DNA from: Halorhabdus tiamatea SARL4B
GTDB lineage: Archaea > Halobacteriota > Halobacteria > Halobacteriales > Haloarculaceae
Direction of reading: 5' to 3'
DNA: 64,000 nt
Assembly: GCF_000470655.1 (NCBI RefSeq)
Contig: NC_021921.1
Span: forward strand, 1,426,001-1,490,000
Both the position numbers and the translations under genes were made by a program. Under the pieces are notes generated by a model. The model worked only from the letters and a program-made list of their open reading frames with translations. It had not been told where the DNA came from and searched no databases. Of this stretch, positions 1 through 64,000 are shown one piece after another. Position 1 is the stretch's first letter, and every line of letters starts with the position of its first letter.

Positions 1-2
1 TG

Positions 3-800
3 GCAAAGCGGAGCCTGGAGACCAAACGCGACGTGCTGGAGCGCTACACCGAGCAGGGGCTATATCCCTACGCGAAGTTCTACCTCCGAAACGTCAGGGA
101 GGCCCACGACAGCTACTGGGCGAATCACTTCTCGACGATCGGGCTGATCGGCACCCACGAGGCTATTCTCAATCTCCGTGGTCCGGAGTCGGGGATCGAC
201 ACGGCCGAGGGGAAGGCCTTCGCCGAGGAGATCCTCGAATTCATGCGCGATCGGCTTCGGGAGTACCAGGCCGAGACCGGCCACATGTATAACCTGGAGG
301 CGACGCCCGCGGAGGGGTCGTCCTATCGGCTGGCCCGCCAGGATCGCGAGCAGTTTTCGGACCTGGCCGTCCACGCCACCGACGGTCTCGGCGGCGACGA
401 GCCGATCTACACCAACTCGACGCAGCTGCCATTCGGCGCGGAACCGGACCTCTTCGACGCGCTGGACCACCAGGACGATCTCCAGACGAAATACACGGGT
501 GGCACGGTCTTTCATGGCTGGCTCGGCGAAGCAATGCCCGACGCCGAGTCGACCAAGCAACTGGTCAAAACCATCGCCGAGAACTACGAGTTGCCCTACT
601 ACACGCTGACGCCGACGTTCTCGGTGTGTCCGACCCACGGCCATCACAGCGGCGAGCACGAGACGTGCCCGGACTGCGGGGAATCCTGTGAGGTGTACTC
701 CCGCGTCGTGGGGTATCTCCGGCCGACCGAGAACTGGAATCCCGGCAAGCAGGCCGAATTCGACGAGCGCGCGGACTTCCGGCCGAGCGTGGCGGACTGA
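3..800 (+). CDS. nrdD: Anaerobic ribonucleoside-triphosphate reductase, C-terminal part (5' end outside window)
   Basis: This is the C-terminal part of the class III (anaerobic) ribonucleotide reductase, which makes dNTPs using a glycyl radical. The frame is open from base 3 with no start, so the N-terminus lies upstream of the window. Near the end it carries the zinc-site cysteines (a CPTH segment and CPDCGESC) and then RVVGYL, the expected glycyl-radical motif with Gly in the RVxGY context. The next gene, nrdG, overlaps its stop by one base, so the catalytic and activating subunits are translationally coupled. Identification is secure from the motif order and the partner gene; family size implies several hundred residues are missing. 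Confidence 0.93.
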   Translation, partial: AKRSLETKRDVLERYTEQGLYPYAKFYLRNVREAHDSYWANHFSTIGLIGTHEAILNLRGPESGIDTAEGKAFAEEILEFMRDRLREYQAETGHMYNLEATPAEGSSYRLARQDREQFSDLAVHATDGLGGDEPIYTNSTQLPFGAEPDLFDALDHQDDLQTKYTGGTVFHGWLGEAMPDAESTKQLVKTIAENYELPYYTLTPTFSVCPTHGHHSGEHETCPDCGESCEVYSRVVGYLRPTENWNPGKQAEFDERADFRPSVAD

Positions 801-1486
801 TGGAGTTCGGTGGCCTCCAGCGGACGACGCTGTCTGACTTCCCCGGGCGAGTCGCCTGTGCGGTTTTCACCGCGGGCTGCAATCTCCGGTGTCCGTACTG
901 TCACAACCCCGAACTGATCGACGGTAATGTGGCCCCCTCGAACGATTCGGCGCTTCCCGAGGACGAGTTCTTCGCCGTGCTCGACGACCGGGAAGCCGTC
1001 ATCGACGGCGTCGTCGTCACCGGCGGCGAGCCGACGCTGCACGCGGATTTGCCCCACTTCGTCAGCCGGATCACCGACCGCGGGCTCGACGTGAAACTTG
1101 ACACGAACGGGACGCGGCCGGCTGTCCTTCGCGAGACGCTCGACACCGGTGGGGTCGAGTACGTCGCGATGGACCTCAAGACGACACCCGATCGCTACGG
1201 GGAACTCGGGGCCGACGCGGGCGAGGCCGTCGAACGGAGCGTCGAACTGATCCGTGCCACCGGGATCGATCACGAGTTCCGAACGACGTTCGACCCCGGC
1301 GTCGTCTCCGCCGCGGACTTCGAGACGCTGGGTGAGTTGGTCGGGGACAGCCGACTTGTCGTCCAGTCTGTCGACACCGCGACCGTTCTGTGCCCGGACC
1401 GCGTCCGGGAGACGCCGGTCGATCCGCTCGCGGCCATTGGCGATGCCGTCGGTGAGTGTCCCTCGCAGATCGACCACCGCGAGTGA
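800..1486 (+). CDS. nrdG: Anaerobic ribonucleotide reductase activating protein (radical SAM)
   Basis: This 228-aa radical SAM enzyme would install the glycyl radical on NrdD. The cluster-binding motif is CNLRCPYC (C27, C31, C34), and a GGEPT segment for SAM binding follows at about residue 74. The start ATG shares its first base with the nrdD stop (TGATG). Length and the N-terminal GLQRTTLSDFPG segment fit archaeal and bacterial NrdG/pyruvate-formate-lyase-activase-like proteins. An nrdDG pair indicates the organism can make deoxynucleotides without oxygen. A different glycyl-radical activase is possible in principle, but the neighbour argues for NrdG. Confidence 0.92.
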   Translation: MEFGGLQRTTLSDFPGRVACAVFTAGCNLRCPYCHNPELIDGNVAPSNDSALPEDEFFAVLDDREAVIDGVVVTGGEPTLHADLPHFVSRITDRGLDVKLDTNGTRPAVLRETLDTGGVEYVAMDLKTTPDRYGELGADAGEAVERSVELIRATGIDHEFRTTFDPGVVSAADFETLGELVGDSRLVVQSVDTATVLCPDRVRETPVDPLAAIGDAVGECPSQIDHRE

Positions 1487-1523
1487 CAGCCGCCGCGGAC
1501 GAGCCGTTTCTGGGGCCGCCACA

Positions 1524-1530
1524 CATATAG
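1524..1530 (+). promoter_or_regulatory. Putative TATA box for the 1555 ORF
   Basis: CATATAG followed by a T-rich run lies about 28 bases before the ATG at 1555, the spacing expected of an archaeal TATA box driving a leaderless mRNA. This is the main support for the downstream ORF being transcribed. The call is by position and composition only. Confidence 0.4.
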
Positions 1531-1554
1531 TTTTGATTACAGATTCATGGCCCG

Positions 1555-1866
1555 ATGAACTCACTCGAGATCACGCTCCCTAGTCGCGGGTGTGGCTCCC
1601 ATCCTGACGAACGGCTTCTTCGTCGCGATCGAGTGGCCCTGACGTGCGCCCGCCAGTACACCGGAACGGAGTTCGTCGGAATGGTCACGGTGACGGATCT
1701 GCTGGAATCCGTGATGGGCGAGGTCGACGACCCGATCGACACACTGTACCTCTCTGGTCCCGAGGACAGCTGCGTCGCCGTCGAACAGTCTGGCGGTTCA
1801 TTCTCGACGGGTGTTTTTCGGGCCAGTTCTGTGTCGTTCTCTCCACCGGTCAATAGCCCACTATAG
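1555..1866 (+). CDS. Hypothetical protein, 103 aa
   Basis: I do not recognise this protein. It fills the gap between nrdG and a DUF7260-like gene and has a well-spaced TATA-like box. The middle section GMVTVTDLLESVMGEVDD resembles the end of a CBS domain as found in CNNM/CorC proteins, but there is no complete domain, and the C-terminus is Ser-rich and less acidic than its neighbours. It could be a small real gene or a decayed remnant. An antisense ORF of similar length covers the same bases, so coding status is uncertain. Confidence 0.35.
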   Translation: MNSLEITLPSRGCGSHPDERLLRRDRVALTCARQYTGTEFVGMVTVTDLLESVMGEVDDPIDTLYLSGPEDSCVAVEQSGGSFSTGVFRASSVSFSPPVNSPL

Positions 1867-1892
1867 CTCTCCTAGAAGGATCTTTGAGAATG

Positions 1893-1904
1893 CCACAGCT
1901 GTGG
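1893..1904. repeat. 12-bp perfect palindrome
   Basis: CCACAGCTGTGG is a perfect palindrome about 76 bases upstream of the DUF7260-like start at 1980. It could be an operator site or chance. It lies within an in-frame N-terminal extension of that gene that I judge untranslated. Confidence 0.35.
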
Positions 1905-1979
1905 GATCTTGGGACCACGAGACGTGAACCGACTGTCCAGCGACTCGTTCGGCCCCAACCAGACACTCACATCCCTGCC

Positions 1980-2738
1980 ATGACAGCGATCACTCACCCG
2001 ACGATCGAGGCCGCACTTACCGAGATCGACGCGGAACGCGAGATCCTCGTGACCGAGCGCGAGGCGTTTCGATCCCTGATACGGCGCGTCAGCGAGGTCG
2101 CCGTCGAGACGCCACAGACCACGGCCACGGGGACCGCCGTGGCGACCACGATGCCGGTCCAGGCCCCCTCCTCGAGTCTGTCCGAGATCCGGACGGCCTA
2201 TCGCGAGACGGTCATGGCCGTCCCCCACTATGAGTCCGAATACGGCGAATCGCTCCGGGAGAACCTCCGCGTCGAAGTCGGTGGGTCCCTCGCGGAGCAG
2301 CTTCTCGACGGCGATGCGCTCACCCGGCCGATCTACGACGCGTTCCTCGGGGCGGTCAGACGGGCGATGGACGAACGCCGACGCGTCAAGCAGTACGTCG
2401 AACGCGAACGGGACAACCTCCAGCGCTTCGACGCTGCACTCACCGAGATCGAATCGGCAGTGATCGAGGCTGGGGCGGAACTCACGTCCGCCTCGGGAAC
2501 GCAGTCGCTGTCTCGTATCGACGCCAGACTGGCGACCCTTCAGTCGCGGTGTGAGGACCTCGCGACCGACCGTCAGCAACGCGTTCACGACCGTCCCGAG
2601 ACGACATTCGACTGGATCGACGGACTCGGGATGTTCGAATATCTCTACGCCGACCTCGAGACGACGACGCCGGTCCTCTCTGCGATCGCGTCCTGTCTGG
2701 GGACGATCCGGGACCACCGACGACGCTGCCTGCGTTGA
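1980..2738 (+). CDS. DUF7260-like haloarchaeal protein
   Basis: A 252-aa soluble protein beginning MTAITHPTIEAALTEIDAER, which matches my recollection of the haloarchaeal DUF7260 family. It is rich in Glu and Arg and predicted mostly helical with coiled-coil-like stretches; no catalytic motif is visible. The frame is open further upstream (a TTG at 1884 and an ATG at 1890), but the extra residues look unlike the family N-terminus and include the palindrome at 1893, so I chose the ATG at 1980. It converges with the metallophosphoesterase gene. Its function is unknown. Confidence 0.72.
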   Translation: MTAITHPTIEAALTEIDAEREILVTEREAFRSLIRRVSEVAVETPQTTATGTAVATTMPVQAPSSSLSEIRTAYRETVMAVPHYESEYGESLRENLRVEVGGSLAEQLLDGDALTRPIYDAFLGAVRRAMDERRRVKQYVERERDNLQRFDAALTEIESAVIEAGAELTSASGTQSLSRIDARLATLQSRCEDLATDRQQRVHDRPETTFDWIDGLGMFEYLYADLETTTPVLSAIASCLGTIRDHRRRCLR

Positions 2739-2759
2739 TTCCTGGTCGGGCTCGTCCGG

Positions 2760-3737
2760 TCAATCCTCGACTGTGAGTGGCATCGACGCCAGCCGCGCCG
2801 CGCCGATCGAGGTGAGGCCACGGGCCGTCGTCGAGTCACGCGCTCGTCGATCGTGGGCGAGTTCGAGTCCGTCCTGTGTGGCGATCGGGACCAGCCTGAC
2901 GTCCGTTCCAGTCGGCCCGACGTCGAGGAGGAGATACGACTGCGGGAACGAGCAGGTCGTCGGCGTCGCGATCTCCCGCACACCGCGATCGACGCCGGTC
3001 AGGGGGAGGTGGAAGTGGCCGGTAAGGACGAGCGACGCGTCGCCCTCGGCGAGGACGTCGACGAACGCTTCCGTCTCGCGCATCGTCGGCGGGATCGCCA
3101 TGTCGTCGACGACGCGATCGCGGTGGCGACGAAGCTGCTCGGTCACCGAGGCGAGGTTGTGATGGACGACGATCAGCGGGTCGTCGGTCCGCTGTAGCTT
3201 CCCCGCGAGCCACTCGCGCTGGTCGGCGTCGACGTGGCCGTCGTGGGTGTCGGCGAGGCGATCGGCAGTCCCGGCGGAGTTCACCCCGAGCACGTCCAGT
3301 CCGCCCACCGCTTCGTGGAAGGGATAGGAGCCGGGGCCGAATCGGTCGGCGAAGTCCGCGACGGCGATCGCGTCGTGGTCGTCGCCGTCCTTCGGGACGT
3401 CGTGGTTTCCGGGGACCGCGTACAGCGGGACGTCGAGCGCCTCGAGGGCGTCCGCGACGGCGTCGGCGTTCCAAGCTTCACCGTCCTTCGTCAGGTCCCC
3501 CGGCGAGAGCACGGCGTCGACGTCTCTACTCGCGATGTCGTCGACCGCGGCTGTGAAGTGCTCGAGGGAGTGTTCGAACAGCTTCGAGGTCCCTTCCGCT
3601 CGCGTCGAGACGTGCGGGTCGGCGATCGCCGCCAGCCGAACGGGTTCCGGCGCGCTCGGCCGGTCGAGACGCGCCATCAGCGTCCCCCGCTTTCCGCCAG
3701 TTTCCGGGTCTCCGGAACGGAACTCGCCGCCAGTCAT
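2760..3737 (-). CDS. Metallophosphoesterase (calcineurin-like)
   Basis: A 325-aa calcineurin-like phosphoesterase. The dinuclear metal-site motifs appear in order: ADPH (D40, H42), SPGDLT, PGNHDV, VVHHN and GHFHLP. These are diagnostic for the fold, but the substrate cannot be read from sequence. The ATG at 3737 overlaps the stop of the upstream gene (ATGA), supporting coupled translation; an internal ATG (MARLDR) about 20 codons in is an alternative start. It sits in a two-gene operon behind a DUF7529-like protein. Confidence 0.88.
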   Translation of the reverse strand: MTGGEFRSGDPETGGKRGTLMARLDRPSAPEPVRLAAIADPHVSTRAEGTSKLFEHSLEHFTAAVDDIASRDVDAVLSPGDLTKDGEAWNADAVADALEALDVPLYAVPGNHDVPKDGDDHDAIAVADFADRFGPGSYPFHEAVGGLDVLGVNSAGTADRLADTHDGHVDADQREWLAGKLQRTDDPLIVVHHNLASVTEQLRRHRDRVVDDMAIPPTMRETEAFVDVLAEGDASLVLTGHFHLPLTGVDRGVREIATPTTCSFPQSYLLLDVGPTGTDVRLVPIATQDGLELAHDRRARDSTTARGLTSIGAARLASMPLTVED

Positions 3738-4207
3738 CCGTCCTCCGGGAAGAAATCCGTCGGGTCCGCGTGACGAAACGTCGCCAGGTGGGTTCCGTCG
3801 AGCAACCGGACGTGCGTGCGGAGTTCACCACGCTCGCGTGCCGCCTCGGCGAGTTCAGCGACCTGATCGAGGCCGACGGCCCCGGCGAGGACGACTCCCC
3901 GCTCGGTCTCCTCGTCCCGGAGTCGCGTGACGAGGTATAGCTCGCCCCCGGCGACGGTTCTGAACACCTCGTAGCGATCGAACGACCCGCCCTCGAGGAG
4001 TGCCGGGAGCCCCTCGCCGACACTGTCGGGGACAGTGTACACCAGCCCCGTGCGCGCCGCTGAGTCACCCAATTCGATCGCTGCGACGTGATCCGCTCGA
4101 ACCTGGCAGACGTCCCACCCGTCCACCCGCAACGTCGCGGCCAACGCCGCGGCCTCTTCGCGGACGTGCTTCCAGACTGTTTTCTCACCGGCTGTCGTTG
4201 CTGACAT
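3734..4207 (-). CDS. DUF7529-like haloarchaeal protein
   Basis: A 157-aa soluble acidic protein. It has a helical N-terminus (VREEAAALAATLRVDGWDV), a central FDRYEVFRT strand segment and a C-terminus ending THLATFRHADPTDFF. This layout matches what I remember of the haloarchaeal DUF7529 family. No catalytic motif is visible. It leads a two-gene operon, overlapping the metallophosphoesterase start by four bases, and is divergent from the dipeptide transporter operon across about 150 bases. The role is unknown. Confidence 0.65.
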   Translation of the reverse strand: MSATTAGEKTVWKHVREEAAALAATLRVDGWDVCQVRADHVAAIELGDSAARTGLVYTVPDSVGEGLPALLEGGSFDRYEVFRTVAGGELYLVTRLRDEETERGVVLAGAVGLDQVAELAEAARERGELRTHVRLLDGTHLATFRHADPTDFFPEDG

Positions 4208-4358
4208 CGCCTCACTTTTCGATCATATGTGTAAATATTTGCTGGAACAGCACCGTCTATATTCGGCTATATAGGCTTATAGGACGGAAATTGGCGATAT
4301 TATGCGACTGTAGTTCTATTACCAAATTCCTTATGTTTGGGGAGTAAACTGGCGGTCG

Positions 4359-6293
4359 ATGCCACGTGACACGACCCGCCGTGGGTTTTTGACCGCAGCC
4401 GGCGCAGGCGCGATGACTGCAGTCGCCGGCTGTGGCGCGAACAGCGAACCGACGGATCAGGACACGCCGGCCCAGAACGACCCCGGAGACGAATCGGCCG
4501 AGGAGACGCCGGAATCGACCGTCGATACGGACCACTCGACCGAAGAGGCCACCACCCACTCCGGTGGGGGAACGCTCCAGATGATGGCGGATGGGTCGGT
4601 CCAGACCCTCGACCCGATCAACGCGAAGGGGTCCGGTGCGGGCTACAACCAGTACAACCAGCAGCTCATGTACTTTCCGGACGGCCACTATCCGCCCGAA
4701 CCCGCGCTCGCCACGGGCTATGAGGTCTCCGAGGACGGACTCACCTACACGTTCGACCTCCGTGAGGACGTCACGTTCCACGACGGCAGTGAGTTCACTG
4801 CCCAGGACGTCGTCTATTCTTACCGGCGACTCGCCGAGTCGCCCAATTCCCGGAACAAGGACGACATCGTCGGCGAGACGCTGACGATCGACCACGAGAA
4901 GGACGCGACGCTCTCGGAACCGACCGACGAGGAGACGCTCGAGGACGTCGTCCCCGGCAGTCTCGCCGTCGAGGCAGTCGACGACTACACCGTCGAGGTG
5001 ACACTCGCCTCCCCCTTCGAGTACACGCTCTTCCAGATCGCGGGCGGCGCGTTCGCCATTCTCCCGGAGAACGCAGTCGGCGACATCGAGGGCTACGACG
5101 GCGAGTACGACTACAACGAGTTCTTCAGCACGCAAGGTGGCGGCCCCGCCTTCGCCGGAGCGGGCCCCTTTCGGGTCGACTCCTGGCAGAAGGGGAGCCA
5201 GATCACCCTCTCGGCGTTCGAGGACTACTACGGCGGCGAACCTGACCTCGACGCGATCACGTTCACCGTCGTCTCGAGCGGGAACACGCGCCTCCAGCGG
5301 TTCCAGAACGGGAACGCCGACATCCTCGAAAGTGTCCCGACAGCCTCGTTCAACCCTTCCCGCGTGACGATCGACCGCGAGGAGGGCAATCGCTCGCTCG
5401 GGTCCTACACGCTCGACGACGGGACCGAGGTCAACTACGGCGAGATCCCGGCACTCACGACGGAGTACATCGTCTTCAACACCCTGGCGGTTCCCCTCCC
5501 AGTCAGACGCGCGTTCGCGTACGCGATGAACCAGCACGACATTGCCGAGAACGTCTACAAAGGGATGGGCAAGCCGGGCTATCACATCGTGCCGCCGGCC
5601 GCCTATCCCACATTCGAGGACGGCCAGTCCGGCGAGGACGCCTACGACCGACACGCCGAGAACGGCTACGAATCCAATACCGACTTCGCCGCCGACGGCT
5701 ACCCCTACGGCTACGGAGAGACCCAACTCGACGACGCTCGCCGGGTCATGGAGGAGGCAGGCTACGACGCGGGCAACCGCTACGAGGTCACCGCGACGAC
5801 GATCACGGGCGACAGCGGGTACGAACAGGTGTTCACGCGACTCCAGGCGAAGCTCCGATCCGCCTACATCGACGTCGAGATCGAGGAGGCGGAGTTCGGC
5901 ACGATCATCAGCCGCGCCATCTCCGGGGACATGGAAGTGTTCGGACTCGGCGACGGCATGGAGTACCCCGGCCCGCAGAACTTCCTCCGGTTTCTCCACG
6001 GCCAGAACCCGTCGAGTCAGTTCACGCGATGGGGGGCCGAGGACAGTTACGCGACCGAGGAGTACCGCCAGATCGCCCGGGAGGCCTGGGACGAAAACTA
6101 CGCCGCCGAGGGGACGACACAGGCGGACCACAACGAGGCGTTCCAGACCGTCGAGGAGATGAACTGGGCGTCCGTCCAGGAACTGCCCTTCCTCCACCCG
6201 ATGAGCCAGCGCTTCTGGCACGACGCGGTCGACGTCGAGATGTACGGCGTCATGGAGAACCAGGCCTTCGACGACACCTCGCTTGGGCGCTAA
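4359..6293 (+). CDS. ABC transporter substrate-binding protein, dipeptide/oligopeptide family
   Basis: A 644-aa extracytoplasmic solute-binding protein of family 5. The N-terminus has a twin-arginine signal (TTRRGFLTAAG) followed by a lipobox ending AVAGC, so it is probably exported folded and lipid-anchored. After an acidic Thr/Glu linker comes the family-5 fold, with typical segments such as YTFDLREDVTFHDG and a hinge region near PALTTEYIVFNT. It is the first gene of the five-component transporter operon. The ligand is probably a peptide, but family members also bind nickel, sugars or opines, so specificity is inferred. Confidence 0.93.
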   Translation: MPRDTTRRGFLTAAGAGAMTAVAGCGANSEPTDQDTPAQNDPGDESAEETPESTVDTDHSTEEATTHSGGGTLQMMADGSVQTLDPINAKGSGAGYNQYNQQLMYFPDGHYPPEPALATGYEVSEDGLTYTFDLREDVTFHDGSEFTAQDVVYSYRRLAESPNSRNKDDIVGETLTIDHEKDATLSEPTDEETLEDVVPGSLAVEAVDDYTVEVTLASPFEYTLFQIAGGAFAILPENAVGDIEGYDGEYDYNEFFSTQGGGPAFAGAGPFRVDSWQKGSQITLSAFEDYYGGEPDLDAITFTVVSSGNTRLQRFQNGNADILESVPTASFNPSRVTIDREEGNRSLGSYTLDDGTEVNYGEIPALTTEYIVFNTLAVPLPVRRAFAYAMNQHDIAENVYKGMGKPGYHIVPPAAYPTFEDGQSGEDAYDRHAENGYESNTDFAADGYPYGYGETQLDDARRVMEEAGYDAGNRYEVTATTITGDSGYEQVFTRLQAKLRSAYIDVEIEEAEFGTIISRAISGDMEVFGLGDGMEYPGPQNFLRFLHGQNPSSQFTRWGAEDSYATEEYRQIAREAWDENYAAEGTTQADHNEAFQTVEEMNWASVQELPFLHPMSQRFWHDAVDVEMYGVMENQAFDDTSLGR

Positions 6294-6400
6294 TGGAGGC
6301 AACTTCGAGGGATGCACCGCTGGAACCCATGGCTTCGAACGCTGTGTCGCCCGCGGGCGATCGATCCCGGACGAGTCACGAGCAGGGTGAGTCCCGGTGA
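6293..6400 (+). CDS. Possible coupled 35-aa small ORF
   Basis: A small frame opens with an ATG overlapping the stop of the binding-protein gene (TAATG). It ends with a TGA overlapping the GTG start of the first permease (GTGA). It would encode a 35-aa hydrophilic peptide beginning MEATSRDAPLEP. I do not recognise it. The exact overlaps at both ends are the pattern of a coupled gene or a translational bridge, but the peptide has no motif and could be a by-product of high-GC sequence. Confidence 0.3.
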   Translation: MEATSRDAPLEPMASNAVSPAGDRSRTSHEQGESR

Positions 6401-7422
6401 GTAGACTGGGCTATCTCGCCAAGCGCCTCGCGATGGCGATCCCGGTCGTCTGGCTCGGGACGACGATCACGTGGTTCGCCATCTTCATGGGGCCGATCGA
6501 CCCGGCCAGCCGGTTGCTCAGCGAGGGCCAGACCCGCAACCCGGCCGCTTACGAGGCCGCCCAGACCCAGCTTGGATTGAACCAGCCGCCACTCCAGCAC
6601 TACGTCGACTGGATGAGCAACCTGCTCACCTTCGACCTGGGCCAGACGTGGCTGCTGTACGAGGGCTCGAACGTCAACGCGCTCATTTTGGACTTCCTCC
6701 CGCGGACGCTGTGGCTCGGGCTGTGGTCGGTCCTGATCGCCGTGGCGATCGGCGTGCCACTCGGCTTTTACGCCGGGCTCCACTCGAACTCGCTGTCCGA
6801 CTATCTCGCCTCTCTCGGCGGGATCGTCTGGCGGGCGATGCCGAACTTCTGGCTCGCGATCATGCTGCTTGCCGTCCTGAGTATCTCGCCGACACTGTTC
6901 GGATTCACGTTCCAGTGGGAGTCGCTGCTCGTGCCTCTCGACTCGATTTCGGGGAGCCCGGACATGTCCCGGATCTGGACCGTCGACGGGTTCCTGGCGG
7001 CGACCAAGAAAGTCCTCCCGGCGGCGCTGGTGCTCGGGTCGGCCTCGATGGGCAACGAGATGCGCATCGGCCGGACCGCGATGCTCGAAGTCCGAAACGA
7101 GGCCTACGTCGACTTCGCGAAGGCCAAGGGCGTCTCCGATCGCGTCCTGGTCTGGAAGCACATCTTCCGGAACGCGCTGGTCCCGCTGATCCCGATCATC
7201 ACCAGCGAGGCCTTCCTGCTCATCGGCGGATCGGTACTCGTCGAAACTGTCTTCGGAATCAACGGTATCGGTTACCTGTTCTATCAGGCAGCTATCCAGG
7301 GCGACCTCCCGCTCGTCGGGACGCTGATGTACGTCTTCATACTCATGACTGTTGGCATCAACCTCGTTCAGGACGTACTGTATACGATCATCGACCCCCG
7401 CGTCGGCCTGGAGGGGTCCTGA
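6397..7422 (+). CDS. ABC transporter permease, DppB/OppB type
   Basis: A 341-aa inner permease subunit with about six membrane segments. The N-terminal segment AKRLAMAIPVVWLGTTITWFAIF is typical of DppB. The EAA-type loop contacting the ATPases is visible around EVRNEAYVDFAKAKGVSDRVLVWKH. The start is GTG at 6397, overlapping the small upstream frame. It should pair with the DppC-type permease encoded next. The operon order binding protein, B, C, D, F is the standard peptide-transporter order. Confidence 0.93.
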   Translation: MSRLGYLAKRLAMAIPVVWLGTTITWFAIFMGPIDPASRLLSEGQTRNPAAYEAAQTQLGLNQPPLQHYVDWMSNLLTFDLGQTWLLYEGSNVNALILDFLPRTLWLGLWSVLIAVAIGVPLGFYAGLHSNSLSDYLASLGGIVWRAMPNFWLAIMLLAVLSISPTLFGFTFQWESLLVPLDSISGSPDMSRIWTVDGFLAATKKVLPAALVLGSASMGNEMRIGRTAMLEVRNEAYVDFAKAKGVSDRVLVWKHIFRNALVPLIPIITSEAFLLIGGSVLVETVFGINGIGYLFYQAAIQGDLPLVGTLMYVFILMTVGINLVQDVLYTIIDPRVGLEGS

Positions 7423-7423
7423 C

Positions 7424-8887
7424 GTGTCCGACGTCACCCCCTTCGAGGACCGGCGACTGTTCGGGACGCTCGGGGTCGACGCGACGGTGTCCGTGTGGCT
7501 GGTCGTCGGCGTCGTCCTCTTCGCCGTCGAGGCGGGCGCGGTCGCGAACTTCCTGACCGGCCTGCTCGCCGATTTCGTCGGGGCACTTCCGACGGCCGGC
7601 AGCGACGGATCGCTGCTATCGAGCGCCACCGCAGTCTTCGACGCCGCACAGCAACAGACGAACACGATCCCGACCGTGCTCTCGCGGGACGTCGTTCCGA
7701 ACGCCGGCCACTGGAGCGGGAAGCGGTGGGTCGGAACCTTCCTCGGACTCTCTCCGGGCGTCTCCTGGGGGATTCGCGTCACGCTCGTCTACGCCTACGC
7801 GTTCACCTGGGTCGCCTGGGCCGGGTTCGGGTATCGGTACTACCGCCGGGAGATCAGAGTCGCCGACTGGACGCCACGGGACGACGTGATCGATCGGTTT
7901 CGGTCACATCGGTGGGGGGTGTTCGGCGCGCTCGTCGTGTTCATGTTCGTCGTCATGGCGGTCTTCGCGCCGACGCTCGGCCCGACGACCGTCGAGCAGA
8001 ACATGCGCAACTCCTATTCCTACGAGGTCGACTACTGGGACGAAGAGACCGGTTCCGTCGAGTCGATCCTGGTCGGGGAGGCCAACCTCGACTCCCAGTC
8101 GACCGGCGACAGCTCGCGGGTGATGCCGATGACCTACGACGACTACGGGCGATTCCATCCCTTCGGGACGATGCCCAACGGCCGTGACCTCTTTACGTTC
8201 ATCGCGGTCGGCTCGCGCATCTCGCTGGTGATCGGCCTCCTCTCGGTCGGCCTGAGTGCCCTCCTCGCCGTCTCGCTCGCGCTGATCGCCGCCTACTACA
8301 AGGGCCGGGTCGACCTCGGGACGGTCCTGATTTCAGACGGCGTGATGGCGATGCCACAACTACTCCTGTTGATCATGCTCACGACTGTCCTCGCCGACAC
8401 GTGGATCGGCGAGGTTTACAGCGGCGGGTTCGTGCTCGCGCTCATCTTCGCCTTCACCGGGTGGACGTACATGTGGCGCTCGATCCGCGGGCCCGCCCTC
8501 CAGGTGTCCGAACGCGCCTGGATCGACGCCGCCCGGAGCTTCGGCCAGCGCCCCCGGACAATCATGCGCAAGCACATGCTGCCGTACGTCACGGGCTACG
8601 TCCTGATCTACGGCTCGATGACGCTCGGCGGGGCGATCATCTCGATCGCCGGGCTCTCGTATCTCGGCCTTGGGGTCGCGCCGCCGACCCCCGAGTGGGG
8701 CCGGGCGATCCAGCTCGGCCAGGACTACGTCACCACCGGCTCCTGGCACATCTCGCTGATCCCGGGACTGCTCATCACGCTCGTCGTCACCGGGTTCAAC
8801 GCCCTCGGCGATGGCGTCCGGGACGCGATCGACCCACAGTCAGACAGTGCGACCGGCGCGGCGGCCGGCCGAGGTGGTGGCGCGTGA
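7424..8887 (+). CDS. ABC transporter permease, DppC/OppC type, with long N-terminal extension
   Basis: A 487-aa permease, longer than the roughly 300 residues usual for DppC. The extra N-terminal ~170 residues contain at least two hydrophobic segments and precede a typical DppC start (DVIDRFRSHRWGVFGALVVFMF). The EAA loop is at ERAWIDAARSFGQRPRTIMRKH. I chose GTG 7424, one base after the dppB stop, over an upstream in-frame ATG that would overlap dppB heavily. Extended DppC proteins occur in haloarchaea, so the extension is probably genuine. Confidence 0.9.
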   Translation: MSDVTPFEDRRLFGTLGVDATVSVWLVVGVVLFAVEAGAVANFLTGLLADFVGALPTAGSDGSLLSSATAVFDAAQQQTNTIPTVLSRDVVPNAGHWSGKRWVGTFLGLSPGVSWGIRVTLVYAYAFTWVAWAGFGYRYYRREIRVADWTPRDDVIDRFRSHRWGVFGALVVFMFVVMAVFAPTLGPTTVEQNMRNSYSYEVDYWDEETGSVESILVGEANLDSQSTGDSSRVMPMTYDDYGRFHPFGTMPNGRDLFTFIAVGSRISLVIGLLSVGLSALLAVSLALIAAYYKGRVDLGTVLISDGVMAMPQLLLLIMLTTVLADTWIGEVYSGGFVLALIFAFTGWTYMWRSIRGPALQVSERAWIDAARSFGQRPRTIMRKHMLPYVTGYVLIYGSMTLGGAIISIAGLSYLGLGVAPPTPEWGRAIQLGQDYVTTGSWHISLIPGLLITLVVTGFNALGDGVRDAIDPQSDSATGAAAGRGGGA

Positions 8888-9933
8888 GTCGCGGTGCCCT
8901 CCCTGGCCAGACAGGGGGAGAGACCGCATCGACGTCTCGCGACCGTGAGCCGCTGTTGTCCGTCTCCGACCTCCGGACGGTCTTTTACACCGAACGCGAG
9001 ACGATCCACGCCGTCGACGGGATCTCCTTCGACGTCCACCCCGGCGAGACGGTCGGCCTCGTCGGTGAATCGGGGTCGGGCAAGTCCGTGACGGCACGGT
9101 CGATTCTCGGCCTCGTCGACGAACCGGGCGTCATCGAGAGTGGGGAGATCCGATTCAAGGGCGAGGACCTGGTCGAGACCGGGTGGGACGACGCCCGCGG
9201 CGACCTCGCGATCGTCTTTCAGGACCCTGGCAACTCCCTCAATCCGGTCTACACGGTCGGTAATCAACTCAAAGAGGCCCTCTCGATCCACCAGGGGCTG
9301 ACAGGGGCGGCGGCGACCGAGCGGGCGATCGAACTCCTCGAGGCTGTCGGGATTCCAGACGCCCCGCGCCGACTCGAGGAGTACCCCCACCAGTTCTCCG
9401 GCGGCATGGCCCAGCGCGCGGTCATCGCGATCGCGCTGGCGTGCGATCCCGACTTGCTGGTCTGTGACGAACCGACCACCGCGCTCGACGTGACCATCCA
9501 GGCCCAGATCCTCGATCTGCTGGCCGACCTTCAGCGCGAGGCGGACCTCGCGATCCTCTTTATCACCCACGACATGGGCGTCATCGAGGAGACGGCCGAC
9601 CGGGTGAACGTGATCTACGCCGGCGATATCGTCGAGCGCGCGCCGACTGACCGTCTCTTTGCCGACCCCGAACATCCCTACACCGAAGCACTGTTGGAGA
9701 GTATTCCCGGACGAACGCCCCCAGAGAAGCGCCTGCCGACGATCGAAGGGGAGGTGCCGACGCCGAACGGCCCCGCCGAGGCCTGCCGGTTCGCGCCGCG
9801 GTGCCCACTGGCCGTCGAGGAGTGTCGGACGGCGGTTCCCGACCCCGTCGAAGTTTCGACCGGCGTCGATCACACTGCCGCGTGTGTCTTCGCCGGCGAC
9901 GAGGGCGGGCAGACAGGAGGTGAAAACGAATGA
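8884..9933 (+). CDS. ABC transporter ATP-binding protein, DppD/OppD type
   Basis: A 349-aa ATPase. It contains Walker A GESGSGKS, a Q-loop (FQDPGNSLNPV), the signature SGGMAQR, Walker B LLVCDEPTTALD and the H-loop THDMG. The C-terminal oligopeptide-type Cys motif (CRFAPRCP...C) suggests an Fe-S or metal-binding tail, as in DppD. The start is GTG 8884, overlapping the dppC stop (GTGA); the frame is open much further upstream inside dppC but that is a shadow. It overlaps dppF by four bases. Confidence 0.93.
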   Translation: MSRGALPGQTGGETASTSRDREPLLSVSDLRTVFYTERETIHAVDGISFDVHPGETVGLVGESGSGKSVTARSILGLVDEPGVIESGEIRFKGEDLVETGWDDARGDLAIVFQDPGNSLNPVYTVGNQLKEALSIHQGLTGAAATERAIELLEAVGIPDAPRRLEEYPHQFSGGMAQRAVIAIALACDPDLLVCDEPTTALDVTIQAQILDLLADLQREADLAILFITHDMGVIEETADRVNVIYAGDIVERAPTDRLFADPEHPYTEALLESIPGRTPPEKRLPTIEGEVPTPNGPAEACRFAPRCPLAVEECRTAVPDPVEVSTGVDHTAACVFAGDEGGQTGGENE

Positions 9934-11291
9934 CCGCCTCGACCCCGTCCGGCGACGCGACCGCGGTCCCATCGGACGACTCGATGTCCGCATCGACGGC
10001 CGACGATCGCGACACCTTCCTCGACATCCTGGATCTCGAAACGCACTACACCGACGGGTCGCTGATCGGTGCCGATCCGCCCGTCCGGGCCGTCGACGGC
10101 GTCTCGCTGTCGATCCGGCGCGGCGAGACGCTCGGCCTCGTCGGCGAGAGCGGGTGTGGCAAGACCACACTCGGCCGGACGCTCGTGGGTCTTGAGTCCG
10201 CGACCGCCGGTTCCGTCGTCGTCGACGGCGAGGACGTGACCGACCTCTCCGGGAGCGACCTCCGGGCGTGGCAGCGCCGGGTCGGCGTGGTGTTCCAGGA
10301 CCCCCAGGAGAGTCTCAACGACCGTCTGACGGTCGGCGAGATCGTCGCCGAGCCACTGGAAGCTCACGACTGGGGGACGCCAGCCGACCGCGAGGATCGC
10401 GTCTTCACGCTGCTCGAGCAGGTCGGACTCCGGGAGGAACACTTCTATCGCTACCCCCACCAGTTCTCGGGTGGTCAGCGCCAGCGCGTGGCCATCGCGC
10501 GGGCGCTCGCCCTCGAACCCGAGTTCCTCATCCTCGACGAACCCGTCTCGGCGCTCGATGTCTCCGTGCAGGCCCGCGTGATTAACCTCCTCGAGGAGCT
10601 TCAGGCCGAACTCGGGTTGACCTCTCTCTTCGTCGCCCACGACCTCTCGCTGGTGCGTCACATCGCCGACCGGGTCGCCGTCATGTACCTCGGGAACGTC
10701 CTCGAGGTCGGCTCGACCGACCGCGTCTTCGCGGACCCGGCCAATCCCTACACCCGTTCGCTCCTCTCGGCGATCCCCGGCTCGTCGAGTCCGGCCCCAG
10801 AGAGCCTCGAACGGGTCACGCTCAACGGGACGCCCCCCAATCCCCGGCATCCACCCGCAGGGTGTCCCTTCTCGACGCGCTGTCCGGCGAAGATCACGCC
10901 CGCTGACTACCCCGGCCTCTCCGCGGACGCGCTCGGGGCGATCGAGACGTTCCGTGACGTGTTACGAGAGCGCACTCGGGCCACGTCGGGGCTGTCGGAC
11001 CGTCTTAAACGCCGCCTCGGTCGGTCGTCCGCTGACCGCGACCTCGACGTGATCGCCACAGAACTGTTCGACGACGTCGACCTCCCCACCTCCGCGCGGG
11101 CGGAGCTGGACCGCGCCATAGCGACTGCGGGAACGGACCCGGCTGCGGCCCTCGCCGTCCTCGAGGACGCCTTTGGCTCGGTCTGTGACCGCGAGTCGCC
11201 GGCCGCACACGCTGTCGACGACACCGGCCGACGGAGTCGGTGTCTCCGGCATCGTCCCGAGTACGACGACCCCCGGAGTGATCTGTCGTGA
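9930..11291 (+). CDS. ABC transporter ATP-binding protein, DppF/OppF type, with inserted C-terminal segment
   Basis: A 453-aa ATPase. It has Walker [10 protein letters not shown], signature SGGQRQR, Walker [13 protein letters not shown] and H-loop AHDLS. The C-terminal Cys-rich oligopeptide motif starts normally (GCPFSTRCP), but its distal half ([10 protein letters not shown]...CLRH) comes only after about 100 extra residues, so the motif is split by an Arg/Asp-rich insert. This makes the protein longer than the usual 320-340 residues. It is coupled to dppD (ATGA) and to the next gene (GTGA). Confidence 0.92.
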
Positions 11292-12175
11292 CCGACATCC
11301 GGGGCAGCCCCGACGACGCGACGCCGACCGACCCCAACGAGACGCGACGCGGGAGTTCCATCCCACGCTCGGATCGGGTCGCCGTCGCCCGCGAGGCGGC
11401 CAGGGCCGGCGGGGCCGTCGCCATGGCCGGATTCCGGCGCGATCTCGACGTCGAAACCAAGACGGGCAAGACCGACCTGGTGACGCGGGCCGATCGTGAG
11501 GCCCAGGCCCGGATCGCGGCCGTCATCGGCGAGCGTTTCCCCCAGGAACCGTTCGTCGGCGAGGAGGCCGACGCCCGCGAGACTGTCCCCGAGCGGGGGC
11601 CGGCCTGGATCGCCGACCCGATCGACGGCACCAACAACTACGTCCGCGGGATGCGCGAGTGGGCGACCAGCGTCGCGTCGGTCCGGGACGGCGATCCCGT
11701 CGCGGCGGCGACCGCCCTCCCGGCGCTGGGTGATATCTACGTCGGGGGGCCGGGCGGCGTGACGCGAAACGGCCGGCCGATCGGGGTCAGCGAGACCGCA
11801 GACACCGACCGCTTCACCGTCGTCCCGACGATCTGGTGGCCCCGGGACCGCCGCGACGAGTACGCCCGGGCAGCCGAAGCCATCGTCACGCGATTCGGTG
11901 ATCTCCTCCGGCTGAAGTCCGTCCAGGTCGCCCTCGCACTCGTGGCCGCTGGCTCGATCGAGGGCGTGCTCACGAACGTCGAGACCAACCCCTGGGACAC
12001 CGTCGCCGGCGCGTATCTCGTCGAGCAGGCCGGCGGCACGGTCACCGACCTCGACGGCGAGCCCTGGCGACACGACTGCCGTGGACTCGTCGCGTCGAAC
12101 GGCCAGGCCCACGAGGCGGTGCTCGCGGCCGCGAACGCGATCGATCCGCCGGCTGACGGGTCCGATCCCCCCTAG
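11288..12175 (+). CDS. Inositol monophosphatase / fructose-bisphosphatase family protein
   Basis: A 295-aa Li+-sensitive sugar-phosphatase-fold enzyme. The metal-binding motifs are all present: GEEAD, DPIDGTNNY and, near the C-terminus, NPWDTVAGAYLVEQAGG. It would hydrolyse a phosphomonoester such as inositol-1-phosphate or fructose-1,6-bisphosphate; which one cannot be told. Its GTG start overlaps the dppF stop (GTGA), so it is the last gene of the transporter operon, possibly hinting that the imported solute is a glycoside or phosphate ester rather than a peptide. That last point is inference. Confidence 0.88.
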   Translation: MTDIRGSPDDATPTDPNETRRGSSIPRSDRVAVAREAARAGGAVAMAGFRRDLDVETKTGKTDLVTRADREAQARIAAVIGERFPQEPFVGEEADARETVPERGPAWIADPIDGTNNYVRGMREWATSVASVRDGDPVAAATALPALGDIYVGGPGGVTRNGRPIGVSETADTDRFTVVPTIWWPRDRRDEYARAAEAIVTRFGDLLRLKSVQVALALVAAGSIEGVLTNVETNPWDTVAGAYLVEQAGGTVTDLDGEPWRHDCRGLVASNGQAHEAVLAAANAIDPPADGSDPP

Positions 12176-12304
12176 TATGTGGAATCACTCGCTCGACCCT
12201 GGCCGCGTTTCTTTAAGTGTCTCTGGTCACAAGGTGAGGATATAGACGGGGTTTCTGCGGGCGTCTTCGACCGGCGAGTGGTGAGTCCCCGGGTCTCAGT
12301 TCGC

Positions 12305-13072
12305 TCAGTCTGCCAGTCCTCGTTCCCTGGAAGCCGATCGATCGGGGGCACGTGCCCGGACCAGCGAATCGCCAGATAGCTCTGGGATCACTGCCCGACC
12401 GTTGACGTTCATCGCGTACGCCCGGACGTCCCGGCAACGGATCGCGTGCTTCTCGACGTAGTCTGGCCCTTTCGCCGTTTCGAGCTGGTCTCTGCAGCGT
12501 TCGATCTCGGTCTCGGTCGGCGGTATCTCGTCGAGATAGCGGCTGATGAGGGCCGCACCGACGTGATCCTCGACCGCGATCTCGCCCTGATAGCCCGCAG
12601 CCACGAGAGAGACGGGGTGCTCGCGTCGCCGGAGGAACCGGCCGATGGCTCGCGCGTTCAGCGGCGCGCCCACGAACACGTCGACGTCCTCGCCCCCGCG
12701 CTCGCGGAGCGTCGCCACGGTCCGGCCGCCGTTGGTCGAGGTCATGCTCACCGGCCGGCCCTCGACGTCGATGTCCTGGACGTAACTCGGCGAGTTGAAG
12801 AAGTCGTAGCCGTCCTCGGGGTCGTACTCCGCCGTGCGGCCGCCCCCGATGAGCGCGTCCGGGTGGCCGGCCCGGTAGTCGAACTCCTCGCCCCGTTCGT
12901 CGGGCACGTGAACGTGTGTTGCCCCCCGTGCCAGCAGTTCGATCACGGTGTTCGAGAAGTGCATCGTGTCGATGACGACGTACGCGCCCGGTTCCGGGTT
13001 CGCGGGGACGTCCTCACACCGTTCGATGAGGCGCTCGTCGAGTCGACTATGCGCTGTGTCTTCATGTACCAT
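12305..13072 (-). CDS. comB: 2-phosphosulfolactate phosphatase (ComB) family protein
   Basis: A 255-aa ComB-family protein. Family features are visible: an N-terminal VVIDTMHFSNTVIELL, a GGGRTAEYDP segment, NSPSYVQ, TSTNGGRT and a VAAGYQG stretch. In methanogens ComB dephosphorylates 2-phosphosulfolactate in coenzyme M synthesis. Haloarchaea do not make methane, so the real substrate here could be a sulfolactate-type osmolyte precursor or another phosphoester. No other CoM gene is nearby. It converges with the inositol-phosphatase operon. Family assignment is good, reaction less certain. Confidence 0.75.
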   Translation of the reverse strand: MVHEDTAHSRLDERLIERCEDVPANPEPGAYVVIDTMHFSNTVIELLARGATHVHVPDERGEEFDYRAGHPDALIGGGRTAEYDPEDGYDFFNSPSYVQDIDVEGRPVSMTSTNGGRTVATLRERGGEDVDVFVGAPLNARAIGRFLRRREHPVSLVAAGYQGEIAVEDHVGAALISRYLDEIPPTETEIERCRDQLETAKGPDYVEKHAIRCRDVRAYAMNVNGRAVIPELSGDSLVRARAPDRSASRERGLAD

Positions 13073-13193
13073 GCATTCGGTCTATGCCGACTTCGTGGCT
13101 GACGGTAAAAGGTGTATATATGAGTGCTACATAGCCCTCAGTAGCGATCTCGACCGGTATTCCGTCGGCTTGCCGGCCACGACCGAGCGACTG

Positions 13194-14180
13194 TCATTGC
13201 TGGTGGCGAGGATGGATCGCGGACTGGAGTCCGATCCGTTCGATCGCCCGGATGGCCGCATCGATTTGCTCCAGCTGATCGACCAGCCGGGCCAGGGAGG
13301 GATCGACGCCGTCGTCATGGCCTGAGTTGGATGCAATCTCCGTCCCGGTTTCGATCGGCGACAACTCGACATCCTGTCCCGCTGTGGCATCACCTTCGAC
13401 AACGCGTTTCGTCGCCGCTTCGAGCGCGTCTCTGCGGGCTGTCAATAGCTCGGCCACCGTCCGGGCCTGCTCGGCTTCGGGTTCAACCGCCTCGATCACA
13501 CGATCTAGTCGGATGATCCCCGTCGCGATCTGTTCAAGTCGGTCCGCAGCCCGGTGATACTGGGACAGCGCTACCCGATCGATCCCGAGTGCGTCGAGTT
13601 CGCCGAACGCGACGAGTGACCGATTGTAGTGGCGACGGATCAACGCGACCAGCCGCGTCACGTCCGCCATTCGATCACCGACCCGTCCGGACGTCTCCGT
13701 CTCGCCGGTCAGTGACTCGCGGACTGTTTCCTGCATCGTCGTGATGACCGAGACGGTTTGCTCTATCGATTGGCGAACCGACACCGCGGAGGCATCGAGC
13801 ATCGCCCGGACCACGATCTCGTCCGCATCGGCCGCAAGGACTTCAGTGCCGACGAGGCGTCGTGCGATGGTGCGAGCGGCCCGGCGTTGCTCGTCGGTAA
13901 ATGACTCCGTGGCCCGCAGCGTGATCTGCTCGAATCCAGTCTCGTATGCCCCCTGGATCGGTCGCTCGACGGCGTCGACGCTTGACTCCGTGACCGGCAG
14001 CGAGACCGACTCCAGCCCGTCTCCGTCCGTCTGTCGCCCGCGAACGATCAACGAGCCGTCGCGGTGGGTGTACAGTCGGACCGCCTCGCCCGTCTCCAGG
14101 CCCTCCTCGCGTGCCCACTCCTTGGGGACCGAGACCGTGAACGTCGACCCGCCGACCTTCTGGATCTTGCGGGTCTCCAT
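13194..14180 (-). CDS. AbrB-type DNA-binding domain fused to PhoU domain
   Basis: A 328-aa protein. Residues 1-50 form an AbrB/SpoVT swapped-hairpin domain (KIQKVGGSTFTVSVPKEWAREEGL), and the rest is a helical PhoU-like domain (IRRHYNRSLVAFGELDALGI and neighbouring helices). Such fusions are common in haloarchaea and are thought to link phosphate sensing to transcription. It is the last gene of the pst-phoU operon, 28 bases after phoU, which supports a role as phosphate-responsive regulator. DNA targets are unknown; the IR upstream of pstS is a possible candidate. Confidence 0.87.
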   Translation of the reverse strand: METRKIQKVGGSTFTVSVPKEWAREEGLETGEAVRLYTHRDGSLIVRGRQTDGDGLESVSLPVTESSVDAVERPIQGAYETGFEQITLRATESFTDEQRRAARTIARRLVGTEVLAADADEIVVRAMLDASAVSVRQSIEQTVSVITTMQETVRESLTGETETSGRVGDRMADVTRLVALIRRHYNRSLVAFGELDALGIDRVALSQYHRAADRLEQIATGIIRLDRVIEAVEPEAEQARTVAELLTARRDALEAATKRVVEGDATAGQDVELSPIETGTEIASNSGHDDGVDPSLARLVDQLEQIDAAIRAIERIGLQSAIHPRHQQ

Positions 14181-14208
14181 CAGCCGCTCACCTCCTGAGC
14201 GGGGTCCA

Positions 14209-14892
14209 TCAGTAGATCAACTCCGGATCACCCTCGACGGCGTACAGCGTCCGGGCGGCGATGTTGACCGCGTGGTCGCCGACGCGTTCGACGTCGCGGA
14301 TCGTCAACAGTACGCTCGCGACGTCGTCGAGGACGGTTTCGAGTGCCCAGGCGTCGATCTCCGGATCGCGTTCCAGCAATTCCCGGGCCACTCGTTCGCT
14401 CGCACGTTGACACATCGCATCCAGGTCGTCGTCTCGCCCGGCGACCGTTCGGCAGGCCCCCGCGTCCTCGGTCTCGTAGGCCGAAAGCGCGTCTTCAAGC
14501 ATGTCGGCCGCCGCCCGACCGATCCCGGAGATGTCGAGTTCCGGGAACGGGTCCGGACGACTCGACAGCGCGTACCGGGCGAGGTTGGTCGACAGATCGC
14601 CGACACGTTCGAGGTCGGTCGTGATCTTGAAGCTGGCGGCGACGAACCGGAGGTCGCCGGCGACCGGCTGTTCCAGCGCGAAGATGTCGATACAGTCGGC
14701 CTCGATGTCGAGGTACCGTCGGTTGACCGTCTCGTCACCCTCGATGACGTCCCGTGCGCGGTCGTCGTCGCCCTCAGTCAGTGCCGAGAGGGCGGCTTTC
14801 AGGCGTTCGAGGACGAGTTCGCCCATCTCGAGGACCGCCGTCCGGAGGTCGGCCAGTGCGTGACGGAACTCCTCTCGTGCCATCGGGTTCAC
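14209..14892 (-). CDS. phoU: Phosphate signalling complex protein PhoU
   Basis: A 227-aa all-helical protein with two PhoU repeats. Characteristic stretches include [37 protein letters not shown] in the first repeat and [23 protein letters not shown] in the second; the E-R-V-G-D cores bind metal. PhoU negatively regulates Pst transport and phosphate signalling. The GTG start at 14892 overlaps the pstB stop (GTGA); an ATG at 14883 (MAREEF) is an equally good start. It belongs to the pst operon. Confidence 0.92.
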
Positions 14893-15725
14893 CCGAACTT
14901 GCCGGTGATGTAGTCCTCGACGCGCTGGTGCTCGGGGTTCTCGAAGATCTTCTCGGTGTCGTCGTACTCGACGAGTTCGCCGCCGGTGAGGAAGACAGCC
15001 GTCGTATCCGAGATCCGGGCGGCCTGTTGCATGTTGTGAGTGACGATGACGACCGTGTACTCCTCGGCGAGCTCCTCGATGAGGTCCTCGATCTTCGAGG
15101 TCGCGATCGGGTCGAGCGCACTCGCGGGTTCGTCCATCAGGAGGACCTCCGGGTCGACCGCGATCGCGCGGGCAATACAGAGTCGCTGTTGCTGGCCGCC
15201 CGAGAGGTCCAGGGCCGATTCGTCGAGTTGGTCCTCGACCTCCTCGAACAGCGCCGCCCGTTTCAGTGCCGTCTCGACCTTCTCGTCCAGGTTCTCGGTC
15301 TCGTCCTGGATGCGCAGGCCGTAGGCGACGTTGTCGTAGATCGACTTGGGGAAGGGATTGGGATGCTGGAAGACCATCCCGATCTTCCGGCGCAGCGCGA
15401 CCGGGTCGACGTCGTCGCCGTAGACGTTCGTCCCTTCGAGGGATAGTTCTCCGTCTATCGTCGCTGTGTCCACGAGGTCGTTCATCCGGTTGATCGACCG
15501 GAGGAAGGTGGACTTCCCACAGCCCGAGGGGCCGATGATCGCCGTCACCTGTTGGTTCGGGATCCCCAGGCTCACACTCTGGAGTGCCTGTTCGTCGCCG
15601 TAATAGACGCTCAGATCACGGGATTCGATGACCGGATGACCCGTCGTCACCGTGGGTCGATCAGTCGATTCCGTCTCGGACGTCTGGACCGTCGTTGCAA
15701 TCGTCGGCGAATCGTGTTCACTCAT
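14889..15725 (-). CDS. pstB: Phosphate ABC transporter ATP-binding protein
   Basis: A 278-aa ATPase of the high-affinity phosphate importer. Walker A is GPSGCGKST, the signature LSGGQQQR is followed by Walker [13 protein letters not shown], and the H-loop is [44 protein letters not shown] is typical of PstB. A roughly 30-residue Thr-rich N-terminal tail precedes the fold. It follows pstA by 16 bases and overlaps phoU by four. Confidence 0.95.
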
Positions 15726-15741
15726 GGTTGTCTCACGTCGA

Positions 15742-17364
15742 TTACTTGTCTCGTTCGTAGCGATTCCGGACGACGACGGCCGTCGCGTTCATGACCAACA
15801 TCAGGGCCAAGAGTACGATGGCGGTCGCCGGGACGACGCCGTGTCTGAACTCCGGCAACGCGCTGGACCTCGCCGCGAAGATCTGGAGGGGCAAGGCGGT
15901 CGCCGACGAGAACAGCCCCTCCGGTGGCGTGTACGTCGTCGTGGCCACTGCGATCATGATGAGTGGCGCTGTCTCGCCGATCGCACGCGCCAGCGCCAGA
16001 ATCGTCCCGGTGAGGATGCCCGGCACCGCTTCCGGGAACACCACGTTCCGGAGCGTCTGCCAGCGGCTGGCTCCCATCCCGTAGGAGGCTTCCCGGATCG
16101 AGTCGGGCACGGCCCGGATCGCCTCCTGTGCGGAGACGACCACGATCGGGAGAATGAGGAGTCCGAGCGTCCCCGCAGCGGAGACGACGATCCCGGTTCC
16201 GAACCCGAGCGTCCGCCGGAAGAGGGCCAGCCCCAACAGTCCGTAGACGACAGAGGGAACGCCCGCGAGGTTCGAGATGTTCACCTCGAGCAGCGTCGCG
16301 AACCGGCCGCCCCACCCCGATTTCGGGGCGTACTCCTCGAGGTAGACGGCCGCGAAGATTCCGATCGGAAAGGCGAGGATCGCCATGAACCCGACGACCA
16401 CGATCGAGCCGACCAGCTGGGGATAGACACCGGCTTCACTCGCCACCCGCCCGTGCCAGGACTCAAGTAGCAGTGTCGGCGTCAAATAGCTCTGGAGGCC
16501 GTCGATGGCGAGCTGTCGTTCGAGCCCGGCACCGACGAGTATGCCACCGATGAGGACGAACGGTCCGGCCACGCCGATTCGACCCTCCGGATCCGTGACG
16601 ACCGTCGAGCCAACGACGTACCCGACCGGTATCACGAACGCCGAGAAGAGCACGACCGGGAACGACGGGTCGATCCCGACGCCGACCAGCCCACCGGCGA
16701 GCACCAGTGTACTCACGAGCGCAGCCGTCGCGGCGATCACCCCACGTCGGCGTGACCAGCGACGGGACACGACCGCACCGAGAATGCCGGCGACCGGGAA
16801 TGTAGTAATTCCGACATACGCGAGCCACGGGGGTGCGATACCGACGAGTGGTCGAACGACGCCGTAGAGCAGGGCAGCGACAGCGAGACCCGCGACGCTC
16901 GCCAACGGGCTCGCGGGGCCGGTGTACGTCCGTTCGTCCGTGACGCGGCCGTAGACACCGACAAGTAGCGGTGGGATGGCACCGAACAGCAGGAAGACGA
17001 GCACGTCGTACGGGCTCACCGCGTCCGCGACGACGTACGTGACGAGGCTCACGGCCAGCGCCCCGAAGACGACGGCGAAGGCTTTCGCGTTCGCGCGCCC
17101 CACGGCCGGATGCCGTCTCGCGTACCACGTGAACGCGGCCGTCGGTGCGACGAGCGTCCCGAAGTACAGGAGGTACCACCGAGCCGACGCCGTCAGCGGC
17201 TGAAACGTGTCGAACGCGATGTAGCCGAACAGGACCAGCAGGGAGACGATGCCGACGAGCGTCGCACCCAGGAGTGTCGCCTCGAAGAGGGACCCCTTGA
17301 GCCGTCGCAGTCGCGTGCCGGTCGCCTGACGCAGCCGGCCGGCACCTTCGCTTTCGGCAGCCAT
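15742..17364 (-). CDS. pstA: Phosphate ABC transporter permease, long form
   Basis: A 540-aa permease, nearly twice the usual 290 residues. The C-terminal half is standard PstA, with [37 protein letters not shown] and [23 protein letters not shown] (EAA loop). The N-terminal ~260 residues add several membrane segments of unknown role, as is common in haloarchaeal PstA. The ATG overlaps the pstC stop (ATGA). Confidence 0.93.
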
Positions 17365-18416
17365 CAGTCGTAGGCCTCCCTGAACCGACGGCGCACGAGT
17401 TCAGCCAGAATGTTCATCGTGAGTGTGATCGCGAACAGTGTCATGCCGAGCGCGAACATCGCTTCGTAGGTGGGTCCCGTCCCGAGCGAGTCCGCCCCGG
17501 CGATCTGTACCATCGCCGCCGTCATCGTCTGACTCGACTCGGCGAGGTTCTTGAGAACGTCCGGGTAATAGGGCATCTGCGGGCTCATCCCCATCGCCAT
17601 CGTCACCGCCATCGTCTCCCCGATCGCCCGGGACAGCGCGAGGACGTACGAGGCGACGATGCCCGAGGTGGCCGAGGGGACGACGACCTTCGTCGAGACG
17701 TCGAACTTCGTCGATCCCAGTCCGTAGGCGGCCTCCCGAAGGCTGTCGGGAACCGCACTGAGTGCGTCTTCGCTGATCGAGGAGACCATCGGGATGATCA
17801 TGATCCCGACGACGATGCTCGCCGAGAGCGCGTTGAACGTCCGCAACGACGGGACGACGAACGTGAACTCCGGGAGTGCGAAGACGTATCCCGACAGCAC
17901 CGGGAGCCACTCGGGAACGGCGAGCAGCTCGATTCTCGACGGGATGATCGTGGCGTTGATCGGCAGAACGCTGTCGATCAGCGGTGTCACGTAGACGAGC
18001 GCCATGTACCCGTAGATGACCGTGGGGACGCCGGCGAGGACCTCGAGGGCCGGTTTCAGAACCGATCGCACGCGGTCGCTCGCGTACTCACTCAGGTAGA
18101 TCGCCGCCGCCAGCCCGACCGGCAACGCGATGAGCGCCGAGCAGATGGTGACGATCAGCGTCCCGCTCACCAGGGGGAGGACGCCGTACTCACCGGCGAT
18201 CTTCGGACTCCAGTTCGTGCCGGTGAAGAAGTCGATCGGCGAGATCTCGCTCCAGAACGTGAGTGCGTTCGCCGAGAGCGAGAGGATGATACCCACGGTC
18301 ACGAGGATCGTGAGCACGGCACTCCCCGCGATCAGCCACCTGTAGAAGCGCTCCTTGCGGACCACGAATCGGTCCCGCTGGAGCGGATCAGACGTCGAAT
18401 TCGGTTGGTTGCTCAT
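17364..18416 (-). CDS. pstC: Phosphate ABC transporter permease
   Basis: A 350-aa permease with about six membrane segments. PstC hallmarks include SPKIAGEYGVLPLVSGTL, YASDRVRSVLKPALEVLAGVPTVIYGY and REAAYGLGSTKFDVSTKVVVPSATSGI (EAA loop). It pairs with PstA to form the phosphate channel. It lies about 50 bases downstream of pstS and overlaps pstA by one codon position. Confidence 0.94.
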   Translation of the reverse strand: MSNQPNSTSDPLQRDRFVVRKERFYRWLIAGSAVLTILVTVGIILSLSANALTFWSEISPIDFFTGTNWSPKIAGEYGVLPLVSGTLIVTICSALIALPVGLAAAIYLSEYASDRVRSVLKPALEVLAGVPTVIYGYMALVYVTPLIDSVLPINATIIPSRIELLAVPEWLPVLSGYVFALPEFTFVVPSLRTFNALSASIVVGIMIIPMVSSISEDALSAVPDSLREAAYGLGSTKFDVSTKVVVPSATSGIVASYVLALSRAIGETMAVTMAMGMSPQMPYYPDVLKNLAESSQTMTAAMVQIAGADSLGTGPTYEAMFALGMTLFAITLTMNILAELVRRRFREAYD

Positions 18417-18465
18417 GTATTGAGAATGGTGTCACCGGAATGGCTACGCCGGACCGATCCGTGGA

Positions 18466-20481
18466 CTATCGAGTGAACTCGTAGTCGCCGGCGATGCCCG
18501 CTTCGAGGTTCGCGAGGTTGTTCTCGACCATCTCCTGGCTGGACGGGACGTAGCCGATGTCCTCGGCGATGTAGTCCTCGTCGGCCTCGTTGATGTAGAA
18601 GCGGATGTACTCCTGGAGGTGGGGCTTCTCCTGGAGCTTGTTCATGTTGGCGTAGAAGAACAGTGGACGGGCAAGCGGGTAGTTCCCGCTCTGTGCGCCT
18701 TCGAGGCTCGGCTCGATCGGGTCGCTGCCACCTTCGCTCAGACTGAGTGCCTTCACGGAGTCGGGATTGTTCGTGTAGTAGGCGAAGGGCAGATAGCCAA
18801 GCGCGTACTCGTTGCCAGCGACGCCTTGCGCGATCAGATTGTCTTCCTCAGTCCCTTCGAAGTCACTGCGGATCGGCTGGTCCGCCTCGGTCTCGCCGAT
18901 GACCGACTCCGTGAAGTAGTCGTAGGTGCCCGAGGTGCTTGCCGGTCCGTAGAGATCGAACGGTTCGTCCGGCCAGTCGGAGTTGACGTCACTCCACAGT
19001 TCGGGCGCGGTGTCCGGCGACCAGATCTCTCCCAGGTCCTCTAAGGAGATCTCGTCGATCCAGTCGGCATCGTTGTTGACGACCACGGTCAGCGCGTCCT
19101 GGGCGATGTAGAATTCGACCGGTTCGATGCCGTTGTCACGGGAGCGCTGGAGTTCTTCGTCCTTGATCGGGCGACTCGCGTTGTTGATGTCGCTGTCGCC
19201 GGGGATGAAGACGTTGTTGAAGCCACCGCCACTGCCGTCGGGTGTGATGTTGAAGCCGACGCCGTCACCGTACTGCTCGTTCCACAGTCGGGACGTCTCC
19301 TGGGCGACCGGATACACCGTGCTGCTCCCCGAGATTCGGATGTCCCCCGAGAGGGACTCTCGGTCGACGTCTGTGCCGCTGTCGTCGCTGTTGTCGTTCC
19401 CGTATTCGTAGTCGCCGGCGATGCCCGCTTCGAGGTTCGCGAGGTTGTCCTCGACCATCTCCTGGCTGGACGGGACGTAGCCGATATCTTCGGCGATATA
19501 GTCCTCGTCAGCTTCGTTGATGTAGAAGCGGATGAACTCCTGAAGGTAAGTCTTCTCCTGGAGTTTGTTCATGTTAGCATAGAAGAACAGTGGACGGGCA
19601 AGCGGGTAGTTCCCGCTCTGTGCGCCTTCGAGGCTCGGTTCGACCGGGTCGCTGCCGCCCTCGCTGAGGCTGAGCGCTTTGACTGAGTCCGGATTGTTCG
19701 TGTAGTAGGCGAACGGGAGATACCCGAGAGCGTACTCGTTGCCCGCGACGCCCTGGGCGATCAGGTTGTCCTCTTCGGTTCCTTCGAAGTCACTCCGGAT
19801 CGGCTGGTCCGCTTCAGTCTCACCGATGACTGCCTCGGTGAAGTAGTCGTAGGTACCCGACGTACTCGCCGGCCCGTAGAGGTCGAACGGTTCGTCCGGC
19901 CAGTCGGAGTTGACGTCACTCCACAGTTCGGGCGCGGTGTCCGGCGACCAGATCTCTCCTAGATCTTCCAGGGAGATCTCGTCGATAAAGTCGGCGTCGT
20001 TGTTGACGACCACGGTGAGTGCGTCCTGGGCGACGTAAAATTCGACCGGCTCGATGCCGTTGTCGCGGGAGCGCTGGAGTTCTTCGTCCTTGATCGGGCG
20101 ACTCGCGTTGTTGATGTCGCTGTCGCCGGGAATGAAGACGTTGTTGAAGCCACCGCCGCTGCCGTCGGGCGTGATGTTGAAGCCGACGCCGTCGCCGTAC
20201 TCCTCGTTCCACAGCCGCGAGACCTCCTGGGCGACCGGATACACCGTGCTGCTCCCCGAGATTCGGATGTCTCCCGAGAGGGACTCACGGTCGGCGGTCT
20301 CCCCATTTTCGGTGCCGTTTTGGCCGCCGTTTTCGTCGCCGTTCCCGCCCGAGTTGTTTCCGTCCTCGGTCGTGTCGCTCTCTCCGCTACACCCGGCCAG
20401 TGCCGTGGCCCCGAGTGCGCCGGCCGAGAGGATGAATTTCCGCCGTGATGCTTTGCCCGGACGCGTCGAATCTCGCGTCAT
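18466..20481 (-). CDS. pstS: Tandem-fused phosphate-binding protein (two PstS domains)
   Basis: A 671-aa phosphate-binding lipoprotein built of two nearly identical PstS domains, about twice the usual length. A twin-arginine signal (ASRRKFILSAG) and lipobox ALAGC precede an Asn/Gly-rich linker. Each domain begins DRESLSGDIRISGSSTVYP, and each keeps the phosphate-contact motifs SGSST, SRPIKDEE and SGTYDYF. I count about 10 differences in 296 aligned residues. A 10-residue acidic linker joins them. I chose the ATG at 20481 over a TTG at 20484. First gene of the pst operon. Confidence 0.93.
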   Translation of the reverse strand: MTRDSTRPGKASRRKFILSAGALGATALAGCSGESDTTEDGNNSGGNGDENGGQNGTENGETADRESLSGDIRISGSSTVYPVAQEVSRLWNEEYGDGVGFNITPDGSGGGFNNVFIPGDSDINNASRPIKDEELQRSRDNGIEPVEFYVAQDALTVVVNNDADFIDEISLEDLGEIWSPDTAPELWSDVNSDWPDEPFDLYGPASTSGTYDYFTEAVIGETEADQPIRSDFEGTEEDNLIAQGVAGNEYALGYLPFAYYTNNPDSVKALSLSEGGSDPVEPSLEGAQSGNYPLARPLFFYANMNKLQEKTYLQEFIRFYINEADEDYIAEDIGYVPSSQEMVEDNLANLEAGIAGDYEYGNDNSDDSGTDVDRESLSGDIRISGSSTVYPVAQETSRLWNEQYGDGVGFNITPDGSGGGFNNVFIPGDSDINNASRPIKDEELQRSRDNGIEPVEFYIAQDALTVVVNNDADWIDEISLEDLGEIWSPDTAPELWSDVNSDWPDEPFDLYGPASTSGTYDYFTESVIGETEADQPIRSDFEGTEEDNLIAQGVAGNEYALGYLPFAYYTNNPDSVKALSLSEGGSDPIEPSLEGAQSGNYPLARPLFFYANMNKLQEKPHLQEYIRFYINEADEDYIAEDIGYVPSSQEMVENNLANLEAGIAGDYEFTR
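18478..19365 (-). repeat. Second (C-terminal) PstS repeat unit
   Basis: An 888-bp unit encoding the C-terminal PstS domain, aligned to 19405-20292 at a constant 927-bp offset. The two copies share long perfectly identical stretches, separated by patches carrying several synonymous changes. Confidence 0.92.
19405..20292 (-). repeat. First (N-terminal) PstS repeat unit
   Basis: An 888-bp unit encoding the N-terminal PstS domain, partner of 18478-19365. Identity is visibly patchy: for example the stretch around 19595-19640 is identical to the other copy, while the next 60 bases carry many silent changes. This suggests gene conversion after an older duplication. Confidence 0.92.
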
Positions 20482-20514
20482 CAACAGAACGGGCGGGAGA
20501 TTTGACTAAAGGGG

Positions 20515-20523
20515 TTTATAATA
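20515..20523 (-). promoter_or_regulatory. Putative TATA box of the pst operon
   Basis: On the minus strand TATTATAAA lies with its centre about 38 bases before the pstS ATG. This places the likely transcription start about 10 bases upstream of the codon. Position and composition only. Confidence 0.5.
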
Positions 20524-20577
20524 GGTGTACGGCCTGCTATTGGGTGATACTGACCGATATGAGCCGCCTGGAGTGGT

Positions 20578-20592
20578 ATAGTGGACTACTAT
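20578..20592. promoter_or_regulatory. Inverted repeat upstream of pstS
   Basis: ATAGT and ACTAT flank a 5-base spacer (GGACT) about 55-70 bases upstream of the pst TATA box, followed by an AT-rich GTATATATAG. The position would suit an activator site, possibly phosphate-responsive. The repeat is short and could be chance. Confidence 0.3.
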
Positions 20593-20696
20593 GGTATATA
20601 TAGACATTATATTGCCCCACGATCCGGCGAGTGTGGGGATATTCGAAACGACGGCCGCCCTCAGCTCACGCCAGCGGCCTCAGTGCCTGCAAGCAG

Positions 20697-21084
20697 CTAA
20701 ATTTCGGCCAGCCGTCGCTCCATCTCACGCTCGACCCAGTCTTCGAGGGCCGCTGTCGGCCTGTCGACGTCTGGTGCCCACTCGTCGAAGAACCCGGACG
20801 TATCGAGGAAGGACACCGCTCCGTAGATGGCTTTCCAGTCGTCGAACCCCGCAGGGAGTGTCCCTGCCTGTTCGCGGTAGCCCGCTCGCAATGCGTCGAG
20901 AAGTTCGGTGGGGCTGTTCTCGCCGGGGTCGGCGAGTAACTGCTCCTGGGTCCGGCGGAGCTCCCGCACCGGGTCGCCGGCGTGGGCGTCCTCCCAGTCG
21001 ATGAGCCCGGTCCCGTCCGCGCGCAGCAACGTGTTCCCTTGCGTGACGTCGCCGTGGACGAGGACTGCCGGTGCCGCCGCCGGT
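20697..21084 (-). pseudogene. C-terminal remnant of an aminoglycoside-phosphotransferase-like kinase
   Basis: About 128 residues match the C-terminal lobe of the APH/choline-kinase fold. The catalytic loop LVHGDVTQGNTLL and the metal-binding LIDWEDAHAGDPVREL are both present, followed by family-typical helices to the stop. The N-lobe with the nucleotide-binding region is absent. Just upstream the frame runs into a different gene, the zinc ribbon on the same strand in another frame, so the N-terminal residues of the open frame are shadow sequence. It is best read as a deletion remnant rather than a working kinase. Confidence 0.7.
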
Positions 21085-21252
21085 TCAGGGGATGACCGAG
21101 TCGAGCGCCGAGTGTGCCGACCCCAGAACTGTCTCTTCGAACTCCTCGTTGCCACACACCTCACACTCCTCGGGCGGGCCCTCGCGGACGTGGTTGACGA
21201 TCGATCGCGTCTGGACGTTTCCACATTGGGTACATCGCCACTCTTTCGTCAT
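21085..21252 (-). CDS. Small zinc-ribbon protein, 55 aa
   Basis: The frame runs from ATG 21252 to TGA 21085 and encodes a 55-aa protein starting MTKEWRCTQCGNVQ. Two CxxC pairs (CTQC and CEVC), 20 residues apart, make a rubredoxin-like zinc ribbon, with an HVREGPPEEC loop between. It was missed by longer-ORF searching because of its size. It abuts the kinase remnant immediately downstream. The partner or target is unknown; such ribbons in haloarchaea are often nucleic-acid or protein adaptors. Confidence 0.72.
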   Translation of the reverse strand: MTKEWRCTQCGNVQTRSIVNHVREGPPEECEVCGNEEFEETVLGSAHSALDSVIP

Positions 21253-21374
21253 ACTTAACTATTTATCATGCAGTACCATTAGTCTTATTTCACGGATCAG
21301 TCATAATCCTAGAGGTGGGTGACTGATCGGGCATCTACTGCTCAAATACAGGGACGAATAGACCGGTTCGGACG

Positions 21375-22631
21375 CTACTCCCCACTTCCGGCGTATGCCG
21401 ATCCCCAGCGTCGTTCGTTGTAGGTGCGCTGGCGATCGCTATCGAACTCCTGGCCGATCCGCTCGCGGAGTTGATCCTTGGCCGCGGCCTCGATCCGGGC
21501 GAGTTCGTCGGCCTTCGCGACGGCGACTGGCGGCCCCCGTTCGGCGGCGACGTCGGCGACGATCTGCATGGTGAGTCGCTCGCGGCGGTCGGCGTCCCGC
21601 GTCACGGCGTAGGGGGCCTCGATCCGGTAGACGAGTTCGTCACGGGGGTCGTACAGCGCGAAGAACGTGACTTCGTAGGCCTCGGGATCGCGTTCGCGCT
21701 CGACGCCGAGTGCGTCGCCGGCCGACGAGAGGACGCGGTCGGTCCCGATCCGGGAGCGAAACCAGTTGGTGAACGTGATGGCGTCGGTGCGCAACTCGTC
21801 GCCCTCGTACCGCGAGAGGACGTGTTCGAAGAAGGCGTTGTCGTTGGCCCACGGCGCGCCCGCCTTCGTCCGGAGCGCCCGCGTCAGGCCGTTGGCGGCG
21901 CTGTTCTTGACGAACCCGACGATCGGGACGTCGTCTTCGAGACCGGTCTCGACCAGCCTGACGTAGTTCTCGACGACGTCCCGCGGTTGCTGGTCGGATT
22001 CGAGCAGGTCGGCGAGTTCCGGGTGTCTATCGGCCCAGTTGAGCAGGCCAGTCGGGTAGATCGGTCCGTCGAGGATCAACAGATCCGATACCGCCTCGAT
22101 ATTGGCCCGAGCGTGGTGGCTCTCGGCGAGATACAGCGCGAGCGCGTGGACGACTGTCTGGGCATAGCGGTCGACACGCGGGACTTCGAGCAAGCGCTCG
22201 TGGGTGTAGCCCTCGTCGGTGCGGCCCCACTCGTCGTCGCCGAGGTCGACGGTCACGTCGTTGGTGTGGGCGCTGACGACGACCGTCCGCGAACGGTGGA
22301 GGTCCAGATCCGAGGGCACGCCGGCCATCGCCGCCTGGGCGACGTCGAGCACCAGCCCGTTCTTGAACGTCGTGGGGTTGATCGTCCCCGAATCCAACCC
22401 GTGCTGGGTGTCGAAGGGGCGCTCTTCGAGGGCGATATCTGGCAGCGGGGCCGCGCGTCGCCGTTGCTCGCCGAGCGGTTCGAGGATCACCTCGTCCTCG
22501 TAGTACAGGGGATCGAGAAACTCCGCCCAGGCGCGTTCGGCGAGGTCGTCGTGGTCGGTGTCGTCCATCCGCCCGCCGAGCCGACCGGCCAGCCGGGCGA
22601 TGCCGTCGACGTGCACCGGATCGAGCGTCAT
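21375..22631 (-). CDS. nurA: DNA double-strand break repair nuclease NurA family
   Basis: A 418-aa NurA-family protein. NurA is the 5'-3' nuclease partner of the HerA helicase in archaeal end resection. Visible family features are the early GLDSGTINPTTFKNGLVLDVAQAAM segment, LILDGPIYPTG with acidic residues for metal binding, and VPIVGFVKNSAANGLTRAL. I prefer the ATG at 22631 (MTLDPVHVDG), which looks like the family start, over the ATG at 22655. HerA is not in this window. It is read in the same direction as the upstream MFS gene but separated by about 75 bases. Confidence 0.85.
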   Translation of the reverse strand: MTLDPVHVDGIARLAGRLGGRMDDTDHDDLAERAWAEFLDPLYYEDEVILEPLGEQRRRAAPLPDIALEERPFDTQHGLDSGTINPTTFKNGLVLDVAQAAMAGVPSDLDLHRSRTVVVSAHTNDVTVDLGDDEWGRTDEGYTHERLLEVPRVDRYAQTVVHALALYLAESHHARANIEAVSDLLILDGPIYPTGLLNWADRHPELADLLESDQQPRDVVENYVRLVETGLEDDVPIVGFVKNSAANGLTRALRTKAGAPWANDNAFFEHVLSRYEGDELRTDAITFTNWFRSRIGTDRVLSSAGDALGVERERDPEAYEVTFFALYDPRDELVYRIEAPYAVTRDADRRERLTMQIVADVAAERGPPVAVAKADELARIEAAAKDQLRERIGQEFDSDRQRTYNERRWGSAYAGSGE

Positions 22632-22704
22632 GTCTCGACTTTCGCCGGACGTCATAAAAACCGTCGGGGGTCACGCCCGGCGAGCGATACCGGTCCGGCC
22701 ACCG

Positions 22705-23931
22705 TCATGCTCGTCCCGCGATCACACCTCGGAGACGAGTGACGTGAAACCGGAGACTGACGAGCGTCGCGACGGTCGCCGCGCCCGCCAGGACGAGGTA
22801 CAGCGACTGAACGCCGACGGTCCCGACCAGCCAGCCCGAGCCGAGTTCGCTCGCCGCCCGGCCGACGCCCATGCCGATCGAGGACAGCAGCGTCTGGGCG
22901 GTCGCCGCGAGGGCGACGGGCGCATAGCGGTGGGTCATGTTCACCGCGGCGTAGAAGAACAGCGCGACGCCCGATCCCGAGACGATCAGGACGCCGACGG
23001 CGAGGGCGGCCACCTGCGTCGTGCCGAGCACGAGATAGGCAAGCACCGTCGCGACGCCCCCGGCAGTCAGCAGCGTCCGGTTGTCGAAGTCCTGGGTCGA
23101 CAGCCAGACGAACACGACGGCCTCGGTGAACGTCTTGATCAGCCACGCGATCCCCGTGATGCTATCCCCGCCGGTGAGTCGCCGGAGGTACACCGACAGG
23201 AACGCGTCGGCCCCGGCCATGGCTCCGGGGATGATGACGGCGATGACCAAAAGCAGGAGAAATCGCTGGTTGCCAAGCAGTTTGAGCGCGTCGCGTTTCA
23301 GGTCGGGCGAGATGTCCGCCCGGGGGTTCGGTAGTTTCCAGACGAGGACGGCGACGACGGCCATCCCGGCCGCATAGAGGTAGAAGATCGTCGAGAGCCC
23401 GAAGTACGGCGCGACCACGCCCAACGAGAGGCTCCCGATCCCGAACGCCAGACTCCCCGCGCCCCGGACCTGGCCGTAACTCAACCCCGCGGAGAGGACC
23501 ATCGAGTTCGCGATCGGGACGATCGGAGCCCGGAAGACCGAGACCGCGAGCGTCGCGACGATCAGGAGGGGGAACTCCCACGGGACGTAGGCCGCCGCCG
23601 GGAAGAGGAAGACGGCCGCCCCGGAGACGAGCGCCGCCGTCAGCAGAATCTCGCGGGTCGCGCCGGTCCGGTCGGCGATCACGCCCCAGACGGGCTGGGC
23701 GAGGAGTCCGCCGGTGACGAGCAACGCGCCGATCAGCCCCATCTGTGACCCCGACAGGCCGATCTCGTCGAAGTAGGCGTTCCGGAAGGTCACCAGCCCG
23801 TTGAATGCCAGGAAGTACGTGAAGTAGATGGCGTGATAGCGATACTCGGTTCCCACGCTGTCGAGCACTTGCCGTACCGTCTGGACGCCGCGTCCGTCTG
23901 TCACGTTGGTGAACGACCTCTCAGTCCGCAA
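22705..23931 (-). CDS. Major facilitator superfamily transporter
   Basis: A 408-aa, 12-segment MFS permease. The N-terminus YHAIYFTYFLAFNGLVTFRNAYFDEIGLSGSQMGLIGALL, and QPVWGVIADRTGATR as the loop 2-3 motif, resemble the MFS_1-like (nucleoside/3-phenylpropionate) group. Substrate cannot be deduced. The first ~25 residues may not be translated; an alternative start could lie closer to the first helix. No obvious functional partner flanks it. Confidence 0.82.
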   Translation of the reverse strand: MRTERSFTNVTDGRGVQTVRQVLDSVGTEYRYHAIYFTYFLAFNGLVTFRNAYFDEIGLSGSQMGLIGALLVTGGLLAQPVWGVIADRTGATREILLTAALVSGAAVFLFPAAAYVPWEFPLLIVATLAVSVFRAPIVPIANSMVLSAGLSYGQVRGAGSLAFGIGSLSLGVVAPYFGLSTIFYLYAAGMAVVAVLVWKLPNPRADISPDLKRDALKLLGNQRFLLLLVIAVIIPGAMAGADAFLSVYLRRLTGGDSITGIAWLIKTFTEAVVFVWLSTQDFDNRTLLTAGGVATVLAYLVLGTTQVAALAVGVLIVSGSGVALFFYAAVNMTHRYAPVALAATAQTLLSSIGMGVGRAASELGSGWLVGTVGVQSLYLVLAGAATVATLVSLRFHVTRLRGVIAGRA

Positions 23932-23986
23932 CCTACGCGAAGTGGTCGTTTAGTGATTGCCATTCGTCGGGCGTGACGGACCCGAC

Positions 23987-24448
23987 TCAGGCGAAGCCAT
24001 CTGCGAAAATAATGTTATTTCTAGTAATGTCATCTCCGGTATACAAGATGTGAAGACTGCCCGGGTTCGCGGTCCAGATCGCTGTCTCGGAGTATTCGTC
24101 TGAAACATTTACCGAAATCTCGTATTTGATATCCCACACTGCTTTGGTATCGAAATCCTTCGTCTCGGCCGTCGCGAGTTCGACCGTCGATGCAAGACGG
24201 GGCTGATCCAAAATCCCCTCGTCTACAGCGGTGATGCTGACTGAGATCGAATGCTGCTCCTCGTCGAGGTTGTGCAGGTATACTCCGGTCGCACCGCGGG
24301 CCATCTCTGACCGCGGTGTCTCATCCGACTGCGTTGTAGTTGTGGCTGTGGTTGCAGGTTCGTCCGTACCCAGCCCGGCACAGCCCGACACGGCGGTGAG
24401 CACCGTCGCGACAGCAGAGCCAAGGAGGGTCCGTCTGTCGATATCCAT
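23987..24448 (-). CDS. Tat lipoprotein of unknown function
   Basis: A 153-aa exported protein. DRRTLLGSAVATVLTAVSGCAG gives a twin-arginine signal and a lipobox, followed by a Thr-rich linker. The mature domain looks like a small beta-sandwich (HSISVSITAVDEG, YEISVNVSDEY), of a type common among haloarchaeal cell-surface lipoproteins. An AT-rich TATA-like region lies just upstream on its strand. No specific family recognised; codon use is somewhat more AT-rich than its neighbours. Confidence 0.75.
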   Translation of the reverse strand: MDIDRRTLLGSAVATVLTAVSGCAGLGTDEPATTATTTTQSDETPRSEMARGATGVYLHNLDEEQHSISVSITAVDEGILDQPRLASTVELATAETKDFDTKAVWDIKYEISVNVSDEYSETAIWTANPGSLHILYTGDDITRNNIIFADGFA

Positions 24449-24690
24449 GTCCAGATTCTAAGTCTCATATAAACTATAAAATTTTTTCTCCTCATAACGA
24501 ATCATGCCCTGAGCAGGGGGTCACCTATAGCGCCGACAGAGCGAATCATTTGACGACCGATGACGCTTCAAGTCATTCACGATTGATAGACGCTAAATTC
24601 CTCTGCGAGCGACCGGACAGACGTGTATCTCCCCGCGACGATACCGGTAATATATGAAGAGATAAGAACGAGGAGTGTCGACACGTAGGT

Positions 24691-26208
24691 ATGCAGGCAG
24701 GACTCATCATCCTCGACGGCTGGGGACTCAACGACGACGAGGACGCCCGCGACGCAGTCAAAGCCGCGGACACACCCAACTTCGACGCGTACTGGGACGC
24801 AGGCGCACACGACCGACTCGAGGTTTCGGGCCGGCGCGTCGGCCTGCCCGAGGGCCAGATGGGCAACAGCGAGGTCGGCCACCTCAACATCGGGGCCGGC
24901 CGCGTGGTCAAGCAGGATACCACTCGCATCACCGACGATATCGAGGACGGGAGCTTCTTCGAGAACAACAATCTCCTCGCCGCGATGGACTACGCGAAGG
25001 AACACGACGGGAAGGTTCACTTCATGGGCCTGGTCAGCGACGGCGGGGTCCACTCCCGGCAGACCCACCTCCACGCGCTCATCGAGATGGCGGCCGACAA
25101 CGGTGTCGAGGCGGTCACCCACGCCTTCATGGACGGCCGTGACACCTCGCCGACCGGCGGCGCGGACTACCTCCGGGAACTCCAGGGCGTCATCGACGAG
25201 GAAGGGACCGGCGACGTCGCGACCGTGACCGGTCGGTATCATGCGATGGACCGCGACCAGAACTGGGAGCGCACCAAGAAGGCCTACGACGCCATCGTCG
25301 ACCGCGAGGCCGAGTTCTCGGCCCCCGATCCCGTCACGGCCACCGAGGAGTCCTACGACCGGGACACGACCGACGAGTTCATCGAGCCGACGCTGATCGA
25401 GGGCGGCGCGGCGCTGGAAGACGGCGACGCCGTCATCTTCTTCAACTTTCGGTCGGACCGGGCCCGCCAGCTCACGCGGATGCTCAACTCGATCGACCCG
25501 GACTGGGAGTACGACCTCGAACCCCCGGAGACCCACTACGTGACGATGACGCAGTACGACGAGACGTTCGATCTCCCCGTCGCTTACCCGCCCAACCAGC
25601 CCGCGAACACGCTGGGTGAGGTCGTTTCGGAGGCGGGCGGCACGCAGTTGCGTCTCGCGGAATCCGAGAAGTACCCCCACGTCACCTACTTCCTCAACGG
25701 CGGTCGGGAGGTCAAGTTCGACGGCGAACTCCGCGAGATCGTCGAGAGCCCGGACGTGCCGACCTACGACGAACAGCCGGAGATGAGCGCCGAGGGCGTC
25801 ACCGACACCGCGATCCAGTTTATCGAGAGTGACGATCCGGACCTGCTGGTCCTCAACTACGCGAACCCCGACATGGTCGGTCACACCGGCGATTTCGACG
25901 CGACCGTCGCGGCCGTCGAGGCCGTCGACGAACAGCTCGGTCGACTCGTCGATGCGATCCAGGCGGCCGGCGCTGACGTCCTCATCACCGCCGATCACGG
26001 CAACGCCGACGACCTCGGCACGATCGAGGATCCCCACACGGCACACACGCTCAACGACGTCCCGATCGTCTACCTCACGAACGAGGGCGACGAGGGCGGC
26101 CGGTCCGTTCGGGCGGGCGGTTCGCTGTGCGATATCGCGCCGACGCTGCTGGAACTCCTCGCTCTCGAGAAGCCCGCCGAGATGACCGGCGAGTCGCTGC
26201 TGGAGTAA
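24691..26208 (+). CDS. gpmI: 2,3-bisphosphoglycerate-independent phosphoglycerate mutase
   Basis: A 505-aa glycolytic/gluconeogenic enzyme of the alkaline phosphatase superfamily that interconverts 3- and 2-phosphoglycerate. The N-terminal metal site LIILDGWGLNDDED, the catalytic serine in MGNSEVGHLNIGAGR, and the C-terminal metal ligands in YANPDMVGHTGD and ITADHGNAD are intact. Length is typical for the bacterial-type iPGM. It converges with the toxin-antitoxin operon, only one base apart. Confidence 0.96.
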   Translation: MQAGLIILDGWGLNDDEDARDAVKAADTPNFDAYWDAGAHDRLEVSGRRVGLPEGQMGNSEVGHLNIGAGRVVKQDTTRITDDIEDGSFFENNNLLAAMDYAKEHDGKVHFMGLVSDGGVHSRQTHLHALIEMAADNGVEAVTHAFMDGRDTSPTGGADYLRELQGVIDEEGTGDVATVTGRYHAMDRDQNWERTKKAYDAIVDREAEFSAPDPVTATEESYDRDTTDEFIEPTLIEGGAALEDGDAVIFFNFRSDRARQLTRMLNSIDPDWEYDLEPPETHYVTMTQYDETFDLPVAYPPNQPANTLGEVVSEAGGTQLRLAESEKYPHVTYFLNGGREVKFDGELREIVESPDVPTYDEQPEMSAEGVTDTAIQFIESDDPDLLVLNYANPDMVGHTGDFDATVAAVEAVDEQLGRLVDAIQAAGADVLITADHGNADDLGTIEDPHTAHTLNDVPIVYLTNEGDEGGRSVRAGGSLCDIAPTLLELLALEKPAEMTGESLLE

Positions 26209-26209
26209 G

Positions 26210-26614
26210 TCAGACCGGAACCGCGTCGGGGTCGTCGGCTTCGTCCGGCCCGATCTGGATGTCGATCTCGACGTGATCGTACCACACCGTCGGCTTCTTC
26301 GAGCGCCCGACCTCTTCGAGTTCGACGAGACCGAGTGCTTCGAGTTGATTCAGTGCCGTCGAGACGTTCTTGATGTCCCGGTCGACGAGCCGGGCTAGTT
26401 CACGAACGCTGTCGGGTTCCTGCGTTGCGATCGTCCGGACGAGTTCGAGGTTCTTCGCACTCAGGACTCGATCGAGTGCCTCCTCGTCCGGGAGACTGAG
26501 GACGTACTTGTCGTCGACTTGTTCGTCGGTTTCGAGTCGGCGGACATCCTCGACGGCCGCTTCGAAGAACGACGTTGTCGATTCGACTGTGATGTGAAGT
26601 GTGTTCGTGGTCAT
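26210..26614 (-). CDS. Winged-helix antitoxin/regulator (TumA-like, HVO_A0114 family)
   Basis: A 134-aa protein. An N-terminal dimerisation part (HITVESTTSFFEAAVEDVRRLE) is followed by a winged helix-turn-helix (NLELVRTIATQEPDSVRELARLVDRDIKNVSTALNQLEALGLVEL). This matches the haloarchaeal HVO_A0114-type DNA-binding proteins found beside TumE-like toxins. It is encoded two bases after the toxin gene, which suggests it is the antitoxin and autorepressor of the pair, probably acting on the repeated motif upstream of the operon. Confidence 0.78.
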   Translation of the reverse strand: MTTNTLHITVESTTSFFEAAVEDVRRLETDEQVDDKYVLSLPDEEALDRVLSAKNLELVRTIATQEPDSVRELARLVDRDIKNVSTALNQLEALGLVELEEVGRSKKPTVWYDHVEIDIQIGPDEADDPDAVPV

Positions 26615-26616
26615 TG

Positions 26617-26907
26617 TTACGGGGATACGTGATCTGGGAGTTCAGTAATGAATTTCCGGAGCAGGGTCTCCACACCGGGGAAGTCTATTTCCTCCGTGTT
26701 GGATCCGACGTGTCGCTCGTGGACCCCGTGGTGGTTGTCGTATCGGCGGATTGGATCGTCACCGTTCTTTCGACCGTAGTGGAATGCATACTTGATACCC
26801 TCGGGAAACTTCTGGGATTCCGGAACGCGGAGCACGCGGATCCGGACGATCTCGTCGCCGAAATCCCGTCGCCGGTCCCGGATCACTTCGACGTCGACGT
26901 CGTCCAT
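26617..26907 (-). CDS. TumE-like toxin (DUF6516 family)
   Basis: A 96-aa protein resembling the TumE/DUF6516 toxin family. The diagnostic central section is visible: YAFHYGRKNGDDPIRRYDNHHGVHERH, with the conserved YDN-H-HERH residues. I chose ATG 26907 over a TTG at 26913. It is first in a two-gene operon with the winged-helix antitoxin. The molecular target is not evident from sequence. Confidence 0.75.
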   Translation of the reverse strand: MDDVDVEVIRDRRRDFGDEIVRIRVLRVPESQKFPEGIKYAFHYGRKNGDDPIRRYDNHHGVHERHVGSNTEEIDFPGVETLLRKFITELPDHVSP

Positions 26908-26913
26908 CGCCAA

Positions 26914-26964
26914 TTGATGGTTGTTGCGCCATCAAAATAAGATTGTTGGTGAATAGACCATCAA
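26914..26964. promoter_or_regulatory. Operator-like triple motif upstream of the toxin-antitoxin pair
   Basis: The 7-mer TTGATGG occurs at 26914-26920, and its reverse complement CCATCAA at 26929-26935 and 26958-26964. The first two form a perfect inverted repeat with an 8-base spacer. A TATA-like CTTATTTT on the minus strand lies between the second and third copies. The arrangement is what autorepression by the encoded winged-helix protein would need. Confidence 0.5.
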
Positions 26965-27078
26965 TAGTTGCAGATCGAAACAGAAACCGCCCGGCGACGT
27001 ATCTAGACAGGATCCAAATCCGGCCTGAATCTCCCGACAGAGGTCGCCTTCCGGATCCCGTCCCCCGATGCCAGGAAG

Positions 27079-27084
27079 TTTATA
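27079..27084 (+). promoter_or_regulatory. Putative TATA box of htpX
   Basis: TTTATA lies 33 bases before the htpX ATG, consistent with a leaderless or nearly leaderless transcript. Confidence 0.5.
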
Positions 27085-27111
27085 GGCGTTCAGCGCCGAT
27101 CATCGGCCACT

Positions 27112-27945
27112 ATGAGACATCCAGGCCTGAAATTCAGGATGGCCGTCGTCGGGTCGATCCTGTTCGGTTTCTACGCCGTGGTGGCGCTCGCCCTGTATGC
27201 CGCCTTCGGCGGCGGGACCACCATCCTCGCGGTGATCTTGCTGGGCAGCGTCGGCTTCGTCGGCGTCCAGTACAAGGTCGGCAAGTGGGCCGCCCTCCGG
27301 AGCGTCGGGGCCGAGGACATGCCCGAGGACGACCCCCGATTCCGGGACATCCACCGTTCGATCGAGCGGATGAGTTCGGAGATGGGCATCGACAAGCCCC
27401 GCGTGATGGTCGCCGAGATGGGCGTCCCCAACGCCTTCGCCGTCGGCCGGAAGAAGGCGGGCATCGTGGTCGTCTCCGCCGAACTCATCCACATGCTCGA
27501 CCACGAGGAGCTGGAGGGCGTCCTCGCCCACGAACTCGCCCACATCCGGAATCGCGACGTGGTGATGATGGTGATCGGCCAGGGGATCGCCTCGATCGTC
27601 GCGCTGGTCGCGCAGTTCGCCGTCCTCTTCGCCGGCGACAACGACCTTGGGGACCTCTTCATGGCGATGATCGTCGGGAACATCGTCCAGCTGATCGTCT
27701 CGATCTTCGTGATGGCGATCTCGCGCTATCGGGAGTACGTCGCCGACAGTGACGCCGCCGAGATCACGGGCGGTGAGCCGCTCGCGCGCGCACTCGAGAA
27801 GATCAACTCGGCCGATCACAGCCGGAGCCGGGTGGACGAACGGGCGAGCGCGCTCTGTATCGAGGGTGGATCACGTGGGCTCATGGCGAAGATCTTCTCG
27901 ACGCACCCGCCGACCGAAAAGCGCATCCAGCGCCTGCGCGCCTGA
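27112..27945 (+). CDS. htpX: Membrane zinc metalloprotease HtpX
   Basis: A 277-aa M48-family membrane protease involved in quality control of membrane proteins. Two N-terminal membrane segments (about residues 10-50) precede the cytoplasmic catalytic domain. The zinc motif HELAH is at 140-144 with the following IRNRD, and further hydrophobic segments come after it. SRYREYVADSDAAEI supplies the third zinc ligand. The C-terminus ends STHPPTEKRIQRLR, typical of HtpX. Monocistronic with its own TATA box. Confidence 0.94.
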   Translation: MRHPGLKFRMAVVGSILFGFYAVVALALYAAFGGGTTILAVILLGSVGFVGVQYKVGKWAALRSVGAEDMPEDDPRFRDIHRSIERMSSEMGIDKPRVMVAEMGVPNAFAVGRKKAGIVVVSAELIHMLDHEELEGVLAHELAHIRNRDVVMMVIGQGIASIVALVAQFAVLFAGDNDLGDLFMAMIVGNIVQLIVSIFVMAISRYREYVADSDAAEITGGEPLARALEKINSADHSRSRVDERASALCIEGGSRGLMAKIFSTHPPTEKRIQRLRA

Positions 27946-27977
27946 TCTTCGCGGTACTCGTCGGTTTCTGACGTCGA

Positions 27978-28439
27978 TCACTCGAGCCGGACAGGGCCGT
28001 CTGCTGTCGGCTTATCACCTTCGAGTAGCCACGCGAAGACGGGCACGTACGCCAGCCAGGCGAGGAGATAGCCAGCCCCGACGAGGACGTTTCCTGCGCC
28101 CATGCCGCCGTAGATGCCGTCGACCGTCCCGATCAGGACCACGCCGACGGCGAGAAACGCGATCCCCGGCCGGTCGAGCCAATCGTACCCGACGCCGATC
28201 AGCGAGCCAAGGACGTAACAGAACGCATACCGGCCGGCCGCGACGAACGCGACGTTGATCCAGAAGACGATCCGGACCGGGACGAAGTCACTCTCCAGGC
28301 CGGCCAGCAGGAGTCGCACCATGCGGTAGAACTCCTCGCCGTGGGTCACCATGACGGCAGCGGTGAGGACGACCGTCAGCGCGCCGACGAGGCGGCCGGC
28401 GACGACGCCCACGCTGCCTGGATCAGTTCGATTGACCAT
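27978..28439 (-). CDS. Conserved membrane protein, 153 aa
   Basis: A 153-aa protein with about four hydrophobic segments (VVAGRLVGALTVVLTAAVMVT, IVFWINVAFVAAGRYAFCYVLG, GIAFLAVGVVLIGTVDG, VLVGAGYLLAWLAYVPVFAWLL). I chose ATG 28439 because the longer frame upstream overlaps the ybjQ gene in a basic, shadow-like composition. It resembles haloarchaeal membrane proteins of unknown function. Read just after the YbjQ gene, possibly in one transcript. Confidence 0.68.
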   Translation of the reverse strand: MVNRTDPGSVGVVAGRLVGALTVVLTAAVMVTHGEEFYRMVRLLLAGLESDFVPVRIVFWINVAFVAAGRYAFCYVLGSLIGVGYDWLDRPGIAFLAVGVVLIGTVDGIYGGMGAGNVLVGAGYLLAWLAYVPVFAWLLEGDKPTADGPVRLE

Positions 28440-28467
28440 CGATGTCGGTTCGGTCTGGACGGCCCCG

Positions 28468-28782
28468 CTACTCGAGCGTGACCGCCGTCCCGTAGGCGAT
28501 GACCTCCGAGCCGCCGCTGGCGATCTGGGAACTCTCCATGCGGACGTTGACCACGGCGTCGGCATCCATCGAGCGGGCGTCCTCGGCCATCCGTTCTAAG
28601 GCCTCGTCGCGGGCGTCGGTCAGCAACTCGGAGTAAGCCTTCAACTCGCCGCCGGTGATGTTGCGGATGGACTGGGTGATATCCCGCCCGACGTTGCGGG
28701 CCTTGACGGTGTTACCACGGGCGATGCCGAGGGATTCGTCGATCTCTTCGCCGGGGACTGTTTCGGTGGTGACGAACTCCAT
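28468..28782 (-). CDS. YbjQ/UPF0145 family protein
   Basis: A 104-aa protein. Family markers are the N-terminal TTETVPGEEIDESLGIARGNTV, the central GGELKAYSELLTDARDEALERM and the C-terminal ADAVVNVRMESSQIA...EVIAYGTAV. The family forms pentamers of unknown function, previously called heavy-metal-binding. Probably co-transcribed with the membrane protein downstream. Confidence 0.9.
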   Translation of the reverse strand: MEFVTTETVPGEEIDESLGIARGNTVKARNVGRDITQSIRNITGGELKAYSELLTDARDEALERMAEDARSMDADAVVNVRMESSQIASGGSEVIAYGTAVTLE

Positions 28783-28864
28783 ACTCGGGCGTCTCGCGGT
28801 GCCCTACTAAAACTATGACCTGGACTTCACATCGGGAAGCGCCTGTCGCTCGCGGGAACCACGA

Positions 28865-29788
28865 CTACAGAAACAGCGCCGGGATCGTCTGCCGGAAGAT
28901 GTTCAGCGAGATCACGAACAACAGGGCGATCACGAACCAGTTGAACCGGCGCTCGTCGATCTCCAGCCGCCGGAGATAGGTCCCGACGAACAGCCCGACG
29001 AGCGTCACGACGGCGATGACCGAGCCCAGCCACAGCCGGTAGGGCGTCATGAGATCGGTGAACAGCGCCATCTGGAGGATCCGGACGGTGAAGATCGCAC
29101 CCAGGACCATCGAGAGCCCGCCGATGTATCGCTCGGTGTCACGCTCGAAGGTGTGAAAGTAGGCGGGCAGCAGCGGCCCGAGATTCGCGACAGCGAGCAA
29201 GAATCCCTCCAGTGCGCCGGCGACGCTCATCGCCACGGGGTGGTGGGCCTTCTCGACGGTCACGAAGCCCTGGCCGAGCTGGAAGAGCACGTACCCGAAG
29301 ACGATCACGCCGATCAGGAACGGCACCAGCGGGCCGGTCTCGACCGCATCGAGGACGGCCACGCCGACGATCGCACCGGCGATCGCCAGGGCGAGCAGGA
29401 CCCACTCCTCGCGGACGAACGCCAGCCCGGTGTCGGTCTCGCCGACCTGGAACATGTTGAGCATCCACGGCGGGATCGCGAGCACGACCACCGCGAGCGT
29501 CGGGTCGATCACCGACGCGAAAATGGGGGTTGCGATCAGTGCGTACCCGAACCCGATCATGCCCTTGATCGCGCCGGCGAGGATCGCGACGCCGACGAAG
29601 AGGGCCAGGATCTCCGTCGAGACGTCCGACTGGAGACCGCTGGTCATTCCCTCGACGCCGGGGAAGAAGACAATCGAGCCCGCGATCACCGACAGTGTCG
29701 CCAGGGCCATGGTGACCTCCCGGTACCGGAAGGCACGGAGATGTTCGAGGAACGCTGCCGGATCGACGTGCGACTCGTTTGTAGTCAT
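28865..29788 (-). CDS. Sulfite exporter TauE/SafE family permease
   Basis: A 307-aa membrane protein with about eight segments. The repeat-bearing halves begin LALFVGVAILAGAIKGMIGFGYALIATPIFA and MSVAGALEGFLLAVANLGPLLPAYF; GxxxGxGxG-type turns and the overall layout fit TauE/SafE. I chose ATG 29788 (MTTNESHVDP), as the longer upstream frame is basic and unrelated. The transported anion is not predictable, with sulfite, taurine metabolites and sulfonates all known for the family. Confidence 0.85.
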   Translation of the reverse strand: MTTNESHVDPAAFLEHLRAFRYREVTMALATLSVIAGSIVFFPGVEGMTSGLQSDVSTEILALFVGVAILAGAIKGMIGFGYALIATPIFASVIDPTLAVVVLAIPPWMLNMFQVGETDTGLAFVREEWVLLALAIAGAIVGVAVLDAVETGPLVPFLIGVIVFGYVLFQLGQGFVTVEKAHHPVAMSVAGALEGFLLAVANLGPLLPAYFHTFERDTERYIGGLSMVLGAIFTVRILQMALFTDLMTPYRLWLGSVIAVVTLVGLFVGTYLRRLEIDERRFNWFVIALLFVISLNIFRQTIPALFL

Positions 29789-30027
29789 GGATATATTACG
29801 GAAGGGGAGCCACCCGGTTGGGGGTTGAGGCGACGGTAAGGGTCGCGTTGACATCGGTCGGCAGCAAACGCCGGAATATCCCTCGAACAGAGAAGAACAC
29901 GCCGGTTTCGATAACTCCGGGCCAAGCAATCTGTCACAGATGCCGGCTATTTCTTCCTCGACTTTGACCGATCCCCGGTCTCTCGGAGTCGGGGGCGTTT
30001 TGTCGCTGGCGGTCGAACCATCTTCCA

Positions 30028-30231
30028 ATGACTGATGACGAGCCTGACGTCCCAATCGTCTGTGAAGAGTGTGAGACCACTGCCGAAATTCCGCTGTCGG
30101 ACCTGGCCGACCAACTCGAGGCGCACAACGAACGGATGCACGACGGCGAAGCGGTTGCCGAAGTCGATCCGGATGTGGCCGATCAGCTCGCGGATCTGAT
30201 CGCCGACGAACTCGGGTTGCTCGACGGTTAG
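30028..30231 (+). CDS. Small acidic protein with CxxC and His pair, 67 aa
   Basis: A 67-aa very acidic protein. CEECETT near residue 12 and HNERMHDG near residue 37 could form a C2H2-type zinc site. The C-terminal half is a helical acidic tail (DVADQLADLIADELGLL). It resembles small haloarchaeal zinc-finger-like proteins. Its stop overlaps the end of the convergent nadC gene. Function unknown. Confidence 0.62.
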   Translation: MTDDEPDVPIVCEECETTAEIPLSDLADQLEAHNERMHDGEAVAEVDPDVADQLADLIADELGLLDG

Positions 30232-31058
30232 TTCCCGCCCTCGCCGGTCCGGAACGACAGATCCAGCGCGGCGGCGGAGTGAGTCAGCGATCCCATCGAG
30301 ATCACGTCGACGCCAGTCTTCGCGTACGCGGGCACGGTTTCGATCGTGATTCCCCCGCTGGCTTCCGTGAGTACGGCGTCGTGACCTGCTTCTGCGAGTC
30401 GTTCGACTGCTCGCTCGCAATCCGCCGGTGACATATTGTCTAGCAACACGATGTCGGCCCCGGCCTCGGCGGCCCGCGGCGCGTCTTTCGGCTTCTCCAC
30501 CTCGACTTCGACCTGCGTCGCGAAGGAGGTCTGCTCGGCGACGTGTTCGACTGCGCCTGCCAGCCCCATCTCGGCGACGTGGTTGTCCTTGACCATCGCC
30601 ATGTGCGAGAGATCGAGTCGGTGGGTGTCGCCACCGCCCGCGACGACGGCACGCTTCTCCACCCCGCGCAGGCCGGGCGTCGTCTTTCGGGTCCCTGCAA
30701 TTTCGACGTCCTCGTTCACCTCCAGTGCGGCTTCGACCGCCTCGCGGGTCTTGGTGGCGATCCCGCTGGCGTGGGCGGCGACGTTGACCGCCGGTCGTTC
30801 GCCGCGGAGCACGTCCCGCGTCGGTCCGGAGACGGTGAGCAGGACGTCACCCGGTTCGACCACTGTCCCCTCGCCGACAGCAGACTCGACCGGACAATCC
30901 AGATACTCGAAGACGGCTTCCGCTGCGTCGATCCCGGCCGCGACACCTTCCTCTTTGGCGACGAGTCGCCCATCGGTCCGCCCCGGCAGGTGGTTCGTCA
31001 CGTCGTGGTGGCCCAGATCCTCGCGGAGCCAGGACTCGACGTCGCCGTCGGTGATCAT
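30228..31058 (-). CDS. nadC: Nicotinate-nucleotide pyrophosphorylase (carboxylating)
   Basis: A 276-aa quinolinate phosphoribosyltransferase, converting quinolinate and PRPP to nicotinate mononucleotide in de novo NAD synthesis. Visible motifs are ERPAVNVAAHASGIAT, the GTRKTTPGLRGVEK substrate loop, GGGDTHRLDLSHMAMVKDNH, and the C-terminal LLDNMSP and EASGGI. Its start overlaps the nadB stop (ATGA). Last gene of the nadABC operon. Confidence 0.95.
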   Translation of the reverse strand: MITDGDVESWLREDLGHHDVTNHLPGRTDGRLVAKEEGVAAGIDAAEAVFEYLDCPVESAVGEGTVVEPGDVLLTVSGPTRDVLRGERPAVNVAAHASGIATKTREAVEAALEVNEDVEIAGTRKTTPGLRGVEKRAVVAGGGDTHRLDLSHMAMVKDNHVAEMGLAGAVEHVAEQTSFATQVEVEVEKPKDAPRAAEAGADIVLLDNMSPADCERAVERLAEAGHDAVLTEASGGITIETVPAYAKTGVDVISMGSLTHSAAALDLSFRTGEGGN

Positions 31059-32620
31059 GGCGTCTCGACGGTCGTCGTCTCGTTGTCGGCGTCCGTCCCG
31101 CCGTCGGCGTCCGTCCCGCCGTCGGTGACGAGGGTGTGCGTGCCGACGCTCTCGTCGTTTGCGGCCGCAGCGCGGGCGATCAGCAGGGCGACCACGCTCG
31201 CGTTCCGGAGTTCGTACAGCGACCGGGACGTGCGCGTCCGGGCGTAGGCGTCGACCTCGCCCTTGAGTCGCCGAAGGACGCCGAGTGCGCGGTCCAGTTC
31301 GTCGGGATCGCGCTCGATGCCGACGTACTCACCCATCACTCGCCGGAGTCGCGTGAACTTTTCGCGGGCGAACGAATCGGGCAGTGCCGGATCGCGGTCG
31401 TCCAGCACCGGGACGTCCATCGGTTTGGGTTCACGCCCGGGCGCGTCCTCACCGGCCCGGAGTCCCCAGACGAGTCCCTCGAGCAGGCTGGTGCTCGCCA
31501 GGCGATTGGCCCCGTGGACGCCGGTGTGAGCACACTCGCCGACGGCGTAGAGCCCGTCGAGCGAGGATCGCCCGCGATCGTCGACGCTGACCCCGCCACA
31601 GAGGAAGTGCTGGGCCGGCGTGACCGGGATCCCCGATTCCCAGTCGATCCCGCGCTGTTCGCACTGCTCGACGAGATCGGGAAACTTCCCCTCGAAGTCG
31701 ATCTCCGAGACGTCGAGGACGACCTCGCCACTAACCTCACGCTCGTTTTTGACCGCCCGCGCGACTACGTCCCGCGGCGCGAGTTCGGCATCCTCGTCGT
31801 AGGCCGGCATGAACCGCTCGCCGTAGGCGTTCCGGAGGGTTGCACCTTCGCCGCGGACGGCCTCGCTGAGTAACAGCGACCCGTCGTCGTCGACGTAGAC
31901 GGTGGGGTGGAACTGGACGAACTCCATGCCGTCGACGTCCGCGCCCGCCAGCGCCGCCATGGCGATCCCGTCGCCGGTCGAGCCGCTCGGGTTCGTCGAG
32001 TCGGGATAGAGGTCGCCGACGCCGCCGGTCGCCAGCACGGTCGCGCCGGCGAAGACCGGCCAGACGTCTCCGTCGGATTCGAGGTATGCGCCACGGACCT
32101 CCCCCTCTTGAGTAATGAGGTCCAGTGCGGCGGTATCGTCGAGCACCTGAATATCGGGGTGATCGTCGACGAACGCGAGGAAGCGTTCGAGGACGTACGA
32201 ACCCGTCGAGGCGTCGACGTGCAGGATGCGATTCTCGTCGTGGGCGGCTTCCCGGCCGAAGTCGAAGGGTTCGTCTCCCGTCACCGCGTCGTCGCTGTCG
32301 CCTCCCGTATCGAACGGCACGGAAAGCGTCTCGACGAGCACGTCCCGGACGGCGTCGTTCGCGTTCTCGACCAGGACGTCCACGGCCTCGGGGTCGGCGG
32401 TTCCCGAAGACGCGTCGATGATATCCTGTTTGAACTGGTCGGGATCGTCCCGCGAAATGGCGATGCCGCCCTGGGCCCACCACGTCGAGGCGTCCTCGGG
32501 GCGGCGGGCTTTCGTCGCTAGCGTCACCTCTGCATCACCTCTCGCCGCGGCCAGCGCCGCCGCACAGCCGGCGATACCGCCACCGACGATCAGGACCTCG
32601 GTGGATTCTGTTCCCGTCAT
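31055..32620 (-). CDS. nadB: L-aspartate oxidase
   Basis: A 521-aa FAD enzyme producing iminoaspartate for quinolinate synthesis. The N-terminal dinucleotide-binding motif VLIVGGGIAGCAAALAAA is followed by STWWAQGGIA. The substrate-binding FDFGREAAHDENRILH section and the C-terminal YAVGECAHTGVHGANRLAS segment are typical. I chose ATG 32620, two bases after the nadA stop. The longer open frame upstream lies inside nadA. The tail contains a short repeat, DGGTDADGGTDAD. Confidence 0.94.
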   Translation of the reverse strand: MTGTESTEVLIVGGGIAGCAAALAAARGDAEVTLATKARRPEDASTWWAQGGIAISRDDPDQFKQDIIDASSGTADPEAVDVLVENANDAVRDVLVETLSVPFDTGGDSDDAVTGDEPFDFGREAAHDENRILHVDASTGSYVLERFLAFVDDHPDIQVLDDTAALDLITQEGEVRGAYLESDGDVWPVFAGATVLATGGVGDLYPDSTNPSGSTGDGIAMAALAGADVDGMEFVQFHPTVYVDDDGSLLLSEAVRGEGATLRNAYGERFMPAYDEDAELAPRDVVARAVKNEREVSGEVVLDVSEIDFEGKFPDLVEQCEQRGIDWESGIPVTPAQHFLCGGVSVDDRGRSSLDGLYAVGECAHTGVHGANRLASTSLLEGLVWGLRAGEDAPGREPKPMDVPVLDDRDPALPDSFAREKFTRLRRVMGEYVGIERDPDELDRALGVLRRLKGEVDAYARTRTSRSLYELRNASVVALLIARAAAANDESVGTHTLVTDGGTDADGGTDADNETTTVETP

Positions 32621-32622
32621 GC

Positions 32623-33741
32623 TTAGAGTTCGAGCATTCGATCGAGTGCGGTTTCCGCACGGTCCGCCGTCGCCGGATCGACGTCGATGACGTTCTGCTC
32701 GCGACCCTCGACCAACTCCTCGAGCACCCACAGCAGGTAGTTGGGGTCGATCTGGCGCATGGCGTTGCAGTCCATGCACGCGTCGCCACAGAGGGGGACG
32801 ACATCGACCTCGGGATGCCACCGGTCGAGGTGGTTGGCGAGGTGGATCTCGGTCCCGATTGCCCAGGTCTCGCCCGGATCGGCGTTCTCGACTGCCTGCG
32901 TGATGTCGGCCGTCGAGCCGACGCGGTCCGCTGCCTCGACGACCTCGCGGCGACATTCGGGGTGGACGATCACGTTCGCGTCGGGATGGTCCTCGCGAAC
33001 CTCTTCGACGTGTTCGGCCCTGAATCGCTCGTGGACCTGGCAGTACCCCTCCCAGAGGATGACCTCGCTCTCCCGAATCGCTTCCGGGTCGGTGTCGTCG
33101 GCCCACGGGTCCCAAACGAGCGTGTCGTCTTCGAGACCGAGGTCGTGGGCGGTGTTGGTCCCGAGGTGTTTGTCGGGGAGGAAGAGGACCTTCTCACCGC
33201 GCTCGAAGGCCCACTCGAAGGCGTCGGCGGCGTTCGAGGACGTACAGACTAGCCCGCCGTGCTCGGCACAGAAAGCCTTCAGATCGGCGTAGGAGTTCAT
33301 GTAACAGATCGGGATCACGTCGTCTTCGGTCGCCGCCGTGAGTTTTTCCCACGCCGCATCGACCTGCAGCGCCTCGGCCATCCCGGCCATCGGGCAGGAG
33401 GCCTCCATGCTCGGGAGGATGACCTGCTGGTCGTCGTCGGTGATGATGTCCGCCGATTCGGCCATGAACGTCACGCCGCCGAAGATGACGTACTCGGCGT
33501 CGGAGTTGGCGGCCTCCCTGCTCAACTGGTAGGAGTCGCCGATGAAGTCGGCGTGCTCGACGATCTCCCGGCGCTGGTAGTTGTGGCCCAGGATGACGAC
33601 GTCGTCACCGAGTGCATCCAGGGCTGATTCGATCCGTCGCTCCCGCTCCCCAGCAGCGAGATCCCGGTAGGCTAGGGGCAACTGCGAGAGGTTGTCGTAT
33701 TTGAACAGGCTGAGGTCCGTATCCAGATCAGCCGTTTGCAT
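32623..33741 (-). CDS. nadA: Quinolinate synthase
   Basis: A 372-aa 4Fe-4S enzyme condensing iminoaspartate and DHAP. Cluster cysteines are visible in VCTSSNAA, HPECRREV and the C-terminal CGDACMDCNAM. ILGHNYQRREIVEHADFIGDSYQLS is the substrate site near the N-terminus. ATG 33741 gives a plausible start; a GTG three codons earlier is the alternative. First gene of nadABC, with a short palindrome just upstream. Confidence 0.94.
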   Translation of the reverse strand: MQTADLDTDLSLFKYDNLSQLPLAYRDLAAGERERRIESALDALGDDVVILGHNYQRREIVEHADFIGDSYQLSREAANSDAEYVIFGGVTFMAESADIITDDDQQVILPSMEASCPMAGMAEALQVDAAWEKLTAATEDDVIPICYMNSYADLKAFCAEHGGLVCTSSNAADAFEWAFERGEKVLFLPDKHLGTNTAHDLGLEDDTLVWDPWADDTDPEAIRESEVILWEGYCQVHERFRAEHVEEVREDHPDANVIVHPECRREVVEAADRVGSTADITQAVENADPGETWAIGTEIHLANHLDRWHPEVDVVPLCGDACMDCNAMRQIDPNYLLWVLEELVEGREQNVIDVDPATADRAETALDRMLEL

Positions 33742-33761
33742 GTCGGGCACAGTGTGTCACC

Positions 33762-33774
33762 GTGTGTTTCACAC
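33762..33774. promoter_or_regulatory. Palindrome upstream of nadA
   Basis: GTGTG-TTT-CACAC is a perfect 5-3-5 inverted repeat about 20 bases upstream of the nadA start, with a related GTGTGTCAC next to it. Its position near the expected transcription start would suit a repressor responding to NAD precursors. Confidence 0.35.
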
Positions 33775-33895
33775 CTTCAGTACTGGATATCGAAAAAATT
33801 TTGCATTCAATGGGCTGATTGGACAGGTGGACTATCCAGTGATGGCCAATATATAGACTGCCGATCTATCATGTCGGCCGGCGCGCTCCAGACTC

Positions 33896-35083
33896 TCACT
33901 GCATGCCGAGCCCTGTCGAGAACACCCAGTAGAGGCCGTACCCGACGCCGACCGACGTCACGAGTGTGAGCAGCCAGAAGCTGACGGTGACGCCGATCTT
34001 CCGGCGGGAGACGCCCGCCGAGCCGGCTGCGAGCCCGCCGCCGATCACCCCCGAGATGACGATGTTGTTGAACGAGATCGGGATGCCCAGTGCAATGGCC
34101 AACTGCGCGATGATGAACCCCGGGACGAGCGCGGCGATCGATCGGCGAGCGCCGAGTTGTGCGTACTCCCTCGAAGTTGCCTGCAGGAGCCGGGGCGCAC
34201 CCATCCACGCGCCGGCGAGGATCCCGACCGCACCCAGGCCCAGGAGGGTGATCGTCGGGAGGCCCAGATCGCTGACGAACAGCGTCTCGAGCGGGCCGGT
34301 CGCGAGGCCGACCTGGCTCCCACCGGAGGAGAAGGCGACCACGCTCCCCAGCGCCACCAGGAAGGTCCGGATCCCCCGTTCGGCCGAGGCCTGGGTCCGC
34401 CGACGGATCACGAGGAACCCGAGCGCGGCCAAGGCGACAGTGGCGGCTGCCCGGACGAGCGGGTCGGGCAGTCCGACGACCGACGACGCGAACCCCGCAA
34501 GCGAGTTCTGGGCGGCCTCGCCCGGGATGATCCCCAGTTCGATGTTCGCGACGATGCCCGAGACGACGGCCGCGAGCAACGGGACGCCGACTGTCTCGGG
34601 GATGTCGTCCCGCCGGAGGATGGTCGCGGTCCCGTAGGCGAGTCCCCCCGAAACCGGCGGTACCAGCACCCAGAACAGCCCGAGTTGCTGGTACTTCGCG
34701 ATCGCGGGATCGCCGCCCAGCGACAGCCCCACGCCGACCATCGCGCCGGTCGTGGCGAAGGCGGCAGGGACTGGATACCCGGAATACACGCCAAAGGCCA
34801 TGAACGCCGCCGCGGTCAGGAGTCCGGCCGTCGCCGCCAGGGGCGTGATCTGGACGCCCAGGATGAGGTCTCTGCCGACGGTCTCGGAGATCGAACCGCC
34901 CTGTAAGAGCGCGCCGAGCGCCGCGAGGACGCCGACCAGGAACGCCGCCCGCATCGTCGAGATGGCGTTGGCCCCGATCGCCGGCGCGAACGGCGGCGAG
35001 TTCGAGTTCGCCCCGAGTGCCCAGGCCATTCCCACGCACGTCAGCGTCGCCAGGACGGCGAGGAGCCAGAACGTCACCGCCAC
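33896..35083 (-). CDS. Inorganic phosphate transporter, PiT family
   Basis: A 395-aa permease with about ten membrane segments. The inverted duplicated PiT signature appears near the N-terminus ([24 protein letters not shown]) and in the second half ([19 protein letters not shown], then [19 protein letters not shown]). It uses cation-coupled uptake and has a paralogue at 58493. No DUF47/PhoU partner is adjacent, although PiT genes often have one. Confidence 0.9.
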
Positions 35084-35174
35084 CGGAGATCTCCCTCCGG
35101 ACTCGAACGAACGCTGATACTCACAGCCCCCTGCGTGACATTGTTATCGGAATTTCGACGCACGCACGTGTTAA

Positions 35175-35224
35175 TGTTGTGCTGGTCTCGGAGTCTGTGG
35201 TTCTGTTGTGCTGGTCTCGGAGTC
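35175..35224. repeat. 21-bp direct repeat pair
   Basis: TGTTGTGCTGGTCTCGGAGTC occurs at 35175-35195 and, identically, at 35204-35224, a period of 29 bases. The pair lies between the divergent PiT and APC permease genes, about 65 bases upstream of the APC start, so it could be a regulatory site. Confidence 0.7.
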
Positions 35225-35290
35225 GGTAGATTCGGGGCTGCGGTGGTCACCGTCGGTATTGTTTTCAGGCATGCGGGTAAATCACACGCT

Positions 35291-36730
35291 ATGGGCGATC
35301 GCGAGATCGACGTCTCGACGGCCGGCGAGAACATCGAGGGCGTCGAGCCCGAACCGGAACCCGAGTCGGTCACCGAGGAGACGACGACACACGACGAGGG
35401 CGTCGAGCTAGAGCGGACGATCGGACTCGTCGGCGGCCTCGCGATCGGCATCGGGACGATGATCGGCGCGGGCATCTTCGTCTTCCCTGGCCTCGCCGCC
35501 AACGAGGCGGGTCCGGCAGCGGCACTCTCGTTTGCGATCGGCGGCGTGATCGCGCTGCTGGTCGCACTGCCGGCCTCGGAACTCGCGACGGCGATGCCAC
35601 GCAGCGGCGGCGGATACTACTTCATTTCCCGAAGCCTGGGCACGGCCGGCGGCGCGGTCGTCGGCCTGGGGCTGTGGCTGGGGCTGGTCTTCGCCGCGGC
35701 GTTCTACCTCGTCGGGCTGGGCCACTACGTCGTCGCCGTCTTCGCGGAGATCGGCGTCACCCTCTCGCTCGGTCCGGCCCCGCCTCACGTCGTTTTGGGA
35801 CTGATCGCGGGGGCCGCTCTCACCGCACTCAGCGTCGCCGGGACCGAACGGACGGCAGCCCTCCAGAACGTGATTGTCGTCGTCCTGCTGGTCATCCTCA
35901 CGAGCGTGCTCACCTACGGCGTCCTCGACGCGGTTGGCGTCTTCGGTCGCCAGACAGTCCCCGACACCTTCTTCTCGAAGGGCTATTTCCCGGTCCTCTC
36001 GACGGCCGCGTTGGTGTTCACGTCGTATCTCGGGTTCGCCCAAGTCGCGACGGTCGCCGGCGAGATCAAGCGCCCGAGCCGGAACCTGCCAGTCGCGATG
36101 GTCGGCTCGGTCGTCATCGTCACCGTCTTCTACGCGGTGACGATCCTCGTTGCGACCAGCCTCTTCGGGGCGGATCGCCTCGGGGCCTTCGGCGAGACGG
36201 CGATGGTCAACGTGGGCCGGGACCTGCTCGGGGTGCCCGGGGCCGTCCTGATCCTCGTCGCCGGCCTGCTGGCGACCTTTTCGAGCGCCAACGCCTCGAT
36301 CCTGAGTGCCTCCCGATCGATCTACGCATTGAGCCGTGACGCCCTCCTCCCGAAGAAGGCAAGCGAAATCAACCTCCAATACGGCACGCCACACGTCGCC
36401 CTGGCGATGGCCGGCGGGCCGATCCTGGTGCTGGTGGCGACCGACAGCGTCGAGATCCTCGCGGAGGTGGCTTCCTTCCTCCATCTGGTGATGTACGCGC
36501 TGATCTGCGTCGCGTTGCTCGTCCTCAGGCGACGTGATCCGTCGTGGTACGACCCGGATTTCCGGATGCCCGGCGCGCCCGTCCTGCCGGTGATCGGCGC
36601 GGTCGCGAGCGTCGCACTGATCGCTTTCATGAATCTCGCCTCGATCGTTATCGGCGTCGTGATCATGGTGCTGTCCTACGGGTGGTACCGCTACTACGCC
36701 GACGACGTGCGACTCAAAGGTGACATCTGA
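35291..36730 (+). CDS. APC-family amino acid permease
   Basis: A 479-aa permease of the amino acid-polyamine-organocation superfamily. After an acidic cytoplasmic tail of about 40 residues, helix 1 carries the unwound substrate motif [15 protein letters not shown]. Twelve hydrophobic segments follow. I chose ATG 35291, because the upstream open frame crosses the direct repeats and looks non-coding. The next gene encodes a UspA-domain protein one base downstream, a pairing often seen with haloarchaeal APC permeases and suggesting regulation of transport. Confidence 0.9.
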
Positions 36731-36731
36731 C

Positions 36732-37451
36732 ATGACCCGACCATCAGTACTCGTCCCGATCCGCGTGCTCGAAGGTGAATCGCTCCCGGAGGGGGTCCCC
36801 GACCTCCTCTCGAACGCCCACGTCGTCCTGCTGGGGTATCACGTCGTCCCCGGCCAGACGGCCCCCGGCCAGGCCCGGATGCAGTTCGAGGAGAAGGCGC
36901 TGGCCCGTCTCGAGGAGTTCGAGACGGTGCTTGCCGACGCCGGCGCGGCCGTCGAACATCGGCTGGTGTTCACCCACGACGCCCAGCAGACGATCGACCG
37001 TCAGATCGAGGAGAACGACTGCCTCGCCGCGCTCGTTCCCCGTTCCCTGGGTGACCTCGAAGACGTGCTCGTCGCCGTCCGCGGCACCGTCGGTATCGAC
37101 CGACTGGCCCGCGTCGTCGGTGGCCTGTTCTCCGATCGCGACATCGACGTGACGCTGTATCACGTGACCAGCGACGACGAGACTGACGCCGACGTGGACG
37201 TGCTGCTGGACGGGCTTGCCGACCGCCTGGCCGACGAGGACGTCGATCCAGACCGGATCAAGACGCGACTCGACCAGGACGTGAATCCGGTCGACGCGAT
37301 CGTCGACCTCGCCGAATCCTACGATTGCGTTGTCATGGGCGAGTCCGACACGACGCTCGCGACGTTCGTCTTCGGGATGCCCGCCGATCAGGTCGCCGAT
37401 ACGTTCCTCGGGCCTGTCCTGGTCGTCCAGCGGGAACCGAGCGAGGAGTGA
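36732..37451 (+). CDS. Universal stress protein (UspA) domain protein
   Basis: A 239-aa protein, probably two tandem Usp-like domains. The first starts RPSVLVPIRVLEGESLPEG; the second, at about residue 125, includes DIDVTLYHVTSD and YDCVVMGESDTTLATFVFG...VLVVQREP. The nucleotide-binding G-x2-G-x9-G motif is imperfect. The ATG at 36732 lies one base after the permease stop. It probably modulates the APC permease, by analogy with other transporter-Usp pairs. Confidence 0.85.
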   Translation: MTRPSVLVPIRVLEGESLPEGVPDLLSNAHVVLLGYHVVPGQTAPGQARMQFEEKALARLEEFETVLADAGAAVEHRLVFTHDAQQTIDRQIEENDCLAALVPRSLGDLEDVLVAVRGTVGIDRLARVVGGLFSDRDIDVTLYHVTSDDETDADVDVLLDGLADRLADEDVDPDRIKTRLDQDVNPVDAIVDLAESYDCVVMGESDTTLATFVFGMPADQVADTFLGPVLVVQREPSEE

Positions 37452-37520
37452 CCACTCGGTCTCCAGTACCCATTCCTCTCCGGAACCAGTCTTATCCGCT
37501 GTGGCCCCTTTGTTTGCGCG

Positions 37521-38381
37521 ATGGCTCCAACTACTGGGTCTGAGACCGACGGACCGGTCTGGTTCGTTACGGGTGCGAGCCGTGGTATGGGACGCGAATT
37601 CGCCAGGGCCGCCCTGGATGCGGGACACGCGGTCGTGGCCACCGGCCGGGACACCGACGCCGTGGCCGAGGCCGTCGGCGAGTCCGAGAACCTGCTAGTC
37701 GCGGAACTGGACGTCACGAAACTCGACGACGCCGAGTCAGCAGCGCAGGCGGCCGTGGATCGGTTCGGCCGGATCGACGTGCTGGTCAACAACGCCGGCA
37801 TCTCTTATAAGGGCTTCTTCGAGGAGATGACCACCGAGGAGATCAAACACCAACTGGAGGTGAACTTCTTCGGACAGCTGTACGTCACCCGCGCAGTCCT
37901 CCCGGTCATGCGCGACCAGCGCTCGGGACACATCATCGCGATCTCGTCGGGCGCGGGGCTCTCCGGGTTCGGGTTCAGTTCGGCCTACGCCGCCTCGAAG
38001 CACGCGCTCGAAGGGTGGATGGACGCACTCCACGACGAGGTCGCGCCCGTCGGGATCGACACGACGATCGTCAATCCGGGGTGGTTCCGCACGACCCTCA
38101 CGTCTGCGGAGTCGATGCCCTTCACCGAGCCCGCGATCGACGACTACGACGAGCGCCGCGCGGAACAGATGGAGTGGTGGAACGAACAGGGCGGCCAGCA
38201 GCCGAACGACCCGGCCAGGCTCGCCGAAGCGCTGGTCGAGATCGCCGGTGAAGACGACCCGCCGCGTCGGTTCATCGCCGGCGAGGACGCGATCGAACTC
38301 GCTGAGGAGACGATCGATCGGCTCCAGAACCAGATCGACGCCTACCGCGAACTCTCGACGTCGATGGCGTACGACGCCTAG
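37521..38381 (+). CDS. Short-chain dehydrogenase/reductase
   Basis: A 286-aa classical SDR oxidoreductase. The cofactor motif TGASRGMG is near residue 18, NNAG (VLVNNAGIS) is near residue 90, and the catalytic Ser and YAASK follow (AISSGAGLSGFGFSSAYAASKHAL). The loop NPGWFRTT is typical. Substrate and NAD/NADP preference are unclear, although the Arg after the glycine motif favours NADP. It stands alone, with a TATA-like CTTATC about 30 bases upstream. Confidence 0.9.
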   Translation: MAPTTGSETDGPVWFVTGASRGMGREFARAALDAGHAVVATGRDTDAVAEAVGESENLLVAELDVTKLDDAESAAQAAVDRFGRIDVLVNNAGISYKGFFEEMTTEEIKHQLEVNFFGQLYVTRAVLPVMRDQRSGHIIAISSGAGLSGFGFSSAYAASKHALEGWMDALHDEVAPVGIDTTIVNPGWFRTTLTSAESMPFTEPAIDDYDERRAEQMEWWNEQGGQQPNDPARLAEALVEIAGEDDPPRRFIAGEDAIELAEETIDRLQNQIDAYRELSTSMAYDA

Positions 38382-38408
38382 TCGGCATTGCGTATATCGA
38401 TATACGAT

Positions 38409-38778
38409 TTATAACTGTCCGGACAGCCAACTGACGCCAAGCGGCGCGAACAGTAGCGTCAGCGGGACGACGATCCACACCTGGCCGGCCAGGACATTGT
38501 ACTGTGCGATGGTCTCGCTCGGCGGCGTTCCTTCGAGGAATCCGACGAGAAACTCGAAACCGACGGTGAGTACGGTCCAGCTCGCGCCGACGGCCAGCAA
38601 CTCCGCTTGCGTATAGTCGATCGGAGTGGTTCCGAAGTACAGGGCTGCCACCACGATGATCGCGACCACCAACATCGCGGTCGAAAGGACGTGGCCGGTG
38701 TACTCGCCGACGCGGTCGATCAGAACGGTCTCGCGGAACACGCCGTTGGCGACAGCGATCACTGCCATCACGATCCAT
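38409..38778 (-). pseudogene. Membrane-protein gene, C-terminal part (split by insertion)
   Basis: The main part of a small membrane protein with three to four hydrophobic segments (STAMLVVAIIVVAALYFG, ELLAVGASWTVLTVGFEFLVGF, VWIVVPLTLLFAPLGVSWL). The current ORF starts abruptly inside helix 1 (WIV-MAVIAVANGVF). The missing N-terminus is found, in frame, at 40263-40328 beyond the TnpB element. The rebuilt protein would be 141 aa. Translation from GTG 38771 or ATG 38768 could still give a product with a damaged first helix. Confidence 0.75.
38769..38778. repeat. 10-bp direct repeat flanking the inserted DNA (left copy)
   Basis: CACGATCCAT is repeated exactly at 40263-40272. Joining the two gene pieces at this repeat restores a continuous reading frame, so it looks like a target duplication or repeat-mediated rearrangement junction. 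Confidence 0.65.
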
Positions 38779-38822
38779 CTTGATACAGCGAGGGAATCGC
38801 GCCCTTCCCGTGAGTGACGAGT

Positions 38823-38841
38823 GTTCTGACCTAGTCAGAAC
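38823..38841. repeat. Inverted repeat in the 153-bp left segment
   Basis: GTTCTGAC and GTCAGAAC form a perfect 8-bp stem with a 3-base spacer. It sits in the anonymous part of the insertion. The same 153 bp also contains GAGGGAATCGCG twice. Confidence 0.5.
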
Positions 38842-38935
38842 CGAGGAACGAACAGGGCTGGAGGGAATCGCGTACGCTCTATACAGCAATCCACCGGCTA
38901 TCCCACAGCTGACTCCCCAGTGTTATTTCACTATA

Positions 38936-38958
38936 TGAGTAACTTTTATACTTACTCA
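38936..38958. repeat. Left-end hairpin of the TnpB element
   Basis: TGAGTAA and TTACTCA form a perfect 7-bp stem around a 9-base loop, five bases after the TTCAC that would be the target-adjacent motif. This is the usual arrangement of IS200/IS605 subterminal hairpins. Confidence 0.6.
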
Positions 38959-38965
38959 AATACAT

Positions 38966-40207
38966 ATGGATACTGTGGAGCTTCGACGTACTGCCGTCGT
39001 GAAACTTGACGTAGGTGACGAGAAACTTGACGTAGGTGACGATGCTCACCGCCTTCTCCAAGAGACGATAGAGCGCTTCAAACAGGCCGCTCAGATGGCT
39101 GCAGACGACGGATGGAACGGCACTGAAGACGGCTATATCGTCACGTCGAAAACTGAACTCCACGACCGGACATACGACGCAGTACGCGAAGCGACCGACG
39201 AACTCAACGCTGACCTCGTGTGTGCCGCGCGGAATCGGGCCGCCGACGCACTCGATTCCTGTGCCGAACAACGCAAAGACGGCGAGAATCCCTCGAAACC
39301 ACAATTCACGTCGGATTCAGTCGTCTACAACCGCAACGCAATCACCTACTACGACGACTACGCCACGCTTGCCACTGTGGACGGCCGTATCGAAGCTGAG
39401 TATGTCCTCCCTGACGAAGACGTCCCACCGACGACATACTTCTGTAAAGAGTGGGAGAAACGCGAAGCGACGTTGCATCACCGTGACGGCGACTACTACC
39501 TCCACATCGCTGTCGTGAAAGAGACGGACACAGAGCCGGAAGATGCCGAGAACGGAACGGTTCTCGGCGTAGACTTGAATGTGGATGGACACCTTGCCGT
39601 CACTTCGAGTGGCGCGTTCATCGGCAACGCCGACTACCTCAACCACAAACGCCGAGAATACGAAAAGCGGCGTGGGAAGATGCAACAGGCAGGAACGCGG
39701 TCGGCCCACTTGACGATGCAATCACTCGGTGGGCGATTCGCCAACTGGAGCGAAGACTACCTCCACCGTGTCTCGAAGGGACTGGTACAGGAAGCTCTCG
39801 CCCACGACTGTACGCACATCGCGTTCGAGAAGCTGAAACATATCCGCAAACGTATCTCGAACGCGTCGAAGTTCCAGCAGTGGGCGTTCCGTCGTATCCA
39901 AGAGTACACCGAGTACAAAGCTGCTGAGTATGGTATCGCCGTCGAGAAGATCGCGCCACAGTACACCAGTCAACGGTGTAGCCACGTTGACTGTAGCTTC
40001 ACGCACGACGACAACAGAGACAGCGACGAGTTCGAATGTCTAAAATGTGGGCGCGAGTACCACGCCGACTACAACGCCGCGAAGAACATCGCTCGGAAAC
40101 TACTCCAGAACTGGCACAAGTCTGGGTCTGGAGGGGTAACCAGTCATCTTGCCCTGAAGTCGGGGACGTTGAACGTGAACGGCATTTACACGCCTACCAC
40201 CGTTTAG
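38966..40207 (+). CDS. tnpB: RNA-guided endonuclease TnpB (IS200/IS605 family)
   Basis: A 413-aa TnpB protein. The split RuvC nuclease triad is intact: D203 in GVDLNVDG, E288 in FEKL and D368 in HADYNAAKN. A four-Cys zinc ribbon (CSHVDC and CLKCG) lies between the last two. Near the N-terminus a 7-residue unit, KLDVGDE/KLDVGDD, is tandemly duplicated by an exact 21-bp repeat. TnpB proteins cut DNA guided by a right-end-derived RNA. No TnpA is encoded here. The protein looks full length and potentially active. Confidence 0.92.
   Translation: MDTVELRRTAVVKLDVGDEKLDVGDDAHRLLQETIERFKQAAQMAADDGWNGTEDGYIVTSKTELHDRTYDAVREATDELNADLVCAARNRAADALDSCAEQRKDGENPSKPQFTSDSVVYNRNAITYYDDYATLATVDGRIEAEYVLPDEDVPPTTYFCKEWEKREATLHHRDGDYYLHIAVVKETDTEPEDAENGTVLGVDLNVDGHLAVTSSGAFIGNADYLNHKRREYEKRRGKMQQAGTRSAHLTMQSLGGRFANWSEDYLHRVSKGLVQEALAHDCTHIAFEKLKHIRKRISNASKFQQWAFRRIQEYTEYKAAEYGIAVEKIAPQYTSQRCSHVDCSFTHDDNRDSDEFECLKCGREYHADYNAAKNIARKLLQNWHKSGSGGVTSHLALKSGTLNVNGIYTPTTV
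39001..39042 (+). repeat. 21-bp tandem duplication inside tnpB
   Basis: Two copies of a 21-bp unit starting GAAACTTGACGTAGGTGAC encode a repeated KLDVGD. It adds seven residues just before the conserved DDAHRLLQETI helix. Copy units are 39001-39021 and 39022-39042, with one difference at the last position read through into the next codon. Confidence 0.8.
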
Positions 40208-40262
40208 TGGTCAGAACGGGAGTCCACCGACAAGCTCCGCCCTTCAGGGCGGAGAAGGTGAC
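40120..40262 (+). ncRNA. Putative omega (reRNA) guide RNA region of the TnpB element
   Basis: In IS200/IS605 elements the guide RNA covers the 3' end of tnpB and the right end, with the guide taken from the flanking DNA. Here two hairpins, ACCAC/GTGGT at 40196-40211 and CTCCGCCC/GGGCGGAG at 40235-40254, match that scaffold layout. The 5' limit is a guess. The guide would begin near 40263. Confidence 0.45.
40235..40254. repeat. Right-end hairpin of the TnpB element
   Basis: CTCCGCCC and GGGCGGAG form a perfect 8-bp GC-rich stem with a TTCA loop, the recurring right-end structure of haloarchaeal TnpB elements as I recall them. The element probably ends a few bases later, at about 40262. Confidence 0.65.
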
Positions 40263-40328
40263 CACGATCCATAGTGCCAGGGGATAGACGAGGACGGACG
40301 CTCGGATCGATTCAGTGCTCAATGCCAT
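40263..40328 (-). pseudogene. Membrane-protein gene, detached N-terminal 22 codons
   Basis: Read on the minus strand from ATG 40328, this encodes a 22-residue start (MALSTESIRASVLVYPLALW-IV). It is in frame with the fragment ending at 38409 once the inserted DNA is removed. It begins the first membrane helix, which continues as MAVIAVANG in the other fragment. Its 3' 10 bp are the right copy of the CACGATCCAT repeat. The rest of the gap up to 40507 holds nothing else I can identify. Confidence 0.7.
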
Positions 40329-40507
40329 GTCGCTTGCTACGACTGGCAAGAGCATAGCCGTATCGCGCGTGATGCTTGGTGCGTCTCGACGGTGCGCCGT
40401 GTGGGGGGATTCCCGGCGGGGTCATTGATCGAAATGCGACCCACGCCACAACCGATAAATCAAATACGACTATACTGAAGTGCGGTCTGTTGGCGGGCAC
40501 TCCATAC

Positions 40508-43225
40508 CTACCGTCTCGTATCGAAATCGAACCGTGCACCGCCCTCGCTCGACTCACCGACGGAAACCGTCCAGCCGTGTGCCTTTGCGATGTCTTCGAC
40601 GATCGAGAGGCCAAAGCCCGTCCCGCCCTCGTTGGTGGTGACGCCGTGGTCGAACACGGATTCTCGATCCTCGGGTGGAATCCCGACACCGTCGTCCGCG
40701 ACGTAGAACCCGCCATCCGCTCGCTTGCCGACGGTGATCGTCACGTCTTTGCCGCCGTATTCTACGGCGTCGTCGGACTGCGTCCGACTGCTCGAGGGAC
40801 TCCGTCCCTCGCGGTCCTGACGAGCCTGTGAGTCAGGGCTCGTGGAACCATGTTCCACGGCGTTCCGGAAGAGGTTCTCGAACAGTTGACTCAACCGACC
40901 GGGGTCACCGGCGACGACTGGCACGTCGTCGGCGACGTCCACCGTCGCCTCGCTCGTGTCGACGTAGCCCCACGCTTCCCGTGCAACGGCCCCGAGGTCG
41001 ATCTCCTCCGCGTCCTCGATCGTCGTTTCACCACGGGCGAGCGTCAGGAGGTCCTCGATGAGTCGTTCGATACGGGCGTGGGCAGACTCGACCTTCGTGA
41101 AGTGTTCCGGATCGCGCGTCTCGGCGGCCACTTCGAGAAAGCCCATCGCGACGGTGAGCGGGTTCCGGAGGTCGTGGGCCACGACGCTGGCGAACTGATC
41201 GAGGCGTTCGTTCTGACGCTTGAGTTCGGCTTCACGCTTTGCCCGCGCCAGGGATGCCTCGACAGTCGAACCGAGAATCCTGAACAGGTCGACGTCCGTC
41301 TCGGAGAACTTCTGGGTCGTCGGCGATCCGGTCGAGAGCAGGCCGTACTCGCCCAGTGGGACCTGGACCTCGCTTCGCATCTCCGTGTCCTCGTTGTAGC
41401 GTCCGGCCTGTTCGCTGACGTCGTCGAATACCTGCACTTCGCCGGATTCGAACGCGTCCCAGGCGAGGCTGTCTCCAGGCGTGAACCGCGGCGATTCACC
41501 GAAGAGTTCTCTCGCCTTTGACGTCTCGGTGATCGGGACGAGGGCGTGTTCCCGGTCGTCGTATGCCCAGATCGCGGTGGTCTCGAGTCCGAGGATTTCG
41601 ACGGCAGCGTCGACAGCGAGATCTCCGATCTCCCCGGTGGACTGTGCGGCGCTGAGTTGCTGTGCGGTTCGCTGTAGCGACCGGAGACGGCTTTCGAGCT
41701 GTTTCTGCTCGGTGATGTCTTCGAGGACGGCGAGAATGCTCGTCACCTCACCGTCCGAATCCGAAATCGGCGCGACCGAGAGCAGCAGATCCAGTCGTCG
41801 TCCGTCCTTGGTTTCTCGCTGAATCTCCTTCCCCCGGATCGGGCTCCCCTCGAGTGCCGCCTGGCGATGGGCCTCGAACTCCGTCTGCCGGTCCTCGGGG
41901 ACCATCGGGTTGAACTCTCCGATGACTTCCTCGCTCGACCAGCCGAACATCTCCTCTGCGCCTTTATTCCAGCGCAAGACATTTCCGTCGGCATCGATCT
42001 CCATGATCGTGAGCGGCGCTGCCTCGATGAGTCCCTCCAGGCGCTGGTTCGTCTGTTCGAGTGTGCGTTCCCGCCGTACTTGCTCGGTCACGTTTCGCGC
42101 GATCCCGACGATCCGGACGGTCTCGTCGTCGACGATGACCGGTGCCAGCGACGTCTCCCAGAATCGGGCGTCGGGGGCGACCATCAACTCCTCGCGGTAG
42201 GAGATCGGCTCACGTTGCTCGACGCACTCCCGGTAATTGGCATCGAGTTCCGCACCGCGTTCCTCGCCGAAGACGTCCCGCGGCGTCCTACCTGTGACTT
42301 CTTCGGTCGAAAGCCCTGTCTGGGTTTCATACCCCGGACTGAGCTGTGCAAACTGGAACGTGGGTTCCTGGCCCGTCGTGTCTACGTCGAGGAGGAAGAT
42401 CGCGTCGCCGGAGGTATCGAGCAACGCGTCGTACTCCTCGGCGAGTTCCCGGTACTCCCGTTGCCGTTCCTTCCGTTCGGTTATCTCCTGGGAGAAGACA
42501 GTCAGGCCGTCCTCGTCGGGGAACACGCGGACGTCGACCCAGTACCCGAAGGGCTCGCCGACGTACTGTTCGAAGGAAACCGCTTCGCCGGTTTCCATCG
42601 CCGTCCGGTAGCGTTCTTCGAGTTCCGTCCCCACGATCGACGGGAACTCCTCCCAGAGCGTCTTGCCGACGACGGCGGCCGGCTCTCGACCCACGCGCTC
42701 GCCCATCTTCTCGTTCATGTATTCGATCCGCCAGTCGGTGTCCACGGCGTAGATCGCGTCGGTCGCCCGTTCGAGCGTCCGACGGAATCGGTCGCTCATC
42801 CGATCGGCGGCGGCCCGCTTTCTGGCGGCGTCCACCAGCGTCTCGATCCGCCGGGCCAGCAACTTGAACTTCTCCTGATTCGGCCGGATCGGAATGTAAT
42901 CGGAGACGTCGGCCCGCGTCGCGCGGCTCGCGACTTCCTCGCTCCCTCGTCCGGTGAACAGGACGGTCGGGAGATCCTCGTCCGCCGCCTGGACTTCTTC
43001 GAGCAGGTCGATCCCGGTCCCAGCTGGGAGCGCGTAGGACGTCACCACGCAGTCGACAGCGATCGTCGCAAGTTGCTCCATCGCCGTCTCCGCGTCAGCC
43101 GCCGTCCGCACGTCGATATCTCCGAACCGTGACAGTTTCGTCCGGACCAGGTCCGCGAACGCACTGTCGTCGTTCACGTATAGCACCTCTATCGGTCCGG
43201 AAGCACTGTCGTCAAACCGAGCCAT
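40508..43225 (-). CDS. Sensor histidine kinase with degenerate receiver, three PAS and a GAF domain
   Basis: A 905-aa soluble sensor kinase. An N-terminal receiver-like domain (about 11-125) keeps the acidic pair (D19, D20). It has Ser (S63 in VVTSYALP) where the phosphoacceptor Asp should be, and IPIR replaces the usual Lys segment. Three PAS domains follow (the third NVLRWNKGAEEMFGWSSEEVIGE), then a GAF domain, a HisKA H-box (VVAHDLRNPL) and a HATPase with ENLFRNAVEH and GTGFGLSIV. I chose ATG 43225; the longer upstream frame is basic shadow. Signal unknown. Confidence 0.88.
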   Translation of the reverse strand: MARFDDSASGPIEVLYVNDDSAFADLVRTKLSRFGDIDVRTAADAETAMEQLATIAVDCVVTSYALPAGTGIDLLEEVQAADEDLPTVLFTGRGSEEVASRATRADVSDYIPIRPNQEKFKLLARRIETLVDAARKRAAADRMSDRFRRTLERATDAIYAVDTDWRIEYMNEKMGERVGREPAAVVGKTLWEEFPSIVGTELEERYRTAMETGEAVSFEQYVGEPFGYWVDVRVFPDEDGLTVFSQEITERKERQREYRELAEEYDALLDTSGDAIFLLDVDTTGQEPTFQFAQLSPGYETQTGLSTEEVTGRTPRDVFGEERGAELDANYRECVEQREPISYREELMVAPDARFWETSLAPVIVDDETVRIVGIARNVTEQVRRERTLEQTNQRLEGLIEAAPLTIMEIDADGNVLRWNKGAEEMFGWSSEEVIGEFNPMVPEDRQTEFEAHRQAALEGSPIRGKEIQRETKDGRRLDLLLSVAPISDSDGEVTSILAVLEDITEQKQLESRLRSLQRTAQQLSAAQSTGEIGDLAVDAAVEILGLETTAIWAYDDREHALVPITETSKARELFGESPRFTPGDSLAWDAFESGEVQVFDDVSEQAGRYNEDTEMRSEVQVPLGEYGLLSTGSPTTQKFSETDVDLFRILGSTVEASLARAKREAELKRQNERLDQFASVVAHDLRNPLTVAMGFLEVAAETRDPEHFTKVESAHARIERLIEDLLTLARGETTIEDAEEIDLGAVAREAWGYVDTSEATVDVADDVPVVAGDPGRLSQLFENLFRNAVEHGSTSPDSQARQDREGRSPSSSRTQSDDAVEYGGKDVTITVGKRADGGFYVADDGVGIPPEDRESVFDHGVTTNEGGTGFGLSIVEDIAKAHGWTVSVGESSEGGARFDFDTRR

Positions 43226-43373
43226 CCTACAGGGACTAGCCAGCGTGGCTATATGAATCGTTGGTAGCAGTCCTCGTTTTTTGCGACGGTGATCGCCGTG
43301 GTGTGTTCGCGTCCGACCACATCGAACCGTCGCCGTCTGCACTCGTCCGCTCGTCATCGAGCACTCATCACCG

Positions 43374-44531
43374 TCACTGGATCGAAGTCGCTGGTGGCTC
43401 GGTGACCATGCCGACGCTGGTGAACGAAAAGCGCGTCCCTTCGTCGCCGGTCTCGACCGTCCCGTCCCACCCGTGGCCGGAGACCACCCGCTCGACGATG
43501 AGCAGTCCCAGGCCACGGCGCTCGCTCCCGAAGGACCCGCCGAACAGCGAGTCGGCGATGGCTGGCGGGAGTCCTGGTCCGTCGTCGGCGACGACGAACC
43601 CCTCGTCAGTCCCCTCGACGGTTACCCGGACGCCCGGCTCGCAGTGTTCGTCGACGTTCCGAAAGAGGTTCTCGAACAACTGCTGAAGTCGGGACGCGTC
43701 GGCACGGATCGTCCGGTCGTTCTCCACGGCGAGTACTGCGGATTCCGGACCGACGGTCCGCCAGGCCCGCTGGGCGATCTCCGCCAGTGAGACCGGTTGA
43801 CGCTCGCCGACATCGGCCCCCTCGCGGGCCAGCGAGAGCGTCTCCGTGATGAGGTGTTCCATCCGATCCAGGGAGTCGAGGACCGTCTGCAGGTGGGTCG
43901 CCTCGGGATCGGAGACGGATTCCGCGACGAGTTCCGTATACCCACGCGCGCCAGTCAGCGGGTTCCGCAAGTCGTGGGCAAGGACGCCCGCGAACTCAGT
44001 CAGGCGTTCGTTCTGTGCGTCGAGTGCCTGGTGGTGTTGTTCCCGTTCGATCTCGTAGCTGATCCACTGCGTGAGCAACTGGACGAACCGCCGCTCGTCG
44101 TGAGTGAAGTCCCGCTCCAGCGGGTGCTCACCCGAATAACAGAGGGTGCCGTACACCTCGCCGTCGACGACGACGGCATCGCCGATGTAACACTGCAACC
44201 CCGTCGCGTCGCGGGCGACGTCGTCGGTGTACGGGGAGTTCTCGGCGTCGGCGACTACGAGCATCTCGCGGTCGGCGACGACGTGGCGACACCACGTTTC
44301 CCCGAGTTCGTGGGTCGTCCCTGCCTCGTAGGTGCCACTTTCGATGGTCGAGTCGACGATCTCGTACTGGCCGGCACCCGTATACGACAGGACGCCGTAT
44401 TCGAGGTCCAGCCGATCCCGTCCGAGCGTGATCGCTCGTTCGATCTTCTCGTCGAGGGAGGCGGACCGATCGGTGCCGAGTTCGAACAGATCACGAAAGT
44501 AATTCCGAGACGTTTCCCTGGCCATGCCCAT
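43374..44531 (-). CDS. GAF-domain sensor histidine kinase
   Basis: A 385-aa soluble kinase. A GAF domain fills about residues 20-175 (LDEKIERAITLGRDRLDLEYGVLSY ... VVDGEVYGTLCYSGE). It is followed by a HisKA H-box (VLAHDLRNPLTGARGYTELV) and a HATPase with an LFENLFRNVDEHC N-box, a DDGPGLPP G1 box and a RGLGLLIVERVV G2 box. ATG 44531 (MGMARE) or ATG 44525 (MARE) are both possible. It lies between the larger kinase and the GT2 gene in the same orientation. It may signal to the stand-alone receiver at 47201. Confidence 0.87.
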   Translation of the reverse strand: MGMARETSRNYFRDLFELGTDRSASLDEKIERAITLGRDRLDLEYGVLSYTGAGQYEIVDSTIESGTYEAGTTHELGETWCRHVVADREMLVVADAENSPYTDDVARDATGLQCYIGDAVVVDGEVYGTLCYSGEHPLERDFTHDERRFVQLLTQWISYEIEREQHHQALDAQNERLTEFAGVLAHDLRNPLTGARGYTELVAESVSDPEATHLQTVLDSLDRMEHLITETLSLAREGADVGERQPVSLAEIAQRAWRTVGPESAVLAVENDRTIRADASRLQQLFENLFRNVDEHCEPGVRVTVEGTDEGFVVADDGPGLPPAIADSLFGGSFGSERRGLGLLIVERVVSGHGWDGTVETGDEGTRFSFTSVGMVTEPPATSIQ

Positions 44532-44618
44532 TGGTGCCAGCCAACGGGGGAAAACGTTTGGTTGCGGAGGCACCGCGGAACCCCCGAACTACCGTTCCGT
44601 CAGCGTGGAACGCTCCCG

Positions 44619-46046
44619 TCACTCGTCGTCGGTCGAGAAGCCGCTGCGTTCCATCACGCCCCACGATTCGACGCCGCGGAGGTACTCCAAGAGGCCCCGC
44701 CAGGCGACGAGCGTCTTCCACTGTCTGTAGCCGAAGTTCTCGAGGACGCCGTACCACAGCAGGCGCAACACCTGCCACGGACTGTCGTAGCGGTTGAAAC
44801 TCCAGACTTCGCTGAAGACGCCGAACCACGACAGGAAGACGCCGAACCCGGTCGTCAGGAGGAAGAACATGACCGCGAACTCGAGGTTGAGTGCCCCGAA
44901 GTACCACGCCACCGGGATCACGACGTACCCGAGCCCCTCGATGAGCGGCCCGATCGTCTCGGCAGCGACGAAAAACGGCATCACCAGCGTCCCGACGCGT
45001 CCGTACCGGGGATTGAACATCATGCTTCGGTTCGTGATCACCGTCTCGACCATCCCCCGGTACCACCGCCGGCGCTGCCGGCTGAGGACTCGGCGCGTGC
45101 TGGGGACTTCCGTCCAGGCGACCGGTTCCGGGACGAAATCGACCGTGTACTCCCGGTCCTGTTCGGTCAGGTGGCGGTGAAGGCGAACGACGATGTCGAA
45201 GTCCTCGGTGATGGTATCGTGTCGGTAGCCCCCGATCTCGCGGACGGTCTCCGTCTGGAAGAGCCCGAAGGCCCCCGAAATGAGGATGAGTCCATTGAGC
45301 CGGTTGAGCCCGAGCCGTCCGGAGTAGAAGGCACGCAAGTACTCCATGACCTGCAACCCGGGGAGTCCTGTCCCCGGAAGCGAGACGTCCGTGACGAGCC
45401 CGTCCTCGATCGTACACCCGTTGGCGACCCGGATGACGCCGCCGGCGGCGACAGCGGTCGTCGGTTCCTTCAGGAACGGCGTCACGAGGTCTAACAGCGC
45501 GTCCCGATCGATTATCGTGTCCGAGTCGACGGCACAGAAAAGCGGCATGTCCGTCAGCCAGATCCCCGCGTTGAGCGCGTCGCTCTTGCCGCCGTTGTCC
45601 TTGTCGAGGACGAGGAGTTCCTCGTACGTCGTCGACCGGTAGACGTCGTGAATGTCTGCGGCAGGGACGTCGAAGGGGATCTCCGCCTCGACGGTCGCCA
45701 GGTCGAACGTCTCGACGAGTCGGTCGAGTGTCGCGTCGGTCGACCCGTCGTTGACGACGACGACCTCGATATCCGGGTAGTTCAGTGCGAGCATCGATCG
45801 GACGCTCTCGACGATCGTGGTTTCCTCGTTGTATGCCGGCACCACGATCCCGATACCGGGGTAAAAGGGAGTACTGAACTTCCGGAACGGGGGGTTCCAC
45901 CGCGATTCCCTGACGTCCTCTCGGAGTTCGAACAGCGCCAGAACGTGCAAGAACAGGTACCCGACGTTGATCAGCGCGTAATACCCCACGACGAACACGC
46001 CGAACGCGGCGAGTACCAGCAGAACCGCGTGGGCGATCGTGTGCAT
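44619..46046 (-). CDS. Processive family 2 glycosyltransferase, membrane-embedded
   Basis: A 475-aa polysaccharide-synthase-like GT2. An N-terminal membrane helix leads to the catalytic domain with IGIVVPAYNEETTI, DGSTD, the metal-binding DSDT, the acceptor-site TEDFD and QRRRW, the Q-x-x-R-W motif of processive synthases (cellulose, hyaluronan, PNAG type). About four C-terminal membrane segments would form the export channel. The start is one base from the stop of the HEAT-repeat gene. The polymer made cannot be predicted. Confidence 0.88.
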   Translation of the reverse strand: MHTIAHAVLLVLAAFGVFVVGYYALINVGYLFLHVLALFELREDVRESRWNPPFRKFSTPFYPGIGIVVPAYNEETTIVESVRSMLALNYPDIEVVVVNDGSTDATLDRLVETFDLATVEAEIPFDVPAADIHDVYRSTTYEELLVLDKDNGGKSDALNAGIWLTDMPLFCAVDSDTIIDRDALLDLVTPFLKEPTTAVAAGGVIRVANGCTIEDGLVTDVSLPGTGLPGLQVMEYLRAFYSGRLGLNRLNGLILISGAFGLFQTETVREIGGYRHDTITEDFDIVVRLHRHLTEQDREYTVDFVPEPVAWTEVPSTRRVLSRQRRRWYRGMVETVITNRSMMFNPRYGRVGTLVMPFFVAAETIGPLIEGLGYVVIPVAWYFGALNLEFAVMFFLLTTGFGVFLSWFGVFSEVWSFNRYDSPWQVLRLLWYGVLENFGYRQWKTLVAWRGLLEYLRGVESWGVMERSGFSTDDE

Positions 46047-46047
46047 C

Positions 46048-47169
46048 TCAACTGTACACCCTGGTTCCGCGACGGGCGAGGTCGTTGTACTCGGCGTGTT
46101 CGAGGCTCCAGTCCCAGGCCCCTCCCAGGACGGCCGGCGTCTCGGGATCGATGCGGTCGCGGCGATCGACCAGCGCCGCCGTTCCACGCTCCATGGCTCG
46201 GGGATGTGTTTCGCTCACCAGCGCGTACAGGAGGATGCTCAGTGCTGACTGGTCCCCCCACGCCCCGAGCATCTCGTAGACGGCTCCCCGGACACGGGGT
46301 GACGGGTCCGCGATAGCCCGTTCGAGAAACGCCCGGTCCCGGACGGTTTCTCGCCAGCCAAAGCTCCCCAGTGCCCGCGCCGAGGCGGCTCGGATCGCTT
46401 CGTTTTCGGTCTCCAGGGCCGCGGTCAGCCACGAGAGGTCCTGGTCGCCGACGCTCGTCTCTAGCTGTGCACAGACTGCGAGGACTTGCGCGAGCAGCGG
46501 TTCGTTCCAGGTTCGATACGCCGCCGCGGCCGTCTCCAGCAGCGGTGTCGGGTTCGATCGCGAGACGCGGTAGAGCGTGTCCTGGCCGAACACGGTGAAC
46601 TGCCCGTCGACGCCGTCTAAGAGTATCGAGACGCCTTCCCGCGCCCCCTCCAGCCGATCTGTCTCGGACAGCAGTGTCACGGTCGCCGCCCGCTCTCGCG
46701 GCGTCTCCGGTACGAAATCGGCTGCCAGATACGGCTCGGGATCGCCGAGCAACGTCAGCCAGGTCAGGGCGTCGAGACGCTCGAACTCGTCGCCAGCGTC
46801 GAGCTGGCGGCGTGCCCGGTCGGGAATCCCCAGGGCGACGCCCAGCCCCTGCAGTTGCGCTCTGTCTCCGCCGTCGAGTTCACGGAGAAACTCGTCGAGC
46901 AGCGATTCGGCGACCGTCAGTTCGGTCCCGGAGCGTCCCTCGACCCACGCTTCCCAGTCAGGATCGTCGGCAAAGAGTCCTTCGAGCATTTCTTCCCGGA
47001 GTCCGTCCTCGACGCGATCACGGCGGTCGTCAACGACCGATCGGTAGACCGACCAGCTGATGGTAACGTACAACGAGACGGCGAGCAACAGTCCGATCAC
47101 GAGCGCGACCAGGACCAGGACGACGCTCAGCGGCACCTCGTACCCGAACACGCCGATGGCCCCCGCCAT
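46048..47169 (-). CDS. Membrane-anchored HEAT-repeat protein
   Basis: A 373-aa protein. One N-terminal membrane helix (PLSVVLVLVALVIGLLLAVSLYVTI) is followed by a cytoplasmic helical solenoid. The clearest repeats are ALETENEAIRAASARALGSFG and AIADPSPRVRGAVYEMLGAWG, typical HEAT units. It is likely a scaffold connecting the adjacent receiver protein and glycosyltransferase. ATG 47169 is chosen over a GTG one codon earlier. It lies one base from the GT2 gene and 31 bases after the receiver gene. Confidence 0.82.
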   Translation of the reverse strand: MAGAIGVFGYEVPLSVVLVLVALVIGLLLAVSLYVTISWSVYRSVVDDRRDRVEDGLREEMLEGLFADDPDWEAWVEGRSGTELTVAESLLDEFLRELDGGDRAQLQGLGVALGIPDRARRQLDAGDEFERLDALTWLTLLGDPEPYLAADFVPETPRERAATVTLLSETDRLEGAREGVSILLDGVDGQFTVFGQDTLYRVSRSNPTPLLETAAAAYRTWNEPLLAQVLAVCAQLETSVGDQDLSWLTAALETENEAIRAASARALGSFGWRETVRDRAFLERAIADPSPRVRGAVYEMLGAWGDQSALSILLYALVSETHPRAMERGTAALVDRRDRIDPETPAVLGGAWDWSLEHAEYNDLARRGTRVYS

Positions 47170-47200
47170 CACGACGTCACCTCGCGAGGCTCGCCCCCCG

Positions 47201-47575
47201 TCATCGGAGGTGTCGCTGCACGCGGGCCAGTAGCTCCGCGCTCCGGAACGGCTTCGAGATGTAATCGTCGACGCCCGCGTCGAACCCTTCGAGGACGTGC
47301 TCCTCCCGGCCGCGGGACGTGAGCATTATCACTGGCAGGTCGGGTGCAACGTTCAGTTCCGCGTTCCGCAGCATCCGAACGAGTCGCGTCCCGTTGAGGC
47401 GGGGCATCATGACGTCGACGACGAGCGCATCGGGTTCGTACGCGGTCGAGAGCAGATCAGCCGCCTCTTGCCCGTCCTCGCAGGCGCGAACCTCGTGCCC
47501 GGCCGCCTCGAAGCGGTGACGCAGGAGTTGCCGGATCGTCGTGTCGTCGTCGACGACGAGGATGTTTGCCGCCAT
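47201..47575 (-). CDS. Single-domain response regulator (CheY-like)
   Basis: A 124-aa receiver with no output domain. It begins ILVVDDDTTIRQLL, has the phosphoacceptor Asp in LVVDVMMPRLNG, the Thr/Ser in IMLTSRG and the Lys in DDYISKPF, so it looks fully functional. It is the first gene of the receiver-HEAT-GT2 operon. Phosphorylation would probably act by protein contact, for instance on the HEAT protein or synthase, as c-di-GMP or receivers do in bacterial synthases. Confidence 0.92.
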   Translation of the reverse strand: MAANILVVDDDTTIRQLLRHRFEAAGHEVRACEDGQEAADLLSTAYEPDALVVDVMMPRLNGTRLVRMLRNAELNVAPDLPVIMLTSRGREEHVLEGFDAGVDDYISKPFRSAELLARVQRHLR

Positions 47576-47671
47576 CTACCCGACGTTGGGGCGGGCGTCC
47601 CAAATAAACCCCGCATCGACGCCCCCTCGCATCGTCGACACGCTAATGACGGTCCCTGCCCTGGCCCGACT

Positions 47672-49843
47672 GTGAACCGCCGTCGATTCCTGTCCGGTCT
47701 CGGTACTGCTGGTTTCGTCGGCGTCGCGGGGTGTCAGTCGACGGATCGGACGGCACCGTCTCTCCGGTATCGGGTCGGCGCTGACGGTTTCGAACGTCGG
47801 TCCGAGGGCGACGTCGAGGCACTCACGATCAGGGGCGTGAATCTCGGGATGGCGAAGCCGGGGTATTTCCCCGGCTCAGCCGCCATCGAACGGGCCGAGT
47901 ACGATCGGTGGCTTTCGGCAATCGGTGAGATCGCAAATCTGGTCCGGACGTACACGATCCACCCGCCAGCTTTCTATCGCGCCCTCCGGGCCTACAACGA
48001 CGATGCCCCGGAGCCGCTGTTGTTGTTGCAGGGGACGTGGGTCCCGACGGCTGACCTGCTCGAAGCCGGGGACGCTACCGCCCTCTCCCCGACGGTCGAT
48101 CGGGAACTCCGCCGGACCGTCGAGGTCGTCCACGGGGACACGACACTCCCTGATCGCCCCGGACACGCGAGTGGCTCCTTCGACGCCGACGTCAGCGACG
48201 TCACGCTGGGGTACCTCTTCGGTATCGAGTGGCCACCGGAGGTGGTCGAGGCGACCGACGAAGCCGGTGCTGACGACGACTTCGAGGGATCGTTCGTTCG
48301 GACGACCGGTGGCTCCCCCTTCGAACAGTGGCTCGCCGGCCGGCTCGACACCCTCGCGACCCACGAGACCGACACCTATGGCGTCCAGCGCCCGCTGTCG
48401 TTCGTCAACTGGGTGACGACCGATCCGCTCTCTCACCCATACGAGCCGTTTCGGAACGAAGATCGAGTCAGCGTCGACCCCGACGCGATCGGTGCGACCG
48501 AGGACTTCGACGCGGGCACGTTCGCGTCCTATCACGCCTATCCGTACTACCCGGACCTGCTGAACGAGACACCGGAGTACGTCGAGTACACCGACCATCG
48601 CGGGGAGCCAAACAGCTACGCCGGATATCTGCATGACCTGATCGGCGCGACCGCTCAATCGGTGGTGATCGCCGAGTTCGGCGTCCCGAGTTCACGCGGG
48701 ATCGCCCACCGCGACGTTCACGGACGCGATCAGGGTCGCCACACCGAGCGCGAGCAGGGCGAAATGGTGGCCGCGACGTATCAGGACATCCTCGCCGCGG
48801 ACGCGGCGGGGGGCATCGCCTTCTCCTGGCAGGACGAGTGGTTCAAGCGCACCTGGAACCTCGACGCACGATCGGTCCCTGGACGACGACCCCACTGGTC
48901 GAACGTCGAAACCCCGGAACAGCGCTTTGGCCTCCTCGCGTTCGAATCGCCCGACGGGATCGCGCTCGATGGCTCTCCCGGGGACTGGGCCGACGCGACG
49001 GTGGCTCGACCCGCGGAATCGACCGACGCTCCCGACGAACGGACGCTGACGGGACTCCGTGTCTCCCACGATCTCGAAGGCCTCGCGATCCGTTTGGCGT
49101 TCGCATCGCTTCCCGACCCGATGCGATGGGACCGGACAGGCGCACTCGTGACGGTCGGACTGACGGGTCGCGAGCGGACGCTTCCGATCGGCTCTGGACT
49201 CACGTCGACGGCGGATTTCGTCGCCAACCTGGGCGGCCCGGACGAGTCGAGGCTGCTGGTCGAGTCCTCCTACGACGCGTTCGCCCGCGAGTTCGGGGGG
49301 AGCGCGGGACTCGATCTCGACGCGTATCGCGAGGGCCGCGCCGGGTTCGTCCCCGTGCGCGAACCGATCAACCTCGGGTATACCGTGCCGCCGACCGGCG
49401 AAGTCGTCCCCTTCGAGGCCGTCGAGACCGGACGACTCCGGTACGGGAACGGCAACCCCGACGCTCCGGACTACGACTCGCTGACCGACGTCCACGTCGA
49501 CCCCGCAAACGACGTCGTGGAACTCCGCCTCCCGTGGCTCCTGCTCAACGTCGCCGATCCCTCGACGCGACAGCGAATCGCGACGGACTGGGACGCCGGG
49601 CTGGACGTGACTGACTTCGATGAGGTTCGCGTGGCCGCAGCGACCTACGATCCACGCGATGGGGAGACATCACCATCCGGGACGGGCGTCGATTCGGTTG
49701 CACACGCCCTCCCTGGGCGAGCCGGCACTCGCCTCGAAACGACGTCGTACTCCTGGCCGTCGTGGGACCGGCCCGCCTACGAGGAACGTCTCAAACAGTC
49801 CTACCACGTGCTCGATCGGACGAACTGGGGTGAGAACGAGTGA
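47672..49843 (+). CDS. Tat lipoprotein with glycoside-hydrolase-like barrel
   Basis: A 723-aa exported protein. VNRRRFLSGLGTAGFVGVAGC gives a twin-arginine signal and lipobox at a GTG start. The N-terminal ~400 residues look like a TIM-barrel glycosidase: RGVNLGMAKPGYFPG near the first strand, NLVRTYTIHPPAFYRAL, and a late strand VVIAEFGVPSSRG whose Glu could be the nucleophile, followed by GIAFSWQDEWFK. The C-terminal ~250 residues are beta-rich. Divergent from the receiver-HEAT-GT2 operon (96 bases), it may trim the polymer outside the cell. Confidence 0.75.
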   Translation: MNRRRFLSGLGTAGFVGVAGCQSTDRTAPSLRYRVGADGFERRSEGDVEALTIRGVNLGMAKPGYFPGSAAIERAEYDRWLSAIGEIANLVRTYTIHPPAFYRALRAYNDDAPEPLLLLQGTWVPTADLLEAGDATALSPTVDRELRRTVEVVHGDTTLPDRPGHASGSFDADVSDVTLGYLFGIEWPPEVVEATDEAGADDDFEGSFVRTTGGSPFEQWLAGRLDTLATHETDTYGVQRPLSFVNWVTTDPLSHPYEPFRNEDRVSVDPDAIGATEDFDAGTFASYHAYPYYPDLLNETPEYVEYTDHRGEPNSYAGYLHDLIGATAQSVVIAEFGVPSSRGIAHRDVHGRDQGRHTEREQGEMVAATYQDILAADAAGGIAFSWQDEWFKRTWNLDARSVPGRRPHWSNVETPEQRFGLLAFESPDGIALDGSPGDWADATVARPAESTDAPDERTLTGLRVSHDLEGLAIRLAFASLPDPMRWDRTGALVTVGLTGRERTLPIGSGLTSTADFVANLGGPDESRLLVESSYDAFAREFGGSAGLDLDAYREGRAGFVPVREPINLGYTVPPTGEVVPFEAVETGRLRYGNGNPDAPDYDSLTDVHVDPANDVVELRLPWLLLNVADPSTRQRIATDWDAGLDVTDFDEVRVAAATYDPRDGETSPSGTGVDSVAHALPGRAGTRLETTSYSWPSWDRPAYEERLKQSYHVLDRTNWGENE

Positions 49844-49873
49844 CCCGTTCGGTGATCACTCCAGACGTCGACG

Positions 49874-50497
49874 TCAGGTTCGGCGTCTGAGCCGACCACG
49901 CACGAACGGCCGGACCGGCGTCACGCCGAGTTCGAAGCGATCCATCTCGACGACGTCGAAGGCGTCGTCGCCCGCGAATCGCGAGGCCGTGCGTCGCGTG
50001 AGGTGACATCCACCGGCGACGCGCTTCCAGGCCGGCGCGACGGCCGTCTGGACCCGTTCGCGCCACCCGTCGTCGGCGACGTGTTCGAGAAACCGGAACT
50101 CCCCGCCCGGGCGCAGGACTCGCCGGACTTCCGACAGTGCTCCCTCGACGTCGGGCACGGTGCAGAACACCATCGAGGACACCACGGCGTCGAAGTGATC
50201 GTCGGGGAACGGGAGGTCGGCCGCGCCGGCGTCGTGGAGTTCGACGCGCTCGCCGTCTTGGACCCGCTCACGCGCTCGCCGGCGCATGTGTCGGTCGGGT
50301 TCGGTGGCGTGGACCGTCGCCGCCTCGTCGAAATAGGGGAACATCGCGCCGGTACCCGCGCCGAGGTCCAGAACGGTCCCCGAGAGCCCCTTGGCGAGGT
50401 ACTCCCGGTGGGGTTCGAGGATCGTCCGTTCGGCGTGGGCCATCGCCGGATCGTAGATCGCGGCGAACAGCGGGTGGGCCGGGTCGCTTTCGCTCAT
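49874..50497 (-). CDS. Class I SAM-dependent methyltransferase
   Basis: A 207-aa methyltransferase with the SAM motif VLDLGAGTGAMFPYF, motif II VHATEPDRHM and post-I acidic segments, then FPDDHFDAVVSSMVFCTVPDVEGALSEVRRVLRPGG. It resembles the phosphatidylethanolamine/UbiE-like methyltransferase 11 group. The substrate is not predictable. ATG 50497 chosen. Convergent with the lipoprotein gene. Confidence 0.88.
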   Translation of the reverse strand: MSESDPAHPLFAAIYDPAMAHAERTILEPHREYLAKGLSGTVLDLGAGTGAMFPYFDEAATVHATEPDRHMRRRARERVQDGERVELHDAGAADLPFPDDHFDAVVSSMVFCTVPDVEGALSEVRRVLRPGGEFRFLEHVADDGWRERVQTAVAPAWKRVAGGCHLTRRTASRFAGDDAFDVVEMDRFELGVTPVRPFVRGRLRRRT

Positions 50498-50598
50498 TAC
50501 CAACAGTAGCGGATGCTTCGGGGTGGGTCTTGGTTTCCCGGCCGTTCTTGACTCCTCTCTACCCCGAACGATTTCACGCCTCGGCCCTCACTGGAACC

Positions 50599-51129
50599 AT
50601 GGAGTGGCTCAACGAACCTCTCGACTGGCAGGAAGCCGACGACCGACTCACTCTCAGCGTCGACTCCGAAACCGATTGCTGGCGCGTGACGGCCCACGAC
50701 TTCGTTCAGGACGACGCGCCCTTCTACTATCGCGAGGTCGCCGGTGATTTCACCGCTCGGGTGACCGTCACCGGCGCGTACGCCGACCAGTACGATCAGG
50801 CCGGGCTGATGGTCCGCGAGGACGAATCGACCTGGCTGAAGACCGGGATCGAGTACGTCGACGGGAGCCAGCAGGCCAGTACCGTCATCACTCGCGACTT
50901 TTCCGACTGGTCGGTCTCGCCGCTGGATGACGACCCCGAGTCCGTGTCCGTTCGCGTCGAACGGACCGGTGAGACCGTCGAGACGTTCATCTCCCGGGAC
51001 GGCGAGTCTTTCCGGATGCTCCGTCAGGGGTATCTGACCGAGGCCGAGACGCTCTCTGTCGGGATGATGGCCGCAGCGCCGACTGGCGAGGGGTTCGACG
51101 TGACCTTCGAGGACTTTTCGGTCGAGTGA
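50599..51129 (+). CDS. DUF1349 family protein
   Basis: A 176-aa beta-sandwich protein of the DUF1349/concanavalin-like family. It begins MEWLNEPLDWQEADDRLTLSVDSETDCWR. The family core is visible: FYYREVAGDFTARVTVTGAYADQYDQAGLMVREDESTWLKTGIEYVDG and GYLTEAETLSVGMMAAAPTGEGFDVTFEDFS. Related proteins are sometimes called regulation-of-enolase protein 1-like, without proven function in archaea. I chose ATG 50599; the longer upstream frame lies antisense to the methyltransferase. Confidence 0.85.
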   Translation: MEWLNEPLDWQEADDRLTLSVDSETDCWRVTAHDFVQDDAPFYYREVAGDFTARVTVTGAYADQYDQAGLMVREDESTWLKTGIEYVDGSQQASTVITRDFSDWSVSPLDDDPESVSVRVERTGETVETFISRDGESFRMLRQGYLTEAETLSVGMMAAAPTGEGFDVTFEDFSVE

Positions 51130-51210
51130 GCGTCGAAGATAACGCTCGTCGATGACGCTCTCCGAACAGCAACCGGTTGCTTTACTATCTGGAACCCACA
51201 GGTCACGGGT

Positions 51211-51420
51211 ATGAACGGATTCACGGACCGATTCAGCGATCGACTCGAACCCCTGGGCGTCGCTGCGGGCGTCTTTCTCGTCGTGATGAGCCTGCTGACG
51301 GTCGTCGGGATGCCCTGGGCCACCAACGGGAGCATCGCGGTCTCGATCCTCCAGCTGCTGGGGATCGTCGGGACAGTCGCCATCGGTGTCGGGTTGGTGT
51401 GGCTCGTCCGAACCGAATAG
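51211..51420 (+). CDS. Small two-helix membrane protein, 69 aa
   Basis: A 69-aa protein with two hydrophobic segments (GVAAGVFLVVMSLLTVVGM and SILQLLGIVGTVAIGVGLVWLV) and a short charged N-terminus. It looks like a haloarchaeal small membrane protein of unknown function. It stands alone, with AT-rich sequence upstream. Confidence 0.65.
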   Translation: MNGFTDRFSDRLEPLGVAAGVFLVVMSLLTVVGMPWATNGSIAVSILQLLGIVGTVAIGVGLVWLVRTE

Positions 51421-51442
51421 AACAGGGTTGCGGTGGGGACAG

Positions 51443-52507
51443 CTATCCCTTTCTCGGGAGGAACGCGATCGCCACCAGCATCGCGGCTGCGAGCCCGCTG
51501 AGGAGCGTCACGCCCCAGAGGCCGTTGTGGCGCTCGGTGAAGTACTCCTGATCCGCAAGTTGCTGCTGGTAGGTCTCGTAGGCGTCCCCCCGTGGCAGGA
51601 TCTGGACCTGCGAGGAGCCACTGAAGTGCGTGAAGTAGGGCTGGCCGGCGAGGGTGACATTCGCGCCCTCGGCGAAGCGGACGGTCTCTGTCCGGACGCC
51701 GTCCCACGCGAGCGTGACGCCGTCGGGCGTGACGGCGTGGATCGTCGTCTCGTTGCCCGCGTACTGGATCGTCTCGCCCTCCTCGAAGGTCGCGGTGTCC
51801 GGTTCTGGCAGGTACGCATCCAGCGGCGTCGTCGCGTTGTCTGCCCGGTGGACCACCGACTCGACGCCGTCGACCGTCACCGTCTCGTTGTACACTGACC
51901 CGTCACGGGCGAGTCGATCCTCGACGGCGAAGCGCTGGCTGAACGTGACCACGGACGGGTCGGTGGCGTTCTCGACGGCTACCAGGTACGGTTCGGCCCA
52001 GCCGAGGGTCACCCCGTCGGCGTCGATGGCCGTGACCGTCGTCTCGTTACCCTGGTAGGCGAGGTCGTCACCGACGGCAACGCTCTCGTTCACCGAGGCG
52101 TTCTCGACGTGGGTGAGCGTCGCCGTCGGTGGCTCGGCCGAGGTGTTGGTCTCGACCCGGTACGTGCCGTTCTCGTAGGCGAACGTCGAGCCATCGGCGA
52201 GCGTGCTCGACCAGCGCGCCCGCTGGCCGTCCCACTGTACTTCGAGTGGCGAGACGGTGGTATCGTTCTCGAGCGTCACGGTGAATACGGCGGATTCGTT
52301 CGTCCAGGAGAGCGCTCCGGAGTCGCTCCCGGCGTCGACGCTCTCGACCGTGTACGTCCGGTCGCCGACGTCGAGCGTCGCCCCGGCCGCGTATTCGTCG
52401 CCCGAAAGCGACACTGTCGGCTGTTCGGCGATGCCGACGAACGCGTATGCTCCAAGCCCCACGAGAATGAAAAACGCGGCATAGATCGCCGCAGCGCGTC
52501 GTTGCAT
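51443..52507 (-). CDS. Membrane-anchored extracellular protein with repeated beta motifs
   Basis: A 354-aa protein with one N-terminal hydrophobic segment (IYAAFFILVGLGAYAFVGIAE) and one C-terminal (GLWGVTLLSGLAAAMLVAIAFL). The ~300 residues between would be extracellular. Within it a motif of the type VGDDLAYQGNETTVTAIDADGVTLGW recurs as EGETIQYAGNETTIHAVTPDGVTLAW, so it contains at least two tandem beta repeats. Many Asn-x-Ser/Thr sites fit glycosylation. It lies downstream of the Dyp-like and P19-like genes on the same strand. Confidence 0.7.
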   Translation of the reverse strand: MQRRAAAIYAAFFILVGLGAYAFVGIAEQPTVSLSGDEYAAGATLDVGDRTYTVESVDAGSDSGALSWTNESAVFTVTLENDTTVSPLEVQWDGQRARWSSTLADGSTFAYENGTYRVETNTSAEPPTATLTHVENASVNESVAVGDDLAYQGNETTVTAIDADGVTLGWAEPYLVAVENATDPSVVTFSQRFAVEDRLARDGSVYNETVTVDGVESVVHRADNATTPLDAYLPEPDTATFEEGETIQYAGNETTIHAVTPDGVTLAWDGVRTETVRFAEGANVTLAGQPYFTHFSGSSQVQILPRGDAYETYQQQLADQEYFTERHNGLWGVTLLSGLAAAMLVAIAFLPRKG

Positions 52508-52603
52508 ACCTCCTCGGTCCGCGTGTGCGCCCAATAATGGTTTTGGCACCGGCCAATTGGGTCGATTCCGTCCGGCGGACGCTCCCCTGGCGGAACGACC
52601 GCT

Positions 52604-53884
52604 CTACGCAGGCCGGGAGCGAGGAAGCACCCGATGACGCCGCGGCGGCACCAGGAAGTTGCCCCGATGCGTCGTGAAGATGTACTCCAGGATGCCGTTG
52701 TTGACACGCTGGCGGATCGCCGGTTCGTCGGTCAGGTCGGTCCCGTTCATCGCCTCCCGGACCGCCTCGAACGCCGAGATACCCCGCTGGAGCGACGGGA
52801 AATGGAGGGCGGCGACGTCGCCGTCCGTCGACTCCACGTGGCGTCGCAACAGCCGGACGTTGCCCTCTCCGTCGCGGTTCGCGCGAGCGGCCTTCTGGGC
52901 GTGGCCGACCCGTCCGAACTCGCGAGCGTGTTCGCGGACATCTTCGATCATCGCCGGTGTGAGTCCGCTATCGTTGCCGAGATTCTTGCCGACGCCGTTG
53001 ACGAGCGCGTTCTCGGCGTGGGCGGGACTGAACAGTCCGGCGACGCGTTGCTCGAAGTCCTTCTCGCCGTACCAGTCGTCGAGGCGCTGGCGAAGTCGGG
53101 CGACGTGCTTGGTCGTCCCGCCGGCGAAGGCCCCCTCCTCGATCGTGACGTAGTCCTCGGTGGCCTGATTCCCCCGAAAGCCGGCCTCGAAACCCATGAA
53201 CAGCGGCGAAGCCTCCGGGACGGGATTGCCGTCCGGAATCCCCGCGACGTCCTGGCGCTCGGCCGGCATCCCGGGACCGACGAATCCCGACCGGCGATCG
53301 GCGACACGCATCGCGTCCGTGAGCGGCGCGTCGACGGTGACGCCGTTGGCTTCCTCGCGTTCCCCCGTCAGCGCCGCTTCAGCCGCCAGAATCACGTCGG
53401 CACGGTCGCTGGCGAGGTGCAGCAGGGCGTCCTGGGTGTCGAATGTCGGCTCCTCGAACGGTGAGAGCCGCCGTGGCGGCGGCAGGTCGATCCCCTCGGG
53501 CAGTGACGCGTCGAAGCGCTCGAAGTACGACGGCGAGTAGGCGATCGAATGGAGGAGCCCCTCGTTCGAGCGCTCGTAGGCCCGGTCGAGCGTCCGGAGG
53601 GCGTCCCGGACGACCCTGCGATCGGCCTCGGTCGGTGTCCCCTCGTGATCGAGGTTCAGGTACAGAAGCGACTGATGTCGGGGGAGTTTGACGTTCCCGT
53701 ATTCGTCGGTCCGGACGCGGTCGTCCCAGGCGTGCTGGCGCTCGGGCAGCGACGCGGGGTCGTCGACGCCCGTCGGCACAGGGTCGTCGGTGACGTCGAG
53801 ACACGCGCTCAGCGCGGCTACGCCGCCGGTGGCGACGGCGGCTTTGAGGAACTGCCGGCGATCGTAGTCTTCGAGCCGTTCCAT
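52604..53884 (-). CDS. Tat-exported DUF7405-like protein, Dyp-peroxidase-like
   Basis: A 426-aa exported protein. YDRRQFLKAAVATGGVAALSAC supplies a twin-arginine signal with a lipobox-like Cys. The mature part (LYLNLDHEGTPTEADRRVVRDALRTLDRAYERS, FMGFEAGFRGNQATEDYVTIEEGAFAGGTTKHVARLRQRL) matches what I recall of the haloarchaeal DUF7405 family, distantly related to dye-decolorizing peroxidases. The classical GxxDG heme motif is not obvious. ATG 53884 chosen. Next to a P19-like protein, it may be part of an iron system. Confidence 0.68.
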   Translation of the reverse strand: MERLEDYDRRQFLKAAVATGGVAALSACLDVTDDPVPTGVDDPASLPERQHAWDDRVRTDEYGNVKLPRHQSLLYLNLDHEGTPTEADRRVVRDALRTLDRAYERSNEGLLHSIAYSPSYFERFDASLPEGIDLPPPRRLSPFEEPTFDTQDALLHLASDRADVILAAEAALTGEREEANGVTVDAPLTDAMRVADRRSGFVGPGMPAERQDVAGIPDGNPVPEASPLFMGFEAGFRGNQATEDYVTIEEGAFAGGTTKHVARLRQRLDDWYGEKDFEQRVAGLFSPAHAENALVNGVGKNLGNDSGLTPAMIEDVREHAREFGRVGHAQKAARANRDGEGNVRLLRRHVESTDGDVAALHFPSLQRGISAFEAVREAMNGTDLTDEPAIRQRVNNGILEYIFTTHRGNFLVPPRRHRVLPRSRPA

Positions 53885-53976
53885 CGAGTCCCTTTGGTGA
53901 GTCGGAGGCAAAACCGCGTCGGCCGCGGCGAACGGTGCGGTGGCTGCGGTGCTGTCTCGACATTTCAGCCGCGGCC

Positions 53977-55029
53977 TCACACCGACAGCGTCGCCGTCGG
54001 CACGTCGAAAAAGGCTGTCTCGTAGCCCTCGTGTCGGGCGACCTGTGGCGGCGTCTCGACCGCGATCGACAACTCGCCGGTGCTGTCGGGCAACGCTGTC
54101 CCGTAGTGGTATCCCAGATCAGGGTCGATTGTCCGGGTCAACTCCGCCTCGGCTATCGACTCGCCGTCGCGTTCGAGCCTCGCCGTCAGTCCCATCCGCG
54201 AGAGATGGTAGCCGTTGTACCGCGTCCGGGGCGAGACCGCGAGGTACGACTCTGCACCGTCGACGCCTGCGGGCGGTTCGACGACCGTCGCCACGTAGCG
54301 GACGTCGCCGGCCGAGGCTGTCGCCGTCTCGCCCGGCAACTCGTCGGGTTCGGCGGCGACACCGGTCGGCACGCTGTCCATCGACATCGGTTCGAGCGCG
54401 TCGCGTTCGCCGCCACGATCGAGTCGATCGAAGCGAATCTCCCGCATTTCACTCTCGTCGAAGGTGAACTCGAAGGTCGCCGTCGCTGGTTCGCCGAACC
54501 GGCCCGTGAACGCGCCCGTCGGACGACTCGCCGTCGCGCCGACGCGGACGGCCACCGCGTAGGTCTCGCCGTCTTCGAGGCCCGGGAAGTTCGCGCCGTG
54601 GTGGACGCCCATCGGCTGAGAGAGCATCGCGTAGATCGTCTCCTCGGTGACGAGCGATCCGTCCTGTGTGATCTCGACGGCGACGCCGACGTCCGGGAGA
54701 ACTATCCCCGTCTCGGCATCCCAGACGGTCGCCATCAGGTGGATCGAGTCCGAATCCTCGATCGACGTCCGCTCGCGCACGTCGCCAGTGACTGTCCAGA
54801 ACCGGTGGGGATAGCTGTAGGAGAGTGCGACGGCGTAGTCGCCGACGGTGTCCATGCCGACCATATCCATCCCCTCGGCGTGGCCAGGAACGTAGATCGC
54901 GTCGGGCCGATCGTCGAGCACCGGCGGGATGTCAATCGCTCGCGATTCCAGGGTGCCACACCCGGCGAGTGCGGCAACTCCTGCCGCCGATCCAGCCACG
55001 AGAAACGCCCGTCTGTTCACGGGCCACAT
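53977..55029 (-). CDS. Tat lipoprotein, DUF7350-like/P19-like metal-binding protein
   Basis: A 350-aa lipoprotein. VNRRAFLVAGSAAGVAALAGC is a twin-arginine signal with lipobox. The mature N-terminal domain has Met/His-rich segments (GHAEGMDMVGMDTVG and YAMLSQPMGVHHGANF), as expected for P19/Tp34-type iron or copper-binding proteins. A second beta-rich domain follows (FTFDESEMREIRFDRL ... AVETPPQVARHEGYE). It resembles haloarchaeal DUF7350 proteins. It precedes the Dyp-like gene on the same strand. Confidence 0.72.
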   Translation of the reverse strand: MWPVNRRAFLVAGSAAGVAALAGCGTLESRAIDIPPVLDDRPDAIYVPGHAEGMDMVGMDTVGDYAVALSYSYPHRFWTVTGDVRERTSIEDSDSIHLMATVWDAETGIVLPDVGVAVEITQDGSLVTEETIYAMLSQPMGVHHGANFPGLEDGETYAVAVRVGATASRPTGAFTGRFGEPATATFEFTFDESEMREIRFDRLDRGGERDALEPMSMDSVPTGVAAEPDELPGETATASAGDVRYVATVVEPPAGVDGAESYLAVSPRTRYNGYHLSRMGLTARLERDGESIAEAELTRTIDPDLGYHYGTALPDSTGELSIAVETPPQVARHEGYETAFFDVPTATLSV

Positions 55030-55110
55030 TGGTGACGATCGACAAAACCGGTTGCGGTCCCGGCGGTCGCTACCGGGGCACGGAGAACTGTCGCCGCGGC
55101 TGCGTTCGGT

Positions 55111-55281
55111 TCACGCTGTCGATTCGACGATCGGTTCGGGGCGGACTACGTCTCGACAGTCCGGACACGTCGCGTACATCGCCTCGCCGTCGGTGCGCTC
55201 GTACCGGATGATGACGCGCTCGGGCGTGATTTCGGTCCCGCATCGCGGGCAACGGCCGACTGGACGGGTGTCTGCGTACAT
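55111..55281 (-). CDS. Small zinc-ribbon protein, 56 aa
   Basis: A 56-aa protein starting MYADTRPVGRCPRCGTEI. Two CxxC pairs (CPRC and CPDC), about 30 residues apart, form a zinc ribbon. The ATG at 55281 is chosen; the longer frame adds a basic, unlikely N-terminus. Similar small haloarchaeal ribbons are annotated only as domains of unknown function. No operon partner. Confidence 0.7.
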   Translation of the reverse strand: MYADTRPVGRCPRCGTEITPERVIIRYERTDGEAMYATCPDCRDVVRPEPIVESTA

Positions 55282-55463
55282 TGTACTGAAAGGGGAACGT
55301 GGAGCGTGTGCGGCGTGTGACCAGCGACGCTCCACCCCCATCTGGATCAGCGAGGAGTAAATAACCGATCCCCCCGGAGTGAAAGTGAAACTGCTGGACA
55401 GAAACGGTATCCGCTGAGATTCGTCGCGAAACTGGTTTCACGATCGCTGGCGAAGGGCCGCCA

Positions 55464-56078
55464 GTGACAGACGAACGCTACCGGACGCTCGCCGGCCCCG
55501 GCGAGTCGTCGTTTACGATCTCGGGTTCGGAGTTCATCGGCCACGCCCGACCGGCCGAGACCGTCGACGCCGCCGAGACGTTCGTCGAGGAGGTCCGTGC
55601 GGAGTACGACGACGCGACCCACAACGTCCCCGCCTACCGGGTGCGAGCCGATCCGCTCCGGGCGTGGGCCAGCGACGACGGCGAGCCCTCGGGGTCGGCG
55701 GGCAAGCCCGCGCTGAACGTTCTCGACGGCCAGGAACTGGAAAACGTGGTCGTCGTCGTGACGCGGTACTTCGGCGGGACGGAGTTGGGGGTCGGTGGCC
55801 TCGTGAGCGCCTACTCGCGGGCCGTCACGGAGGCAATCGACGACGCCGGCGTCCGGGAGGAGCGGCCACACGAACGCTTCGCGATCGAGGTCGAATACGA
55901 CGATTCCGGGACGGTCCGGTCGATCCTGGAGAGCGAAGGCGTCGACTTCGAAGCCAGCTACGAGGCGCGGGTGCACTTCGTCGTGCGGGTCCCGACCGTC
56001 GAGTCGGCGGCGCTCCGGGATCGGATCGCGAGCGCGACCAGTGGGCGGGCGACGGTCGAGGAGTCCGTTGAGCAGTGA
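55464..56078 (+). CDS. YigZ/IMPACT family protein
   Basis: A 204-aa UPF0029-family protein from a GTG start. The conserved N-terminal domain shows SEFIGHARP, THNVPAYRV, ASDDGEPSGSAGKPALNVLDG and VVVTRYFGGTELGVGGLVSAYSRA, which are diagnostic. The C-terminal domain is the ferredoxin-like fold. The family may bind ribosomes or nucleic acid; the exact function is unproven. Confidence 0.93.
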   Translation: MTDERYRTLAGPGESSFTISGSEFIGHARPAETVDAAETFVEEVRAEYDDATHNVPAYRVRADPLRAWASDDGEPSGSAGKPALNVLDGQELENVVVVVTRYFGGTELGVGGLVSAYSRAVTEAIDDAGVREERPHERFAIEVEYDDSGTVRSILESEGVDFEASYEARVHFVVRVPTVESAALRDRIASATSGRATVEESVEQ

Positions 56079-56135
56079 TGTGATCTGGGTGCAGCGGGGA
56101 AACGCTCATCTATGACTGTTCTCTACTTATGAATA

Positions 56136-56438
56136 ATGAGTGACTCAGAACAATCAGACAACTCTGAAAAAGAGGTCGTCGCGGTCACCAAACACGGCCA
56201 GGCGACCATTCCCAAGCGGTTCCGCGAGAAACTCGGGATCGACGCGCCTGGAAAAGTGCTCTTTCGGGAAACCGAGGACGGAACGGTGATCGTCGAAGAC
56301 GTCCGTTCGCCGAGCGAGATGCGGGGGTTCGCCGCCCGCAGTGAAGCCTCGACCGAAAAGTCTGCGACCGAAATCCTTCGTGAGAAGCGTGAGCGCGACC
56401 GGAACGAACGTGATGCGGCGTTTCAATCGGAGGAGTGA
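56136..56438 (+). CDS. AbrB/SpoVT-type antitoxin (VapB)
   Basis: A 100-aa protein. The swapped-hairpin DNA-binding domain occupies about residues 12-60 (VVAVTKHGQATIPKRFREKLGIDAPGKVLF). The C-terminal helical part, rich in Glu/Arg, would bind the toxin. It overlaps the PIN gene by one base (TGATG), the usual antitoxin-first order. It probably autorepresses the operon with VapC. Confidence 0.9.
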   Translation: MSDSEQSDNSEKEVVAVTKHGQATIPKRFREKLGIDAPGKVLFRETEDGTVIVEDVRSPSEMRGFAARSEASTEKSATEILREKRERDRNERDAAFQSEE

Positions 56439-56857
56439 TGTCGGTCCCGGATCCCGTCGTCTTCGACGCTGAGCCGCTCGTTGCCCATGCTGAGGACGAA
56501 CCCGGAAGCGACGTGGTCGAGACGTATCTCGATGCTGTCGCGGTCGAGGACGCGACCGGCTACGTCAGCCGCGTGAACCTCACGGAATTCCGGTATACGA
56601 TCGCGAGGAAATACGATCGCCCCACTGCCGACGAGTATCTCGACTGGCTCACTGAGCTCGGGGTCGAGCCGGTCGACGTTGCGGCGGTGTGGACGGCGGC
56701 GGCTGAGTGCGTCCTCAGGCACAACCCGGCGCTTGGTGATGCCTTCGCGCTGGCGACCGCCGAACACCTCGACGGGACGCTGCTAGTTGGAGGGGATGAC
56801 GACTACGACGGGGTCACGGATATACCGATAGAGCGGTTCCGCGATGGCGGCGTTTGA
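56438..56857 (+). CDS. PIN-domain ribonuclease toxin (VapC)
   Basis: A 139-aa PIN-domain protein, likely RNase toxin. The acidic active-site residues are present: VVFDAEPL at the N-terminus, NLTEF, LGDAFALATA and GGDDDYDG. The ATG at 56438 overlaps the antitoxin stop. RNA target unknown. Intact, so probably functional. Confidence 0.88.
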   Translation: MSVPDPVVFDAEPLVAHAEDEPGSDVVETYLDAVAVEDATGYVSRVNLTEFRYTIARKYDRPTADEYLDWLTELGVEPVDVAAVWTAAAECVLRHNPALGDAFALATAEHLDGTLLVGGDDDYDGVTDIPIERFRDGGV

Positions 56858-56882
56858 GCGGTGGACCGTTGCACAGCACCAC

Positions 56883-57557
56883 TTACGTCGTCCGGAACGC
56901 GCGGTCGCCGGCGTCGCCCAGCCCAGGGACGATGTAGCCGTCGTCGTCGAGGTGGTCGTCGACCGCGACGGTCAGGAGTTCGACGTCGGGGAACTCCTCG
57001 CGGAGTCGATCGAGGCCCTCGGGTGCGCTGACTGCCGAGAGGACGATCACGCGCTCGGGGTCGACGCCGTCGAGGACTTCCTCGAGGACGGCACACATCG
57101 TCGACCCGGTCGCGAGCATCGGGTCGGCGAGGATAAGCGTGTCCTCGTCGTGGATCTCCGGCAGTTTCTTGTACTCGATGGAGATGTTGAATCGCCCCTC
57201 GCTGTCCATGCCCCCCTCCTCGTCGCGGCCGGCGGAGATGACGCCCTGCTTCGCGCGCGGGAAGGCCTTGAGCAACCCCTCGACGAACGGCGTCGCCGCC
57301 CGGAGGACGTTGACGATCACGACGTCGTCCATCTCGCCGACGCGCTCGCCCTCGGTCGTTGTGAGGGGCGTCTCGACGGTGACGGGTTCGCTCTCTAAGA
57401 GGCCGTCGACGATCTCGTAGCCACAGATCCGGCCGAGTTTCACGAGTCCCTTCCGGAAGGCGACCTGTTCAGTCTCGACGTCTCGCAGTCGTGTGAGCGT
57501 GTCCCGGGCCAGCGCGTGGGAGACGACCTTCGCGCGTTCGTGGTCTTCGATAGTCAT
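56883..57557 (-). CDS. upp: Uracil phosphoribosyltransferase
   Basis: A 224-aa pyrimidine-salvage enzyme forming UMP from uracil and PRPP. The PRPP loop [10 protein letters not shown] is at about residues 145-155, with the uracil-binding [12 protein letters not shown] near the C-terminus. The Arg and Gly residues in [15 protein letters not shown] and [10 protein letters not shown] are family-typical. Convergent with vapC. Confidence 0.95.
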
Positions 57558-57732
57558 CGTCGATACTGTCGCCAGCCCGCCTCAAAGGCGTTGATATTCA
57601 TTGGCGTCGTGATCGCTGTGCGTCCGTCTCTGGCAGGGGTGAGACTCACACACGCCGATAAGGCTTATACACATCGGCCCCCAGGCATTCCACCAACGGG
57701 GGCGACGCGGAACGCGTCGTTCCCGAGATATC

Positions 57733-58422
57733 ATGGACGAGAGCGTCTCCGGATTCAAAGTTCGCGGCGGCTGGGTCGACGTGGTCGAACACGGCGAGCG
57801 CATCACACGTGCGCTCCGGGAACTCGCCGACGAACACGACGTCGACGAGGATGCCTTAGCGGAGTTCGACGACTGGCGACCCAAGAGCCACGAGCGACTC
57901 GACGAGGACGTCAACGAAAAGACCGCCCAGCAGGCCCGTCTCGACGAGGGGAAGGGCGAGAAACAGGGCAAAGATCCCGACGACGACCTCCGGACGGCCG
58001 GCGAGAAACTCGCCGATTCGTATGAAAACTTAGACGAACCCGACGAGGCCGTCGACGCGTGGGGCGAGTCGATCGATTACGTCGCTCGCGCCGCCGATTC
58101 GGCCGGCCGGAAGGCGATCCGGGCGGTCGAGGATACAGTCTATCGCAACGTCATGACGCAGGTTGCTCCCTATTACTTCGACAACGACCTCATCAGCGCG
58201 AACCTCCGGCGCATCGACGGCGAGGACCCCGAGTACGTCTTCGAGGTCAACGTCAACGACGACGACCTCAAGATTCGCGTCTCGAACAAACTCGCCGATC
58301 TTGACCAGGAAGTCGACCGCTGGCACATCGACGCGCCGAAGGAGACTGATGCCTCCGCGGCTGCCGAGGGCGTCGAGGTTCCGGACGAGGACCGCGAGTG
58401 GACCGACTCGACGACGACGTGA
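57733..58422 (+). CDS. DUF5828-like haloarchaeal protein
   Basis: A 229-aa very acidic soluble protein beginning MDESVSGFKVRGGWVDVVEHGERI, matching my recollection of the DUF5828 family. Middle part is Lys/Asp-rich and probably disordered or coiled; a conserved-looking helical/beta C-terminal half follows (NVMTQVAPYYFDNDLISANLRRI). A TATA-like CTTATAC lies about 65 bases upstream of the start, implying a short leader. Function unknown. Confidence 0.78.
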   Translation: MDESVSGFKVRGGWVDVVEHGERITRALRELADEHDVDEDALAEFDDWRPKSHERLDEDVNEKTAQQARLDEGKGEKQGKDPDDDLRTAGEKLADSYENLDEPDEAVDAWGESIDYVARAADSAGRKAIRAVEDTVYRNVMTQVAPYYFDNDLISANLRRIDGEDPEYVFEVNVNDDDLKIRVSNKLADLDQEVDRWHIDAPKETDASAAAEGVEVPDEDREWTDSTTT

Positions 58423-58492
58423 TCGTCGCGTCGCGGACTGATTCGAGCGCGCGACCGTAGAGTATTCCCTCGCCGAGACTGAACGCCACTCA

Positions 58493-59677
58493 ATGGGACT
58501 TCTCGTCACGGTCGCGACGCTCGTCGTCGCCGCGCTGGCGGGGCTGTTCATGGCGTGGGCGATCGGTGCGGGCTCGTCGGGTTCGACTCCCTTTGCGCCT
58601 GCCGTCGGAGCCAACGCCATCTCGGTGATGCGGGCGGCCTTCGTCGTCGGCCTGCTCGGACTGGCGGGCGCGGTGCTCCAGGGTGCGAACGTCTCCGAGA
58701 CGGTCGGGTCCGGACTTATTCTGTTCCCTGACGGCGGCGGATTGACTCCGGCCGCTTCGATCTTGCTGCTCCTCATCGCCGGCGGCCTGGTCGCCGTCGG
58801 CGTGTTCAGCGGCTACCCGATCGCGACGGCTTTTACGGTGACCGGCGCAGTCGTCGGTGTCGGGCTGGCGCTGGGGGGCCAGCCGGCCTGGGGAACCTAT
58901 CAGGAGATCGTCGCGCTGTGGGTCGCGACGCCGTTTCTGGGCGGCGGGATCGCCTACGTCACCGCCCGGTGGCTCCAGAGCGGGGTCGGCGGCGAGAACC
59001 GTATCGTCGCCGCACTGGCCGCTCTCGTCGGCGTCATCGTCTCGAACGTCGAGTTCAGCGTCCTCGGGGAAGCCGGCGAGGGGGCGTCGATCGCGGTCGC
59101 CGTCTCGCGAGCGGCAGGTGACCCCGCGTTCGGCCCCGTGGCAGTGACCGTCGTCGTGGCCGGTCTGTCCGCCGGCGTCCTCTATCGATCCCTCCGGACC
59201 GACCGGGCGGCCGCCCAGCGACAGTTCTTGCTCGTCCTCGGCGGGTTGGTCGCCTTCTCGGCGGGCGGAAGTCAGGTCGGCCTCGCCGTCGGCCCCGTCC
59301 TCCCGGTCGTCGATCCCTACGACGTCCCGCTGCTCGCGGTGCTGTTCGGCGGCGGGCTCGGACTGCTCGCGGGTTCCTGGACCGGCGCGCCCCGGATGAT
59401 CAAGGCGCTGAGCCAGGACTACTCCTCGCTGTCCCCGCGGCGGTCGATCGCGGCGCTGATCCCCGCGTTCGCGATCGCCCAGACGGCTGTCTTCTTCGGG
59501 ATCCCGGTCTCGTTCAACGAGATCATGGTGAGTGCCATCGTTGGCAGCGGCTTCGCCGCCGGTGACGCGGGAATCAGCCGGGCGAAAATGGGCTACACTG
59601 TCCTGGCGTGGGTCGGCTCGCTCGCGCTCGCGCTGGCCGCCGGCTACGCTGGCTATACGTTGCTCGCGATGGTGTGA
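58493..59677 (+). CDS. Inorganic phosphate transporter, PiT family (second copy)
   Basis: A 394-aa PiT permease closely related to the one at 33896. The signatures are GAGSSGSTPFAPAVGANAIS early and [19 protein letters not shown] then VSFNEIMVSAIVGSGFAAG later. About ten membrane segments. No PhoU/DUF47 partner. It lies downstream of the DUF5828-like gene on the same strand, with a 70-base gap. Confidence 0.9.
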   Translation: MGLLVTVATLVVAALAGLFMAWAIGAGSSGSTPFAPAVGANAISVMRAAFVVGLLGLAGAVLQGANVSETVGSGLILFPDGGGLTPAASILLLLIAGGLVAVGVFSGYPIATAFTVTGAVVGVGLALGGQPAWGTYQEIVALWVATPFLGGGIAYVTARWLQSGVGGENRIVAALAALVGVIVSNVEFSVLGEAGEGASIAVAVSRAAGDPAFGPVAVTVVVAGLSAGVLYRSLRTDRAAAQRQFLLVLGGLVAFSAGGSQVGLAVGPVLPVVDPYDVPLLAVLFGGGLGLLAGSWTGAPRMIKALSQDYSSLSPRRSIAALIPAFAIAQTAVFFGIPVSFNEIMVSAIVGSGFAAGDAGISRAKMGYTVLAWVGSLALALAAGYAGYTLLAMV

Positions 59678-59697
59678 CCGGGCCGACGGTCGCGACC

Positions 59698-61095
59698 TCA
59701 GTCTCCGCCGTCGTCGGTCTCCGGGGCGTCGTCCGCTTCGTCCGTCGCTTCGAGTGTGTCCGCCTCTTCCAGACGCGAGATGCGGGCCTTCATGATCCGG
59801 GTGTTCTCGACCTGTTCGACGTGAATCCGGACGCCCTCGTACTCGATGGACTCACCCTCCTCGACGAGTCGCCCGGCCCGGTTGAAGATGAACCCGGCGA
59901 TGGTCTCGAACTCCTCGCCCTCCGGGAGGTCGATGTCGAGGGCCTCGTTGACCTCCTCGATGTTGACCTCGCCTTTGACGGTCACGGTGTCGTCGTCGAC
60001 GAACTCGATGGGAACCTCTTCTTCGCCCTCTAAGATCTCGCCGACGATCTCCTCGGTGAGGTCCTCCATCGTCACGAGTCCCTCGGTGGTCCCGAACTCG
60101 TCGATGACGATTACCATGTGGAGGCGTTCGGCACGCATCTCGGCCAGCAGTTCGTCGACGTTCTTGCTCTCGGGGACGTGCAAGGTCGGCTCGATCACGG
60201 CGTCGAGGTCGGCATCCGCAGCGCCGCCGTAGTCGCGATCCCGGACGAGGTCCCTGATGTGGACGACGCCGATGACGTTGTCGAGGCTCCCCTCGTAGAC
60301 CGGCAGGCGAGCGTGGCCGCTGTGGACACACTCAGTGATTGCCTCCTCGATCGTGGCGTCGGCGGAGATGGCATCCATGTCCAGCCGCGGCGTCATGACC
60401 TCTTTGGCGATCGTTCGGTTGAATCGGAGCGTCCGCTGGAGCATCTGGCGCTCCTCCTCGTCGAGGACGCCTTCTCGCTCGCCGGTCTGGATCATGTCCC
60501 TGATCTCCTCGCGTGTCACGTAGGATGTCTCGATGGCAGCGTCACTCCCGGTCGCCCACGTGATGACAGTCGTCATCTTATCGAAGAGGACGACCAACGG
60601 ATACAACAGCCGCTCGGACCATTTCAGGGGCTTTGAGATGGACAGCGCCCACGATTCGGTGTTCTCGACGGCGTAACTCTTCGGGGCGATCTCGCCGAAG
60701 AGCAGTACCAGGGTTGTGATCCCGAAGGTACTGACGGCAACCGACTGGCTCCGGGTGAGATACTCGGCCAGCAGTCCCGTCGAGATCGAGGACATCGCGA
60801 TGTTGACGATGTTGTTGCCGACCAGGATCGTCACGAGCAACTTGTGGGGATCGGCTTTCAACGACTGGAGCGTCTCCGCGCCAGGCATCCCGTCCTCGAC
60901 TAAGACCTCGATCCGGTGAGCCGGCAGGGAGAACATCGCGATCTCCGAGGAGCTATAGAAGGCCGACAGACCGAGCAACACGAGTATCGTCACGCCGCCG
61001 AGGGCCGTGATAAGCTCGGTCGAAAGGCTCACGTCGAATACCGTTACCGCGAGGGGCCAGCTAGTTTCGATGGGGGCTGCTGCTACAGGATCCAT
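59698..61095 (-). CDS. CNNM/CorC-type transporter-like protein (DUF21 + CBS pair + CorC_HlyC)
   Basis: A 465-aa protein. An N-terminal membrane domain (DUF21, about four helices, FYSSSEIAMFSL motif) is followed by a CBS pair (VMTPRLDMDAISADATIEEAI and a second unit containing VDELLAEMRAERLHMVIVIDEFGTTEGLVTMEDL), then a CorC_HlyC C-terminal domain. Family members act in Mg2+/Co2+ homeostasis. It converges with the PiT gene. Confidence 0.93.
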   Translation of the reverse strand: MDPVAAAPIETSWPLAVTVFDVSLSTELITALGGVTILVLLGLSAFYSSSEIAMFSLPAHRIEVLVEDGMPGAETLQSLKADPHKLLVTILVGNNIVNIAMSSISTGLLAEYLTRSQSVAVSTFGITTLVLLFGEIAPKSYAVENTESWALSISKPLKWSERLLYPLVVLFDKMTTVITWATGSDAAIETSYVTREEIRDMIQTGEREGVLDEEERQMLQRTLRFNRTIAKEVMTPRLDMDAISADATIEEAITECVHSGHARLPVYEGSLDNVIGVVHIRDLVRDRDYGGAADADLDAVIEPTLHVPESKNVDELLAEMRAERLHMVIVIDEFGTTEGLVTMEDLTEEIVGEILEGEEEVPIEFVDDDTVTVKGEVNIEEVNEALDIDLPEGEEFETIAGFIFNRAGRLVEEGESIEYEGVRIHVEQVENTRIMKARISRLEEADTLEATDEADDAPETDDGGD

Positions 61096-61243
61096 CAGAC
61101 GCCGAGACTTGCCAGCGCTCTAAATTAAGGCTTGTTATGTGTACTGGTAGCATGTGCCTGTCGTCGCCAGTGTCTCCGTTCGCCCACCGGCCGCCGCCGA
61201 AGGGCTTACACGGCGGTCATCGTTACTCCGAGTGTGAGCCACG

Positions 61244-61840
61244 ATGTCAGGTGAGGATCGGCTGGCGGCGGCGACTGCCGTCGTCGAGGACGGTGGGTTG
61301 GTCGTCTACCCGACCGAGACCGTCTACGGGCTCGGCGCGGACGCCCTCGACCCGGATGCGGTCGAATCGGTCTTCGAAACCAAGCGACGGGATCGCGACG
61401 ACCCGCTCTCGCTGGCAGTCCCGACCGTCGAGGCTGCACTCGAGTACGTCAGGCCCTCGACGACCGAGGAGCAATTCATGCGCGAATTCCTGCCGGGTCC
61501 GGTGACGGTCGTCCTCGAAGGGGCCGAGTCCGTCCCGGACGTCCTCACCGGCGGCCGCGAGCGGGTCGGCGTTCGCATTCCGGATCACGACCTCGCCCGG
61601 GACCTCCTCGAACGCACCGGGCCGCTGACGGCGACCAGCGCGAACGTCAGCGGTCGCCCGAGCGTGACCCACCTCACGGAACTGGACCCGGAGATTCGAA
61701 CGGCTGCGGGCGCGATCCTCGACGGCGGCGAGACGCCCGGGACGGCGAGTACCGTCGTCGACGTGGGTCAGGGGACCATCCACCGTCGCGGCGCGGACGC
61801 CGACGCGGTCGCGGCGTGGCTCGACGCCCACTCACAGTAG
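61244..61840 (+). CDS. Threonylcarbamoyl-AMP synthase (TsaC/Sua5)
   Basis: A 198-aa enzyme making L-threonylcarbamoyladenylate for the t6A tRNA modification. The N-terminal VYPTETVYGLGADAL and later KRRDRDDPLSLAV, GPVTVVLE, RIPDH and TATSANVSG motifs are diagnostic. Single-domain (TsaC length). Its end overlaps the end of the convergent cas4-like gene by nine bases. Confidence 0.95.
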   Translation: MSGEDRLAAATAVVEDGGLVVYPTETVYGLGADALDPDAVESVFETKRRDRDDPLSLAVPTVEAALEYVRPSTTEEQFMREFLPGPVTVVLEGAESVPDVLTGGRERVGVRIPDHDLARDLLERTGPLTATSANVSGRPSVTHLTELDPEIRTAAGAILDGGETPGTASTVVDVGQGTIHRRGADADAVAAWLDAHSQ

Positions 61841-62476
61841 CGACCGCAGCGACCGCGTCCGGACGCCACACTCCTCGCGGTACTCACAGGACTCACACTT
61901 GTTTTGGTTGGCCACACGCGGCGGCGGTCCGTCGAGCGTCTCGAGCGTTCGGAGCGCCGAGCGATAGGTCGCCCGCCGGTGAGCCGACAGTGGGACGCGT
62001 CGGACGATCCCGTGGACGGGATACTCCGCGAAGGCGACGGGAATCTCTCGCTCGCGTTCGTAGGCGAGCGCGAGCGCGGCGGCCACCAGCCGCACCGACT
62101 GAGGCTCCCAGACCCCGGTTTCCGGTGGAGCCCCGGTGAACACCAGCGACGGCGCGACCGGCTCCTCGAGCACCTTGTGTGCGATCCCGCGACAGTCTCG
62201 CCCCTCGAGCAGAACGTCACGACCAGCCGGGTCGACGAGCCCGTCCCAGGCGTCGAGGCTGGCCTTGACTCGGCTCAACCGCGAGCGAAACTGGGTCGGC
62301 GTCACGGCGATGGGTTCTTCCGAGAGGTCGGCCTCCAGCAGCCGCGGATACGCGAAGGCGAGGTCGCGCTTGGTCTTGACTTCGGGCGGCACCTCGACGT
62401 CGGTCGCGTCCTGCCGCCGGTAGTAGGACTTGCGCGGGCAGTACGCGGCGGTCGCCAGCTCACGGAAGGTGGGCAC
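61832..62476 (-). CDS. Solo Cas4-like nuclease-family protein
   Basis: A 214-aa protein resembling stand-alone haloarchaeal Cas4 proteins. The four Fe-S cysteines are recognisable: C13 (AAYCPRKSYY) and the C-terminal NKCESCEYREEC. The typical Cas4 E-x-K catalytic segment is not clear; a PSLVFTGAPPETGVWEPQSVRLV helix follows instead. No CRISPR array or other cas gene is in the window, so a role in adaptation is doubtful and DNA repair or another job is possible. Confidence 0.78.
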   Translation of the reverse strand: MPTFRELATAAYCPRKSYYRRQDATDVEVPPEVKTKRDLAFAYPRLLEADLSEEPIAVTPTQFRSRLSRVKASLDAWDGLVDPAGRDVLLEGRDCRGIAHKVLEEPVAPSLVFTGAPPETGVWEPQSVRLVAAALALAYEREREIPVAFAEYPVHGIVRRVPLSAHRRATYRSALRTLETLDGPPPRVANQNKCESCEYREECGVRTRSLRSLL

Positions 62477-62536
62477 GCCCGGCTCTGGCTCCGGTCACCT
62501 ATATAAACGCACGCGGCCAGCTACGCGCCCCGCCTC

Positions 62537-63136
62537 TCAAAACGAGACGTCTGTCTCGATGTCCGCCGCAGCCTCCTCGAGTCCGTCCTCGGTGGCGTCG
62601 GTGGTCAGCGGCTCGGCCAGGTCGGCGTCGGGGATCGCGTCCCGGTAGGCGCTCCGGAAGCGGTGGCTCACGCTTCTGGCTTCGTCTCGAGCCTCGGCGA
62701 CCGCCCGGTAGTGCCTGACGGTTTCGAGACCGAGGTCGAACTCCTCGACGATCGCTTCGTTGTCACACTCGCGCAGACGGCGGCGAAAGTCGTCCCACGG
62801 GACGGGCGTGTCGGTGTCTGACTCCCGGAAGAGATGTACCTCCAGTCTGGCTTCGACGACCGTCTCCGCTTCGACGTCGAGGGTAGCGGCGAGGTCGGCG
62901 TCACTCTTCCCGCGATAGAAGCTCCGGACCAGCTCGACGCGTTGATCGTCGGACAGCGCTGTTTCGAAGCCAAACGTCTCCTCCAGGTCCTCGAGGATCT
63001 CCCGGAGTTTCCCATCGACGCGCTCGTCGTCGATCGGCGAGAGCGTCCCCCGCTCGTCCTCCTGGCGCTCGGTGACGGTGTCGGTTCCGGCGACTTCCTC
63101 GAAGAGTTCACGGAGTTCGTCTGTCTTCTCGCCCAT
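62537..63136 (-). CDS. Conditioned-medium-induced protein 4-like, putative regulator
   Basis: A 199-aa protein beginning MGEKTDELRELFEEVAGTDTVTE. I recall similar haloarchaeal proteins annotated as conditioned medium-induced protein 4. Two helix-turn-helix-like units are visible (YRGKSDADLAATLDVEAETVVEARLEV and CDNEAIVEEFDLGLETVRHYRAVAEA), so DNA binding is plausible. I chose ATG 63136; the longer upstream frame is antisense to prs. It follows the prs gene on the same strand by about 67 bases. Confidence 0.6.
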   Translation of the reverse strand: MGEKTDELRELFEEVAGTDTVTERQEDERGTLSPIDDERVDGKLREILEDLEETFGFETALSDDQRVELVRSFYRGKSDADLAATLDVEAETVVEARLEVHLFRESDTDTPVPWDDFRRRLRECDNEAIVEEFDLGLETVRHYRAVAEARDEARSVSHRFRSAYRDAIPDADLAEPLTTDATEDGLEEAAADIETDVSF

Positions 63137-63203
63137 TCGGACCTGCGTTTGGGCGTCGCGAGCAATGTAGGTGTCGGTCGACGTGACGGTTCGCGGGACA
63201 GCC

Positions 63204-64000
63204 CTACAGCGCCGCCGCCAGCGCCGGCGCGACGCTGACGTCGCTGATGACACGCTCGAGCGTGTCAGTCCCGTAGACGGATTCGGCACCGACGCGGGCG
63301 ATCTTGCTGAGTGCGCCGGTCGCGAACACCGGGTGGACGCAGGTCGCGAAGATTCGCTCGGCGTCGCCATCGGCGACCACCGCGACAGAACCGGACATCG
63401 TCGAACCGGTGCCGACGACGTCGTCGACCACGACGACGTCACGGCCCGCGAGCGTCGTCTCGGTCGGTGCCGGACGTTCGCCGTCTGCCGGCTCGGTCAG
63501 ATGATCGCTGTCGCCAGTGCCGTAGGCGTCCCGGACGCCCTCGGCCAGCGGGGCGGCCGCGGCGTCCGTCCCCAGAAACAGCGGGTCGGTGAGGTCTTCG
63601 GGCAGCGGTTCAGCCAGCCGCGGCGCGCCGTCGATCACTGTCGTCGGCACGTCGAAGAACGATTCGACGCCGTTCTCGTGTGGTGTGACTGTCAGCACGC
63701 GGTCGGTTCCGGTCGAGATCGCGCGCGCGGCGGCCCGCGTCGAGATGATCTCGCCGGGCTCGAAGGTCTGGTCCTGGCGCGCATATCCCATGTACGGCAG
63801 GACCGTGACGACTTCGTCGGCCCCGGCCTGGCGGGCGGCGTCCTGCAACTGGAGGAGTTCGATGTGGGCGTCACTCGAGACCGTCGAGGCGACGATGATC
63901 GCCCGCTCGTCGATCGGTTCGGTGACGGTGACGTGGAGTTCGCCGTCGGGAAAGCGCTTGGTCGTGGTCGCACCGAGCGATTCCCCGAGTTCGTCCGCGA
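63204..64000 (-). CDS. prs: Ribose-phosphate pyrophosphokinase, N-terminus outside window
   Basis: The C-terminal ~265 residues of PRPP synthetase, running off the window. Visible motifs: KRFPDGELHV near the upstream edge, the VLPYMGYARQDQTFEPGE metal/ATP loop, and the PRPP loop VVVDDVVGTGSTM. It supplies PRPP to pathways such as Upp and NadC in this window. Confidence 0.94.
   Translation of the reverse strand, partial: ADELGESLGATTTKRFPDGELHVTVTEPIDERAIIVASTVSSDAHIELLQLQDAARQAGADEVVTVLPYMGYARQDQTFEPGEIISTRAAARAISTGTDRVLTVTPHENGVESFFDVPTTVIDGAPRLAEPLPEDLTDPLFLGTDAAAAPLAEGVRDAYGTGDSDHLTEPADGERPAPTETTLAGRDVVVVDDVVGTGSTMSGSVAVVADGDAERIFATCVHPVFATGALSKIARVGAESVYGTDTLERVISDVSVAPALAAAL

Follow-up and report, generated by a model that had tools for sequence, protein, structure and literature searches.

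Why should the phosphate receptor of a pst operon in Halorhabdus tiamatea carry two binding domains in one chain when, to our knowledge, substrate-binding proteins normally have one domain per chain unless they are fused to the permease? The window, a 64,000-nucleotide stretch of the H. tiamatea SARL4B genome, contains a tandem pstS gene encoded together with pstC, pstA, pstB and phoU, and we consider it reasonably probable that its product is a two-headed, lipid-anchored phosphate receptor serving one PstC-PstA-PstB importer. The relevant features of the locus are:

20505..20525, minus strand: TATA-like element CCTATTATAAACCCCTTTAGT, common to Halorhabdus and Halomicrobium pst promoters
18466..20481, minus strand: tandem pstS, signal, lipobox and two PstS domains, 671 aa (ORF, translation, Pfam/NCBIfam)
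20389..20481, minus strand: Tat-type signal peptide with RR and lipobox Cys31, Halorhabdus-type (sequence comparison)
20293..20388, minus strand: acidic linker 1 (sequence comparison; AlphaFold pLDDT <50 up to residue 61)
19402..20292, minus strand: PstS domain 1, membrane-proximal (repeat alignment, dS/dN, AlphaFold)
19366..19401, minus strand: 12-residue inter-domain linker GNDNSDDSGTDV (alignment; pLDDT <50 at residues 363-371)
18469..19365, minus strand: PstS domain 2, membrane-distal (repeat alignment, dS/dN, AlphaFold)
17364..18416, minus strand: pstC, Halomicrobium-like (89-90% protein identity)
15742..17364, minus strand: pstA with a long N-terminal extension, Halomicrobium-like (87%, protein comparison)
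14889..15725, minus strand: pstB (comparison with the second-operon pstB)
14209..14892, minus strand: phoU, native Halorhabdus type (91-92% to G072 and G073)
13194..14180, minus strand: AbrB-domain (PF04014) regulator, native type (Pfam, comparison)

The tandem gene starts with the ATG at 20481, directly preceded by an in-frame TTG (20484-20482), and ends at 18466. The preliminary description had proposed a fusion of two PstS domains in a Tat-exported lipoprotein, and both points were borne out: within the single minus-strand ORF, PF12849 (Pfam) matches twice and TIGR02136 (NCBIfam) covers two stretches with 450.3 bits against a cut-off of 206.6, while the twin arginines at residues 13-14 and the lipobox cysteine at residue 31 predict Tat export and lipid anchoring. 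The domains start at residues 64 and 373, giving a repeat offset of 309 aa (927 nt). They are 95.7% identical as proteins, differing at 10 amino acids within the shared domain and in the final residues, in agreement with the roughly ten differing positions first counted. The phosphate-contact motifs are indeed kept in both domains, as all six phosphate-site motifs are present in each copy, SGSSTVYP, DGSGGGF, DINNASRP and STSGTYDYF being identical in the two, and the key columns of the phosphate site are invariant across the 23 relatives compared. Sequence analysis thus confirms a Tat-type lipoprotein with two complete, phosphate-competent-looking domains. The description of the domains as nearly identical applies to the protein; it does not extend to the DNA, where identity is 90.5%, 62 codons have changed silently and the mean dS is 0.46. 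AlphaFold predicted both PstS folds with confidence and the short linker between them (residues 363-371) with low confidence, and the pTM of 0.50 leaves the relative domain orientation unfixed; together with the linker pLDDT below 50, this is as expected for two independent beads. The best solved-structure match of the domains by Foldseek was 4JWO (other PstS structures also matched), and the E. coli PstSCAB cryo-EM entry 9k3x was among the matches listed.

Is the tandem real, and how old is it? The two domains differ by dS 0.457 and dN 0.026 (dN/dS 0.056, Nei-Gojobori), and either of them differs from the single Halomicrobium PstS by dS 0.48-0.52. Given the inter-domain dS, the duplication is old and a recent one is ruled out; moreover, a dN/dS of about 0.06 at this divergence indicates that both domains have long been under strong constraint. 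Hence, the near-identity of the proteins reflects lasting purifying selection, rather than recent copying or recent conversion. Old divergence and lasting constraint also argue strongly against a trivial assembly artefact. The notion that an assembly or sequencing error joined two pstS copies draws on their length and similarity and on the fact that the assembly is known without its reads, but the copies differ at about 9.5% of bases in a strongly silent pattern, the inter-domain linker sequence is unique, the replicon of 2,815,791 bp lies in one contig (3,146,160 bp for the whole genome) and the same architecture occurs in an independent complete genome, so that we regard this explanation as extremely improbable.

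The windowed alignment of the two repeats showed that silent differences between them are patchy around their mean. The alternation noticed earlier, between identical blocks and blocks with silent changes, therefore exceeds chance (variance/mean 1.56 in 20-codon blocks, permutation p = 0.007), while the control pair of domain 1 and Halomicrobium showed no such clustering (0.26, p = 0.98). Its reading as gene conversion between the copies fares less evenly, since the patchy silent sites favour it but the copies have not been homogenised, as their dS shows. Two further statistics depend on the site set and the reference sequences chosen: for the longest stretch of polymorphic sites in common, p ranges from 0.001 to 0.11, and for the runs test, z ranges from -2.2 to -3.7. 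Silent differences between domain 2 and Halomicrobium are clustered too (p = 0.013), suggesting that domain 2 itself may be mosaic, and a control pair of two Halomicrobium pstS sequences was also clustered, so that the test responds to any recombination or to local constraint. Gene conversion is documented for the polyploid haloarchaeon Haloferax volcanii (PMC8223754). Taken together, past conversion between the two PstS domains appears moderately supported. In a separate comparison, the pstS genes of Halorussus halobius (L045 5872-7119) and Halomicrobium katesii (L036) showed very few silent differences over their 3' two thirds, which suggests a recent exchange between these genera.

Could the two domains have divided their labour, differing in affinity, in ligand (phosphate versus arsenate or another oxyanion) or in docking, for example if one mainly supplied transport while the other served for sensing or storage? 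Domain 2 has accumulated 6-9 amino-acid changes against 2-3 in domain 1, a difference that is not significant, and relaxed selection on domain 2 shows as no more than a trend (Fisher p 0.05-0.7 across outgroups); domain 2 may nonetheless be the less constrained of the two. A few of its changes affect conserved residues (F317Y, with F in 38/38 relatives, and V88T), as a functional split would lead one to expect. However, the binding motifs are identical in both domains, the asymmetry lacks significance and the domains of the Halosimplex tandem described below show none, and we consider a division of labour quite unlikely.

How often has such a receptor arisen? Overlapping searches of 146 genomes of the family and 392 of the order (about 444 haloarchaeal genomes in all) returned full-length tandem matches in H. 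tiamatea and Halosimplex aquaticum only. They thus yielded one further haloarchaeal tandem (L035 5947-7965), and all the other large ORFs retrieved from those flagged were single-domain. A query across the domain junction, run on 393 genomes that were a partial draw of the phylum, was matched over the junction in the H. tiamatea genome only; Halosimplex, absent from that output, was probably outside the draw. A literature search found no description of a tandem or fused PstS, its only match being unrelated. Within the genomes of the phylum that were searched, the arrangement is therefore a rare one of well-known parts. The Halosimplex protein shares architecture, length and short linker with that of H. 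tiamatea, but its domains are 90.9% identical and its origin is independent: the two tandems stand apart in the trees, and the AU test rejected both one ancient tandem common to H. tiamatea and Halosimplex (p = 2e-7) and a single origin with domain 1 paired to domain 1 (p = 1e-6). On these phylogenies, the fusion happened at least twice in haloarchaea. A further topology, in which domain 1 groups with Halomicrobium instead of with domain 2, as if two alleles had been joined, was disfavoured, not clearly rejected (p = 0.056). The Halosimplex tandem carries a stronger conversion-like pattern, with 34-36 consecutive silent sites (p < 0.0001), and, unlike in the H. tiamatea operon, a third, separate pstS stands beside pstC. 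Between the tandem and this third gene lies an ORF (L035 8186-9610) that by eye is IS66-like and transposase-like. Elsewhere in the sample, the pstS of MAG QS_5_68_33 (L051 5887-7088) runs over two overlapping frames, probably because of a frameshift or assembly error.

On plasmids of Halorussus aquaticus and H. limi (L038, L076), two similar pstS genes precede one pstC-pstA-pstB set, unfused and each with its own signal peptide. With the third Halosimplex copy, this pair indicates that tandem pstS duplication is recurrent, and an unfused adjacent pair of this kind is likely to be the intermediate toward fusion. The same observations lend weight to a simpler explanation, in which duplication merely raised the amount of receptor, fusion was incidental and two separate receptors would serve equally well: the Halorussus copies have a similar divergence (dS 0.55) and a dN/dS of 0.049 while remaining separate, and Halosimplex keeps its additional copy. 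Fusion arising at least twice, with both fused domains constrained, speaks against dosage only, although it is compatible with dosage all the same; we regard this explanation as unlikely, yet the most serious competitor of a two-headed receptor.

Where did the tandem come from? In five of the six other Halorhabdus genomes (G069-G073), a clearly different PstS-PstC-PstA set lies between the same flanking genes, and the pst locus of the sixth (G068) is cut off by a contig end. H. tiamatea PstC and PstA share 87-90% identity with their Halomicrobium equivalents, against 29-39% with the same-locus proteins of H. utahensis and G072 (29-30% for PstC); PhoU, by contrast, matches its Halorhabdus counterparts at 91-92%. 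Both copies of mature PstS are likewise Halomicrobium-like, and the end of the inter-domain linker resembles the Halomicrobium N-terminal linker DDSTVDRASLSG, whereas the promoter region and the signal peptide, the latter near-identical to that of the same-locus H. utahensis protein, are of Halorhabdus type and unlike Halomicrobium. This places the 5' junction inside linker 1, at about 20299-20384. At the other end, pstB is a mosaic, with a tract of about 430 nt (14952-15383) that in nearly all blocks is 90-100% identical to the second-operon pstB (G000:C2:732424-733179), suggesting gene conversion between the two pst operons. Hence, the PstS-PstC-PstA cassette appears foreign to the genus at this locus, a related lineage's version having been swapped in. 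Most flanking genes differ from the nearest Halorhabdus by dS 0.13-0.40 (outliers are an MFS gene, 0.64-0.66, and the AbrB-domain gene against G073, 0.60); the higher inter-domain dS suggests that the tandem predates its transfer into Halorhabdus, by a dating that is rough, being distorted by conversion and by imported alleles. A donor carrying tandem PstS was not found among the genomes searched. The operon thus offers a readable archaeal cassette replacement, with identifiable junctions inside pstS and pstB.

PstA comprises 540 aa, about 290 of which precede the permease domain, and Halomicrobium PstA has the same long extension (87% identity over 539 aa); the AbrB-domain regulator is PhoU-like by our own reading. 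An APH-family ORF (20697-21224) covers only profile positions 164-230 of 239 and is probably a gene remnant. At that site, a 7TM histidine kinase gene is present in the relatives G072 and G073 but missing from H. tiamatea. The TATA-like element occurs nowhere else in the genome, even when 2 mismatches are allowed. We infer that the tandem operon is induced by phosphate starvation.

How would the protein work? The single permease pair originally noted holds for this operon, which encodes one PstC, one PstA and one PstB; it does not hold genome-wide, since a second complete pst operon exists elsewhere, with its own single-domain PstS. In type I importers, one receptor docks on the permease at a time. 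We propose that adjacent pstS copies were fused in frame when the stop codon of the first and the signal peptide of the second were lost, that both domains were then kept by purifying selection with occasional gene conversion, and that the cassette (two mature PstS domains, PstC and PstA) replaced the genus's own by homologous recombination, the native promoter, signal peptide and PhoU being retained. Each domain would bind phosphate independently and alternate in docking on PstCA, each anchor thus holding two loaded receptors close to one permease; higher phosphate capture under starvation is plausible. More broadly, haloarchaea may repeatedly evolve two-headed receptors with a doubled load per anchor, the cassette moving from one genus to another by allele replacement in which the promoter, signal peptide and PhoU of the recipient are retained, a joint reading that we advance tentatively and with less confidence than the two-headed receptor itself. 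A near-identical, constrained receptor pair that arose independently in two genera is a natural test of whether receptor number and tethering limit ABC import.

Compared with known PstS proteins (TIGR02136/PF12849; 4JWO), the H. tiamatea receptor is alike in family, motifs, fold, lipoprotein export and pstSCAB-phoU operon, but has two domains where the usual PstS has one per chain. The proposed working mode has a parallel in GlnPQ, in which, as in the tandem PstS, two binding domains with a short flexible linker serve one importer. The tandem domains of GlnPQ bind independently of each other, and transport depends on linker length, a longer linker slowing it (PMC8025302). The GlnPQ domains have different ligand specificities and are joined to the permease, whereas those of the tandem PstS are near-identical, phosphate-type and part of a separate lipoprotein, PstC and PstA being separate ORFs. 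Hence, the tandem PstS may work like GlnPQ, yet it is not a member of that group, since it lacks the fusion to the permease.
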